A DNA stretch of 50,409 bases from Victivallales bacterium (GTDB lineage Bacteria > Verrucomicrobiota > Lentisphaeria > Oligosphaerales > Oligosphaeraceae), in assembly GCA_017535315.1 (NCBI GenBank), contig JAFXUD010000092.1, forward strand, positions 1-50,409, in the 5' to 3' direction. The first letter of the stretch is position 1. Each line of letters starts with the position of its first letter. Positions 1-50,409 of this stretch are shown in pieces. The position numbers were made by a program, and so were the translations under genes. The notes beneath the pieces are model-generated. The model saw only the letters and a list, made by a program, of their open reading frames with translations, searched no databases and had not been told where the DNA came from.

Positions 1-216
1 CCCTAGCAGACCCACCCTAGCAGACCCACCTTAGCAGACCCACCCTAGCAGACCTACCCTAGCAGACCCACCCTAGCAGACCTACCCTAGCAGACCTACC
101 CTAGCAGACCTACCCTAGCAGACCTACCCTAGCAGACCTACCCTAGCAGACCTACCACCTAGAAGACATAGAGGACTTAGCAGACCTACCCTAGCAGACC
201 TACCCTAGCAGACCTC
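1..216. repeat. 14-bp tandem repeat array
   Basis: Eleven consecutive copies of a 14-bp unit (CCCTAGCAGACCTA, with T/C change at position 13 and few others) run from base 1 to 154, then a degenerate stretch of about 34 bases, then two more units at 189-216. The degenerate stretch reads as 9-bp steps beginning TAG (TAGAAGACA, TAGAGGACT, TAGCAGACC), so the 14-mer may be a nonamer plus 5 bases. The array runs off the left edge, so its full length is unknown. Units abut without unique spacers, which excludes CRISPR. No open frame in it looks like a gene. Confidence 0.95.
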
Positions 217-536
217 TAAGCACTAAAAATTTAGCGGTAATTTTCATGCTTGTCAAGTCGTCATTTAGAATATTCTTCCAACCCCAAAACACTTCGATTG
301 ACATCCAGTCGAAAAGCGATTATAGTATTGGCGTTTTTTGCAACAAGCAGTTCGGAACTGGCGGTTGCAAACATACTAATCAGTAAAGCCCAATTGCTTC
401 AAAAGGCATTGGGGGATGAGCCGTGCATCTTCCATGTCGAAATGAAATCAAGTAGCTAGCGGGTGCTTCTGTCGGTGGCTATACAGGCTAACTCCATTGG
501 TATATTTCTTTTTTTCACAATCAAGGAAGCAACAAT
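217..536. other. Intergenic spacer upstream of FAD oxidoreductase
   Basis: About 320 bases with no convincing gene. A 69-codon frame starting with TTG at 250 has no recognisable motif and no clear ribosome site. The end of the spacer carries an AAGGAA ribosome site at 523-528 for the next gene, and presumably its promoter, but I cannot place -35/-10 boxes with confidence. Confidence 0.5.
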
Positions 537-1763
537 ATGATGCAGTACAAGAAACAATACGACGTTGTAGTGGCGGGTGCTGGCGTGGCAGGCGTGGCGG
601 CGGCTCTGGCGGCAGCCAGGCATGGAAAGAAGGTCGCACTTCTGGAAAAGCAGAGTATCATCGGGGGACTGGCCACCAGCGGACTGGTCTTCATCTACCT
701 GCCCCTTTGCGACGGCATGGGACGCCAATGCACCTTTGGCATCGCCGAAGAGCTGCTGAAGCTAAGCATGAAATACAGCCCCTGCGACCTACCCGTTGCA
801 TGGGGAGGTCCAGAAGGTGGCTTCACGGGCTTCAATGCGGGCAACCGATACCAAGTGATCTTCTCCCCCGCAGGCTTCACCATCGCCATGGACGGCGCCC
901 TTCAAGAAGCGGGAGTGGATTTGTGGCTGGACACGCTTGTCTGCGCCGCCAACACCAACAGCGACAGTGCGATTGAATCCGTCGAAGTCGAGAATCTTTC
1001 AGGGCGTGGTCTCATTGCCGCCCAGTGCTTCATCGACACGACTGGCACCGCCGCCCTGGCGCGTCAGGCGGGTGCAGAGGTGGAGACGATGGACAACTGC
1101 CACAGCCCCTGGATCATCGAGAAAAGCACGGGCCAAACCGCCTACTCACTTGAACCCCACCTCGGTGTCAAGTATTTCCGCCTCTGCAACGGTGCCAACA
1201 GCGTCTCTAATGTTCTAGACGCAAAAACGCACACGAAGTACCTGCGGCTAACCTGGGCAGAGGCAAGGCAGTTCTATGACGAGGAGTATGCCAACGGCGG
1301 CGACCGACACACCCACTACCCGCTTATACTGCCAGGCATGTCGCAACTGCGAAAGGTCGGACGCATTGTCGGCAAAACGACACTGCGCGACGGGGAAAAC
1401 AGCAAGCATTTCGATGATTCCATCGGCCTCTATGCCGACTGGCGCAAATCCAATTCCATTTGGGAGACGCCATACGGCACGCTCATTCCCGCAAAAGTGC
1501 GCCATCTTCTGGCGGCAGGACGCTGCATGAGCACGGAGAACGACGCATGGGAATGCTTCCGCGTCATCCCCTCCGCCGCCATGACAGGCGAGGTTGCGGG
1601 TACGGCCGCAGCCTTGTCGATTGAAGCCAAATGTGATCCAGCCGACCTGGACGTAGAAATCCTGCGCTGCGAACTCCGCAAAAATGGCTTCCTCTTCCAC
1701 TTGGAGGAACTGCCAAGACTCGGAAATACCACAGATAACCAGTCCTGTGGCAGCAACGCTTGA
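537..1763 (+). CDS. FAD-dependent oxidoreductase (FAD_oxidored family)
   Basis: A 408-residue flavoprotein. The N-terminal Rossmann motif GAGVAG (14-19) is followed by acidic E37 at the end of strand 2, expected to bind the adenosine ribose, and by IGGLATSG (42-49), typical of this family. A second FAD-contacting motif, LAAGRCMS, lies at 325-332. There is no signal peptide, so it should be cytosolic. The family is abundant in PVC and Bacteroidetes polysaccharide loci but its substrates are mostly unknown. The start at 537 has an AAGGAA site 8 bases upstream; a second ATG follows immediately. A GH42-like gene starts 25 bases downstream, so the two probably form an operon. The C-terminus is shorter than in larger relatives. 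Substrate not assignable. Confidence 0.85.
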   Translation: MMQYKKQYDVVVAGAGVAGVAAALAAARHGKKVALLEKQSIIGGLATSGLVFIYLPLCDGMGRQCTFGIAEELLKLSMKYSPCDLPVAWGGPEGGFTGFNAGNRYQVIFSPAGFTIAMDGALQEAGVDLWLDTLVCAANTNSDSAIESVEVENLSGRGLIAAQCFIDTTGTAALARQAGAEVETMDNCHSPWIIEKSTGQTAYSLEPHLGVKYFRLCNGANSVSNVLDAKTHTKYLRLTWAEARQFYDEEYANGGDRHTHYPLILPGMSQLRKVGRIVGKTTLRDGENSKHFDDSIGLYADWRKSNSIWETPYGTLIPAKVRHLLAAGRCMSTENDAWECFRVIPSAAMTGEVAGTAAALSIEAKCDPADLDVEILRCELRKNGFLFHLEELPRLGNTTDNQSCGSNA

Positions 1764-1788
1764 GCGACTACATGGGAAGGTGTAAACC

Positions 1789-3600
1789 ATGAAACAGCTC
1801 ATCGCATACAGTCCGCCCTACGGAGAAAACTATTTCAAGGAATTTGAAGTCTTCTCCTTCATGCACTCATGCGGAATTGATACAATCAAGCTGATTTTGA
1901 GCAATACATTCAGTCGGATGGGCATTCCATACTCCCCCTATCCACCAATATGGCCTAAGGCTGGAGAATATGATTTCACGGTAGTTGACCGCCAAATCAA
2001 CGACATCCTCCAATACAATCCAACAGCTCGTTTCATTGCCATGATTGACCTGAACTCCCCACCCTGGCTGGCGAAAGCACTCGGCAAGGACAGTTTTCAG
2101 GAACTCGGCGAATGCTTTCTGGATTCAGAGTGGGTGCGTCAGGTTTCCGATTATCAGGATGCGCTGACCGCCTATCTTGAGAAAAACTATGCGGATAGGG
2201 TTGAGGCCTATTATGTGGCTTGTGGACGCACGCAGGAATGGTTTGACTTACAGATGCTTTCACCTAGCCCGATTCGGACCGCAAACTACCGCAAATGGTG
2301 TACCGAACACGGCAAGGTTCCGCTGGCAATTCCGCAAGAAGGCGAATATAACCGTTACAAAGATGCACTGGTTCTGCCAGAACATCTCGTCCAATGGAAA
2401 GAATACGGCAATTCGCTGACGGCTGAATGCGCAGCTTATTTCTTCAAGCGCATTCGCTCCAAGGTGCGGGTGGAAGTCAGCATCGGTGGAGTATTCGGCA
2501 ATATCCATGACCTTGGCAGCAGCGGCCATCTAAACGCAGAATGGTTTTACCGCGATGCCGCTCCTGATTTCTATATCGGGCCATCCTGCAATTCGGAGAT
2601 ACCCATGGGAGGTGCCAGCGGTTTCCAATCTGCACAACTTATGCTAAAACGTTATGGAATCAGCTATCTGCATTCCTGCGACCGCCAGTTGAGCACCACG
2701 GAAACAGAAATCGGCAAGGGCATCCACGTTCCTGTACACGGCATTCAAGCACGACAGAAAAACGTCGCCGAAGATGTCGCCTGCCTGAAACGCGAGTTTG
2801 CGATTGCCCTCGTGCATGGCTTTTCTCTGTGGTTCTTCAACATCTGGGGTGGAGCCTACCGCGGCAAGAAAGTGCGCTCGCTACTGCAACAATTCGGGAC
2901 ACTCTGGAAAGATTATGCAAAGCTTTCAAGCGGGAGCGATGCAGAAACCCTGCTGGTCTTCTCCCCTGAAGCGGCTTTGCATTGCCGATGCGGCGATGAC
3001 ATGCTTGGCAGTCAACTGCGGCGGAGATTTCTCCCCGAAGCAGGAATACCATTCACAACTGCGACTCTGAATGATCTTTATGAAGCCAATCTTTCACGTT
3101 TCAAACTCATCATCTTCCTCTGCACGGATTATCTTAGCGAAAGGGATTTGAAGATGATACAAGAACGGGTCTGCTGCGATCATCGGGTGGTAGTCTGGTG
3201 CAATCAGCCTGGTGTGGCCAATGAACATGGGATTGACAAGGAAAGAATGGAAAGGATTTGCGGAGTTCCTTTCGGCAGAACAGGCAAAGGCGAAAAACAG
3301 TTTGACTGCTGGAAATCCGTGGTATTCAGAGGGGCAGATTCCTGCATGCCAGAAGCACTTCGCGCAGTCGGAATGGACGCAGGGCTCCACTTTTTCACAG
3401 ATGCCCCAGACCTCAAGCTCTGGAGCTCCCCTCAATTCCTTTCTGCCCATACCTGCATGGGCGGTGTCAAAACACTTCGCCTCAAGCGTAAAGTCAAGCG
3501 CATTACTGAAATCTTTTCAGGCTTGATCAAAGGAGAAAACACAGATTGTTTCACCGACGAGTTTGCCGCACCAGATACGAAACTGTATTATCTGAGGTAA
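1789..3600 (+). CDS. GH42-like (beta-galactosidase-type) TIM-barrel protein
   Basis: 603 residues without a signal peptide, so probably cytosolic. The N-terminal half reads as a TIM barrel of the GH42 / GH-A type: an early W-P-x-x-G-E-Y-D-F segment (55-63), PPWLA (91-95), and a candidate acid/base glutamate E150 in GRTQEW (146-151). The region where such proteins place the second catalytic acid reads YLHSCDRQ (294-300), without an obvious glutamate, so activity or catalytic set may differ from true GH42. The second half (about 380-600) resembles the Rossmann-like trimerisation domain. GGAAGGTG upstream fits the start. The stop codon TAA lies inside the GAGGTAATTATA end of a small repeat element (3594-3681). 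It is likely co-transcribed with the FAD oxidoreductase. Confidence 0.65.
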   Translation: MKQLIAYSPPYGENYFKEFEVFSFMHSCGIDTIKLILSNTFSRMGIPYSPYPPIWPKAGEYDFTVVDRQINDILQYNPTARFIAMIDLNSPPWLAKALGKDSFQELGECFLDSEWVRQVSDYQDALTAYLEKNYADRVEAYYVACGRTQEWFDLQMLSPSPIRTANYRKWCTEHGKVPLAIPQEGEYNRYKDALVLPEHLVQWKEYGNSLTAECAAYFFKRIRSKVRVEVSIGGVFGNIHDLGSSGHLNAEWFYRDAAPDFYIGPSCNSEIPMGGASGFQSAQLMLKRYGISYLHSCDRQLSTTETEIGKGIHVPVHGIQARQKNVAEDVACLKREFAIALVHGFSLWFFNIWGGAYRGKKVRSLLQQFGTLWKDYAKLSSGSDAETLLVFSPEAALHCRCGDDMLGSQLRRRFLPEAGIPFTTATLNDLYEANLSRFKLIIFLCTDYLSERDLKMIQERVCCDHRVVVWCNQPGVANEHGIDKERMERICGVPFGRTGKGEKQFDCWKSVVFRGADSCMPEALRAVGMDAGLHFFTDAPDLKLWSSPQFLSAHTCMGGVKTLRLKRKVKRITEIFSGLIKGENTDCFTDEFAAPDTKLYYLR

Positions 3601-3681
3601 TTATATACTCTGGTTTCCTAGATGTTCTAGAGTCGGTTTGCTAGACAATTATTGCCAAGCAACTCATGTATATAATTTCCC
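3594..3681. repeat. Compact inverted-repeat element overlapping a stop codon
   Basis: The left end GAGGTAATTATATACT...GTTTCC is mirrored by the right end, whose reverse complement reads GGGAAATTATATAC...GAGTTGC. The same sequence type forms the ends of the larger elements at 12333-12601 and 37105-37364. The interior has only about 30 bases with a weak hairpin (CTAGA...TCTAG). It fills the gap between two convergent genes and its first bases include the stop codon of the upstream gene. It could serve as a bidirectional terminator. Confidence 0.7.
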
Positions 3682-3708
3682 AAAGAATCGATAGTTGCAA
3701 CTTGGAAA

Positions 3709-4998
3709 CTATTGATGCGTTTCAGCGTTTTCAGGCAGGATAGCGCCATGTTTACGTAGGATATCTCGAATTTTCCTTAGCGGAGTCAAATAGACGGCCT
3801 TTTCACTCTGGATTGAAGCAACGGCCGCTGCTCCCGCAGCTTGCGCAGTAGCCATCGAAGTCGCCTGCACACGCAAAGCGCTGTTTGCGAGACGATCCGA
3901 GGAGATGCACCGCCCCGCCGCAAGAAAGTATTCGCTTCCATGCGGAACAAGGGCGCCAAACGGTACTTGTGGAACAGTCCCCTCCTCCAATGGTTTTGGA
4001 ACAACACCATGCGAATCTTCATGCAAATCAATCGGGTAAAATGAATTGCACAGGGCATCTGGATATTTCCTCCCCGAGATATAGTCATTCGCAGTGACAG
4101 TGGTTTCACCACGGATCACCGCACTCTCACGCACACCGCATTCAAAAGCGCCAAATCCAATCGTGAGTTTTTCCATGCCTGGCTGTTTCCGCAAAAACCT
4201 CCATGCACGCAACAAAGAACGACGGGCTTCGATTTCCAATGCGCTCCGCCCAGCGGCTGTATGCGGAGGCAATGTTGGGAAAATATGATTGGCATTATCT
4301 CCATTCTTTCGAATGAATTGCAAAGCCGAACCGTTTTTATTCCAACCTAAATCAGTGTAGCGAAGTTCTCCTGCGGCAACGGCTCTGTCAATAGCAGAAC
4401 GAAGGCCATTTTCATCAAGCTGGTTGTAATCGTAACCAGAAAGGCAACAACAGAGAGTTGCTGGCTGGCATTCAGCAGGATGAATCACCTCATATCCAGC
4501 AAGCGAACACACGGATGCATCTCCCGTGCAGTCAATCACGCGCCGTGCATGAACGGTGCAGAGACCTTCACGCGTGCAAAGCCGAAGCTCAACTATTCCA
4601 GAAACGACCTTGACTTCTGCAACCATCGTGTGATAGAGAATATTCACACCCGCAGCAATCATTTTCTCATCGCAGAGCGCACTGTAAACCACAGGATTCA
4701 GACGGACTTGATACTTTGAATGATTTTTCATGCCGATTTGCGTTGAAAAATCAGGCAATGGCATTCCGCTTTCCGCAGTTGCCTCCGTGACAAGTTCCCA
4801 ACCGATCCCTGCAATGACCTGATGCCGCCATGCATAAAAGAGCCCAGGGAAAGCAATTCCACCTGCAGTCATGGTACCCCCAGGAAGTGCGTTTTTCTCG
4901 ACAAGCAGTGTTCGCATCCCTGCGCGGGCAGTCTGAAGCGCGGCGACGACTCCAGCAGTCCCCCCTCCAATAACGACTATATCAAACAACTCGCACAT
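3709..4998 (-). CDS. FAD-dependent oxidoreductase (FAD_oxidored family), second paralogue
   Basis: 429 residues, clearly related to the gene at 537-1763. Rossmann motif GGGTAG at 11-16, acidic E34 in LLVEK, PGGTMTAGG at 39-47, and the C-terminal LAAGRCIS motif at 359-366. No signal peptide. It faces the GH42-like gene tail to tail across a short inverted-repeat element, so it has its own promoter. The 111-base gap upstream (4999-5109) separates it from the nitroreductase end. The ribosome site before the ATG is weak (GAGAG). Role is likely redox processing of a sugar-derived or organic-acid substrate, but this is inference from context. Confidence 0.85.
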   Translation of the reverse strand: MCELFDIVVIGGGTAGVVAALQTARAGMRTLLVEKNALPGGTMTAGGIAFPGLFYAWRHQVIAGIGWELVTEATAESGMPLPDFSTQIGMKNHSKYQVRLNPVVYSALCDEKMIAAGVNILYHTMVAEVKVVSGIVELRLCTREGLCTVHARRVIDCTGDASVCSLAGYEVIHPAECQPATLCCCLSGYDYNQLDENGLRSAIDRAVAAGELRYTDLGWNKNGSALQFIRKNGDNANHIFPTLPPHTAAGRSALEIEARRSLLRAWRFLRKQPGMEKLTIGFGAFECGVRESAVIRGETTVTANDYISGRKYPDALCNSFYPIDLHEDSHGVVPKPLEEGTVPQVPFGALVPHGSEYFLAAGRCISSDRLANSALRVQATSMATAQAAGAAAVASIQSEKAVYLTPLRKIRDILRKHGAILPENAETHQ

Positions 4999-5109
4999 CT
5001 CTCTACGCTATGTTCGCATAGTAGGTAACAAAGCTTCTTGTAAAGTCCATAGGACACATAGACTCCTCCTCCCTCAATAGTCCACAAATCATCTCAAAAA
5101 AACAAGCAT

Positions 5110-5625
5110 CTAGAAATGATTTTTCCACGTAAACTCTTCGGCGGGGCGGCGTTCAAAGTGGAGATGAGCGGGTTTGGCGTCATCGGCGGCATAACCGAGT
5201 GGAAGCAGGGCCACTGGCTTGAAGTTCTTGGGTATCTTCAGCTCCTTGACCAGTTTTGCAGCATCGAAGTAGGCGACCCAGCAGGTGCCAAGCCCCAGTT
5301 CCGCCGCCTCAAGCTGCATGTAGGCGGTAACGATGGAAGCATCGGTGACGCCAATTCCATTCCCTTCGGGATTCACCCAGCAGGCATCCTTGTCATAGCA
5401 GATAACAAACGTGACGGGAGCTCCGAATTGGCAGGTCGTACATTTGCGAATCTTCTCCAGAATCTCTGGGGCGTCCACCACCAGGATTCTCTGAGGCTGG
5501 TTGTTGCATCCAGTCGGTGCGAGGGAGGCAGCCTTCAAAATCGCCTCTATCTTCTCCTTCTCAACGGGACGCGCACTGTATTTGCGGACTGAATACCGCA
5601 TTTCGGATAGTTTCAAAAATTCCAT
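5110..5625 (-). CDS. Nitroreductase-family flavoprotein
   Basis: 171 residues, a typical length for small nitroreductase-fold proteins that use FMN and NAD(P)H. Recognisable features are the N-terminal RYSVRKYS-x-RPV phosphate-binding stretch (about 10-21), LAPTGCNNQPQ (36-46), where such proteins bind FMN, and the C-terminal LLPLGYAADDAKP. An ADP-heptose epimerase gene ends 18 bases upstream and an AGGAAA site precedes the ATG, so it is the last gene of a four-gene operon (7932 to 5110). The substrate cannot be told from sequence; many such proteins act on quinones or nitroaromatics. Confidence 0.85.
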   Translation of the reverse strand: MEFLKLSEMRYSVRKYSARPVEKEKIEAILKAASLAPTGCNNQPQRILVVDAPEILEKIRKCTTCQFGAPVTFVICYDKDACWVNPEGNGIGVTDASIVTAYMQLEAAELGLGTCWVAYFDAAKLVKELKIPKNFKPVALLPLGYAADDAKPAHLHFERRPAEEFTWKNHF

Positions 5626-5643
5626 AATAATTTTCCTCGTTGT

Positions 5644-6639
5644 TCAATCTCCCAGATGTCCGTTGCGGACAAAATAGGAACAGTAGTCTTTTACGGCTTC
5701 TTCCAGCGGCGTCAGCTCATTGGCATAACCAGCCTTGCGCAGCTTGGAGATGTCCAGACAGGTGTAGTACTGGTAGCGTCCCTTCAGCGATTCAGGCATC
5801 TCGATGTAGTCAATTTTCGGCTCTTTACCGAAGGCGGCGAAGGCGGCCTTTGCAAGGTCGTTCCACGAGCGAACTGAACCGAAGCCGATGTTGAAGAGAC
5901 CGCAGGCTGCACGTCCTCTGCCTAAGAAGAAGAGCGTCATGTCCGCGGCGTCTTTCACATAAAGAAAGTCGCGAACCTGCTCGCCATCCGCATACTCGGG
6001 ACGATAGGACTTAAAGAGCGCGACGCTTCCCTTTTCTGAAATCTGCTCAAAGGAGCGCAGCACCATGCTTCGCATGTGCGCCTTATGGTACTCGTTCGGG
6101 CCGAAAACGTTGGAATATTTTACTCCCACAAAGGAGGCTCCGCCAGCGGCAGGCTGCTTCAGGCAGCCTTTCATGTAGAGCCATTCATCAAAAACCTGCT
6201 TTGAGTAGCCGTATTTGTTGAGGGGGCGTAACTTGAAGATGCCATCCTCATCGTCGGTGAAGCCGTTTTCACCGTCGCCGTAGGTCGCGGCACTGGAGGC
6301 ATAGACCATGCGCGCGCCATTGCGGATGGCGTATTCCGCCATCATCTTGCCGTATGCGAAGTTGTTTCCCGCAAGGTAGGAGGCATCCACCTCGGTTGTG
6401 TCCGAGCAGGCGCCCAGGTGGATGATCTCCTGGAACTGCCCCTCATATTCACGCGCCTCCATTTTTGCTCGGAACTCATCCTTCTCATAGTAGTCCCTGA
6501 ACTTCAGGGCACGAAGGTTCTGCCATTTCTCACCCGTGGAAAGATGGTCCACGACCACAACATCCGTGCGTCCAAGTTGGTTCAGACGCCAGAGAATTGC
6601 GCTGCCTATCAAGCCAGCGCCACCCGTCAAAAGAATCAT
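5644..6639 (-). CDS. hldD: ADP-L-glycero-D-manno-heptose 6-epimerase
   Basis: 331 residues, usual length for HldD. It inverts C6 of ADP-D-glycero-D-manno-heptose, the last step before heptose is added to the LPS inner core. The NAD(P)-binding GGAGLIG sits at 6-12, the family hallmark HLGACSDTTE at 74-83, catalytic Y143xxxK147, and SSAA at 115-118. The VFGPNEYHKAHMRSM segment also matches HldD. AAAGGAG precedes the ATG. It lies between an amidohydrolase (17-base gap) and a nitroreductase (18-base gap). Other heptose genes (gmhA, hldE) are not in view. Its presence argues for heptose-containing LPS in this organism. Confidence 0.92.
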   Translation of the reverse strand: MILLTGGAGLIGSAILWRLNQLGRTDVVVVDHLSTGEKWQNLRALKFRDYYEKDEFRAKMEAREYEGQFQEIIHLGACSDTTEVDASYLAGNNFAYGKMMAEYAIRNGARMVYASSAATYGDGENGFTDDEDGIFKLRPLNKYGYSKQVFDEWLYMKGCLKQPAAGGASFVGVKYSNVFGPNEYHKAHMRSMVLRSFEQISEKGSVALFKSYRPEYADGEQVRDFLYVKDAADMTLFFLGRGRAACGLFNIGFGSVRSWNDLAKAAFAAFGKEPKIDYIEMPESLKGRYQYYTCLDISKLRKAGYANELTPLEEAVKDYCSYFVRNGHLGD

Positions 6640-6656
6640 TGTACTGCTCCTTTAAT

Positions 6657-7538
6657 TCAAAGCCCCAGTTCGCGGATGGCGTTTTCACGCGCTATCTTGT
6701 TGAACACCTTCTGCGTGATGTCGCCTTTGGCCAGCAGGTCTTTCAGGAAGACGGCGAGCGGGCGCAGGGTAGGCATGGAGGGCTGGCAGATATCCGTGCC
6801 GAAGAAAAGCCTGTCCTGGAACTCGTTGATGAAGTTAATGGCGTTCTCCCGATCGCGCGTCAACGCATTGCAACCACTGCCAGCTGAAAGGTCGCCGTAG
6901 AGGTTGGGGTATTTGCGCATCAGTTCGGGAAGACGTCCACCCGACACGGGGCCTTTGGGATAGCCGAAACGCTCGCTGATGGTGTTGATCTTCGACATCT
7001 CGGCCCAGAAGGTCTGAGAGTGTCCGAAGAAACGCAGCTTCGGGAAGCGTTTCAGGCTCTCCTCAAGCTGTGGCAAGCCACTGTCATCCACCAGCCCATA
7101 GGAATAGCCCAGATAGGGGGAAAGATGGAATGTGAGAGGCATGTTGCACTTTTCCGCGCAGCGGAAGAGATTCTGCACCTTCGGATCGAGGATGCGCATA
7201 TTGGCGCAGACCTCGCCGATGCCCTTGCAGCCCCTTTCCTTGTAGTAGTCCATCATTTTGTCCAGAGGGGCGCGCCAGTCGTTGGTGATCATGCGGGGGT
7301 CAACGTTGCAGAAAGGGATGAAGCGCCCCTTGAACTTCTCGCAGACCTCCAGCGTATCCTCGTTGCATTGCAGGATTGTGCAACATTCAGGGTTGGCCTC
7401 TGGAAGCAAGCAGCCAGCTTCGATGCCAACCTCGTCGTATCCAGCAATCAGCTCTTCGGGACGGGCATATGATTCGCCATCCAGACGGGGAAAGCCAGGA
7501 ACACGTGTCGTGTGGACATGAATGTCAATAAACATCAT
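6657..7538 (-). CDS. Amidohydrolase-family protein (amidohydro_2 type)
   Basis: 293 residues of a metal-dependent TIM-barrel hydrolase. The N-terminal metal pair is H7-x-H9 in IDIHVHTTR; later metal/catalytic candidates are FHLSPY (near 136), the FFGHSQ strand and D249 in FFGTDICQP. It resembles the 2-amino-3-carboxymuconate semialdehyde decarboxylase-like / amidohydro_2 branch, whose members hydrolyse or decarboxylate small acids. Two ATGs lie in tandem; GGAGGT is very close to the first, so translation may start at the second (7535). The gene follows the HTH regulator by 31 bases and precedes hldD by 17. The true substrate is unknown. Confidence 0.8.
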   Translation of the reverse strand: MMFIDIHVHTTRVPGFPRLDGESYARPEELIAGYDEVGIEAGCLLPEANPECCTILQCNEDTLEVCEKFKGRFIPFCNVDPRMITNDWRAPLDKMMDYYKERGCKGIGEVCANMRILDPKVQNLFRCAEKCNMPLTFHLSPYLGYSYGLVDDSGLPQLEESLKRFPKLRFFGHSQTFWAEMSKINTISERFGYPKGPVSGGRLPELMRKYPNLYGDLSAGSGCNALTRDRENAINFINEFQDRLFFGTDICQPSMPTLRPLAVFLKDLLAKGDITQKVFNKIARENAIRELGL

Positions 7539-7549
7539 TTACCTCCTTG

Positions 7550-7571
7550 AGAGGTCAATTGATTGACCTCT
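7550..7571. terminator. 10-bp inverted repeat at end of HTH gene
   Basis: AGAGGTCAAT and its exact complement ATTGACCTCT flank two bases, and the repeat overlaps the stop codon of the HTH gene (7570-7572). It sits just upstream of the ribosome site of the amidohydrolase. It could be a weak hairpin between cistrons or an operator. There is no T-tract, so termination is uncertain. Confidence 0.35.
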
Positions 7572-7932
7572 AGAAACCGTTGTTTTCCCTTGAAAACAGC
7601 TTTTCAAGGGTTTCTTTTTGTATGGTATTCAATTGATTCAACAACTCTGGATTGGAAGAGAGCAACAGAGGATGCAAAGCCAGAAGCCTGGACTTCAGCT
7701 CAGAAGGAAGAAACGCAAGCGCCTCGCCCCGTGGCAGCAACTGCAACAAGGGTATTATTTCCCCATCGTACCTTCCTTCCAGAAAAGCACGGTCGCACCT
7801 CCCCTGCCCTGCCTCCCAGTTACGAACAGTCCTCTCCGTCACCCCCAGATAACGCGCCAGTTCCCCATAGGAGAGCCCTAGTTCCATGCGCTTCGCCCTG
7901 AATGCACGTCCGTCGCCTGTCATGGTTGTCAT
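7570..7932 (-). CDS. Small helix-turn-helix DNA-binding protein
   Basis: 120 residues with an XRE/Cro-like helix-turn-helix at about 9-43: FRAKRMELGLSYGELARYLG then VTERTVRNWEAG. The W39-E40-A-G end of the recognition region is typical. The C-terminal 70 residues are helical and unfamiliar, with a possible wing or dimer segment. It is the first gene of the operon with the amidohydrolase, hldD and nitroreductase, so it may regulate that operon, including itself. A second in-frame ATG at codon 4 is an alternative start. No ligand-binding domain is visible. Confidence 0.75.
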   Translation of the reverse strand: MTTMTGDGRAFRAKRMELGLSYGELARYLGVTERTVRNWEAGQGRCDRAFLEGRYDGEIIPLLQLLPRGEALAFLPSELKSRLLALHPLLLSSNPELLNQLNTIQKETLEKLFSRENNGF

Positions 7933-7986
7933 GTTAACTTAACGCCAAAAACAACATTTGCAAGACGCAACCCCATTTCTTTCCAA

Positions 7987-8037
7987 GGAGGTCATTTCAA
8001 AACTGGCGCGAAATGCGCCAGTTTTGAAATGACCTCC
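7987..8037. repeat. Perfect 23-bp inverted repeat (minimal GAGGT-type element)
   Basis: Two exactly complementary 23-base arms (7987-8009 and 8015-8037) flank the loop GAAAT. The arm reads GGAGGTCATTTCAAAACTGG and ends CGC. It closely matches the end of the 154-bp element at 32188-32341 (GAGGTAATTTCAAAACTAGC). It lies just past the stop of the exported membrane protein gene on the minus strand and upstream of the HTH gene, where it would form a strong hairpin and could stop or stabilise the long upstream transcript. Confidence 0.9.
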
Positions 8038-8063
8038 AAGAAGAGCAACGCATGCCAACAACA

Positions 8064-9863
8064 TCATTCCCATGTCACAGGGCCAAAGACGACGTAGTTC
8101 GCCCTGCCCTTGTCGGGCAGGATGCCAGGTGTGCTGAAGCAGGGCTTCGAGCAGATGGCCAGAAAACTCCCTTTGGGAAGATAATGGAACAGGAGGTCCA
8201 TATCCATGGAGGTCATGTTGGCCTTCAGCAGTTTCTTCTCACACAGTTCAGTCATCAATTTGTTGGGTTCCATGACCTTGGCAACATCCGTATTACCACA
8301 TGCATCCATCTGGTGCCTCGCCCCCTCCGCAATTTTCCCCGTGCTCTTGAAGGCCTTGCCCTCTGCGTCGCGCGCAATGAAATGTTCCATCGGCACAGGC
8401 AGGCCGTTGACGAACTCCGCCTTGCCATCCTTCAGGATGCAGCGGATTCTTTCATTTCGCTGTTCACACCGTCGGACAATGTAGTTCAGAGGTGTTCTGG
8501 GCTTCAGGATACTGGGGTCAAGCACCATGCCTGCCTTGTCCAGCACAAAAAGGGAACACTTTTCCATAATGACGAGATGGTCTGTCTCCCCGAACACCAA
8601 TTCCTTTCGATTCGAGGAGTTGGCCATCAGGCTACATAGAAAAACGGAAGATGCCACTTTCTCATTCTGGTCAAAATAGGTAAAGGCACTTATCTCCCCC
8701 TCCAGTTTGAAACCAAATGAAAACGATACGAAAAACACCACCATGAGGCAGAATACCAAGGAAATCAGGGGAATTGTCAGGAGCAGCAGCGGCTCCTTAT
8801 GTCTTTTGCGGAGCCAAAGGTAGTTCACAGGACCGACCAATACGGCAAACAGGAGCATTACCAGCATCAAAGGCCCTAGACTCACCTTTGGCGATTCGAT
8901 GGCAAGGCTTTTCTTGTTGCTTTTGTCAAACAAAGTAACAGCATTTGTCAAGGCAAGTTCTGTCTCTGTTTGCATTTTCGCAGAGAGCAGATCATACCCC
9001 TGCCGATTGACGATAGCAGGCAGGTCCACACCTAATTCGGGCTGATAGGTTTCGTATGCACGCGCCTTGTTCATAAACTCATCGAATTCCTTCTCCCTTT
9101 GCTTTCTTGCAAAGGGGCGGAAGGTCACCATGTCGCCTTTTCCAAAACGCTCCACGTTTACCCCGCCCTTGTCTGGCACATCATCAGGCCATTTGTCCTC
9201 GGGCATGACGCAGCGGACGAGGCGCCCACCGTCGAACATCCATTGACGAAGCACCTTTTTCACATCGTCAGGCACATATTCGTTGGCGTCAATCCAGATA
9301 ACGGAATACCCCATGTAGTCATAGACATTTCGGCTCCAGTTCTCCATGCTGTCTGAAGCGGTGTATGATTTGTCTGTCGCGTTTTTTCCAAGTTTCCAGT
9401 AGAACAGGTATTTCAGGGTGTCTCCAGGCAGTGAATTGCTGAATAGAAAACCTTTAACGTGCTCCCTATAGCCTGCGAAATGGAATCCATGGGGGTAGTT
9501 CACCCCATTCACCCAAATGGAAAACGTCGGTTGAGAACGATAATAATAGGAGGCATGGAATTCCGTCATGGGAGCCTGCAAGTTCAACAAAGTGGAGGCT
9601 CCTGGTTCCAGCCTGACCTGCCTGATGGCATCTGGCTCCCTCATGACCACTCTCAAGGTCGCGGACTTGACGCCAGTGTTGGTCACCCGAAACCGCATAT
9701 TTACGTTGCAGAAATACCCTCCCTGGTCTATTGTTGGCAACAGTTCCCCACCCACTCTGACCATGGTGATGTCGCCAAACTTCTCCGCCAGAACGACACT
9801 GGAAACAAGCAGAAGCATCGCCAATACACGGCTGAAACAAACTGGAAGAACTCTCCCCATCAT
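8064..9863 (-). CDS. Exported membrane-anchored protein of the MoxR/ABC cluster
   Basis: 599 residues. A signal peptide (about 1-26, ending VVLA) is followed by a beta-rich outer domain of about 300 residues. Within it YSVIWIDANEYVPDD..RQWMFDGGRLV (187-215) resembles the GldG/gatase-like 'decide the lowest row of a list' fold. Two membrane helices follow at about 328-350 and 357-384, the first ending VGPVNYLWLRKRHKEP, a motif common in proteins of MoxR-linked clusters, then a second soluble domain to the end. Its ATG overlaps the stop of the permease gene by four bases, so it is translationally coupled to it. It probably acts with the ABC transporter at the inner membrane. No enzyme motif is visible. 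Confidence 0.65.
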   Translation of the reverse strand: MMGRVLPVCFSRVLAMLLLVSSVVLAEKFGDITMVRVGGELLPTIDQGGYFCNVNMRFRVTNTGVKSATLRVVMREPDAIRQVRLEPGASTLLNLQAPMTEFHASYYYRSQPTFSIWVNGVNYPHGFHFAGYREHVKGFLFSNSLPGDTLKYLFYWKLGKNATDKSYTASDSMENWSRNVYDYMGYSVIWIDANEYVPDDVKKVLRQWMFDGGRLVRCVMPEDKWPDDVPDKGGVNVERFGKGDMVTFRPFARKQREKEFDEFMNKARAYETYQPELGVDLPAIVNRQGYDLLSAKMQTETELALTNAVTLFDKSNKKSLAIESPKVSLGPLMLVMLLFAVLVGPVNYLWLRKRHKEPLLLLTIPLISLVFCLMVVFFVSFSFGFKLEGEISAFTYFDQNEKVASSVFLCSLMANSSNRKELVFGETDHLVIMEKCSLFVLDKAGMVLDPSILKPRTPLNYIVRRCEQRNERIRCILKDGKAEFVNGLPVPMEHFIARDAEGKAFKSTGKIAEGARHQMDACGNTDVAKVMEPNKLMTELCEKKLLKANMTSMDMDLLFHYLPKGSFLAICSKPCFSTPGILPDKGRANYVVFGPVTWE

Positions 9864-11290
9864 TTCGCCTCCTTTTCCTCAAAGACAAACCTTTTCATGG
9901 AAGCATAAACATACTTGCACAGTGGCAAAAGGGTCACCAGGCAGAAAAGCATCCCCAACCACCCGATTTCAACACTTCTGGCGCAGCATACAGGCGTTGT
10001 CACTAGCAACATCCAATAATCCCCAAATTCGCCATTTTCAAAACACATTACGCTGGCAAGCAGAAACGGGATGACGAACAACAGGAAAAACACCAATATT
10101 CCTGCATACTCTGGCTTCAGTTTTCTGAAAGAACGCACAAGTATCAAGGCAAACTGAATGTAAAAAAGCAGGTAGAAAGCAATGATATAAAAGACACTGG
10201 CCACGGCATCACCTGCCAAAAAGAGTTCGACAGGCGCCAGCAACATCCACCCCAGTACTGCCGCTCCCCAAATGAGAAGGTACAACCAGGAAAACGCCAG
10301 CCCGCCTGCACGTCCGCTGGAAAGAAGAAAACGTAAAAATCGCCTTACCCGCCCATCTGGACGCTCTGCCATGACGCGCGCCCCAGGCTCATCACGTTCA
10401 AACAGGCATATTATGACGGTGATGAAAAACTGAACAAGAATAAGAAAAGAGGAAAAGGCGAGAAAGTCATCTGCATCATACCAGGAGATTTTTCTGCGGC
10501 AAAGTGAAAGTGATCCATTCAGAGCAATCAGAAGCAGAAGATTTGCCAGACCAAGGAGTCTCAGCCAATATACTCTATTGCCAAAGCTGGTTATGACGGC
10601 GACCGTCAGGGAGAACAACAGCGTTGAGGCAAAAATGAACGTAATCACATAGCAGAAAATGGAGAAGACAACGTCTCCGCCAAGGTGGCCTGAGCCAAAG
10701 CCAAGGCCAATTGGAACAAGAGCCTGAGCACCAACATACGAAAATATAAAGATGAATCCAAGCAGATTCTTTTTCCCAAAAGAAGCCAGCATAAGGCCAA
10801 ACTGGATGAAAAGAACATAGATGGGGATGATGCCCATGCTCCAGCCCACCATCTGCGGTATGGAAACGCCACGCAGAAAATAGGCGATGAACATGAAGGG
10901 CATCGCAATGGTGTAGATGTCCAGCATGACTACTACCTGGCTGATGACCTTGCCGATGACTATCGAGCGTGGCGAGATAACCGATATGCGGGAATAATCC
11001 AGTTCTTTCGCGCTACGTTCCTGCGTGAAGATCATGGGAGCGCGGCCAATGCAGATAATCAGGATGGCAAGTCCTACCATCACCTGCTGGATCACAAAGG
11101 ATATCATCCCCAGGTCCTCCAGCGTGCTCTCGTGCATGGAGCTGTAGTTCAGGGCAATGATCAGGTGCATAAGCAACTCTGCAACGAGCAGCAGGACAAG
11201 CGTCGTCAAAACCGTCTTGTTGTGAAAGAGCTGGCGCGTCTCCTTGACAAACACGGGATTCAGTCTATCGCTTAAATCATCTAATGTCAT
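9860..11290 (-). CDS. ABC-2-type transporter permease
   Basis: 476 residues, highly hydrophobic, with roughly a dozen membrane segments. The start FVKETRQLFHNK (about 14-25) is the pre-TM amphipathic stretch seen in ABC-2 permeases. The first helices follow (TVLTTLVLLLVAELLMHLII). An ABC ATPase gene lies 49 bases upstream in the same strand and is the obvious partner. The stop overlaps the start of the exported membrane protein gene. It is about twice the length of a minimal ABC-2 domain, so two permease halves may be fused, or extra helices added. The cargo is unknown; related gliding or envelope transporters are one analogy. Confidence 0.75.
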   Translation of the reverse strand: MTLDDLSDRLNPVFVKETRQLFHNKTVLTTLVLLLVAELLMHLIIALNYSSMHESTLEDLGMISFVIQQVMVGLAILIICIGRAPMIFTQERSAKELDYSRISVISPRSIVIGKVISQVVVMLDIYTIAMPFMFIAYFLRGVSIPQMVGWSMGIIPIYVLFIQFGLMLASFGKKNLLGFIFIFSYVGAQALVPIGLGFGSGHLGGDVVFSIFCYVITFIFASTLLFSLTVAVITSFGNRVYWLRLLGLANLLLLIALNGSLSLCRRKISWYDADDFLAFSSFLILVQFFITVIICLFERDEPGARVMAERPDGRVRRFLRFLLSSGRAGGLAFSWLYLLIWGAAVLGWMLLAPVELFLAGDAVASVFYIIAFYLLFYIQFALILVRSFRKLKPEYAGILVFFLLFVIPFLLASVMCFENGEFGDYWMLLVTTPVCCARSVEIGWLGMLFCLVTLLPLCKYVYASMKRFVFEEKEAK

Positions 11291-11339
11291 ATCGCGTATA
11301 TGATGGATGAGGGTTATTGGTTAAGGGCAATGCATGGGT

Positions 11340-12302
11340 TCACTGCAGTTTTCCGCTGGTCATCTTCATGAAAATCGTCTCCAATTCAGCCTGTGCCTTG
11401 CCGAAGCCGACGATGGGGAGGCCAGCGGCGAAAAGTCGTGCCATGACAGGCGGGACATCCTGTTCTGTTCCCTTGATGGTGGCCTCCACTTCACCTGGGG
11501 CAAACAAACTTGCAGAAAGAACGTTGGGGTCCTCCAGAAGCCTGTTCCGCAACTCTTCGCCAGAAGACAGCACATGTATCTTGATGACAACTGTTGGAGT
11601 AGATTCCTTCGCCTCATCGCTCCCTGTTTCCTGAAGATGATTCAGCGAATCCAGTGTGCCAGCCCCCAGGATGCGTCCCTTCTCGATAATGACAGCGCCG
11701 TTGCAGATGTCCTGCAGTTCCGAAAGGATATGGCTAGAAATCAGAATGGCCTTGCCCTGTTCAGCAAGAATCTTCAATAGAGCCCGCAGTTCCAGACGTG
11801 CACGCGGGTCCAGTCCCGCCGCTGGTTCATCCAGCAGCATGACGCTGGGATTGTTGACCAGAGCCCGTGCCAGGCTGACCCTTTGCTTCATGCCCTTGGA
11901 AAGTTCGTTCAAGTATTTCGTTCGTATCTCCCCCAGATTCGTGAACTCCTCTATTTCCACCAGCGTCTTGCGGCGCCGCACCCCTTTCAGGCCAGAGATT
12001 CGTGCGAAGAAATCCAGATACTCCCACACCTGGATGTCCTTGAACTCGGGGAGCGAATCAGGCATGTAACCCAGAAAGGTCCTGATTTTGTCGGGATAGT
12101 TCACGAGTGAGACATCGTCAAAGAAGACGTCGCCCGAATCAGGCTCCTCCAGTGTCGCCATGATTTTCATGGTCGTGGTCTTTCCCGCTCCATTCGGGCC
12201 GATGAATCCATAAATCTGTCCTGATTCAAAGCTGAACGAAACGTTGTCAGCCGCCTGGGTCTTCCCATATTTCTTGCAGATGTTGTTAAGCGTGATTTTC
12301 AT
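11340..12302 (-). CDS. ABC transporter ATP-binding protein
   Basis: 320 residues, one ABC nucleotide-binding domain plus a C-terminal extension. Walker A GPNGAGKTT is at 35-43, the signature LSKGMKQR at 134-141, Walker B VMLLDEP at 154-160 and the H-loop ISSHIL follows. The C-terminal part (about 225-320) looks like the regulatory domain found in ATPases of ABC-2 exporters. AGGAAAGG precedes the ATG. The gene pairs with the permease and the exported membrane protein downstream. It lies 327 bases after the MoxR gene, a gap filled by a triple-hairpin repeat. It drives export or membrane remodelling; the substrate is unknown. Confidence 0.92.
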   Translation of the reverse strand: MKITLNNICKKYGKTQAADNVSFSFESGQIYGFIGPNGAGKTTTMKIMATLEEPDSGDVFFDDVSLVNYPDKIRTFLGYMPDSLPEFKDIQVWEYLDFFARISGLKGVRRRKTLVEIEEFTNLGEIRTKYLNELSKGMKQRVSLARALVNNPSVMLLDEPAAGLDPRARLELRALLKILAEQGKAILISSHILSELQDICNGAVIIEKGRILGAGTLDSLNHLQETGSDEAKESTPTVVIKIHVLSSGEELRNRLLEDPNVLSASLFAPGEVEATIKGTEQDVPPVMARLFAAGLPIVGFGKAQAELETIFMKMTSGKLQ

Positions 12303-12332
12303 TGCCCTTTCCTGTCATGGAATCCACTTCCC

Positions 12333-12601
12333 GAGGTAATTTAAAAGGGAATTATATACTTGAGTTTCCTGATGACATCATCCCTCACTGGTCGATGGCC
12401 AGGATACGCCGTGCCGCTTCGCTGCGCTACGCGGCACGGCGCAAGAAGACTGGGATGGTCATCTGACCGTGGGTTTCGCTTCGCCGCTGTCGCGGCTTCG
12501 CTCCACCCACGGCTATGCTCCTGCCGCCGCTTACGCGGCTCTTCTCTGTTGGTGAAGTCCAATCGGCAACTAAAGCTTATAATTCCCATTAAAATTACCT
12601 C
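12333..12601. repeat. Triple-hairpin repeat element, copy A
   Basis: A 269-bp element with imperfect terminal inverted repeats: the left end GAGGTAATTTAAAAGGGAAT is matched by the complement of the right end (GAGGTAATTTTAATGGGAAT), and both continue ATTATA..CTT.AGTT.CC. Inside are three GC-rich hairpins: CGCCGTGCCGC/GCGGCACGGCG (12407-12417 with 12431-12441), CCGTGGGT/ACCCACGG (12467-12474 with 12505-12512, with an inner GCCGC/GCGGC stem) and GCCGC-TTAC-GCGGC (12526-12539). The same core occurs near 13683-13882 and 37105-37364. No open frame encodes a transposase, so it is non-autonomous. It lies between the MoxR and ABC ATPase genes. Confidence 0.9.
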
Positions 12602-12629
12602 TCACGTCAAATGACTCCATCATCTACAA

Positions 12630-13652
12630 TCACGATTCGCTGGAAAATCCCTTTGGCAACTTGATATCGGCAGGTTGCACCTTCTCCAGAAGCGTCTCCA
12701 CCAGTTGCAGAGAGGTAATCTTCTCCAGGCGCGCCTGGTAGTTCAGCAACAGACGGTGGTTGAGCACCCAGGGGGCAACTGACTTCACATCCTCAAATCC
12801 AACAGTGGGACGCCCCGCCAGAAGCGCCGCTGCACGCGCAGCCTCCGCCATTGCAATGGCGGCACGCGGCGAGGGACCGTAGGCAAGATAATTCGTCACC
12901 TCATCAATGGCTCCGTCTCCACCAGGCTGGCTTGCGGCGACCAAATTTGAAACATAGAACGCCACCGCCTGGCTCAGGCTAATCCGCTCCATCGTGGCAA
13001 ACAGTCCGTCCAGTTCCTCCTTCTTCAAACTCCAAGTCGGCTTCGGCGGCTCGCCACGACGGCGTTCCGTGATGATTCGCGTGAGAACCTCGGCATCCAC
13101 ACCGCTGACCTCAAGTTTGAACATAAAACGGTCCAATTGCGCCTCTGGAATGGGATAGGTCCCCTCCAGCTCAATGGGATTCTGCGATGCAAGAACAAAG
13201 AAGGGCTCTGGCAACGGGCGTGTCACGCCAAGCAGGGTGACGGAGCGTTCCTGCATCGCCTCCAGCATCGCCGCCTGCGTCTTTGGCGAGGCACGGTTTA
13301 TTTCATCCGCCAGGACGATATTCGCGAAGATGGCGCCAGGCTGGAAGGTCAGTTCCCGTTGACCATTTGCACCCATCTGGAGAATGCTGCCGCCCAAGAT
13401 GTCGCTCGGGAGCAGGTCTGGCGTGAATTGGATGCGCTTGAACTCCAAGTCAAGCAGCACTCCTAAGGCTTTTATCAAGGCGGTCTTACCGACGCCAGGC
13501 AAGCCCTCCAGCAGGATATGCCCCTTGCTCAAGATGCCAATAAGCACCAGTTTGTGGACATCATGATGTCCAAGCAGTATTCTGTCAAGTTCGTCCAGAA
13601 TTCTCTTTGTGCACTCCACGGATGGAGCCATTTCTTCAGGTGTCAGTAACAT
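12630..13652 (-). CDS. MoxR-family AAA+ ATPase
   Basis: 340 residues, usual size for MoxR. Walker A GLPGVGKT at 50-57, Walker B VLADEINRA at 113-121, sensor 1 SQNP at 156-159, and LDRF at 173-176. The C-terminal lid domain contains the family's GPSPRAAIAM. MoxR proteins are chaperone-like ATPases that help assemble or activate partner proteins, often with von Willebrand-type or DUF58 partners. Here a coiled-coil membrane protein lies upstream and an ABC exporter downstream; no DUF58 gene is present between them. AAAGGGG before the ATG is a good ribosome site. Hairpin elements lie in both flanking gaps, which may decouple expression. Confidence 0.93.
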   Translation of the reverse strand: MLLTPEEMAPSVECTKRILDELDRILLGHHDVHKLVLIGILSKGHILLEGLPGVGKTALIKALGVLLDLEFKRIQFTPDLLPSDILGGSILQMGANGQRELTFQPGAIFANIVLADEINRASPKTQAAMLEAMQERSVTLLGVTRPLPEPFFVLASQNPIELEGTYPIPEAQLDRFMFKLEVSGVDAEVLTRIITERRRGEPPKPTWSLKKEELDGLFATMERISLSQAVAFYVSNLVAASQPGGDGAIDEVTNYLAYGPSPRAAIAMAEAARAAALLAGRPTVGFEDVKSVAPWVLNHRLLLNYQARLEKITSLQLVETLLEKVQPADIKLPKGFSSES

Positions 13653-13682
13653 GTTTACCCCTTTTATCTTATCTCTTTATAA

Positions 13683-13882
13683 CCATTCAGAGGGGAGCAA
13701 ATAGGCACAATTAACCAGAACTTCTGTGCCTTGCCGCTCCGCTGCGCTACGCGGCAAGGCACAAAGGAACTGGGGCTATCGCTTGCCCGTGGGTTTCGCT
13801 CGCGCCAGAGGCGCTCACTTCACCCACGGATATGTTCCTCCCGCCGCTAACGCGGCTTACCATTCTGAATAGTAACATCTCT
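13683..13882. repeat. Triple-hairpin repeat element, copy B, with different ends
   Basis: It has the same three-hairpin core as 12333-12601: GCCTTGCCGC/GCGGCAAGGC, a CCGTGGGT/ACCCACGG stem and CCGC-TAAC-GCGG. The ends differ: instead of GAGGTAATTT..GGGAATTATA they read about ATAACCATTCAGA on the left and the near complement on the right (TGTTACTATTCAGA reversed). Boundaries are approximate. It lies between the coiled-coil membrane protein gene and moxR. It shows that the core can be combined with unlike ends. Confidence 0.8.
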
Positions 13883-13892
13883 TCTACCCTTT

Positions 13893-15344
13893 TTACTTCT
13901 TGAAATAGTTCTCAACCTCTTTCCGATGCTGTGGGTGAATGGGTCTGGAGGAGGCCTTCACCTTGCCGTTGCCCCCTGCCAGATTACCCGCCTTGACGGC
14001 ATTGTCCCCATCTCCGACATTTTCAGGCGATACAAGAGTCCGCTTCACCACAGAGGTGCTATCTGGCTTTGCCATGCCATCAACTCCCAAGTCAGTGACA
14101 TTATGCTCAACCTCCTTCGCCGTGTTCGTGAATTCAAGCGGTGCATCTCCCCTGCCTCGTCCTGCTTCGCCGTTTCCGCCCGTCATTCCCCCACATTGCA
14201 TGGCAATAGTAAAGGCACTGCCGCACTCCTCGCCTCCATTGGATACCAGCCATTCCTCAAGCGCCTTCAAGTCAAACTCTGCAGATGCCATCGAAACATT
14301 TTCGCAGGAAGAGCAGCCGTTCTTCTTCATCTGCTCGGCCATCTGCTTCAGTTTTTCCTTGATTTTGTCAGCATTCTTTTTCAGAAACTCCGCCAATTTC
14401 TTCTGCTGCTCAGGTGTCAATGGATTCTGCGGGGAGGCATTTTCAAGGGATGAAAGCGACGGCAGGTCTCCCGTCTCCGCAAGTTGCTTGAAAAGCGCCG
14501 ACAGCTCCTTGTCCTCCTCTGCAAGTTTTGCCATGAATTTGGCTATTTCCGAAGATGCCGTCGCAACCTCTTCGAAATGGTTTTCCAACTGTGAAAGCTT
14601 CTCCAGGGCCTCCGCCAATTTCTCCGAAGAGATGACATGTTCCATGGTTTCATTGAAATACTCTGAGATTTCCCTGTCTATCCGTTCCTGCAAAAGATCC
14701 AGCATTTCGTATGTTTTGGATGCCTCCCCTGCATCGTTGTACTGCTGGATATCCGCCAGGATATCTTTCATTTCCTTGAGCTTTTCAGAATTGACTTCCA
14801 AGGTGTTTTCTAGAATCTCCAACTGGTTTTCAATTTTATGCGTCTCATCCTGGATATCGAGAATCTTTTTGCCCATATTTGCCTCTCGCATTTTCTGCGG
14901 CGCAAAGACGGCGCAAAGGAGAAATGCCCCCCCGCAGAATGCAAGAATCATCTCCCGTCCCCAGGTATTCCAGCGGATAAACGGCACCGAAATCTTACTT
15001 CGCCTGGCCTGCCAAACAGATGCCCCCTCTTCTGCGGCGGCAACCATCAAGCCGCCTCCTTCCGAACGCGCATCCAGCCAGGCGATGATCGACTCGCTTG
15101 AGGGAAGATGCTTCGGATAGCAACACATCCCGACAACCAGCAAAAGAAGCCATACAACAATGCCACCCAGCAAAAGCTCTCCAGCATAAGAGTTTTCTGC
15201 AAAACTGCGGCACAGCAACAGCAAAACGCCGACAAGAAACGAGATGGAAGCGATGGTCAGAACACACCATCGCCCTACAAGACGCCAGTAGATTCCAGCT
15301 TTTACAGCTTTCACTGCCCTTGCAAGTTCCTCATCCATTCCCAA
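13893..15344 (-). CDS. Coiled-coil membrane protein of the MoxR cluster
   Basis: 483 residues. Membrane helices at about 26-46, 56-76 and 130-148 are followed by a long, highly charged coiled-coil region (about 160-350, rich in E/K/L heptads), then a low-complexity G/N/S segment (about 385-465). It ends RPIHPQHRKEVENYFKK, a tail seen in PVC proteins from MoxR-linked clusters, where it precedes a conserved V-x-x-YF. Topology suggests a large soluble helical domain. It is the first gene of the run to 8064, with a 212-base divergent promoter region to the ABC-F gene. No catalytic motif is visible, so an envelope scaffold role is only a guess. Confidence 0.6.
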   Translation of the reverse strand: MGMDEELARAVKAVKAGIYWRLVGRWCVLTIASISFLVGVLLLLCRSFAENSYAGELLLGGIVVWLLLLVVGMCCYPKHLPSSESIIAWLDARSEGGGLMVAAAEEGASVWQARRSKISVPFIRWNTWGREMILAFCGGAFLLCAVFAPQKMREANMGKKILDIQDETHKIENQLEILENTLEVNSEKLKEMKDILADIQQYNDAGEASKTYEMLDLLQERIDREISEYFNETMEHVISSEKLAEALEKLSQLENHFEEVATASSEIAKFMAKLAEEDKELSALFKQLAETGDLPSLSSLENASPQNPLTPEQQKKLAEFLKKNADKIKEKLKQMAEQMKKNGCSSCENVSMASAEFDLKALEEWLVSNGGEECGSAFTIAMQCGGMTGGNGEAGRGRGDAPLEFTNTAKEVEHNVTDLGVDGMAKPDSTSVVKRTLVSPENVGDGDNAVKAGNLAGGNGKVKASSRPIHPQHRKEVENYFKK

Positions 15345-15527
15345 ATTGCGACCTTTACAGTTGTTTTTTCCTGAATCTGTGCCAAATTATAACAAGGAGA
15401 CCGTTGCAAATGACAAGAACGTTATGCAATTGATTCTCTTGAAAAACATAGCACTTCATGACCCAATACAATATATATTGAATATTTTATTTTTCTACAG
15501 TTTTGCGCAATTTATCTTGGACGACAG

Positions 15528-15547
15528 GAGGTAATAATTTTTGCCTC
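15528..15547. repeat. Short imperfect palindrome with GAGGTAAT end
   Basis: GAGGTAATAATTTTTGCCTC matches its own reverse complement at 16 of 20 positions. It carries the GAGGTAAT start of the small element family and may be a relic. It lies in the divergent spacer of the coiled-coil protein and ABC-F genes (15345-15578), otherwise AT-rich without boxes I can call. Confidence 0.35.
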
Positions 15548-15578
15548 ACAGGATAAGTTGCCATGTTGCACCGAACAT

Positions 15579-17570
15579 ATGATACAGTTTTCGCAGATAA
15601 ACAAAGCCTTTGGAACCCAGCAGGTTTTGATTGACGTCACCTTCACCGTCCATCCTGGTGAGCGCGTCGGATTGGTCGGCCCCAATGGCGCAGGCAAAAG
15701 TACCCTGTTCGAGATTCTCACAGGCAATCTTTCCCCAGACAAGGGTGAGGCAACCTATCCAGGCAACCTGCGCCTCGCATACGTGCGCCAGCAGATCCAC
15801 GGCATCGCCTCTGGCGTCCCGCTCCTCGACTATGTGGAAAACGCCATGCCCGAACTCAACCTCCTCCATGCCAAGATGGAGCAACTGGAGGCGCAGCTTC
15901 CCACCGCCACTGAAAACGAAAAACAGCGAATGCTGGACCGTCTCGGCGAAATGCAGACAGAATATGAACACAAAGGAGGCTACGAACTGAAGAACCGCGC
16001 GGAAACCATCCTCAGTGGCTTGGGCTTCGATACGGCACGTTTCCTCGACCTCTTCGATTCCTTCAGCGGCGGATGGAAAATTCGCGCAGAACTGGCGCGA
16101 AACCTCGTTGCCCAGCCCGACATCCTGCTCCTCGACGAACCGACCAACTACCTGGACGTTCCCGCAGTCGAATGGCTCCAGGAGTTCCTCAAATCCTACA
16201 AGGGAACCCTTCTTCTCATCTCGCACGACCGCTATCTCCTCAACTGCCTCACCAACGTCACTCTCGAAGTGATGGGCGGACACGTCACACGATACCCTGG
16301 AAACTACGACAAATATGTCAAGGACCGCGAGCAGCGCCACGAACAGCTCATCGCGCAGCAGCGGAACATCGATCGCAAGCGTGACCAACTGGAGCGCTTC
16401 GTCGATAGGTTCCGCTACAAAGCAACCAAGGCAGCTCAGGCGCAGAGCCGCCAGAAGATTCTGGACAAATTGGATGACGTGGAGATACCACAGGTCTATG
16501 TTCGCGCACCCAAAATCGTCCTCCCTCCTGCGCCCCGTTCGGGGCAGGATGTGGTGCGCATTGAGGGGATGGGTTTCAGCTATGATGGCAAGCGCCCCAT
16601 CTTCAGTAACCTCGACATGCGCATCGAACGTGGGGACAAGGCCGCCTTCGTCGGCCTCAACGGCATGGGCAAAACCACCCTGCTCCGCCTCATCGCAGGC
16701 CATTTGAAACCCGACAGCGGGAAGATTCAAATCGGTCACGGTGTGTTGATGGGCTACCAGTCGCAGGACTACATGGAGACGATGGACCCCAGCAAAAGCA
16801 TCTTCGGCACCGTGAGAGAGGCCTCCGCCGACCGCAGCGATGGTGAACTGCGCAACATGCTCGGCGGCTTCGGTTTCTCTGGCGACAATCTTGAGAAGCA
16901 GGTGCAGGTACTCTCTGGCGGCGAAAAACTCCGCCTCGCACTCGCCAGGCTTCTCCTGCGTCCCAATAATTTCCTGCTGCTGGACGAGCCAACCACACAC
17001 CTCGACATCTATGCCCGCGAATCATTGGAAGAGGCGTTGCGGAACTACAACGGTACCCTCTGCCTTGTAAGCCACGACATCACTTTCGTGCGCAACCTCG
17101 CCACAACCATCTACGAACTCTCTCCTGAAGGCGTCACCCGCTATTATGGCAACTACGACTACTATCGCGAAAAACTGGCGGAAAAGGAGCTGAAGCTCAA
17201 GGCAGCCGCAGAGGCAAAGGCAGCAGAGACACCTGTACAATCAGCCTCCAGCAGCGGCTCCACCCTCACCCGCAAAGACCGCAAGCGCGAGGAGGTTCGC
17301 ATTCGCGACAGCTTCAGCGCCGAGCGACGCAAGTGGGAGAAGCGTGTCGCCGAAGATGAGGCACTCATCACTGAAAAAGAGGCGGAACTCGGACGCATCT
17401 TCAACGAACTCTCCGCCAATAATCCCAACACCGACTACGCAGCCCTCAATAAGCGCGTTCCCATTCTTCAGCGGGAGATTGAGGAGGCCACAACCCTCTG
17501 GGAAAAGGCCTCCTATCACCTGGAGGCAGTCCAAAAGCAGATTGAAGAGGCGTTGTCCAAGATACCATGA
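15579..17570 (+). CDS. ABC-F family ATPase (ribosome-associated type)
   Basis: About 663 residues from this start. Two ABC domains in one chain without membrane helices: Walker A GPNGAGKST, signature FSGGW, Walker B ILLLDEPTNYLD; second set GLNGMGKTT, LSGGEKLR, FLLLDEPTTHLD. They are joined by a charged interdomain linker and followed by a coiled-coil C-terminal tail, the layout of the Uup/YheS group of ABC-F proteins, which act on translating ribosomes. The frame is open to a TTG at 15558 that has AGGA nearby, but family proteins start with M-I-x-F at the first domain, which favours ATG 15579 although it lacks a clear ribosome site. The stop overlaps the nitrilase start by 4 bases. Confidence 0.9.
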   Translation: MIQFSQINKAFGTQQVLIDVTFTVHPGERVGLVGPNGAGKSTLFEILTGNLSPDKGEATYPGNLRLAYVRQQIHGIASGVPLLDYVENAMPELNLLHAKMEQLEAQLPTATENEKQRMLDRLGEMQTEYEHKGGYELKNRAETILSGLGFDTARFLDLFDSFSGGWKIRAELARNLVAQPDILLLDEPTNYLDVPAVEWLQEFLKSYKGTLLLISHDRYLLNCLTNVTLEVMGGHVTRYPGNYDKYVKDREQRHEQLIAQQRNIDRKRDQLERFVDRFRYKATKAAQAQSRQKILDKLDDVEIPQVYVRAPKIVLPPAPRSGQDVVRIEGMGFSYDGKRPIFSNLDMRIERGDKAAFVGLNGMGKTTLLRLIAGHLKPDSGKIQIGHGVLMGYQSQDYMETMDPSKSIFGTVREASADRSDGELRNMLGGFGFSGDNLEKQVQVLSGGEKLRLALARLLLRPNNFLLLDEPTTHLDIYARESLEEALRNYNGTLCLVSHDITFVRNLATTIYELSPEGVTRYYGNYDYYREKLAEKELKLKAAAEAKAAETPVQSASSSGSTLTRKDRKREEVRIRDSFSAERRKWEKRVAEDEALITEKEAELGRIFNELSANNPNTDYAALNKRVPILQREIEEATTLWEKASYHLEAVQKQIEEALSKIP

Positions 17571-18352
17571 AACTAACCCTCGGAATAGCGCAGATGAACT
17601 CCACCCACGACGTGGCGGAGAATCTGAACACCATTGCCATTCTGGCTGACCATTTGCGTGACGCTGGCGCTGAGATGGCCATTTTTCCCGAATATTGTAC
17701 TTGCCTGGCCTCCATGGAGACAACCAAGAAGGTCGCCAGAAGTCACGAGGAATGGCTGGATGTCTTTGGGCTTCTGGCCCGCTCCTGCGGCCTTGCCCTC
17801 GTGCTGGGCGGTATATCGTGCCTCGCGCCAGACGGCAATGTCTATAACCGCACATATGTATTCGATGCCTTGGGAAACCTTCTCGCCTTCTACGACAAGC
17901 GCCATCTTTTCGCGCTGAAGTTCAACCGCCAGGGGTATATTTCTGAAACAGATGCCTTTATACCTGGCCATGATATAAAGAGTTTTACCTTCAAGGGGAT
18001 GAAAATTGGCCTGGCCACCTGCTTTGATGTGCGATTTGGCGAGATGTTCACCCACTTCACGGATTGCGACCTGGTCATCTGTACCGCCGCTTTCACGGCC
18101 AGCACGGGTGTTCCCCACTGGAATACCCTTCTCCAGGCGCGCGCCATTGAGAACCAGCAGTGGTTTGCAGGCATTGACATGTGCGGTTTCAACCCCGACA
18201 CAGGCATTGAACTCTTCGGGCACTCCATCGTCTATGACCCCTGGGGCATGCCCGTCGCCAGCGCCGACCACAACGCCCCCGCCACTTTCCTCGCGGAAAT
18301 CTCCACAGAACGCGTGGCATACATCCGTAATAAACTGCCGATGATACGGTAA
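17567..18352 (+). CDS. Carbon-nitrogen hydrolase (nitrilase superfamily, omega-amidase-like)
   Basis: 261 residues, the usual size for this family. The catalytic triad is visible: E42 in IFPEY, K111 in YDKRHLF and C152 in ATCFDVRF. These enzymes hydrolyse amides or nitriles through a cysteine thioester; the small size and DVRF context are nearest to omega-amidase/YafV-type metabolite repair enzymes. The gene overlaps the ABC-F gene by ATGA and is followed by a kinase gene two bases after its stop, so all three are likely translated from one message. No signal peptide, so cytosolic. Exact substrate uncertain. Confidence 0.88.
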   Translation: MKLTLGIAQMNSTHDVAENLNTIAILADHLRDAGAEMAIFPEYCTCLASMETTKKVARSHEEWLDVFGLLARSCGLALVLGGISCLAPDGNVYNRTYVFDALGNLLAFYDKRHLFALKFNRQGYISETDAFIPGHDIKSFTFKGMKIGLATCFDVRFGEMFTHFTDCDLVICTAAFTASTGVPHWNTLLQARAIENQQWFAGIDMCGFNPDTGIELFGHSIVYDPWGMPVASADHNAPATFLAEISTERVAYIRNKLPMIR

Positions 18353-18353
18353 C

Positions 18354-19094
18354 ATGCTTTCACAACTTGAAATAGAGAAGATAATTAATCTTCATAATGA
18401 ACAGATTGCGCAGGGCAAAACCCTGCGCAATCTGAAAAAACGCCAAGTGACGCGTATCCTCTGCGACGGAAAGCGCTACGTGGTGAAGGCCTATCTTCGA
18501 CGGTGGTGGCACAGGCTGTTTATCCAAGCCCCCTGCAAGACCGCAAGCGTTGCCCTGCTGGAAGGTTTCACGCCTCCTTGCATCGGCGACACAGGCAAAG
18601 AGTTACTCTGGCAGTACACCATCTATGAGGATGCGGGCAACCAGGATCTCTACGCCATCATGCGCGACGCGCGTCTCCCTAATGGTTTTGAGCAACTTTA
18701 CGCTAGCGCAGGGGAACTGCTGGCAAGAGTTCACCAAAAGGGAATCTACCATGGTGATACGAAGCCGCCTAACTTCGTCATCAACACCGCCATCACCGCC
18801 CTGCCCCCAGTTGTAATCGTCGATTGCGACCACATCATCGCCTATAACAAGCTCCCCGACCATCGTCGCATCTTCAACCTCGCGCAATTCATCGCCACCA
18901 ACGATATCCACCCTGACAATCTTGAACTCTACCCGACATGTATGCAGGCCTTTGCCGCGCAATACGCCAAAACCATGAGTCTCTCGCTAGAACAACTGGA
19001 CGTTCTCCTGACGAAGGCAGTCCAGGTCGCACTTTCTTCGCCACGCATTGAAAGGCGCGTCCCACAGGAGACGCTGTTCTCGCTGTTCTCGTGA
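18354..19094 (+). CDS. Lipopolysaccharide-kinase-like (WaaP-type) small kinase
   Basis: 246 residues with a minimal kinase fold. K45 in YVVKAY is the likely ATP lysine, the catalytic loop is H133-G-D135-TKPPN140, and the metal site is in IVDCD (D157/D159). HGD-x-x-x-x-N is characteristic of WaaP/RIO/Bud32-like kinases rather than classical Ser/Thr kinases. Members phosphorylate LPS core heptose or other small targets; hldD elsewhere in the window makes an LPS target plausible. The start lies two bases after the nitrilase stop. The first codons contain a perfect 14-bp inverted repeat (18402-18434). A second, divergent kinase of this type is at 25619-26470. Confidence 0.72.
   Translation: MLSQLEIEKIINLHNEQIAQGKTLRNLKKRQVTRILCDGKRYVVKAYLRRWWHRLFIQAPCKTASVALLEGFTPPCIGDTGKELLWQYTIYEDAGNQDLYAIMRDARLPNGFEQLYASAGELLARVHQKGIYHGDTKPPNFVINTAITALPPVVIVDCDHIIAYNKLPDHRRIFNLAQFIATNDIHPDNLELYPTCMQAFAAQYAKTMSLSLEQLDVLLTKAVQVALSSPRIERRVPQETLFSLFS
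18402..18434. other. Perfect 14-bp inverted repeat within kinase gene
   Basis: CAGATTGCGCAGGG and its exact complement CCCTGCGCAATCTG flank CAAAA. It lies in codons about 17-27 of the kinase gene and would form a strong mRNA hairpin 46 bases after the start codon. There is no T-tract. It may slow early translation or be coincidental. Confidence 0.6.
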
Positions 19095-19109
19095 GTTTCT
19101 CAGAGAATT

Positions 19110-19443
19110 AAAAAGGGACTTGAGGGACAGGAGGGACTTGAGGGACGCAAGGGGCACAAAAAACAATATGGGACAACAGACGCAGGACAAAGAACAAGAG
19201 TTTTTGCCTTGTTTTCATGCCACTTGCGTCCCTCATGTCTCTCCTGTCCCTCAAGTCTCTTAAAGCTATCATGTTCCTTGTGTCCCTCAAGTCCTTTATA
19301 GCCATCATGTTTTTCATGCCACTTGCGTCCCTTAAGTCCCTTATAGCCATCATGTTTTTCATGCCACTTGCGTCTCTCATGTCCCTCCTGTCCCTCAAGT
19401 CCCTTAAAGTCATCATGTTCCTTGCGTCCCTCAAGTCCCTTAC
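19110..19443. repeat. Nonamer array with inverted left arm
   Basis: Between kinase and copper ATPase genes. From 19219 to 19443, 25 consecutive 9-bp units (consensus near GTCCCTCAA, variants GTCCCTTAA, AGCCATCAT, GTTTTTCAT, GCCACTTGC) keep an exact 9-base register. Nine-unit blocks 19219-19299 and 19363-19443 correspond unit by unit, giving an 81-bp higher-order repeat; five units are also repeated at 19300-19344 and 19345-19389. To the left, 19113-19155 carries the reverse-complement nonamers (GGGACTTGA, GGGACAGGA) and pairs with 19219-19261 with about four mismatches in 43 bases. Frames are open on both strands only because the period is a multiple of three. Confidence 0.93.
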
Positions 19444-19462
19444 TACAACCAACTATTGAATT

Positions 19463-21706
19463 ATGGAAAAGCAATACGACGTTCTAGGCATGCATTGCGC
19501 GGGCTGCGCAGCCCGCGTGGAAAAAAAGGCCGCCGCCGTTCCTGGCGTGAAGGAGGCAAAAGTCAATTTGGTGGCGCACCTGCTAACCATCAAAGCAGAG
19601 GATTCAGAATCGCTGGATAACGCGATTGTTCAAGCAGTTACATCAGCAGGGTTCAAATGTGCCCCAATCGAGACAGCAAATCCAGCGAACCCAACGCCAG
19701 CCCCCCCCCTTACAGAAGAGCAAGAAGTCAAACAGCGTCTGATACCCTCCCTCGTCTGGTGGCTGCTCATTGTCGTTCTGATGCTCATGAAGATGCACAT
19801 TCACCCAACTGGCTCCGCGACAGCTTTCAATGTCACAATCGGGCTTCTCCAGATGCTGATGACGCTGATAGTCTTCGCCATCAACCGCAGGGTTTTCACC
19901 AATGGCTTCAAACACCTTTTCCAGGAGCCAGACATGGATTCACTCATCGCATTGGCCTCCACTGCATCCATCCTCCTCAGCGGCTTCACCATCGTGCTGC
20001 TTGCCCTCGGCAAAACCGCCTTGGGATATTTCTACTTTGAATCGGCAGCCATGATTCTGGTCATCGTCAATTTCGGCAAGTACTTGGAAGCAAAGGCGAA
20101 AAAGAAGGCAGGAGACGCTCTTGAGAAACTTCGTGACCTGGCCCCCAAGACCGTCCTGAAGGTTGTCGGCAACCAGGAGGTGGAGGCACCAGCCGACACC
20201 ATCCGCCCTGGCGATATCATCGCCGTCCGCCCTGGTTCGCGCATCCCGCTTGACGGAACCGTCACCGAAGGTTTCTCCTCCATTGACGAATCCTCCCTCA
20301 CTGGCGAAAGCATGCCCCGTGACGTAACTCCTGATGCAAAGGTCTTTGCAGGAACGATGAACTTGACTGGAGCATTCCGCTTCAAGGCAGAACAGGTTGG
20401 CCAGGAAACGCTCCTGGCAGGCATCATCAAACTGGTCGCAAACTCCTCCGTCGCCCGTAGCAAGGCCGTGCGCCTGGCCGATGCCATCGCCGCCCGCTTC
20501 GTACCCATCGTCTCCCTCATCGCCATTATCACTCTCATCGTTCATATTCTTCTTGGACATTCGCTTGCCGAATCACTTGGCTACGCCATCACCGTCCTGG
20601 TCATCTCCTGTCCCTGCGCCCTGGGGCTGGCGACCCCCGTCGCCGTCACCGTCTCCATGGGACGCTCCGCCAAGGAGGGCATCCTTTTTAAAGGCGGCGA
20701 AGCACTGGAGAAGCTCTGCAAAATCGACACGGTCTTTCTGGATAAAACAGGTACCCTCACCACAGGCAAGCCAACCGTGACCGACATCATCCCCTACGAC
20801 GGCTCCAGCGAGGCCAATCTGCTTGCGCTTGTTGCCGCCCTGGAGAGCTCTAGCGAGCACCCCATTGCCCATTGCATCCGCCAAGCCGCCACTGACAAGG
20901 GACTTGCCATATCCCCTGCCACCGCTTTCAAAACCATCCCTGGCAAGGGCATCACGGCCGCCCTCAACGGGATGCCATATTACGCTGGAACCATTGAGCT
21001 GATAAGGGAAGTCGCACCAGAACTGGATATGAAGGAAGCCTCCCAAAAAGCAGAGGAACTCCAAAAACAGGGGAAGACCCTCCTTTTTATCGCCGCGCTT
21101 TGCGGCACACAAGGCAGGCTCCATGGCCTCATCGCCGTGCGTGATGAAGCCGCGCCCAGCAGCAAAGCCGCCATTGAGGTGCTGCACGGAATGGGGCTGT
21201 CCGTTGCCATGCTCTCGGGCGACTCGCAAAACACGGCCAGTGCTATCGCACAAGAACTTGGCATCACCGATGTAAAAGCAGGATTACTGCCAGCCGACAA
21301 GGCGACTGCCGTCACCGAAGCCAAGCAGGCGGGGAAACAGGTTGCCATGGTCGGCGATGGCATCAACGACGCACCCGCCCTGGCAGCAGCAGAGCTGGGA
21401 ATCGCCGTAGGCACTGGTACCGACATCGCCATGGAGTGCGCGGATATTGTTATCATGCGAAACGACATCAGCTGCGTCGCCTCCGCCATCCGCATTGCAA
21501 AGGCAACTGTCCGCATCATCCGCCAGAATCTCTTCTGGGCCTTCTTCTACAACGTCCTCGCCATCCCCGTAGCGGCGGGCTGCCTGTCACGTTATGGCAT
21601 CACCTTGAATCCCATCATCGCGGCTGCCGCCATGAGCATGAGCAGCCTCTGCGTCGTCTCCAACGCCCTGCGGCTGTTGAAAACACGAAACCAATACCCC
21701 AAATAG
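19463..21706 (+). CDS. copA: Copper-exporting P1B-type ATPase
   Basis: 747 residues. One N-terminal heavy-metal domain with C12-x-x-C15 (GMHCAGCAARVE), then the P-type core: TGES at 280-283, the CPC metal motif at 383-385 in SCPCALG, phosphorylated D427 in DKTGTLT, H466-P467 in SSEHPIA and GDGIND from 631. CPC plus the HP motif assigns it to Cu(I)/Ag(I) exporters. Eight membrane helices are expected and the hydrophobic stretches agree. It exports copper from the cytosol. There is no copper chaperone or CueR-like regulator next to it. The upstream spacer is entirely a nonamer array, so its promoter must lie within or before that array. Confidence 0.93.
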   Translation: MEKQYDVLGMHCAGCAARVEKKAAAVPGVKEAKVNLVAHLLTIKAEDSESLDNAIVQAVTSAGFKCAPIETANPANPTPAPPLTEEQEVKQRLIPSLVWWLLIVVLMLMKMHIHPTGSATAFNVTIGLLQMLMTLIVFAINRRVFTNGFKHLFQEPDMDSLIALASTASILLSGFTIVLLALGKTALGYFYFESAAMILVIVNFGKYLEAKAKKKAGDALEKLRDLAPKTVLKVVGNQEVEAPADTIRPGDIIAVRPGSRIPLDGTVTEGFSSIDESSLTGESMPRDVTPDAKVFAGTMNLTGAFRFKAEQVGQETLLAGIIKLVANSSVARSKAVRLADAIAARFVPIVSLIAIITLIVHILLGHSLAESLGYAITVLVISCPCALGLATPVAVTVSMGRSAKEGILFKGGEALEKLCKIDTVFLDKTGTLTTGKPTVTDIIPYDGSSEANLLALVAALESSSEHPIAHCIRQAATDKGLAISPATAFKTIPGKGITAALNGMPYYAGTIELIREVAPELDMKEASQKAEELQKQGKTLLFIAALCGTQGRLHGLIAVRDEAAPSSKAAIEVLHGMGLSVAMLSGDSQNTASAIAQELGITDVKAGLLPADKATAVTEAKQAGKQVAMVGDGINDAPALAAAELGIAVGTGTDIAMECADIVIMRNDISCVASAIRIAKATVRIIRQNLFWAFFYNVLAIPVAAGCLSRYGITLNPIIAAAAMSMSSLCVVSNALRLLKTRNQYPK

Positions 21707-21751
21707 TTTTGGGTTACTGCTCATCGTGATTACAGGAGGTAATTGCAAATA

Positions 21752-22168
21752 TCATCCATTGTTTTCAATCTCTTTGTATTTTTCAAAAAACTGCGTCACG
21801 GTTAATATTTCCACATCACCATACTGTCCAAGAGACAACAGGTCTTTGTCGCCGCTAACAATATAAATGCATCGGCCATCCACTGCACACGAAATGAACT
21901 TGTCATCATCAGGATCGCGGCATATCTTTATAGACTCTGTTTGTGGAATAACTTCCATTGCCGTAAATAACGGCAGCATTGAAAAATGCAGATGAGTTCC
22001 ACCATAGCGTTTCAGAAGGCAGTGGATGGTTGCCTGATATTCAGCAAGTATCTGACTTGTAGCAATAGCCTCCACTTGTCGGGTAAGCACCAACTGAAGC
22101 AAGTCCCCTGGTCTTCCCCCGAAAAAGATACCAGAAACAATGACATTTGTATCAATGACGATGCGCAT
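21752..22168 (-). CDS. PIN-domain toxin (VapC-like RNase)
   Basis: 138 residues from ATG 22168. PIN-domain acidic residues are visible: D6 in VIDTN, E43 in LAEYQ, D85/D88 in CRDPDDD and D107 in SGDKDLL. These bind Mg/Mn for RNA cleavage. The frame is open to a GTG at 22192, but GAGG eight bases before ATG 22168 marks the better start. It overlaps the 3' end of the AbrB-type gene by 17 bases, the standard antitoxin-first arrangement. The fold variant is the 'putative toxin, PIN family' type rather than classical VapC. Target RNA unknown. Confidence 0.85.
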   Translation of the reverse strand: MRIVIDTNVIVSGIFFGGRPGDLLQLVLTRQVEAIATSQILAEYQATIHCLLKRYGGTHLHFSMLPLFTAMEVIPQTESIKICRDPDDDKFISCAVDGRCIYIVSGDKDLLSLGQYGDVEILTVTQFFEKYKEIENNG

Positions 22169-22430
22169 CCCGTTTACCTCGCTTGCGCACACTTTTTATG
22201 GCTTCATCAATGGATTCCTCAGTCATATTGGCGGCTGAAGCCCATTCACGAGCACGCTGAAGAAGACCAGAAAACTCGGCCAGCGTTGGAGTCTTGACTG
22301 GCTTGAGAAGGATATTGTCCTCATCAGAGAGGACTATAAACTGTGTGCCTTCAATAAGGTTTAAGGCTGTACGGAGTTTCTTTGGCAGAACAATCTGTCC
22401 CCTTGATGACATGGCTGTTAACATCGGCAT
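22152..22430 (-). CDS. AbrB/SpoVT-type antitoxin
   Basis: 92 residues. The N-terminus MSSRGQIVLPKKLRTALNL (about 7-25) is the swapped-hairpin DNA-binding motif of AbrB/MazE-like proteins; the C-terminal half (about 50-92), with AEFSGLLQRAREW, should bind and inhibit the PIN toxin. Such antitoxins usually repress their own promoter. An in-frame second ATG (codon 3) is also possible. A 50-bp inverted-repeat element begins 37 bases upstream (22467-22516), within the likely promoter. Confidence 0.85.
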   Translation of the reverse strand: MPMLTAMSSRGQIVLPKKLRTALNLIEGTQFIVLSDEDNILLKPVKTPTLAEFSGLLQRAREWASAANMTEESIDEAIKSVRKRGKRDAHRH

Positions 22431-22466
22431 AATTGTATTTTCCTTTTTTTCCCAGAAGTGTCTTAA

Positions 22467-22516
22467 GAGGCAATTTTACAACTATTACATTTTGATGGGA
22501 GTTTTGAAATCACCTC
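22467..22516. repeat. 50-bp inverted-repeat element upstream of toxin-antitoxin pair
   Basis: The left end GAGGCAATTTTACAACT and the complement of the right end, GAGGTGATTTCAAAACT, match at 13 of 17 positions. Both resemble the ends of 32188-32341 and 7987-8037. The remainder of the spacer up to 22654 holds a small hairpin CCTCTT-ATTC-AAGAGG (22578-22593) followed by TAATTTG; nothing else is recognisable. Confidence 0.6.
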
Positions 22517-22654
22517 TCTAGTAAGATTTTCTTATTAATTTAATCGAAATTCAATCTTTTTCAAACAGGTACTTGTTCCTCTTATTCAAGAGGTAATTTG
22601 TATTCAGCCATCTGTCCTGCACGCTAAGACATCCCGTCTTGCCCAACATCGTCA

Positions 22655-24571
22655 TTAAGAAGACTCTTCAAGACGAGGAAGAATCTTGTTTTCCCAGACG
22701 TTCAGAAACTCAAATACGTCAAATTCCCGTTGGAAACACATCTCATTTTGGCATACAAATAAGCGTACAGCCTGCCAGGAGCCCGCAGCCCTTTTGCTGC
22801 CTTTACGGGCAAAGTCAGCCAGCAGTACAGCAAGTTTTTCACAGAGTTGCGCATGGAATGCAAGGCACTCCCAGTTTCGCCTTTGTATTGTTGATGTGGT
22901 TGAAGAGATGTTCTTTTGAATGACAGGCATGAAATTCTGGATGACCGTTTGAATGGCCTCGTATTCTTCGGGAGAGTGGAGAGGTCTTTCTCCTCGCAAG
23001 ACCTCGGGAGAAAACCCACAGGACAGTTTCTCCAGATAAGCCATGCACTCCGTTGCGTCCTTGCCGTATGCTGCCTTGAAATAGTTTTCCGCATGTTCCT
23101 GGAAGGCGGCTTTTCCCGACCAAAGCACCTCGCCCAGAAGATTCATACCAAAACCATTCGGCATGAACACACGAAGATTCTGGCAGCTCATCATGCCGTT
23201 CAGGCCCAGATCCTTAAGGTTCTCGACATCTTCCGCAAGGATTTTGATGCTCTGGAAGCAGCCTGGGTCATTGATGTAGTCCCACATATAGTGATAGTCG
23301 AACACGAAACTATCTCCGTCAAAGACCTTCTGCCATGCCTTGAGATAGGGCAGAGTGCCCCCCGCCGAAGAGGTCAACTTGAAGCCGTTGCGAACGAAAG
23401 ACGCCGCTTTATGATTGCAATCCGACGCCATTGGTACTGAATAACTGCGCCTGATAGGCGCATACATCAGCACAAAGCGTTCAGGGTTGCGCAAGCGTGA
23501 ATGAACTGGCTCCCACAGCAAATCCAGATAAATGAGGAACACGATTTTTGTTTTCAGCCCTTCGGCAGTCAATTTTTCGTCAATCTTGTTTAGAATCTCC
23601 ACATACTGGTCTGCAGGACGCTGCTCTTTGCAAGCGATGCATTCGCATTGGTTGTTCGCCTGGTCCGCCAGCCAGAAATGCAGATAGCGAACCTCGGGAT
23701 TCTGCCGTGCATACGCAAGCACCTCATTTGCAAGAAGCTCCTTCACTTCAGGCATGGAATAACACAGGTTCGTGTCGATGCCAGAGCCTTTGAACAAACA
23801 ACGTCTCCCGTTTATCAACGCCAGCAATCCACGCCGTTCTGGTAACACCTCCTCATCTTTATTCGGCTCGTGCCAAGCACCGCTTGTAATGCCCAGCAGT
23901 TTCGACACCCACCCATGCCCTATGCGATGGTGGATGAGACCGCGACGGCGAAGTTCAATATCATAATCATGGACAAAGGAATCCAGCGTGGCGTTCGACA
24001 CAGGTGTCGGCAACAAACATGGATTGCTTTGATGCTCATACCAGCGTTTGAACGCAAAGCCAGGCCGAAACAACTGGGTGAAGAAGGCATTGAAACCCAG
24101 CTTGGGAGCAAAATCAATCATCTCAACAACATTCTCATAGCTGTTGGAGCCTTCAAGGCATATCCCACGATAGCGATAGGCGGCACGCTCGCTGAGAGCG
24201 ACGGCGAGGCTCATGCTTTCTTTGCGCGGGATGTATTCGCCATCGCACCCTGGACGCACAAAAACACATCCAACCTCGCGGAAAAAACGATAGACGCCGA
24301 TGAGCACACTGCGTTCATTCGAGCCTGTAATCACCCCTTTTCCATTCTGGACATCGATATGGATTGCATCGTCCTCGGACGGTTCCAAAGCCAAAACAGG
24401 CAGATGCAGACCAATCCAGAGGCAATCCACCTCCTGGTCATAATCAGACCTGCAAACCTCAGTGGTCACCAGTGAATCCATTTGCACGACAAGCCGTGAA
24501 AACTCCATCGCGGCAAACAGGCTGACTTCTGAAGAATCTGAAACGCATATCTTCCAATGAACCATATCCAT
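22655..24571 (-). CDS. DUF4838 domain protein, no signal peptide
   Basis: 638 residues. The N-terminal part (about 1-125) is the alpha/beta domain seen before glucuronidase-like barrels, with ITGSNERSVLIGVYRFFREVG; the large central domain is DUF4838, with YRYRGICLEG at its start and the cysteine motif NNQCECIACK (C-x-C-x-x-C). There is no N-terminal hydrophobic segment, unlike the second DUF4838 protein (49129), so this one should be cytosolic. The family is fused or linked to glycan-degrading genes in PVC and Bacteroidetes; it is suspected to be a glycoside hydrolase but catalysis is unproven. It ends the operon that begins at 32147; the sialidase-like gene lies 64 bases upstream. Confidence 0.75.
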   Translation of the reverse strand: MDMVHWKICVSDSSEVSLFAAMEFSRLVVQMDSLVTTEVCRSDYDQEVDCLWIGLHLPVLALEPSEDDAIHIDVQNGKGVITGSNERSVLIGVYRFFREVGCVFVRPGCDGEYIPRKESMSLAVALSERAAYRYRGICLEGSNSYENVVEMIDFAPKLGFNAFFTQLFRPGFAFKRWYEHQSNPCLLPTPVSNATLDSFVHDYDIELRRRGLIHHRIGHGWVSKLLGITSGAWHEPNKDEEVLPERRGLLALINGRRCLFKGSGIDTNLCYSMPEVKELLANEVLAYARQNPEVRYLHFWLADQANNQCECIACKEQRPADQYVEILNKIDEKLTAEGLKTKIVFLIYLDLLWEPVHSRLRNPERFVLMYAPIRRSYSVPMASDCNHKAASFVRNGFKLTSSAGGTLPYLKAWQKVFDGDSFVFDYHYMWDYINDPGCFQSIKILAEDVENLKDLGLNGMMSCQNLRVFMPNGFGMNLLGEVLWSGKAAFQEHAENYFKAAYGKDATECMAYLEKLSCGFSPEVLRGERPLHSPEEYEAIQTVIQNFMPVIQKNISSTTSTIQRRNWECLAFHAQLCEKLAVLLADFARKGSKRAAGSWQAVRLFVCQNEMCFQREFDVFEFLNVWENKILPRLEESS

Positions 24572-24635
24572 TTCCCTTATTCCATTTGCACAATGGATAA
24601 ATCTATAATTGCAATTACCCTATGGAAAACAAAAA

Positions 24636-25622
24636 TCAACTCAAGACAAGCATCACATCGGTTTGATGTTCGTCGCCCGAATAAAACGTGCAGGCATGGC
24701 GGTCGCCGAAAGCACAAGCATTCACGTTCCCTGCGTGGTGGGCATTTGCACTGGCATAACAGACTATTTCTGGTGCTGACCAGGCTTCGGGATGGTTCCA
24801 GATGTGGGATAGCTCGGCAATGCGCCGCTTCAATGCCCCTGCCCCCCGCTGAAAGTAGTAGTTGGAAAGCAGCCCCGTCTCCGCATCCCAAACCAGGCTC
24901 GGCGTCGATTCACGCACATCGTCAATTTTCGTGCGGAACTTGCGCCAAGTTCTGCCGTTATCCTCAGATTCCAACTGAAACTGGGAGCATTTCACTTCAG
25001 GGCCACAGTTTTCCATGCGCGCAATGGCGAGAAGCCGTCCATCTCCAAGCGGCACGCAAGAGGGTTCCGTAGGCCACTCCGCCTTTGAAAGCCCCTGCTC
25101 CACCGTAAGTTGGCTCCAGGTGCATCCATTGTCCTGGCTTGTCAGCGTTCCCCAGGAGTTTTCCGCGGTATCACGATAGTTACCCGCAAACCAAAGCGAC
25201 ATCAACACACCATCCCCGATGTGGAAAACATCCGTTATCTGCATCGGCATTGGATTCGGCTGAAGAGTTGCAATGCGTTCAAACGAGCATCCGTCGGCGG
25301 AACGGTAGAGGTCATGATGCCACGGGCTTCCCACGCAGCGCACCCACAGGAGCAGCGCGCCATCCAAGTCAAGTCCTTTGCCAATGGCACTTTCACAATG
25401 CGTCGCCGTGTTGATGACCGTCGTCTCCTCCTGCCAGGTCAATCCACCATCTAGCGAACGACGGGCATATACGCCTCGACATGTTTCCGAAATGCTGTGC
25501 GCCTTTCCACGACTATAGGCGCAAACCAGCGTTTTGCCGATAGGCTGAACAAAGGACCAGGAATTGTACCCTAGAGCATCCTGCACGGTGAATAGTATGT
25601 TATTATCTGAAGAACCACTCAT
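24636..25622 (-). CDS. Sialidase-like BNR/Asp-box protein
   Basis: 328 residues from ATG 25622. The six-bladed sialidase propeller is indicated by Asp boxes RSLDGGLTW, TSQDNGCTW and ESEDNGRTW (S-x-D-x-G-x-T-W pattern). A frame is open 19 codons further upstream, but ATG 25622 overlaps the kinase stop as ATGA, which decides the start. There is no signal peptide, so if it cleaves sialic acid it does so inside the cell, or it is a related enzyme acting on imported oligosaccharides. The arginine triad expected of true sialidases cannot be assigned safely. It is flanked by the kinase and DUF4838 genes. Confidence 0.75.
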   Translation of the reverse strand: MSGSSDNNILFTVQDALGYNSWSFVQPIGKTLVCAYSRGKAHSISETCRGVYARRSLDGGLTWQEETTVINTATHCESAIGKGLDLDGALLLWVRCVGSPWHHDLYRSADGCSFERIATLQPNPMPMQITDVFHIGDGVLMSLWFAGNYRDTAENSWGTLTSQDNGCTWSQLTVEQGLSKAEWPTEPSCVPLGDGRLLAIARMENCGPEVKCSQFQLESEDNGRTWRKFRTKIDDVRESTPSLVWDAETGLLSNYYFQRGAGALKRRIAELSHIWNHPEAWSAPEIVCYASANAHHAGNVNACAFGDRHACTFYSGDEHQTDVMLVLS

Positions 25623-26470
25623 TGCACATTTCCTAGTTGCTTCTCTCTTTTCGCCTTGTTTTCCCAGCGTCTTCGGCACTTGGCGATGATTCCATCGAAA
25701 ATGGATTTGCGGCGACTCTCCGCAATCCCCGCCTCATCGGCATACGAGTCCCAGAAAAGCGTTGGCAACTCCAGGTGACACTCTTCCAAGCCCTTTTGAA
25801 GCATCAGGTTATAGGTGAACTGTTCAAGATTGCGGCGGCGCAAAAACCACGGTGGCATGAAAGACCATGAGCTGGTCTTGTCATTGTCCAGAAACACAGT
25901 TCCCTTTTCAGAAAAGCAGGCGTTGCGCGGCAGATAGTCCCCATGCAGGAAATGGTCGGAGTGAAGCCTGGCAAGATCACGCCCCGCCTGCTTGACAGCC
26001 ACCACCGCGTCTGCTTCAGAACCCTTTTGTATCACATCCTCGATAGTCGGAGCGACAACCTCCGTTGTCACAATGAGATTCAAGTGACGTCCGCTCTTCT
26101 CCAAATGCCGGACACCCAATACAGGCTTTGGACACAAGTGACCTCTCGCCAACATGTTGGCGGTTGTTTTCAAAATTGTGACAGAACGCGCCGTCCCCAA
26201 AGCCCACTTCAAGAGGCTGAACAGTTCCTTTTTCTGAAGGGCGCCATCGTTCTGCGCCCACATCAGCTTGGAGTAGAAATTACCTCCTGGACGTTCATGC
26301 CTGACAACCCTTCTGCAAAGCGCGTCCAAAACCACCGTCTGTGGAGAAGTGGAAAGCCAGAGATTGATGTTCGCAAGCTCCTTTTCTTCCCCGTCAAGCA
26401 CCCAGCCGTTCCAGCCATCGGCTGCAAAACGCCTGAACACGAGGGAACCAATTTCCAAGATGTCGCCCAT
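25619..26470 (-). CDS. Second WaaP-like kinase
   Basis: 283 residues with the catalytic loop H176-G-D178-YLPRN183 and a metal site LDND (194-197). K68 in FYSKLM is a candidate ATP lysine. Overall similar layout to the kinase at 18354 but little sequence identity beyond motifs. The C-terminus has RRRNLEQFTYNL, as in LPS core kinases. It lies between an aldo/keto reductase (6-base gap) and the sialidase-like gene (4-base overlap), so it belongs to the operon. LPS or another sugar could be its target; not decided by sequence. Confidence 0.72.
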   Translation of the reverse strand: MGDILEIGSLVFRRFAADGWNGWVLDGEEKELANINLWLSTSPQTVVLDALCRRVVRHERPGGNFYSKLMWAQNDGALQKKELFSLLKWALGTARSVTILKTTANMLARGHLCPKPVLGVRHLEKSGRHLNLIVTTEVVAPTIEDVIQKGSEADAVVAVKQAGRDLARLHSDHFLHGDYLPRNACFSEKGTVFLDNDKTSSWSFMPPWFLRRRNLEQFTYNLMLQKGLEECHLELPTLFWDSYADEAGIAESRRKSIFDGIIAKCRRRWENKAKREKQLGNVQ

Positions 26471-26476
26471 GTTCTC

Positions 26477-27478
26477 CTATTTGTACCTGGTATCGCTGCC
26501 AGACTGCCACATGTCGGGGTTGGCTCCAAAGGCAGCCTTCAACTGGGAGGAAGCCGCATCCAGCCGTGCCATTATCTCTGAAGACAGTTTTCTTTCCATC
26601 GCCTTTGCATTGGCCCTCATCTGCTCTGGTGAGCGTGCGCCAGCAATGACCGTGCTGACGCCTGGCCGCTGAATCAGCCACGCCAGGGAAAGTTCCGCCA
26701 TCGGGCAGCCCACTTCTGCGGCTATCGTGCGAATCTCGTCAATCGCCTTGAAAGTTAACTCTTCTTGACCGCTCTCCGTATGGCGTATCTGTGTATGCGC
26801 CTTGGAGAAGTGACGAGTTCGGGCACGGCAGTCGGGCACGCTTGCACTGTCCTTGAACTTGCCTGTAAGAAGTCCATGCATCAGGGGCGAATAACAAGCA
26901 ACACCGACCTCCTTTTCCCTGCAAAGCGGCAGCACCTCGTACTCGATAGCACGCCATAACAGATTGTAGGGAAGCTGGTTGACATCGACACGACCGTATT
27001 TCAGAAGTTCCGTCATGTCCCCAACGCCGAAGTTGGAGACACCATAATGACGTATCTTGCCAGCCTGAACCAACTTGTCAAAGCCCTTGAGAATCTCCTC
27101 AATCGGGGTTTTCCTGTTTGGCCAGTGGAGATAGTAAAGATCAATGTAGTCTGTACCAAGATTCTTCAGGCTGTTCTCGCAAGATGCAACCATATCCTCC
27201 CAGCGTTCCGTATGCTGCGGGAAAACCTTCGAGCAGATGACGGCCTCCTGGCGACGCCCTTCCAGTGCCTTCCTCAGCAACTGTTCAGAGATGCCGCTGC
27301 CGTAGCCCTCCGCCGTGTCAAGGCAATTCACGCCGCACTCCAGGGCGGTGCGGATGGCACCGATGGCAGCTGCCTCGTCCTGGGCCCCCCATGTGCTGTC
27401 CCCTGCAATCGCCCAGCACCCCATCGTCACGGTGCTTATCATCAAATCACTGCGTCCCAATTTGCGTTTTTCTGCCAT
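26477..27478 (-). CDS. Aldo/keto reductase
   Basis: 333 residues of the NADPH-dependent TIM-barrel family. The catalytic tetrad is clear: D54, Y59, K84 and H118 (in DTAEGYG, ICSKV and YYLHWP). The C-terminal region binds cofactor (GARSPEQMRAN). Soluble and cytosolic. It sits 22 bases after the giant protease gene and 6 before the kinase gene. Substrates are carbonyl sugars or aldehydes in many relatives; here sugar aldehyde reduction would fit the glycan context but is inference. Confidence 0.9.
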   Translation of the reverse strand: MAEKRKLGRSDLMISTVTMGCWAIAGDSTWGAQDEAAAIGAIRTALECGVNCLDTAEGYGSGISEQLLRKALEGRRQEAVICSKVFPQHTERWEDMVASCENSLKNLGTDYIDLYYLHWPNRKTPIEEILKGFDKLVQAGKIRHYGVSNFGVGDMTELLKYGRVDVNQLPYNLLWRAIEYEVLPLCREKEVGVACYSPLMHGLLTGKFKDSASVPDCRARTRHFSKAHTQIRHTESGQEELTFKAIDEIRTIAAEVGCPMAELSLAWLIQRPGVSTVIAGARSPEQMRANAKAMERKLSSEIMARLDAASSQLKAAFGANPDMWQSGSDTRYK

Positions 27479-27500
27479 AGTATGCTCCTAATTTTAGCTG

Positions 27501-30500
27501 TTATTTCTTTCTAAAACTCCAAAATGCATCACCAACAAATAGCGTCTTGGGTTTGACATACGTTCCATTTGCCGCTTTCAGGAAGAAGCCATCGTTAGCC
27601 CGATACCGCATCGCTGCACGCAGGCTCCACCCCGTTTTTCTCTTCTGCATATCTTCCTCTGAATCCCAGCCTTTAAACAAAACCTCCTGCTTCGAATCAG
27701 AGAAAACCCATGCCCCCTGGCCTGGAAGCACCTTCGTCAACCGTTCATAACCACCTTCTGAACACCCCCAGAAATCCAGGGACTCGTCCAACGCAAAAGC
27801 ACCTGTGAAACCAATGCTATTCCAGCCTTCTGAAAGCGCCTGTGCACTCTGTCTCGGCTCTGCGCAAAGCCAATGCCGTTTCACAGCGGTTGTCTGGCAC
27901 CCATTACCAGCATCCTGATACCAGGTCACTGTTGCAGCAACCACATCCTCATCCTCGATGCTCTCATCTGTTTGCAGCGTGAAAGCAACGGATGCATCAG
28001 CAACATTCAAAAAGAGGATAGATATCGCTCCATCCAATTCCTTTCGGGAGGCGCGTCCCTGAACGGCAGGTTCTCCTGTCCATCCATCTGGCAGCTTCAT
28101 CGACACAATAATAGGCTCCTCCTTTTCCGAATCCAGAGAAAGTACCAGGTGACCATCAACCAATGGTACCGACCGCAGTGTACTAAACGTCAAGGCAGCA
28201 CCAACGCCATCAGGCTGCAAAGCTACCTGAAGCCCCGTAATCTCCCCAGATTTCACCCTAACGTCCTCCAACGTCTGAGAACAATAACCAGGCGCGGAGA
28301 CTGTCACGGAATAAGTACCCTCCTGCAAAGTACGATGTCCCCTGCCATCTTTATCGCAGTAAACAGCTTGACCATAACTGGTTTGAATCCTTGCAAATGG
28401 CAGAGGAGAGCCATCTGTGGCAGAGACAACTGCCAGTGAAATGCCAGTGGATGCCGCCTCCGCCCAACCCAACAAGGCAGACTGGTTGTTCTGCCAGAGG
28501 GTATCCAGAGCCTTGGAGGATGTCGGCTCCTTTCCAGATGCATTTCCCCCCGTCAGCTCCACCGTCACCGCCAGCGTGCCCAAATAACGGTATTGCCAAT
28601 CGGGAAGTTCCCCGACAACTGGATAATAGTCGTATGCATTCAGGACTACGCTGATATCAGGATTCAGCTCTGCATAGATGTTGCAAAGCGATACAAACAA
28701 ATCATTGTCAGGGGAGATTCGCTCGTCCTTACTGTTTTTTGCATTGCCGTATGGATAACAGAGAAGTCTATCCCCCGTATGCAAATGCAAGGCGGCGGAA
28801 AAACGGTGTACGGCACTCCAGCGCATAAACGCCTGAGCCTCAGGGGCGCGCTTCGCCAATCGAATCGCATCCGCTTCCGCAAAAAAGCCGAGTGGCGCCA
28901 AATTCACACCATCGGGATACTCCCTGTTCAAGTCAATTTTTTGGGCATTGTAACGTGTGACGGCTTCGCAGCCATCTGGGTTCATGGCAGGGAGGATGTA
29001 AAATACAGCCTTGTCCAGAAGAGCATTCTCCATCGCCTCCCTGTTTTCAGCTAGCAACCGTGCGAGTTTCAAGGCGACAAGCATACTGGGCCGTTCATTG
29101 CCGTGAATGCCACCTGCGACAAGCAACTGCGGGGCCTCTCCATCCTCCAAAAGATTGCTGATGCGGATGGCAAGGATTTCCCGTCCCTGAACCGTCCTCC
29201 CAACATAGCTTAGGCGACACCTGGCAGGATAGGACGCAACCAATGATTTCAGTTCTGCGACCACATCTGCCTGGGAAGGATAGAGATTCGCCGAACGGAT
29301 TTTCCCCAGTTCGTCCTCTATTGCCTCTATTTCAATGACATCCGACAAGGAGGCACATGAGCTTTTCAGCTTTGCCAGACAATTGGAATCCGCATAAACC
29401 CGTGCCTGGTTGCCATTCAAAGCAACAATTCCAGCCCCCATTTGCACAAGCCAATCGGCAGTGACTTTTCCTTCAAGGGAGATTGATGCCTCATAGACTG
29501 GCAAAGACACCGCCTCACTATCCTCAGGCCCCCCATCCTCCGTTGTTCCCCTAGTTGTTTCTAGAATGGAGTTTTCCCAAAGCAAAATGGCCTCATCCCG
29601 TTGTTGCTGTGCATCCTCAGAGCGGCGGCAAACATCCAGGTACTCTAGCAGTTCTGGCGTTGTAATCATACCATCGCCATTGGCATCCGCCCCTGGAAGC
29701 ACCTTGAGCGTCAGTGTCAGCCAAACACTCCCCTTATGTTTCTCCATAAAACGAAACTGCAACTCAAACAATCCAGCTGAAACACAACGGCCAAACAGCA
29801 CACCATCAGCTGAAACCTGCAACCCTTCAGGCAATTCCGTCAATGGCTCGATTTCCAGAATTGACCATCCTTCTGGTACGATGGAGACAGGAGTCTCCAA
29901 GCCAACCGCCATCACAGGAAGCATATTGTCGGCCACATTGCCAGAACTGTCAACTTCCAACGTCACAGAGCGTGCCGATGCATCATTTATAAAAAAGCTC
30001 CAATGGCCTTCTGGACATGTAAAATAGGCTTCGCCAGTTGCATCCGTGCAACTGGTAGCCTCCAATTCTCCATTCTCGCCAGACATGGCAATCAATGCTC
30101 CATACACGGGAGCCTTATTGTCACCCCATTTCACCGTAATACGGAGCTTTTCACTCTCTACAAAAGAGTAGTCCACTAGCAGTTGCCGTAAAGAGCGAAG
30201 ACGCGGCATCATACTGCAGTCCCCAAAAAGATGCATCTGCTTAGTGTAATAAAAGGAATCGTTGGTCGAAAGATAATTTTCCGCCAGCCTTGCCCCCTCC
30301 AACACCAGATGGTGCGTCACAGCACCCAAGGTGCAAAGCCTGTTTTCAGAATAGCTATTGACAAGCACATTTGTAAACTCATAAACGCTTTTTATTGGGG
30401 GATTCCACTTCGTCTGGCTGGTGGACGCCAGAACTCCGATGGCTCCATTGTCACCCAAGGAACTCCCCGAGCCAAGGAACAGCCCCTCCGTCAGGCAGTC

Positions 30501-32147
30501 TCCTCCAGGATAGGCAAAGTTTCCCGTGTCGCAGACAGGCGACAGGATAAACGGCAAGGCACTATTGTTCTGCATGGATTTCGCATCCGACACCGCAAAG
30601 CCACTGGTCGCAAATTTTGTATTTGTCCCATGTCCAAGGTATTCCAGAAATGCGACGCCCCCATTCAAGGCCTGCACAAGTTGTGTCTTAAGGGTGTTGT
30701 TCTGCACTCCATTATCCATGTAGATTTCAGCGCAACCTGCATCCAATACTCCAACCTCCTGAAGCAGAGCATAGTTCTCAGCCATTATCTCTCGATCTCG
30801 TTTGTCCTTGTAAGGGGCGTTGGAGGCCTTTTCATTGGACCCCATGAAGGCAGCCCTTCCCCGCCAACTGTCATCTGCTGGAGGATTCGATTCATACGAG
30901 ATGAATCTCTTGAGCACTCCCTTCAACTGAGATGCACTGTGCGAGGGGATGCGCGAAACAAAAAGATCAGGCACATAATCATCTCCTGTCAGCAATGCGT
31001 ATCTGACATCGGAGGTCGGCTCCAACAACGCGGGAGTAATTGTGTCTTTGGATGTATAGGCAGGTGGCACATCCTCGCAGTCCCCGCAAAGAATCAGATG
31101 GGTAATCCCCTCCCTGTATTTTTCCGCAATGTATTTTGCAAGCTCCTCTCCCGTCTCATCTGGATAAGAAGCCATAGTAACCTCGAAGCCAAGTTGACGC
31201 TTCCATTTGACAAAATCAGAAGAAGCTGTTTTCCAATCAGATGTATCTGTTTTCCAAGAGGAAGGACCAACTACCAGAATATGTCCAGGCACAATAGAAA
31301 CAGCCCTGCTTTTTTTCAGTAAAGAGCCATTTGCAAAGCCATTCGCCTGCAGATTGGCAAAATCGACCTGAGAGTCAAGTTCACCATAATCATCGGCAGA
31401 ATCTGACTCAGAACAAAAGGCAAACTCCATGTTTTCCGCCACCATTAGCACTCCACGCGAAAAATCATACTGGACAGGACACACGGCAACGCCAACCCCT
31501 GCGACATGTCGCAGCCAATACTCACCATATTCGGCTAGCATCTCCTCTGGATAAACTTTGCCGCTCTCGTAGATCTCAGGATTCTCCGCAGGAGGAGGCT
31601 CAACTGCACCACGCGCCAGCAGACCAACTGATGGAATCGGCGGCGCGCAGGGAATCTCCCGCACATCAGCTGCAATCAGCCTCATATCACGCTCCATTCC
31701 GACCGCCACGGTAAAATCACAACGATATGTCGGCAGTTCAGGCCCCCCTTCAATCCCTGTTGGATAAGCACCAGCAGTTTGGACGACACTATATTTTTTC
31801 CCTCTTACGACGGTCTCCGAAAGCACTAGTTCAGGAAGCCTGAAGCGAATACGGGTTTCCTGTGGAGTGACGGAGAGAAGCTCGAACACGCCTTCTCCGT
31901 CAGCGGAACGCATTACCCCGCCTGTGGATTCAAAGCGCTGCCAACGTCCTGGTTTTCTGTGAACCGACGTTGCGGCTCTCTGTGCTGAAGCCGTCTCCCC
32001 CTGTGCAGAACGAATCAATGCTCCAAGGCGAGTTTCGCCGAACAAAACTTCAACAACTTTCTTGTTGGAGCCACAAAACAGCAGAGATACAACAAGGCAA
32101 CCCGCTACAATTGCCAATACCATGTAATCTCTTCTTTTCTGTTTCAT
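27501..32147 (-). CDS. C25 (gingipain-type) and M14 carboxypeptidase fusion, surface or secreted
   Basis: 1548 residues. A signal anchor lies at about 9-25. The C25 cysteine-peptidase domain (about 290-660) has the dyad H506 in YLGHG and C539 in SPVCDTGNF. A single EF-hand/dockerin-like loop DANGDGMIT starts at D821. The M14 zinc carboxypeptidase domain (about 960-1240) has H1015-x-x-E1018 (GIHGNE), a third zinc ligand among H1121/H1123 and E1197 in TVELTGG. A carboxypeptidase-regulatory-like beta domain follows (about 1245-1310), then a C-terminal beta region. Both catalytic sets look complete. No T9SS C-terminal sorting signal is obvious. It leads the operon to 22655. Confidence 0.82.
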   Translation of the reverse strand: MKQKRRDYMVLAIVAGCLVVSLLFCGSNKKVVEVLFGETRLGALIRSAQGETASAQRAATSVHRKPGRWQRFESTGGVMRSADGEGVFELLSVTPQETRIRFRLPELVLSETVVRGKKYSVVQTAGAYPTGIEGGPELPTYRCDFTVAVGMERDMRLIAADVREIPCAPPIPSVGLLARGAVEPPPAENPEIYESGKVYPEEMLAEYGEYWLRHVAGVGVAVCPVQYDFSRGVLMVAENMEFAFCSESDSADDYGELDSQVDFANLQANGFANGSLLKKSRAVSIVPGHILVVGPSSWKTDTSDWKTASSDFVKWKRQLGFEVTMASYPDETGEELAKYIAEKYREGITHLILCGDCEDVPPAYTSKDTITPALLEPTSDVRYALLTGDDYVPDLFVSRIPSHSASQLKGVLKRFISYESNPPADDSWRGRAAFMGSNEKASNAPYKDKRDREIMAENYALLQEVGVLDAGCAEIYMDNGVQNNTLKTQLVQALNGGVAFLEYLGHGTNTKFATSGFAVSDAKSMQNNSALPFILSPVCDTGNFAYPGGDCLTEGLFLGSGSSLGDNGAIGVLASTSQTKWNPPIKSVYEFTNVLVNSYSENRLCTLGAVTHHLVLEGARLAENYLSTNDSFYYTKQMHLFGDCSMMPRLRSLRQLLVDYSFVESEKLRITVKWGDNKAPVYGALIAMSGENGELEATSCTDATGEAYFTCPEGHWSFFINDASARSVTLEVDSSGNVADNMLPVMAVGLETPVSIVPEGWSILEIEPLTELPEGLQVSADGVLFGRCVSAGLFELQFRFMEKHKGSVWLTLTLKVLPGADANGDGMITTPELLEYLDVCRRSEDAQQQRDEAILLWENSILETTRGTTEDGGPEDSEAVSLPVYEASISLEGKVTADWLVQMGAGIVALNGNQARVYADSNCLAKLKSSCASLSDVIEIEAIEDELGKIRSANLYPSQADVVAELKSLVASYPARCRLSYVGRTVQGREILAIRISNLLEDGEAPQLLVAGGIHGNERPSMLVALKLARLLAENREAMENALLDKAVFYILPAMNPDGCEAVTRYNAQKIDLNREYPDGVNLAPLGFFAEADAIRLAKRAPEAQAFMRWSAVHRFSAALHLHTGDRLLCYPYGNAKNSKDERISPDNDLFVSLCNIYAELNPDISVVLNAYDYYPVVGELPDWQYRYLGTLAVTVELTGGNASGKEPTSSKALDTLWQNNQSALLGWAEAASTGISLAVVSATDGSPLPFARIQTSYGQAVYCDKDGRGHRTLQEGTYSVTVSAPGYCSQTLEDVRVKSGEITGLQVALQPDGVGAALTFSTLRSVPLVDGHLVLSLDSEKEEPIIVSMKLPDGWTGEPAVQGRASRKELDGAISILFLNVADASVAFTLQTDESIEDEDVVAATVTWYQDAGNGCQTTAVKRHWLCAEPRQSAQALSEGWNSIGFTGAFALDESLDFWGCSEGGYERLTKVLPGQGAWVFSDSKQEVLFKGWDSEEDMQKRKTGWSLRAAMRYRANDGFFLKAANGTYVKPKTLFVGDAFWSFRKK

Positions 32148-32187
32148 CGAAATTTATCCGTCTTGTGGTCTTTTTTCACGTGCAAAC

Positions 32188-32341
32188 GAGGTAATTTCAA
32201 AACTAGCGCGAAATGCGCTAAGAGATGGGCGCAGTGGCCAAGGCAACGGTTCGAAGCTGCAAGGACGTGCGGAAAGAGGCGTTGCCAACGCCAATGGGTT
32301 CATGTCAACGCGCATTTCGATGATAGTTCTGAAATTACCTC
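32188..32341. repeat. 154-bp inverted-repeat element
   Basis: Terminal inverted repeats of about 32 bases: left GAGGTAATTTCAAAACTAGC..GCGAAATGCGC, right (complement) GAGGTAATTTCAGAACTATC..CGAAATGCGC. The interior has a GGCAACG/CGTTGCC stem (about 32240-32290). No open frame of use. It lies between the divergent protease and XRE-cupin genes, so it may influence both promoters. The rest of the spacer (32342-32463) is AT-rich. Confidence 0.85.
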
Positions 32342-32463
32342 GACAATATAACATATATAGAAAACTGAAAAAAGCAAGGAAATATTCCCAATTGGCATTT
32401 TCATTTTCATGCGATATCGTTTATATTATTAAATATCATCTTCCAAAACAATATGGAGCGACT

Positions 32464-33024
32464 ATGGATCAGGAACAAAACCGTCAAATTGCAGACAGGA
32501 TTCGCGAACTTCGCGAAGTAAGCGAGTTAAGTGTTGTTGACATAGCATCAAGACTTGGTGTTACAGCAGAGCAATACCATGCTTACGAAAGCAACCAGCA
32601 ACCAATCCCCATCAGCACCCTAACCGCACTTGCCAAGATTTTGCATGTCGATTATACGGTTCTACTGACGGGCGAATCCCCGCGTATGGCTAAATATACC
32701 CTGGTCCGCAACGGCCAAGGCGTCAAGGTCGAACGCTACCCTGGCTATGGTTTCCAATCGCTGGCCTATAATTTCAAGAACCGCACCATGGAACCGCTTC
32801 TCGTTTATCTAGAGCCGCATGACGACGAGGCAAGCGAACCGCAGCTCATCTCCCATGGTGGACAGGAGTTCAATCTTGTCCTGGAAGGGACGGTCAAAGT
32901 CGTGCTTGGCACGCGCGAGTTCATACTAAACAAAGGCGATTCAATCTATTTCGATCCGAGTATCCCCCACGGCCAACGGGCTCTGGGGGGCCCTGTTACC
33001 TTTGTCACCATCATCAATAACTGA
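32464..33024 (+). CDS. XRE-cupin transcriptional regulator
   Basis: 186 residues from ATG 32464. HTH at about 9-62 (RIRELREVSELSVVDIASRL) and a C-terminal cupin (about 110-180) with the LVLEGTVKVVLG and GDSIYFDPSIPHG motifs. The frame is open to 32302, but that would start inside the repeat element; ATG 32464 has GGAG 8 bases upstream. In this family the cupin binds a small ligand. The acyl-CoA synthetase follows by 91 bases, a common pairing, so this regulator probably controls it. The gene end is followed by a hairpin CCAGGC-cgagaca-GCCTGG (33028-33046). Confidence 0.85.
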   Translation: MDQEQNRQIADRIRELREVSELSVVDIASRLGVTAEQYHAYESNQQPIPISTLTALAKILHVDYTVLLTGESPRMAKYTLVRNGQGVKVERYPGYGFQSLAYNFKNRTMEPLLVYLEPHDDEASEPQLISHGGQEFNLVLEGTVKVVLGTREFILNKGDSIYFDPSIPHGQRALGGPVTFVTIINN

Positions 33025-33083
33025 TGACCAGGCCGAGACAGCCTGGCGACCGACGGCCTTCCCCTACACAGCAGTTTTTTTGG

Positions 33084-33105
33084 ACACGCCCAGAGGCGTG
33101 TGGAG
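33084..33105 (+). promoter_or_regulatory. Hairpin abutting the ribosome site of the acyl-CoA synthetase
   Basis: ACACGCC-caga-GGCGTGT (33084-33101) directly precedes the GGAG ribosome site (33102-33105), 10 bases before ATG 33116. Such a position could gate translation. It might also be a processed remnant of the upstream terminator; no T-tract follows. Confidence 0.35.
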
Positions 33106-33115
33106 TTAAGATATT

Positions 33116-34804
33116 ATGTTGGAAAAGTTTCTTCCTAGACAAGATTTCTCCTCCTACGAGGATTTCAAGGCAAACTACAAGGTGACCATCCCCGACCGCT
33201 TCAACTTCGCCTACGATGTCGTTGACGCCTGGGCCGAAGAGGATGACCACAAGCCCGCGCTTGCGTGGCTGGGCCCCGACGGCGGCGAAGTCAAGGAATA
33301 CTCCTTTGGCGACATCAAGCGTCTCTCCAACCAGGCCGCCAACATGCTCAAGGCGCATGGCATCAAGAAGGGCGACGTGGTGCTCTTCATCCTCAAGCAA
33401 CGCCCCGAAGTGTGGGTGACTCTCATCGCCCTCCATAAAATCGGCGCAGTCGCCATCCCCGCCACCTTCCAGCTGACGCAACATGACATCGTCTATCGCG
33501 CCAACGCCGCCAACGTGAAGATGATCATCACCGTCGATGACCCAGCACTCATCGCACACGTGGAGCATTCTCTGCCTGAAGCCCCCTCTGTCCAGCTCAA
33601 GGCCATCGTGGGCGACAATGTCCCCGCTGGATGGATTGACTACCGCAATGAGCTTGCCCAACAGTCGGATATCTGGGAGAAACCCACGGGCGACGCCTAC
33701 CCCTGCATGCACGACCCGATGCTCCTCTACTTCTCGTCGGGCACATCGGGCATGCCCAAGATGATCCTGCACGACTACACCTACCCCATTGGACACATCG
33801 TCACCGCCAAGTACTGGCAGCGAGTGCAGGAAGGCAAGCGCCACATGACCGCCTCCGACTCTGGCTGGGCAAAGTTTGCATGGGGCAAAATCTACGGGCA
33901 GTGGATTGTAGGCGCCGTCATCGCCGCATACGACAGCGAAGGACACTTCTCCGCCGAAAACATGCTTCACGCCATCGAGAAGCTCAAGCTGCACTCCTTC
34001 TGCGCGCCCCCCACCATCTACCGTTTCCTTATCAAGGAGGACCTGACCAAATACGACTTCTCCACCATCGAACGCTGCTCCATTGCGGGAGAGCCGTTGA
34101 ATCCCGAAGTCTATAACCAGTGGCTCCGCATGACAGGCCTCCATATGACCGAGGGCTTTGGCCAAACGGAATCCTCCGTCCTCATCGCCAACTTCGAGTG
34201 GTTCCCCATCAAGCCAGGTTCCACGGGCAAATTCTCACCCGTCTATGACATTGAAATCGTCGATGAAAACGGCAAGCCCTGCGAAGACGGTGTCGTGGGT
34301 TCCATCGTGGTCCGCCATGCGCGCAGCAATCACCCCGTCGGCCTCTTCTGGGAGTACTACAAGAACCCAGAGGCCATGGAAGCCTCCTGGCCAGCTGACG
34401 ACTACAACACAGGTGACATGGCATGGCGTGACGGCGACGGATACATCTGGTTCGAGGGGCGCAATGACGATGTCATCAAGTGCTCTGGCTACCGCATCGG
34501 CCCATTCGAGGTGGAAAGCGTGCTCATGGAGCATCCCTCCGTGCTGGAGTGCGCCGTCACCTCCTACCCCGACCCCGTACGTGGTCAGGTCGTGAAGGCG
34601 ACCATCGTGCTCGTCAAGAATAAAGGCTTCCAGCCTGGCCCCGAACTGATCAAGGAACTTCAGAACTTTGTGAAGCAAAACACAGCCCCCTACAAGTACC
34701 CGCGCATCATTGAGTTCGTCGATGCCCTCCCCAAGAGCATCTCAGGCAAAATCAATCGCAAGGCTATCCGTGAAAAGGACTTGAAGGCCCTGGCGGAGAA
34801 ATAG
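33116..34804 (+). CDS. Acyl-CoA synthetase (AMP-forming, medium-chain/acetyl-type)
   Basis: 562 residues of the adenylate-forming superfamily. The P-loop SSGTSGMPK is at about 207-215, the ATP motif TEGFGQTES follows, the YNTGDMAWRDGDGY hinge precedes the C-terminal domain, and catalytic K545 sits in SGKINRK. It activates a carboxylic acid to acyl-AMP then acyl-CoA. The family branch is the medium-chain (MACS) type. It follows the XRE-cupin regulator and ends three bases before an oligopeptide-binding protein. Aromatic or short-chain acid substrate cannot be told. Confidence 0.9.
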   Translation: MLEKFLPRQDFSSYEDFKANYKVTIPDRFNFAYDVVDAWAEEDDHKPALAWLGPDGGEVKEYSFGDIKRLSNQAANMLKAHGIKKGDVVLFILKQRPEVWVTLIALHKIGAVAIPATFQLTQHDIVYRANAANVKMIITVDDPALIAHVEHSLPEAPSVQLKAIVGDNVPAGWIDYRNELAQQSDIWEKPTGDAYPCMHDPMLLYFSSGTSGMPKMILHDYTYPIGHIVTAKYWQRVQEGKRHMTASDSGWAKFAWGKIYGQWIVGAVIAAYDSEGHFSAENMLHAIEKLKLHSFCAPPTIYRFLIKEDLTKYDFSTIERCSIAGEPLNPEVYNQWLRMTGLHMTEGFGQTESSVLIANFEWFPIKPGSTGKFSPVYDIEIVDENGKPCEDGVVGSIVVRHARSNHPVGLFWEYYKNPEAMEASWPADDYNTGDMAWRDGDGYIWFEGRNDDVIKCSGYRIGPFEVESVLMEHPSVLECAVTSYPDPVRGQVVKATIVLVKNKGFQPGPELIKELQNFVKQNTAPYKYPRIIEFVDALPKSISGKINRKAIREKDLKALAEK

Positions 34805-34807
34805 ACA

Positions 34808-36988
34808 ATGCCACAAAGCCCCAGAAATCGCAAGAAACGGCTGGCGATTGCCATCCTTCCAGCCATTTTCTTCTGCTTTCTGGGGCTTTTTCTATGCATC
34901 TCTAGCAACAACCCGTGGCCCAAAGATCTTTCTGAAGGCAACTGTCTCTTCACGCCAATCCGCATCTCCGTCAAGACCCTGGACCCCGCTTCAGCCTACT
35001 ACGAACACGAAGGCGCCATCCTCGACAACATCGTCGAGATGCCATTCGGCTACCACTACCTCAAGCGCCCATACCAGTTGGAGCCGATGCTGGCGGAGAG
35101 CATCCCGACACCCGCCTACTTCGACAGTAACCACAACCTCCTTCCAGAGGATGCACCCGAAAACCAGATTGTGCTTGTTGAATACACCATCCACTTGAAA
35201 AGAGGCGTCCAATACCAGCCTCATCCCTGTTTTGCAACCGATTCACAAGGCAAGCATATCTACTTTGAATATCCCGACCGTCAGATTCCACACTATGCCT
35301 CCCCTGACGATTTTCCCCAGCAGGGAACTCGCGAGATGATTGCGGAAGACTTCAAAGTCGCCCTGACACGCCTTTGCTCTGCACAGATTTCCTCCCCCAT
35401 CTATTCCACTTTCAAATCCTTTATCCTCGGGATGGAAGAATGCAGCGCCATCATAGCAAAACAACCGCAGGAATCCCTGGACTACCGAACCATTCCCCTG
35501 GCAGGCATCGAGGTGCTGGACGACTACACCTTCAAAATCATCCTCTCTCGCAAATATCCCCAGCTTCTCTACTGGATGGCCATGCATTTCTTCACCCCCA
35601 TCCCCTGGGAAGCCCTTGCATTCTATGGAGACAAGCGCATTGCCGACATGGGTCTGACGATGACCCACTACCCTGTCGGCACAGGAGCCTATCGCATGGC
35701 CCTATATGAGCAGGACAACAAGATGCTTCTGAAGCGCAACCACAATCACCGAGAAGACCTCTATCCAACAGAGGGCGAGATGGGCGACCGCGAAAAAGGC
35801 TTGCTGGAGGACGCTGGCAGGCAATGCCCATTCATCGATGAAATCCTCTTCTTCTTCGAGCGGGAAGGCATCCCTGGCTGGATTAAATTCAACCTGGGCT
35901 ATTACGACCTTATGGAACTCCCCAGCGATATGCTGGATACCATCACAGACCTCAGCGCCAATGGAAGCCTAGACCTCTCCAAGGAGATGCAGGCAAAAGG
36001 CATCACCATGCACTCCTCCACACGCCTGGTCTCATACTATTATGGCTTCAACATGCTGGACGCCACCTACGGTGGCTTTGGCGATTCCGCTCGTAAACTG
36101 CGCCAGGCCATCTCCATCGCCATCGATGCCAAGGAATACATCGACATCTTCACGAATGGCTGCGGCACAGCAGCCCAGAGTTTCCTTCCTCCAGATATCT
36201 CAGGAGGGAATATCACTGCTCAATACTTCAACTCGACTGTTTTCACCTGGCAAAATGCAATGCCAGCACGGCGTTCCATTGAAGAGGCCAGGCAACTGCT
36301 GGTCGAAGCGGGTTACCCTGGCGGTCTTGCCTCCGACGGGCACCGCCTGACTCTCTCGTATGATAACTCCTCTGCAGGAAATGCGGGATTCAAATCACAA
36401 TTCCTCTGGCTCAAGGGAAAACTGGACAAGCTGGGAATCGAGCTCATCGACAACGGCACCGACCTCAACCGCTTCCGCGACAAGGTCGCCAATGGCAACT
36501 GGCAATTCATGCGTAAGGGGTGGGTTGCCGACTACCCTGACGCCGAAAACTTCCTCTTCTGCTTCTATGGCCCCAACGCCCATGCCCCCAATCAGGGACG
36601 CGGCGCCAATTATACCAACTACATGAACCCTCAATACGACATTATCTTCAAAAAACTGGAATCCATGCAGCATTCACCTGACCGCATCGCCCTTATCCAG
36701 CAGGCAAATCATCTGCTCCAGCAGGACGCCCCCTGCGTGTGGGACTATCATCCAAAGAGTTTCAGTCTCACGCAACCCTGGCTAAAAAACTATAAGTCAA
36801 ATGAAATCAGCAAAACTACCATCAAATACAGGCGCATTGACACTCGAATGCGCCAAAAAGCCATTCGCGCACGAAATACGACAAGGCCTATACAACTCTT
36901 TGCACTCCTGGGGGGGGCCTGTTCCCTGCTGGCAGCCTGCTGCATGATGTTGTCACATCATCGTCAATCTCCTCATCCACAAGATTGA
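34808..36988 (+). CDS. Extracytoplasmic solute-binding protein (SBP_bac_5), membrane-anchored at both ends
   Basis: 726 residues. N-terminal hydrophobic helix at 12-31 and another hydrophobic helix at about 695-715, leaving a periplasmic oligopeptide-binding-type domain between them. Family features: LKRGVQYQPHP, YPVGTGAYRM, AISIAIDAKEYIDIFTNG and RKGWVADYPDAENFL. No permease or ATPase gene of a peptide transporter is adjacent, so the domain may work with a distant transporter or alone. It starts three bases after the acyl-CoA synthetase stop. The C-terminal anchor is unusual for this family. Confidence 0.8.
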   Translation: MPQSPRNRKKRLAIAILPAIFFCFLGLFLCISSNNPWPKDLSEGNCLFTPIRISVKTLDPASAYYEHEGAILDNIVEMPFGYHYLKRPYQLEPMLAESIPTPAYFDSNHNLLPEDAPENQIVLVEYTIHLKRGVQYQPHPCFATDSQGKHIYFEYPDRQIPHYASPDDFPQQGTREMIAEDFKVALTRLCSAQISSPIYSTFKSFILGMEECSAIIAKQPQESLDYRTIPLAGIEVLDDYTFKIILSRKYPQLLYWMAMHFFTPIPWEALAFYGDKRIADMGLTMTHYPVGTGAYRMALYEQDNKMLLKRNHNHREDLYPTEGEMGDREKGLLEDAGRQCPFIDEILFFFEREGIPGWIKFNLGYYDLMELPSDMLDTITDLSANGSLDLSKEMQAKGITMHSSTRLVSYYYGFNMLDATYGGFGDSARKLRQAISIAIDAKEYIDIFTNGCGTAAQSFLPPDISGGNITAQYFNSTVFTWQNAMPARRSIEEARQLLVEAGYPGGLASDGHRLTLSYDNSSAGNAGFKSQFLWLKGKLDKLGIELIDNGTDLNRFRDKVANGNWQFMRKGWVADYPDAENFLFCFYGPNAHAPNQGRGANYTNYMNPQYDIIFKKLESMQHSPDRIALIQQANHLLQQDAPCVWDYHPKSFSLTQPWLKNYKSNEISKTTIKYRRIDTRMRQKAIRARNTTRPIQLFALLGGACSLLAACCMMLSHHRQSPHPQD

Positions 36989-37104
36989 TACACTCTCTAT
37001 AACGCGAATGTAATCAGATACCGTATGGTTTCCTGGCAAAGGAACTGGGACGGGGAAACAAGCAAAGAACGAAAGCAGCAAGACTGGTAACGAGAACTAG
37101 TACT

Positions 37105-37364
37105 CAATTGAAAGGGAAATAATATACTTGAGTTTCCTGATGAAATTTTCCATCACTGGTCGATAGCCAGGATGCGCCTTGCCGCTTCGCTTCTACGCTA
37201 CGCGGCAAGGCGCACGGGGACTGGGGTGGGCATTTGACCGTGGGTTTCGCTTCGCCGCTGTCGCGGCTTCGCTCCACCCACGGCTATCCTCTCGCCGCCC
37301 CGCTTACGCGGCTCATCTCTGTTGGTAAAATCCAATCGGCAACTAAAGTATATAATTTCCATTG
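37105..37364. repeat. Triple-hairpin repeat element, copy C
   Basis: About 260 bp. Ends: left CAATTGAAAGGGAAATAATA..TACTTGAGTTTCC, right (complement) CAATGGAAATTATA..TACTTTAGTTGCC. The core has the three hairpins of copy A: GCCTTGCCGC/GCGGCAAGGC, CCGTGGGT/ACCCACGG with an inner GCCGC/GCGGC stem, and CCGC-TTAC-GCGG. Long stretches such as GTGGGTTTCGCTTCGCCGCT are identical to copy A. It lies in an untranscribed-looking 799-base spacer (36989-37787). Confidence 0.88.
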
Positions 37365-37787
37365 ATAACATACCATTTTTACCATTTTGCATCGTCCTTT
37401 TCTCACTCGTAACGGGGAAATAACCATCCAAATCAACTTTTTCCAATACTGGTAATGAAACAATCGCAAAAATAATCCAAGAAGTAACTTGCAAACTTGG
37501 CAAAAAAAGCGATAGTATCTTTATACATTTCATTGTTCACAATAGTCTTCTGGAATAGGTGAGCTAGTACATCTATCCCTAGTTCCTAATTGGTTAAATG
37601 CGAAATACATTTTACTATTCTTTTGGAGTGTTTTTTGTCAATGGCTTCTTACATATGAGCGTATGTGCGTCGTCATTTGCAATAATAACTCTAAATCTTT
37701 ATAGCAATGTATCTTCTACAGTTTAAACAATTAAGCACTAATGCTAGAAGACATAGAAAAATAAAGAATACGCAAAAGGCCCCAACC
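37365..37787. other. Spacer upstream of SGNH hydrolase, possible promoter
   Basis: AT-rich, without a gene. A possible -35/-10 pair is TTGCAA (37677-37682), 17-base gap, TATAGC (37700-37705). The stretch 37732-37757 shares AAGCACTAA and CTAGAAGACATAGA with the window start (216-230 and 159-172), a possible array relic. 36989-37104 shows nothing recognisable. Confidence 0.3.
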
Positions 37788-38993
37788 ATGAACATTAAAT
37801 TCCTCCTTGCTTGTTTCCTAGTTTGCATCTCTTTTCTCCATGCTCAGGAAGAGCAATCAACAGTAGTCGCGGCTGTCACACAGCCCCCACAGACAGTTGC
37901 TCCCGCCACCAACGTGCAGCTCCAGTTGCCAGAGTGCATCTATGCAGTGCCAGGCAAGGAAATCAGCGTCTATTTTGACAACATCGTGCTGGTCATCAAT
38001 CCCGACAACTATGTATTCGACGTCACCTGCACAAAGGGACGAAACGACAACCGCCGCTGGCGTTTCACCCCTGCCAAAGAAGATGTCGGCACATTCGACT
38101 GGTCTGTCAAGGTAATAGGTGACAGCGGTGTACTGGCGGAAGGCTCGATGAAGGTCCACGTCGCCCCTGAAAACGCGGGTGAAGGAAAGGATATCTCCAT
38201 CCTGGTCGTCGGCGACAGCCTCACCAACGCAGGCGTTTATCCAGCCCGCATCTTCGAGAACTTCCAGGCACCTGGCAACCCCAAGCTAAAGATGGCGGGC
38301 TCCAACGGCCCTGGCTACAAGCCACAGCCGAACGGCGTTGCGCATGAAGGCTGGGGCGGCTGGCGCTGGGACACCTTTATCAACAGAACCGAAGCCCCCA
38401 AGAAGGAGAATCCGAAGCCATACGAAATCGCCAGCCGCTTCATCAACAAAGTCGATGACAAGCCCGTGCTGGACTTCCAGAACTACTTCAAGCTCTATAA
38501 TGACGGGCGCACACCCGATTTCATCACCTTCCAACTCGGCGTCAACGATGTCTTTGCTGCGACAGACGAAAATCTTCAGCAGAGAATCACCGAAATCCTC
38601 GGCTATGCAGATACCCTCATCGCGGCTGCCCGCAAGGATGCTCCCGATGCCATCATCGGCGTTGGCCTCGTGACACCAGGAGCGAAATCGCAGGACGCCT
38701 TCGGCAAGAACTACAACTGTGGGCAGACCCGCTGGCAGTACAAGAAAAACCAACACGCACTCAATCAGGCGATGCTTGAAAAATTCAGCCAGTACGAGGA
38801 CAAGAAGGTCGTCATCATCCCCACCAACATCAACCTCGACTGCGAAAACAACTATCCAACTTCAGTGGAAACAGTCAACTTGGGCAACGATGCGAAGATT
38901 ACCCGCCAGGCCAACGGCGTCCATCCCGCGCCTGCTGGCTACAAGCAAATCGGCGACACGTTCTACGCCTGGATGAAATACTACCTGAAGTGA
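37788..38993 (+). CDS. Secreted SGNH/GDSL-type hydrolase
   Basis: 401 residues from ATG 37788, whose signal peptide is MNIKFLLACFLVCISFLHAQ. An N-terminal beta domain (about 45-130) precedes the SGNH domain: block I GDSL at 142-145 with nucleophile S144, then LGVND, and block V NGVHP with H379. The aspartate usually three residues before this histidine is N376. Such enzymes remove acetyl or other esters from glycans. Frame extension upstream to 37707 would destroy the signal peptide. A propeller protein gene starts 31 bases downstream. Confidence 0.8.
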   Translation: MNIKFLLACFLVCISFLHAQEEQSTVVAAVTQPPQTVAPATNVQLQLPECIYAVPGKEISVYFDNIVLVINPDNYVFDVTCTKGRNDNRRWRFTPAKEDVGTFDWSVKVIGDSGVLAEGSMKVHVAPENAGEGKDISILVVGDSLTNAGVYPARIFENFQAPGNPKLKMAGSNGPGYKPQPNGVAHEGWGGWRWDTFINRTEAPKKENPKPYEIASRFINKVDDKPVLDFQNYFKLYNDGRTPDFITFQLGVNDVFAATDENLQQRITEILGYADTLIAAARKDAPDAIIGVGLVTPGAKSQDAFGKNYNCGQTRWQYKKNQHALNQAMLEKFSQYEDKKVVIIPTNINLDCENNYPTSVETVNLGNDAKITRQANGVHPAPAGYKQIGDTFYAWMKYYLK

Positions 38994-39024
38994 TTTCCAC
39001 CTATCAAAAACAAACTAGCACACG

Positions 39025-40197
39025 ATGAAAATCCACGAAAAATACAACTGGAAAAGGCTCACCCCCATGGATGGGCACTATTTCTTCGGTTACTACGACC
39101 GTAATCCCTGGAACCACGACCAGACACTTCACCTGACGCTGAAAATCGACCAGTGCGACCGCCTCCCGCGTCCAGGCGAAACCGCTGAAATCGGAGTCGT
39201 GACCATGGATGCCAAATACACTCCCCTGACCACAACCCGTGCCTGGTGCCATCAGCAGGGCAGCATGACCCTTTGGCTGAAGCATCGTCCCGACTGCTTC
39301 ATCTACAACGACTATGATGAAAAGGCAAAGAAACTGGTGGCGCGTATCTTCCAGCTCGGCAAGGGTGTTGTCGGACAATATGATGTGCCAATCTATGCGA
39401 TGTCCCCAGACGGTAAATGGGGCGTCTCCCTGAACTTCGCACGCATCCCGCGCCGAGGCTACACCTATGCGGACGCACCCATCCCCGACAATTTTACCCC
39501 CTCCCTTGAGCAGGATGGCCTGTTTCTTGTGAATATGCAGAATGGCAAGGTGAAGCTCCTCGTCTCCTACCGCAAAATGTACGCCATACATCCAGTCCCA
39601 TACGAGCTGGACGATGTCTATGTATGGCTCAACCATGCCATCTTCAATTGCGATTCCAGCCGCATCCTCTGGTTGCTGCGCAATTGCCACAATCCGCTGG
39701 CGCCGTCTTGGAAAACTTACATGTACACGGTTGGCATCGACGGCAGCGACCTGCGCTGCCCCCTCCCGCAATTCTACTGGGAAGGCAAAATATCCCACCA
39801 GATCTGGGGACGCACCCCCACGGAAATCCTTATCGATGCCGCATGGCGCGAAAAGGGGCATTTCGACTATGTTGTCTTTGATGAAAGCCAGCTGCCCTTG
39901 CAGGCGCAGCTCATCTCCAAGGGACTGGGGCCCATGGGGCATACCATCTTCTCCCCAGACGGGAAGCTCCTGTTGGCGGATACCTACCCCGATGCCAACT
40001 CCATGCAGCACCTGGCGATTGTCAAGGCGGATTCAGGTACCGTCACCCCCATCGGCCACTTCCGCCACCTCAAGCCAGCAGGCGCCATCGGTGACGTCCG
40101 CAACGACCTCCACCCACGCTGGTCACCCAACGGTAAGATTATCACCGTCGATAGCATCCACGACCGCCTGCGCGGGATATACGCACTGAAAATATAG
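39025..40197 (+). CDS. TolB/WD40-like beta-propeller protein
   Basis: 390 residues. Propeller-type repeats are visible: YAMSPDGKWGVSLNF, ..TIFSPDGKLLLADTYP.., and HPRWSPNGKIITVDS, each with an S-P-x-G-K turn. No signal peptide. The ends YFFGYYDRNPWN and HPRWSPNGK resemble a group of propeller proteins annotated as oligogalacturonate-lyase-like in related genomes, but catalytic histidines cannot be assigned with confidence. It follows the SGNH hydrolase by 31 bases and is probably co-transcribed. Confidence 0.6.
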   Translation: MKIHEKYNWKRLTPMDGHYFFGYYDRNPWNHDQTLHLTLKIDQCDRLPRPGETAEIGVVTMDAKYTPLTTTRAWCHQQGSMTLWLKHRPDCFIYNDYDEKAKKLVARIFQLGKGVVGQYDVPIYAMSPDGKWGVSLNFARIPRRGYTYADAPIPDNFTPSLEQDGLFLVNMQNGKVKLLVSYRKMYAIHPVPYELDDVYVWLNHAIFNCDSSRILWLLRNCHNPLAPSWKTYMYTVGIDGSDLRCPLPQFYWEGKISHQIWGRTPTEILIDAAWREKGHFDYVVFDESQLPLQAQLISKGLGPMGHTIFSPDGKLLLADTYPDANSMQHLAIVKADSGTVTPIGHFRHLKPAGAIGDVRNDLHPRWSPNGKIITVDSIHDRLRGIYALKI

Positions 40198-40222
40198 AAG
40201 AATGTTCTATTTGCCGAAGAGG

Positions 40223-40346
40223 TGACAAACGACCTAAACGTCGAAAGACATTTGAACGACAAAAAACACTCTCAAACAACTGTTCTTTGTCCTTTTTATG
40301 CCACTTACGTCGTTTAGGTCCTTTAGGTCATTTACGTCCTTTGTAC
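40223..40346. repeat. Short nonamer inverted-repeat array between convergent genes
   Basis: The left arm holds CGACCTAAA, CGTCGAAAG and related 9-bp steps (40230-40265); the right arm holds GCCACTTAC, GTCGTTTAG, GTCCTTTAG, GTCATTTAC and GTCCTTTGT in 9-base register (40300-40344). The boxes ACAAAAAAC, a shared GTTCTTTGTCC (inverted) and ATGCCACTTRCGTC occur also at 19110-19230. It is placed between convergent gene ends, where it may serve as a bidirectional terminator. Confidence 0.75.
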
Positions 40347-40354
40347 ATGCATTT

Positions 40355-41743
40355 TTAGAAAAACCTCTCCAGGCACTTCTGGGTTAATTGCTTGGCAAAG
40401 CCTGAAATCACCTCTTTGGAGAGGTGTCCACGGAGGGCCGAAAGCATCATATTACCTTCTGCCTGGCAGAGTTCATCGTGTTCGGGGAAGTATTCGCGCA
40501 TAAGGAATTGCGCATAACGCACGAGTCTGAAACTGCCCCACAGGCGCGGGGACAAATCCTTTCCATCGCGATAGGAGACGCCGACGGCGTTCCCGCTTTT
40601 GAATGCAGTGGCAATGGAATCAAAGCAGTCGTCCTTGCTGAAGACAATGGAGAAATTCATGCCAAGCACATCTCTGGAATGATGCGAATCCGTGTTGCCG
40701 ATGACGGGAAGGGTACGTCCTGCCTTGATGCAGGCCTCCTGCCACCACGCGGTGCAAAGCACGTTGTCCTCGTCCAGAGAACGGTTGGCAAGTCCCGCCA
40801 AGCCAGGCATCTCAATGACATCGAACTTAGCCTGCTTCAAAATATATTCGCGCACAGGCTTCGGGAGATTCAGCTTGCCGCCCGCGTGCCAGAAGGGGTG
40901 TGCGAAGACGGCGACGCCGCCATATTCGTGAATCTTGTCAAAAATCCAGTCAGAGCCAGCCATGGCGAGTCGCATGTTCTCAGAGAGGGACTGGTCCATC
41001 TTGTCCGCCGCCGCATGAATGGCAGTAAGGTATTCGTCATAATGGTCGTTCATGTATTTTGCGACGCCGTCGCGTCCGCCAAAGTTGACGATATGGTTCC
41101 AGGGGCGGAAGGGATTTACGCAGAAACGGCTCTCTACATGTTTTGCCAGCATGTGGCACTCCTCGCCCCTGAAAACTTTAAAGTCTGAGCCGACACTGGC
41201 AGGGAAGTCCAGCACGCTTTCGGAGCCTTCAATCTGGCAGTGGTCGGTGACCGCCATGAAATCCATCCCTTTCTGGCGCCCGACGGCAACCACAAAATGC
41301 GGGTCTTCCTGACGGTCTCCGCAGACAGAATAGCTGGTATGAACATGGCAGTCGCCCTTATAGGGGCGCAAAGAATATAAATCTTTATCCAGCACATAAA
41401 GATTGAACATGCAGAGGAGCTTGGCAGGCTTCTCTGCGTCAAACTGATGGAACAGCTTGCAGACCACAGGCCCTTCCAGCATTGGCGGCAAGGTGAAGCG
41501 GAAGGTATCGGAATCGTCATTCGGAATATCAATGCGCTCCCATCCAGTGATGTCGCCATTCTGTCGCAGGGTGACGTCCCCGCTCATCTTTACGGAATCA
41601 TCAGGCATCCATTCCAGGTAAAGCGGCCCTGTTTTGCGAAGATTCCTGAAATCCATCTGGAAATAACGCGCCTTGATGCTCACCTCAAAGGCCTCGCCGC
41701 TTTTGAAGACACGCTTTGGGACATCAAAATAATCACTGAACAT
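40355..41743 (-). CDS. PHP-domain phosphoesterase with N-terminal beta domain
   Basis: 462 residues. An N-terminal beta-sandwich-like domain (about 1-125) precedes the PHP domain: metal ligands D131-C-H133-V-H135 (GDCHVHTSYS), AVTDH (164-168), E194/E195 in FRGEECH, and the later NTDSHH. PHP proteins hydrolyse phosphoesters; the CehA/McbA-like layout is the nearest. No signal peptide. The ribosome site AAGGAG is strong. It is divergent from the ribokinase gene; spacing (41744-41961) contains both promoters. Confidence 0.82.
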   Translation of the reverse strand: MFSDYFDVPKRVFKSGEAFEVSIKARYFQMDFRNLRKTGPLYLEWMPDDSVKMSGDVTLRQNGDITGWERIDIPNDDSDTFRFTLPPMLEGPVVCKLFHQFDAEKPAKLLCMFNLYVLDKDLYSLRPYKGDCHVHTSYSVCGDRQEDPHFVVAVGRQKGMDFMAVTDHCQIEGSESVLDFPASVGSDFKVFRGEECHMLAKHVESRFCVNPFRPWNHIVNFGGRDGVAKYMNDHYDEYLTAIHAAADKMDQSLSENMRLAMAGSDWIFDKIHEYGGVAVFAHPFWHAGGKLNLPKPVREYILKQAKFDVIEMPGLAGLANRSLDEDNVLCTAWWQEACIKAGRTLPVIGNTDSHHSRDVLGMNFSIVFSKDDCFDSIATAFKSGNAVGVSYRDGKDLSPRLWGSFRLVRYAQFLMREYFPEHDELCQAEGNMMLSALRGHLSKEVISGFAKQLTQKCLERFF

Positions 41744-41871
41744 GATAACTCCTTATTTATACAACACTCTTTTACAATCGCTCTGTTACCAGAACATTTT
41801 ATAAATTTGTCATGGACTAATAAAAAATCAAACGCAGGTGGCAAGATTTCCGCATTTTCTCCACTACCTTC

Positions 41872-41899
41872 TTGATATAAGGCAAAGAACATATACATT
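41872..41899 (+). promoter_or_regulatory. Possible promoter for ribokinase gene
   Basis: TTGATA (41872-41877), 16-base gap and TACATT (41894-41899) resemble sigma-70 boxes (5/6 and 4/6 matches). A leader of about 60 bases would follow before ATG 41962. No operator is visible. Confidence 0.3.
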
Positions 41900-41961
41900 A
41901 GTGAAAACGAGGAAAATCAAATATCATCCGAAAGAAGAAAACAATCATCTCTAGACGCACA

Positions 41962-42852
41962 ATGGCACAACAGATACTGAACATAGGGTCGATGAACATC
42001 GACCACGTCTATCAGGTACCCCATTTCGTGTCGCCTGGAGAGACGTTGACAAGCTGCTCATATGTGCGAAATGCAGGCGGCAAGGGGCTGAACCAGTCCA
42101 TTGCTCTGGCGAGGGCAGGCGTCAACGTTGCCCATGGTGGAAAGATAGGTCCCGATGGAGTTTTCCTCAAGGAGCTTCTTTCCTCCGAAGGAGTGGATAC
42201 CTCCTCGGTCTTGATTGGCGACATGCCGACAGGACACGCCATCATCCAGGTAGATTCCAGTGGGCAGAACAACATCATCCTCTACCCTGGCGCCAACAGG
42301 CAACTAACGCGCGCAGAACTAGTGGGAATGCTCTCCTCCACCCCCGATGGTTCCTGGATTCTGCTCCAGAACGAGATCAACGAGATTCCGTTTATCTTAG
42401 AGGAGGCCCATGCGCATGGGCTTCATATCGCCATCAATCCTGCGCCCTGCGGTCCTGAAGTTCTCACTTATTCCCTTCAACTGGCAGATGTGCTTTTTGT
42501 GAATGAAATTGAGGGAGCGCAATTAGCCAACCTTCCATCGACAGCCAGCGCAAAGGAGATAGCCTCTTTGTTGTCAGGACTTTTTCCTTCGTTGGAAATC
42601 ATTCTGACACTTGGATCCGAAGGTGCACTCTACCAATACGGGAATATGCAAATCTTCATGCAAGCAGAGCAAGTCAAGCCAGTGGATACCACCAGTGCAG
42701 GCGATACCTTCACGGGATACTTTCTGGCTGCCAAACTGCGCGGTAAAACTCCGCAGGAAGCCATGCGGATTGCTTCGCACGCCGCTGCCATTACAGTAAC
42801 TCGCAAAGGAGCCGCCGCCTCCATCCCACGTGGAGACGAGGTTTTCTTGTGA
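41962..42852 (+). CDS. rbsK: Ribokinase-like PfkB carbohydrate kinase
   Basis: 296 residues. NAGGKGLNQS (about 37-46) is the ribose-binding/GG motif and PVDTTSAGDTFTGYF carries catalytic D248, with S245 in place of the more usual G of GAGD. It phosphorylates ribose or a similar sugar. No rbsDACB transporter is adjacent. It lies upstream of the giant secreted protein; the 181-base gap is filled with a heptamer array, and the promoter is probably in the divergent spacer. Confidence 0.85.
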   Translation: MAQQILNIGSMNIDHVYQVPHFVSPGETLTSCSYVRNAGGKGLNQSIALARAGVNVAHGGKIGPDGVFLKELLSSEGVDTSSVLIGDMPTGHAIIQVDSSGQNNIILYPGANRQLTRAELVGMLSSTPDGSWILLQNEINEIPFILEEAHAHGLHIAINPAPCGPEVLTYSLQLADVLFVNEIEGAQLANLPSTASAKEIASLLSGLFPSLEIILTLGSEGALYQYGNMQIFMQAEQVKPVDTTSAGDTFTGYFLAAKLRGKTPQEAMRIASHAAAITVTRKGAAASIPRGDEVFL

Positions 42853-42896
42853 AAACTTGGGAGAAGAGAGCGACGGGAAGGCCGGAAGAGACGGGA

Positions 42897-42980
42897 GGGA
42901 CAGGGGACTTGGGACAGGGGACTTGGGACAGGGGACAGGGGACTTGGGACAGGGGACTTGGGACAGGGGACTTGGGATCT
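42897..42980. repeat. Heptamer array (GGGACWK)
   Basis: Eleven exact 7-bp units, GGGACAG or GGGACTT, in order AG TT AG TT AG AG TT AG TT AG TT (42897-42973), then one degenerate unit GGGATCT. It occupies the gap between ribokinase and the secreted giant. Frames across it are open because of repeat bias, not coding. Confidence 0.95.
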
Positions 42981-43033
42981 TGCCATTTCAACAAAAAAAC
43001 ATCTGCTACTGTCACACATCTTACAAACCGACC

Positions 43034-46000
43034 ATGAATCATCTTAAAATCCTCTTTATCTCCGCATTGTTGCTCCTCTGCCTTGACCTATTTGCGGATT
43101 TCACCCTTGACAAGCAGAATTTCACATCGACAAGGTCAGCGCGCCATGACAACTATGTTCTGGAGATATCGACAACCTCCCCTGATTTCTCCATCGCATT
43201 CGGATATGGAGCAGAAAAGGAATGTGCCATTTTGAGAGGCAGCAAACGGGGGATTGTTCTACAAAAATTCACCCGCCAAGGCATAGTCAAACTGGCAGAA
43301 GGAAACGCTTCGCAATCCAGCTTGACCATTCGCAATTTTAACCACATCATCGAGGTACTTTCTAGCGGGAAACGCCTCATCTCGACGATGACCGACGGCA
43401 TTGGACGAGGCGAAATTGGATGCATCAACGCCACCGTCACCTCCTACCAGCGCCTAGAACCCATCACCTTCGGCGATGACTTTATGCGAACAGACGAGGA
43501 GGCAAAGGAATGGGGGCTATGGCAGCCTGTCAGCGGCAACTGGCTTATCCATTCCGTGATGGAGAGGATTCACGCCAATCCCGCGGCGCGTATTCGCGCT
43601 GGACGAGAACCTGTGCCAGACCGCAGCCCCAACCCCTTCTGCATAGCGGGTTCCGCTGAAACAGGTGAAGCCCTCATCATCACGGGACAGCCCTTCTGGT
43701 GCCAATATGAGGTCGGTGTATCCGTCCGTCCCGCACAAGGCGCCGCCTTTGGGCTCGCCTTTTCCGTGCAAGACCAGAACAACCTCTGGCTATTCAGATG
43801 GTCCCTTCCCTCCCTTGGCATGAAAGCTTCCACTATGGAACTCGTGCAGCGGAAAAATGGCAAGGAGACTGTACATGCATCCAAGTTGCTGGAAGGGCGC
43901 GCGGAAAACTGGCAGCGCCTCTCCGTCGCCCTCTACGGAAACCACATCACCGCGTTTCTGGATAGTGTCCCTGCCTTGCAAGTCAAAAGCAATGAAGTGC
44001 CTGGTGGGAAAATCGGTCTTTACTGCACGGGCGACACAGAATGCCGTTTCGATGACGTGCAGGTGAAAAGTATTACGGAACTCGAACTGGAACAGATTCC
44101 TGCTTCTGCCATCCAGCAGCTTTCAGGGAAATGGGAACTCAATGAAAATTCGTCATTAGGTCGTCGCAATGAGATTAGACTGAAAAAGGATGAAAAAAAC
44201 AGCCTTCCCATGGTTGTTTTCGGCTATCAGGATATGGAGCAGGCCTCCATCGAGGCTCTGTTTTCGGGCAAGGGTACCTGCAGCCTAGTTGGCGCGTGGA
44301 AAGCCAAAGGCAACTACTGGCTGGCCTCCTGCACAGACGACAATGGAGGGACAGCATACCTGGAGCGCGTCGCCAATGGCAAAAACTCATGCATCGCCAA
44401 AACCTCCTTCAAACGGACGCAAACAGCGCACGCAGGTCTTTACTACACGGAAGACGGGCACATTGAGTTCCGCGTAAATGGCGAATTGGTTTTAAGGGCA
44501 CCTCATTCCAACGCGACGAAAGGGCAGCCTGGCCTTGCCCTCACTAAGGGGATGTCTGCTGATTCCGTGAAACTGCTGTCATTTCCCAGGCAGGATTGGG
44601 AACGCCCCGTGGAGATCGAGCGTTTTGCCAACGATCCGTTCATGCAGGGATGGGCCTCCACACGCTACGCGTGGATTCGCCAGGGAAACGATGACGAAGT
44701 GGAGAAATACCCTCAACGCCATCTTTTCACGGGCGACATCTACGGTGCGCTCAAACTTGATGTTCCCCTGCTCCCAAAACTCTCCTTCCTGTTTGGAAGC
44801 GATGTCCTTTCACGCGAAAACAGCTATGCCATCGACTGCAAACTGGAGGAGGCGACAGGCAACGGCTCCATCTCCTTGCTCCGTTGCGGCAAGGAAGTGG
44901 CACAAGGCACCTTCACAGGACTACAGAAAACCATCCTGCCAGGCACCCAGATCATCGACGAGAAAATCGGAGCCAGGCCTCGCACACCCGACACCCCATC
45001 ATACGGCAAACTCTCCATTACGCGCGATGGTCGTGTCATCTACGCTTGCCTGAACGGAGAGGAGCTTTTCTCCTTCACCGACTCTGCCCCGCTCACAGGA
45101 CGTGCATTGGAAACCACCATCCCCTGCCCCGTTGATTTCATCCACTTCGGCGTGCGTCGTGAAAAACTGCTCGACTACCTGTTCGAGCAGGCAGAGACGG
45201 ACTGGGGAACCATCGGACGCTGGGAGGTCACCAACCGCTTTGCCTGCGACCCGCGCTGGTCGCATCAAAACGGCGAATCCAGGGGGACAGCCGCCATCTG
45301 GAGCAAATTCCAACTGCCAGAGGACTACACTATCGAATGCTTTGCTGGAATGAGGATGCGCCAGGGCGAATTTCTGGAAGGGGCAAAAATGTCCTATCCA
45401 CGCATCGGCGACATCAACGTGGCCCTTAACGCTGATGGGACGGAACTATTTAGCGGTTATAATTTCATCGTGGCCGCCTGGGACAAGGACTGGTCTGAAA
45501 AGTGGAGCTGCCTATACAGGAAAACCGATGTTGTCGCCAAAAACGATGTGGAGCTGATTCCACGGGGTCGCCACTATGCACCAAAGGCTCGCGCCATCAA
45601 ACAGGTCTGGGATCCAGGCGGACGCCCTGTCCACGGTGCCTGGTATTCTCTCAAAATCCGCAAGACGGGGGCGCAATATGAGATGTGGTTCGACCAATAC
45701 CCCGTCTTCTCATTCAAAGACCCATCGCCGCTCTCCGCTGGCAAACGAATCGCCCTCTGGACGCAGCACAACAGCATTGTCATCGCCCGCATGAAGGTTG
45801 GCTACAGGCAACTGGAGCGCACACTCCCCATCCCCTCCAGCAAATCCCCAGCGCAGCCTCCCGCGAAGGAGACCGACGCCAGACCTCCCGTTGACACGGA
45901 CTATACGGCGGATTTCAGCAAGGATCTCTGTGGGCTTTCCCACTGGAACGGCGACCAGTCCGCCGAACTGAATATTCTGAACAGCAAGACGGTGCGGGCG

Positions 46001-49000
46001 GAAAACGTCAATTCAGGCGGCGACTTCGGTGTATTGCTACCCTTTACAGGATTCAACATCCGCAAGATGGAGCGGTTGTCCTTTGCCTTGAAAAACTTCA
46101 AAGGAGCCTCCGTCAACCTTTATGTCACCGTTGCGGAATACCCTCAGAAGATGTTCTTTGTCCCCTTCACTGGCCCCGTGGAAGAAAACCACCATCTGGT
46201 CAAGCTCTGCCCGCCCGTGCAATCCTCAAACATCACATTGGACCTTGCGAGGCTCTTTGAACAAGCGTTGCCATACGCCACAACATTGACCTGTGACGGC
46301 ATGGTAATAGGGATGCTCCATGAGGGCTACCTGAACGCGGGTTCTACAGGCAACCATCAAGGTGCCTCCTTTGACCTAGCTAAACTAGCCTTGAAAATCG
46401 CGAATGGCTTTTCTGCCAAACCTCCGACGACCACACCTGCTGACAATGGTGAATGGGGCTTCACACCCATCTCAATCGCGTTCGACAATGAATCGCGGGA
46501 CGCTCCAAACCTGAACACCTGCACCTTGACCATCGGCACCACAACGCTGGCCGCCATTCCGCTCAACTCAGCCTACGACGCCGCAAAACGCAAACTCACC
46601 TTCCTGCCCCTCTTCTCTGCCATCCCCGATTCAAAACTCAACGAGCCCGTTACCGCCACCTTCAAATGGAAAAACATCCTCGAAGACAAGGAAAACACTT
46701 TGACGTGGACAATGATTCCAAAACCATCGGCGGACATATTCCCGCCGACGGCCCCCATCATCGATCCGTCACTGTGCATCCTGACAGCCAGCGATTTCAA
46801 AACCAATGCCCTGTCCATCAACAAGGAAACCTCAGAGATTTCCTTCATCCGACGCAACGATGGCCTCCCCTATGCACACATGAAAGCCACCGTAGCAGGC
46901 TCAGCCATCGCCTTCTCCTGCGGCTTCAAGCCCTTCCATGCAGCCAACTATCCTGTTCTGCTCTTTGATTACGCCATCCCGCCAGAAACCTTCATTGACC
47001 TGAAGCTGAACCTCCAGGGGCGGCGTTTCCGCAACCTGATGGGCATGACGGATATGGATATAGGGCAAAACCTCCTGCAAGATACCCTGCAAGGAGTGGT
47101 TGCGGATGGACAGTGGCATACGGCCCAGGTGAACCTTCTCGACTTCGTCCTTAGAGAATCCTCGCCTGATGCCCTTGATGACATCAACTGGCTTCGCAAG
47201 GAACTGAACATGAACGAAATCGCCTTCGGCAACTTTGCCTACAGCGGAAGTTCGCCATCCTCTGAATACAAGATTGGCAACATCCGCCTGGCACCAGCAG
47301 TCTCCACAGCCGAGAAGCCGCTCCGCATCTCGTGGGCAAGCACAGACACGGGCGGCATCAAGGGCTATGCCGTCCTGATTACCTCAAAAGAACCAGCCGT
47401 TCCCGAGAAAACCATTACCCATACGGACAACTACCAGGACATCAATCTCCTAGAGGAAGGGCTGCATTTCGTCAATGTAATGGCCTGCGACAAGAACGGA
47501 AACTGGGGAGCGCCGTCGCACGCCCCCATCATGGTCTGCAACCAGATGCCCTCCGTCGCCACCATCACCCCAGCGGACGGCATCAAAGCCGCCCCGCGTG
47601 AAATCCAGGTCACCTTCAACCGCAGCAACAACCGCCTGGACTTCAGCAATGCAGTTTTCCTGCTCAATGGAAAGGAGATGTCCATCCAGTATTACAACAC
47701 CCATTGGGATGAGAGAAGCTGGACACTTCGCTATGAGATTCTCAAAAACCAACTGTTCAGGACAAAGCTGGAGGACGAGACACCGTTTGCCTTTGAAATC
47801 AAGGGACTTTCCACTGAACTAGGACGCCCGTTGCCACCCGTGCTCACAAACTGGAAACTGGACTACACGAAGGACAAAACACCGCCCGACCTCCCGAACA
47901 TCTCCACTGGCTATGGTCAGATCAGCCTGATGGAGCACTTCACCATCGAAAAGCCCCTCAACAATGTCAATCTTGAATCCGCCTTTGTCAATGACGAAAT
48001 CTTGAAAAGCAGATGTCTGGAGGCTCGCTACAAGGAACGGCGGCGGCAATTTGTTCTTCTGCAAGTCTTTGACCGTGCCCGTCAGGGACTGCTGCGTTTC
48101 CGCTACTGCATCCCCGCAGGCGTGCCAGTCTCATTCATCTATCGTGTCGCAAAAGATTGGAAGGCGATTGGCCTGACGGAAGCATCCCAGGAAAAAATCA
48201 TGGCGAAGGGCATCGTCGACGACGGGAAATGGCATGTCGCCACGATTGACATGAAGCAACTTCTTGGTGAAACCTACCAGACGGCCCTAAGCAGTTCCAT
48301 CGGCTTCGGTTCTATCAACGAAGAACTCCTTCCAAAAGGCAGTTTCCGTCTGGATGACGTCTGCTTCCTCAGCACGCTTCCCCCTGTCCCGATGCTCTAT
48401 TTAGGACAGTATGACGAAACTGGCATCGGGGAGGCGAAATGCAAAATTTCCCGCCAGGAAAAGGATGTTCCAGAGGAACCCTTCGTCTATGGTGCCAACA
48501 AAATTGCGCTCTCAACCCCAGGTACCTATTTCATCCATGCCAATATCACAGACGGAGCAGGAAACACAAGCGAAACACTCCACCTTCCCTTCCTATGTGA
48601 AACGGCCGCTCCGAAAATCGCCGAAGACGGTCTGGAGGCAACGCCGCTGTCAAGATTCCATAGCATGAGCATGAAGGGTAAATCTGCCAATATTCTGAAG
48701 AACCAGGCCATCGGGGAGGATGGAAACACCCTGTTGATCCTCACCTTCTCTTCCAGCCAGAAGTTTGCACGCACGCTGATCCTCACCAGATACCAAGGCA
48801 AGGAGCTCTTGAAAGGACTTTCACTGGATGTCTATGGTCAGCGCATCGCCTCCATGAATATTCAGGCAATTGCATTTCCGTCGCTGAAGCCAGGTCCGCT
48901 CAAGGCCTTGCAGGAAGAGGAATCGCCTTCGAAAGTCACCTCCGCCCCCGTCGAACTCTTCTCCAAAGGCGAATGGCAGCGCGACATCACCCTCCCCTTC

Positions 49001-49108
49001 AAAAAGCCATTGAATACGCCCCCCGAATACATCGGCCTTCTGTTTACCCCAGAACAAAAGGACCGCCCATCCATCATCATTGACAATCTTAAGCCAATCA
49101 CCCAATAA
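43034..49108 (+). CDS. 2024-residue secreted multidomain beta protein
   Basis: From ATG 43034 a signal peptide MNHLKILFISALLLLCLDLFA starts the protein; the frame extends to 42830 through the heptamer array, which is not credible. Domains by eye: LamG/concanavalin-like modules in the first ~950 residues (GDDFMRTDEEAKEWGLWQP; a second and third after it), carbohydrate-binding-like modules near 960, 1260 and 1640 that share V-x-DG-x-WH (about 1356 and 1727), and FN3/Ig-like stretches (about 1440, 1510, 1790). No enzyme active site was recognised. It is exported and probably binds glycans at the cell surface. A DUF4838 gene starts 20 bases downstream. Confidence 0.7.
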   Translation: MNHLKILFISALLLLCLDLFADFTLDKQNFTSTRSARHDNYVLEISTTSPDFSIAFGYGAEKECAILRGSKRGIVLQKFTRQGIVKLAEGNASQSSLTIRNFNHIIEVLSSGKRLISTMTDGIGRGEIGCINATVTSYQRLEPITFGDDFMRTDEEAKEWGLWQPVSGNWLIHSVMERIHANPAARIRAGREPVPDRSPNPFCIAGSAETGEALIITGQPFWCQYEVGVSVRPAQGAAFGLAFSVQDQNNLWLFRWSLPSLGMKASTMELVQRKNGKETVHASKLLEGRAENWQRLSVALYGNHITAFLDSVPALQVKSNEVPGGKIGLYCTGDTECRFDDVQVKSITELELEQIPASAIQQLSGKWELNENSSLGRRNEIRLKKDEKNSLPMVVFGYQDMEQASIEALFSGKGTCSLVGAWKAKGNYWLASCTDDNGGTAYLERVANGKNSCIAKTSFKRTQTAHAGLYYTEDGHIEFRVNGELVLRAPHSNATKGQPGLALTKGMSADSVKLLSFPRQDWERPVEIERFANDPFMQGWASTRYAWIRQGNDDEVEKYPQRHLFTGDIYGALKLDVPLLPKLSFLFGSDVLSRENSYAIDCKLEEATGNGSISLLRCGKEVAQGTFTGLQKTILPGTQIIDEKIGARPRTPDTPSYGKLSITRDGRVIYACLNGEELFSFTDSAPLTGRALETTIPCPVDFIHFGVRREKLLDYLFEQAETDWGTIGRWEVTNRFACDPRWSHQNGESRGTAAIWSKFQLPEDYTIECFAGMRMRQGEFLEGAKMSYPRIGDINVALNADGTELFSGYNFIVAAWDKDWSEKWSCLYRKTDVVAKNDVELIPRGRHYAPKARAIKQVWDPGGRPVHGAWYSLKIRKTGAQYEMWFDQYPVFSFKDPSPLSAGKRIALWTQHNSIVIARMKVGYRQLERTLPIPSSKSPAQPPAKETDARPPVDTDYTADFSKDLCGLSHWNGDQSAELNILNSKTVRAENVNSGGDFGVLLPFTGFNIRKMERLSFALKNFKGASVNLYVTVAEYPQKMFFVPFTGPVEENHHLVKLCPPVQSSNITLDLARLFEQALPYATTLTCDGMVIGMLHEGYLNAGSTGNHQGASFDLAKLALKIANGFSAKPPTTTPADNGEWGFTPISIAFDNESRDAPNLNTCTLTIGTTTLAAIPLNSAYDAAKRKLTFLPLFSAIPDSKLNEPVTATFKWKNILEDKENTLTWTMIPKPSADIFPPTAPIIDPSLCILTASDFKTNALSINKETSEISFIRRNDGLPYAHMKATVAGSAIAFSCGFKPFHAANYPVLLFDYAIPPETFIDLKLNLQGRRFRNLMGMTDMDIGQNLLQDTLQGVVADGQWHTAQVNLLDFVLRESSPDALDDINWLRKELNMNEIAFGNFAYSGSSPSSEYKIGNIRLAPAVSTAEKPLRISWASTDTGGIKGYAVLITSKEPAVPEKTITHTDNYQDINLLEEGLHFVNVMACDKNGNWGAPSHAPIMVCNQMPSVATITPADGIKAAPREIQVTFNRSNNRLDFSNAVFLLNGKEMSIQYYNTHWDERSWTLRYEILKNQLFRTKLEDETPFAFEIKGLSTELGRPLPPVLTNWKLDYTKDKTPPDLPNISTGYGQISLMEHFTIEKPLNNVNLESAFVNDEILKSRCLEARYKERRRQFVLLQVFDRARQGLLRFRYCIPAGVPVSFIYRVAKDWKAIGLTEASQEKIMAKGIVDDGKWHVATIDMKQLLGETYQTALSSSIGFGSINEELLPKGSFRLDDVCFLSTLPPVPMLYLGQYDETGIGEAKCKISRQEKDVPEEPFVYGANKIALSTPGTYFIHANITDGAGNTSETLHLPFLCETAAPKIAEDGLEATPLSRFHSMSMKGKSANILKNQAIGEDGNTLLILTFSSSQKFARTLILTRYQGKELLKGLSLDVYGQRIASMNIQAIAFPSLKPGPLKALQEEESPSKVTSAPVELFSKGEWQRDITLPFKKPLNTPPEYIGLLFTPEQKDRPSIIIDNLKPITQ

Positions 49109-49128
49109 TGCAAAGGAGCATTTAAAGC

Positions 49129-50409
49129 ATGAAACGACTGCTGACCTTCCTCGTTGCCTCTGCTTTGGCTCTTCAGGCGCAAATCAACCTCGTCAAGGAC
49201 AAAACTCCCCAGGCCGACATTGTCTTCAGCGAACAAGCCAAACTGGCCACCAAGGCCCTCAACGAATACCTGCTCAAGGCGACAGGTGCCCAACTGCCTG
49301 TCATTCAGACCGAACCATCACGCGCCAAAATCACCTTCACCATTGACCCTGCCATGGATTCGGAAGCCTTCAAGGTGCAGTTCCCAGACGCATCCACCAT
49401 CGCCATCTCCTCTGGTTCCTCTGACGGTCTGAAAATCGCCGTCTGGGACTTTCTCGAACGTCATTTAGGCATCCGCTGGCTCTTCCCTGGCGACCTCGGC
49501 GAGGTGGTGCCACCGCATCCAACCATCACCATCCCCCCTACCCCCTACGAAGACAGCCCCTCCTTTCTCAGCAGAAAGTTCTCTGGCGGCAAGACAGGCC
49601 ATCCCGAATGGCAGGACAAGGTGCGGGCGGGCAGAATCCGCATCTCCTTCCACCACAATCTCCACAAGCTATTTCACCCCAGTGACTTTGCTGAAACGCA
49701 CCCCGAGTTTTACCCCGTTCTGAACGACGGCAAACGCTTCATCCCCAAGCCCGACCCCAAAGACAGAAAGTGGGAGAGGGGCTGGCAACCCTGCTTCACG
49801 GCCCCTGGCATCGCCGAGGCCGCCGCAGAGAAAATCATCACCTATTTCGACCGCACTGGTCAGCGCACCTACTCGCTCGGCATCAACGACACCAACAACC
49901 ACTGCCAATGCGCCAAATGCAAAGCCATTGTCGGCGACAAGCGCAACTTCAACCACGTGGCAGACTACTCCCCTGTTTTCATCCCCTTTGCCAACAAGGT
50001 TGCCGAATTGGTCAGTGAAAAATACCCCGACTGCACAATCGGCTTCCTCGCCTACAGTTGCATCCTGGAGCCCGTGCCTGGCCTCAAGCTCCACAAAAAC
50101 CTCGTCCCCTTCATGACCTTCGACAGGATGATGTGGACCGACAAGGACAAGGAGGCCAATGGCCACGCCCTCACCGACCAATGGAAGGAACTCACCAAAC
50201 AGCTTGGATGGTCCGACTACATCTACGGCAGATGGTATGACCTTCCGCGCGTCTATTTCCACCATGCAGCCGAGTACCTCCGCTGGGGCTATGCCCACGG
50301 TGTCCGCCACCACTACGCAGAGTACTATCCACGCGAAGACTGGCACGAGGGCCCCAAATACTATCTTTTCGCGAAGCTTCTCTGGAACATCAACACCGAT
50401 GTCGATGCC
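49129..50409 (+). CDS. DUF4838 domain protein with signal peptide (3' end beyond window)
   Basis: 427 codons seen, open to the window edge. Signal peptide MKRLLTFLVASALALQAQ, then a glucuronidase-like N-terminal domain (TKALNEYLLKATGAQLPV; VWDFLERHLGIRWLFPG) and DUF4838 with the motif NNHCQCAKCK (C-x-C-x-x-C), which matches NNQCECIACK of the protein at 22655-24571. AAAGGAG at 49112-49118 supports the start. It is exported and follows the giant secreted protein, so the two likely work on the same polymer. C-terminal length unknown. Confidence 0.8.
   Translation, partial: MKRLLTFLVASALALQAQINLVKDKTPQADIVFSEQAKLATKALNEYLLKATGAQLPVIQTEPSRAKITFTIDPAMDSEAFKVQFPDASTIAISSGSSDGLKIAVWDFLERHLGIRWLFPGDLGEVVPPHPTITIPPTPYEDSPSFLSRKFSGGKTGHPEWQDKVRAGRIRISFHHNLHKLFHPSDFAETHPEFYPVLNDGKRFIPKPDPKDRKWERGWQPCFTAPGIAEAAAEKIITYFDRTGQRTYSLGINDTNNHCQCAKCKAIVGDKRNFNHVADYSPVFIPFANKVAELVSEKYPDCTIGFLAYSCILEPVPGLKLHKNLVPFMTFDRMMWTDKDKEANGHALTDQWKELTKQLGWSDYIYGRWYDLPRVYFHHAAEYLRWGYAHGVRHHYAEYYPREDWHEGPKYYLFAKLLWNINTDVDA

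Follow-up and report, generated by a model that had tools for sequence, protein, structure and literature searches.

Architecture of the repeat locus

The stretch of DNA analyzed here (the window; 50,409 nucleotides) is contig C39 of a 4.9-Mb draft genome in 96 contigs. Judging from one protein, the host probably belongs to Lentisphaerota, near Victivallales: an ABC-F protein encoded nearby shares 63% identity with its counterpart in a Victivallales MAG, 58% and 50% with those of two Lentisphaerae MAGs, 44% with Verrucomicrobia and Kiritimatiellae, and 37% with a planctomycete. Within it, a kinase-like ORF on the plus strand (18354–19094, 246 aa), which has no Pfam match and is 83% identical to its orthologue in the congener G001, is followed on the same strand by a gene for a copA-type P-type ATPase with an HMA domain (19463–21706). 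The 368-bp spacer separating the two genes is occupied in its entirety by a hairpin built from 9-bp units. An earlier note on this sequence had described 25 in-register nonamers at 19219–19443, and these do fill the interval exactly; identity within the array is 0.56 at lag 9, compared with 0.19–0.31 at lags 5–8 and 10–13. The motif GGGAC-N4-GGGAC occurs seven times in the window, every time within this array, against 0.11 occurrences expected from shuffles. The nine-unit block of 81 bp that had been reported to recur is present at 19219–19299 and again at 19363–19443, with 73 of 81 positions identical.

Upstream of these units lies a purine-rich left arm, for which mirrored pairing over about 39 of 43 positions had been claimed. 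We measured 88% complementarity between 19113–19162 and 19212–19261 (44 of 50 nucleotides paired), which is of the same order, and found 19113–19171 to be 88% complementary over 59 nucleotides to 19347–19405 as well. Folded as RNA, the segment 19095–19462 reaches −131 kcal/mol (z = −10.2 relative to shuffles), and the DNA fold of 19105–19275 has a z of −12.5.

The left arm, or G-arm (19113–19158, plus strand), begins 19 bp past the stop codon of the kinase-like ORF and consists, from 19114 to 19158, of four nonamers (AGGGACTTG AGGGACAGG AGGGACTTG AGGGACGCA) and a cap (AGGGGCACA). Pairing and the DNA fold place the primary hairpin loop at 19159–19211. The first C-arm (19212–19261, minus strand), made up of a cap (TGCCACTTGC) and four nonamers, reads as a G-arm on the minus strand. 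It is followed by a linker that keeps the 9-bp register and includes a truncated two-unit arm (19262–19310, with the arm at 19282–19296), and then by a truncated second C-arm of a cap and two nonamers (19311–19341, minus strand). The third C-arm (19356–19405, minus strand; cap and four nonamers) is the one with which the G-arm preferentially pairs when the segment is folded as RNA, and together with the linker after it makes up the 81-bp block in its second occurrence. The truncated fourth C-arm (19417–19443, minus strand) ends 20 bp upstream of the copA start codon at 19463. The focal copy has one G-arm and four C-arms in all; rather than a homogeneous array, its right side is a set of several five-unit arms (four nonamers with their cap), of which two are truncated, joined by linkers that happen to preserve the 9-bp register here. 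Elsewhere in the genome, arm-to-arm distances also include 56, 57, 61, and 65 bp.

An ORF of 80 aa (19217–19459) and long minus-strand ORFs run through the array. Because the 9-bp unit lacks a stop and keeps a frame open, these appear to us to be frames merely left open rather than genes. An assembly artefact was rejected as well, as arrays are internal to long contigs (such as C78, 425 kb) and the single-contig genome of the relative G008 also bears nonamer arrays, of a different sequence.

A genome-wide family with a common design

The focal repeat is a member of a genome-wide family and very unlikely to be a copA switch, because an estimated 150 or so copies adjoin unrelated genes. The pattern AGGGAC-N3-AGGGAC occurs 261 times in the genome (141 + 120), while the reversed control occurs three times (2 + 1). 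Contig C78, the longest known to us in this draft, holds 12 loci of at least three units in 380 contiguous kb, and since the other stretches were chosen for containing matches, it alone provides a roughly unbiased density; extrapolation from it gives an estimate of about 150 loci per genome. Many contigs of the draft terminate within such arrays, which may make this an undercount, and the array positions explain where many draft contigs stop.

The copies share a common design, in which four nonamers (AGNGACNNG) and a cap (GCAAGKGGC) are followed by a loop and the mirrored arm. The canonical G-arm reads AGGGACNNG, AGNGACNNG, AGNGACNNG, AGNGACGCA, and the cap AGKGGC, after which come the loop and the C-arm as its mirror. 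Arms can be tandemly duplicated, the focal copy being an instance. In the register layout, a length of exactly four units is seen in 75 of 124 chains. As the chain search itself required AGNGAC, we reran the arm test with the cap GCAAG[GT]GGC as anchor and a weak lag-9 filter. This gave 61 distinct arms, in which the four cap-side nonamers are 92–100% conserved at positions 1, 2, 4, 5, 6, and 9 (97–100% in units 2–4) and variable at positions 3, 7, and 8. Unit 1 has G at position 3 in 87% of arms, and in unit 4, which continues into the cap, positions 7–9 are set by the anchor. The pattern AG[ACG]GAC[AGT][GT]G is matched by 160 of the 183 nonamers in units 1–3, and the fifth nonamer outward is unconserved except for a T-rich lead. 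Such a fixed count and such fixed positions should be expected from neither free slippage nor decay.

The family also has a polarity. Simple clusters with both arms are G-then-C in 21 cases and C-then-G in one, the latter cut by a contig end. The G-arm also comes first at GGGAC loci of other organisms (27 versus 5), and an unrelated heptamer family (TAGTGGT and variants) has the same polarity, 15 to 0 in two species.

Arms match their own partners best. At variable sites, the match to the partner arm is 0.62, compared with 0.48 for arms of other loci (permutation p = 5e-5), and complementary double changes between arms number 39 against 22.9 ± 4.3 (sd) expected. It is established that polymerase template switching can give rise to hairpins and preserve them (PMC8794818). 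Switching between arms would produce this better own-arm match, but so would copying of the whole hairpin, and arm complementarity is therefore no proof of selection on structure; common descent of the copies may account for it instead of correction or selection.

The four-unit arms, single polarity, position-specific variation, and own-partner matching support the argument of the earlier note that the order of the repeat exceeds plain replication slippage, and its idea of a maintained element is supported for the family as a whole. A seemingly simple repeat can thus combine polarity with a constant number of units and conservation at particular positions, features that slippage models do not give. 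We know of no description of paired, polar nonamer arms of fixed number, nor did we find one in the literature searched.

Genomic placement and turnover

Every placeable array of at least three units is intergenic, and copies typically lie 5–60 bp past a stop codon. With genes taken from a simple codon-usage caller, the median distance is 28 bp to flanking stop codons versus 166 bp to start codons. Tandem gaps hold 21 copies, convergent gaps 4, and divergent gaps 3, where the background numbers of such gaps are 129, 18, and 34. Copies adjoin the 3′ side of genes for GH127, a Na/Ala symporter, pyruvate formate lyase, MATE, MetW, and others, and we found no common theme among the genes beside the scanned copies. 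The earlier proposal of a structured RNA in the gap between the kinase and copper-exporter genes finds no support as a statement about this locus in particular, given that the element adjoins many unrelated genes as well.

Unlinked copies share sequence beyond the arms. Of 41 linkers past the cap, 20 recur at other loci, compared with 2 in shuffles. Some recurrences involve contig ends, where a single site may have entered the assembly twice, but there are also pairs in which one or both loci are internal, such as C33:36337 and C30:1301.

We compared sites with the congener G001, in which the flanks are 82–88% identical. The earlier note had named absence of the spacer from related strains as an outcome that would count against its interpretation, and at the sister copy C78:133168 the element is indeed missing in G001, with the flanks intact; a target-site duplication is unreadable at this one clean empty site. 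At C78:159605, the G001 spacer instead carries three successive copies of an unrelated palindrome. Copies turn over between species of one genus. At the focal locus, the G001 contig terminates within the kinase orthologue, and neither of two congeners had a close copA.

Another dispersed repeat is present in the same DNA. Window positions 32185–32341 hold one of about 40 genome copies of a 155-bp palindromic, MITE-like repeat, which is also found in many copies in the congeners G001 and G002. Its copy at C78:131957 has an empty site in a congener, with a possible short AAAGA duplication.

Periods of seven and nine

In 712 kb of the genome, we found 30 intergenic short tandem arrays at period 7 and 77 at period 9, plus multiples, with one array each at 6 and 10 and none at 5, 8, or 11–13. 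Coding regions have nearly no arrays except at multiples of three. The unit families differ in sequence (GGGACNNNA, GGGACNN, TAGTGRT, AATTAGC, TCTAGANNN, and GTCNTTTA), and the arms of the TAG heptamers range from 3 to 30 units. Periods 7 and 9 also dominate in relatives of the same order, among them the single-contig genome G008, which have further families, and G024 and G039 also have some arrays at period 8 or 10. In G039, from another family of the order, arms consist of three to four AGGGAC units with spacers of their own (ACC, TCA, and GCC). This strict 7- and 9-bp spectrum, largely common across the order, is a testable regularity for the origin and spread of short intergenic repeats.

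Several further arrays were seen along the way. A heptamer array of GGGACAG and GGGACTT (window 42869–42982; periods 7, 14, and 35) lies 17 bp past a stop codon, is preceded by degenerate nonamers, and is a 7-bp sister of the focal family. A nonamer hairpin of GTCNTTTA units sits between two convergent genes at 40227–40342, and the contig start (1–215) falls within a 14-bp (2 × 7) repeat, CCCTAGCAGACCTA. Another nonamer family, a repeated 9-bp hairpin (AAACCACAGATTACACAGATTACACAGAT .. ATCTGTGTAATCTGTGTAATCTGTGGTTT), is present at four G001 loci (L317, L345, L347, and L352) and in G024. A CRISPR-like array with the repeat CTCAAACAGCACCCTTTAACCGAAAGGTGATTGAGAC and a period of about 73–77 bp lies at 216422–218126 of C78 in the focal genome (G000; locus L224).

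Hairpins of GGGAC nonamers recur in Lentisphaerota, Acidobacteriota, Thermoanaerobaculia, and other groups, in a scan that required at least three units and shows where such hairpins occur rather than how common they are. Among the matches listed, paired arms of bacteria in other phyla mostly have four or five units and those of viral contigs mostly three. The IMG/VR viral contigs in question (L416, L475, L480, L487, and L488) carry the G-arm first and have long loops of roughly 70–90 nucleotides, possibly representing a different prophage element. The cap pattern of the focal genome was found in viral contigs in just two near-identical sequences, both without arrays. A phage or plasmid origin was rejected, with no similar DNA among 50,697 phage and 72,556 plasmid records.

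Origin and possible function of the family

We consider the locus to be one copy of a dispersed, non-autonomous, REP-like palindromic repeat family, and we give this reading a probability of roughly 0.6. Copies may spread as non-autonomous units through a hairpin single-stranded DNA intermediate handled by an enzyme, while slippage would duplicate arms locally and template switching between arms (quasipalindrome correction) would keep them complementary. The conserved nonamer positions would then be kept because some factor, most likely the mobilizing enzyme, reads the arm of four AGNGACNNG units. If transcribed, the hairpin would be read as part of 3′ UTRs, where by analogy with REPs it could protect the upstream mRNA or insulate the next gene.

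Our search for a mobilizing enzyme found none. RAYT/Y1_Tnp was rejected in this role, as its abundance does not track the arrays (G014 has 76 nonamer pairs and no Y1_Tnp) and the two are not co-located: about 1.5 kb around 30 Y1_Tnp loci in the relatives and the focal genome contained no GGGAC array, and the array closest to the RAYT at C78:90597 is 14.7 kb off. A Y1_Tnp/RAYT gene on C78 (locus L218, 10278–11247) has inverted copies of GTCGCCCCTACGGGGCTC repeats on either flank, the arrangement of a classical REPtron, here in Lentisphaerota. The absence of a GTAG or CGTC tag, the lack of tracking, the lack of nearby arrays, and a RAYT with repeats of its own together argue that this is not a RAYT-mobilized REP.

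The foremost alternative is purely mutational: short tandem repeats that grew by slippage at preferred steps of 7 and 9 bp, were mirrored by snap-back template switching, and are immobile and functionless, as in the view taken of LSSRs and STRRs. The near confinement of arrays to 7 bp, 9 bp, and their multiples (30 and 77, with none at 8) fits this well, as do the numerous unrelated units found both in this genome and in its relatives and the TAG heptamer arms, whose 3 to 30 units are what slippage predicts. A preference for heptamers is known, as reported by Mrazek (2007) in the account of PMC4679880, and hairpins can arise and persist by template switching (PMC8794818). However, GGGAC arms peak at exactly four units, their variation is confined mainly to three nonamer positions, and unlinked loci have linkers in common, and we therefore regard this explanation as somewhat unlikely for the focal family. 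The GGGAC family does not behave like a free-running simple repeat, though its heptamer counterparts in this genome may.

A broader reading of the cross-phylum matches, which strikes us as unlikely, is a class of mobile or protein-read DNA or RNA hairpins with about four phased nonamers and an invariant AGNGAC core, recognized by an undescribed enzyme or repeat protein, in which the three variable positions would give each copy its identity.

It is quite improbable that the element is a host-beneficial bidirectional transcription terminator or mRNA 3′-end stabilizer under selection. Its position just past stop codons and its palindromic form on both strands would suit such a role, but tandem, convergent, and divergent gaps are all occupied, copies turn over rapidly between congeners, and the focal copy has no terminator-like site; an intrinsic terminator was rejected there for lack of a GC-rich stem with a T run. 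A cis-acting structured RNA specifically regulating the copper exporter or kinase mRNA, including a copA riboswitch, is highly improbable: the strong hairpin (z = −10.2) does span the whole spacer between same-strand genes, but the other copies lie beside unrelated genes, no sigma-70-like promoter was found in the region or any promoter at the array, the spacer has no terminator-like site, and Rfam gave no match above the gathering score, its sub-threshold miRNA matches merely reflecting a long hairpin. A G-quadruplex element with four GGG tracts per arm is scarcely credible as a general rule, for although G3-N6 × 4 fits the focal G-arm and G4 folds are formed by G-rich heptamers from Nostoc and Xanthomonas (PMC4692102), the motif is present in just 25 of 63 arms, unit 4 is usually AGCGAC, and the TAG, TCTAGA, and CACAGATTA families are incapable of forming one.

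Comparison with known repeat systems

REP and BIME repeats (PMC3733652, PMC2817692) are high-copy intergenic palindromes that lie mostly behind genes, form inverted pairs and tandem groups, and turn over between related genomes; the focal family, with its 261 intergenic nonamer pairs and its position mainly downstream of coding regions, shares these traits. REPs are, however, single palindromes of 20–40 bp tagged with GTAG and CGTC (PMC3733652) and associated with RAYTs (PMC2817692), whereas the arms described here are about 45 bp long, consist of four phased nonamers, and end in AAGGGAC and GCAAGKGGC, neither end bearing a fixed, unpaired tag of GTAG or CGTC. They have no RAYT association, and the one RAYT examined carries its own classical repeats (GTCGCCCCTACGGGGC).

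A second group for comparison is formed by the heptanucleotide STRRs of filamentous cyanobacteria and the LSSRs (Mrazek 2007, as cited in PMC4679880 and PMC4692102). These are short degenerate tandem units, intergenic and sporadic between species, with several unrelated families per genome and heptamers dominant; our arrays are likewise tandem, intergenic, within the range of 5–11 bp per unit, and longer than chance. The focal genome differs in that nonamers are the dominant units and the arms are mirrored, with a constant polarity, while for the GGGGA(C/T)T repeats of Nostoc “only a few paired repeats” could form inverted repeats (PMC4692102). The slippage-variable unit number of STRRs and LSSRs is seen in the TAG heptamers and not in the GGGAC arms. 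The TAACTGA heptamers of Beggiatoaceae (PMC4679880) also comprise more than 100 intergenic sets of one short unit and are patchy across phyla, but they are direct repeats of 2–6 copies upstream of start codons and form no hairpin, unlike the palindromic GGGAC copies behind stops.

MITEs, too, are non-autonomous palindromic copies, but we saw no transposon-like terminal inverted repeats, the one clean empty site had no readable target duplication, and the true MITE-like 155-bp palindrome of the same genome looks quite unlike the GGGAC family. In hairpins maintained by template switching, the two arms should match one another better than they match the arms of other copies, as is the case here, although common descent gives the same sign. 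The earlier note had not recognized a described family. This holds insofar as Rfam had no match above threshold and GGGAC was not found in the REP literature searched, but not for the class, as the focal family resembles the REP and STRR repeats and is of a known kind, yet differs from both.
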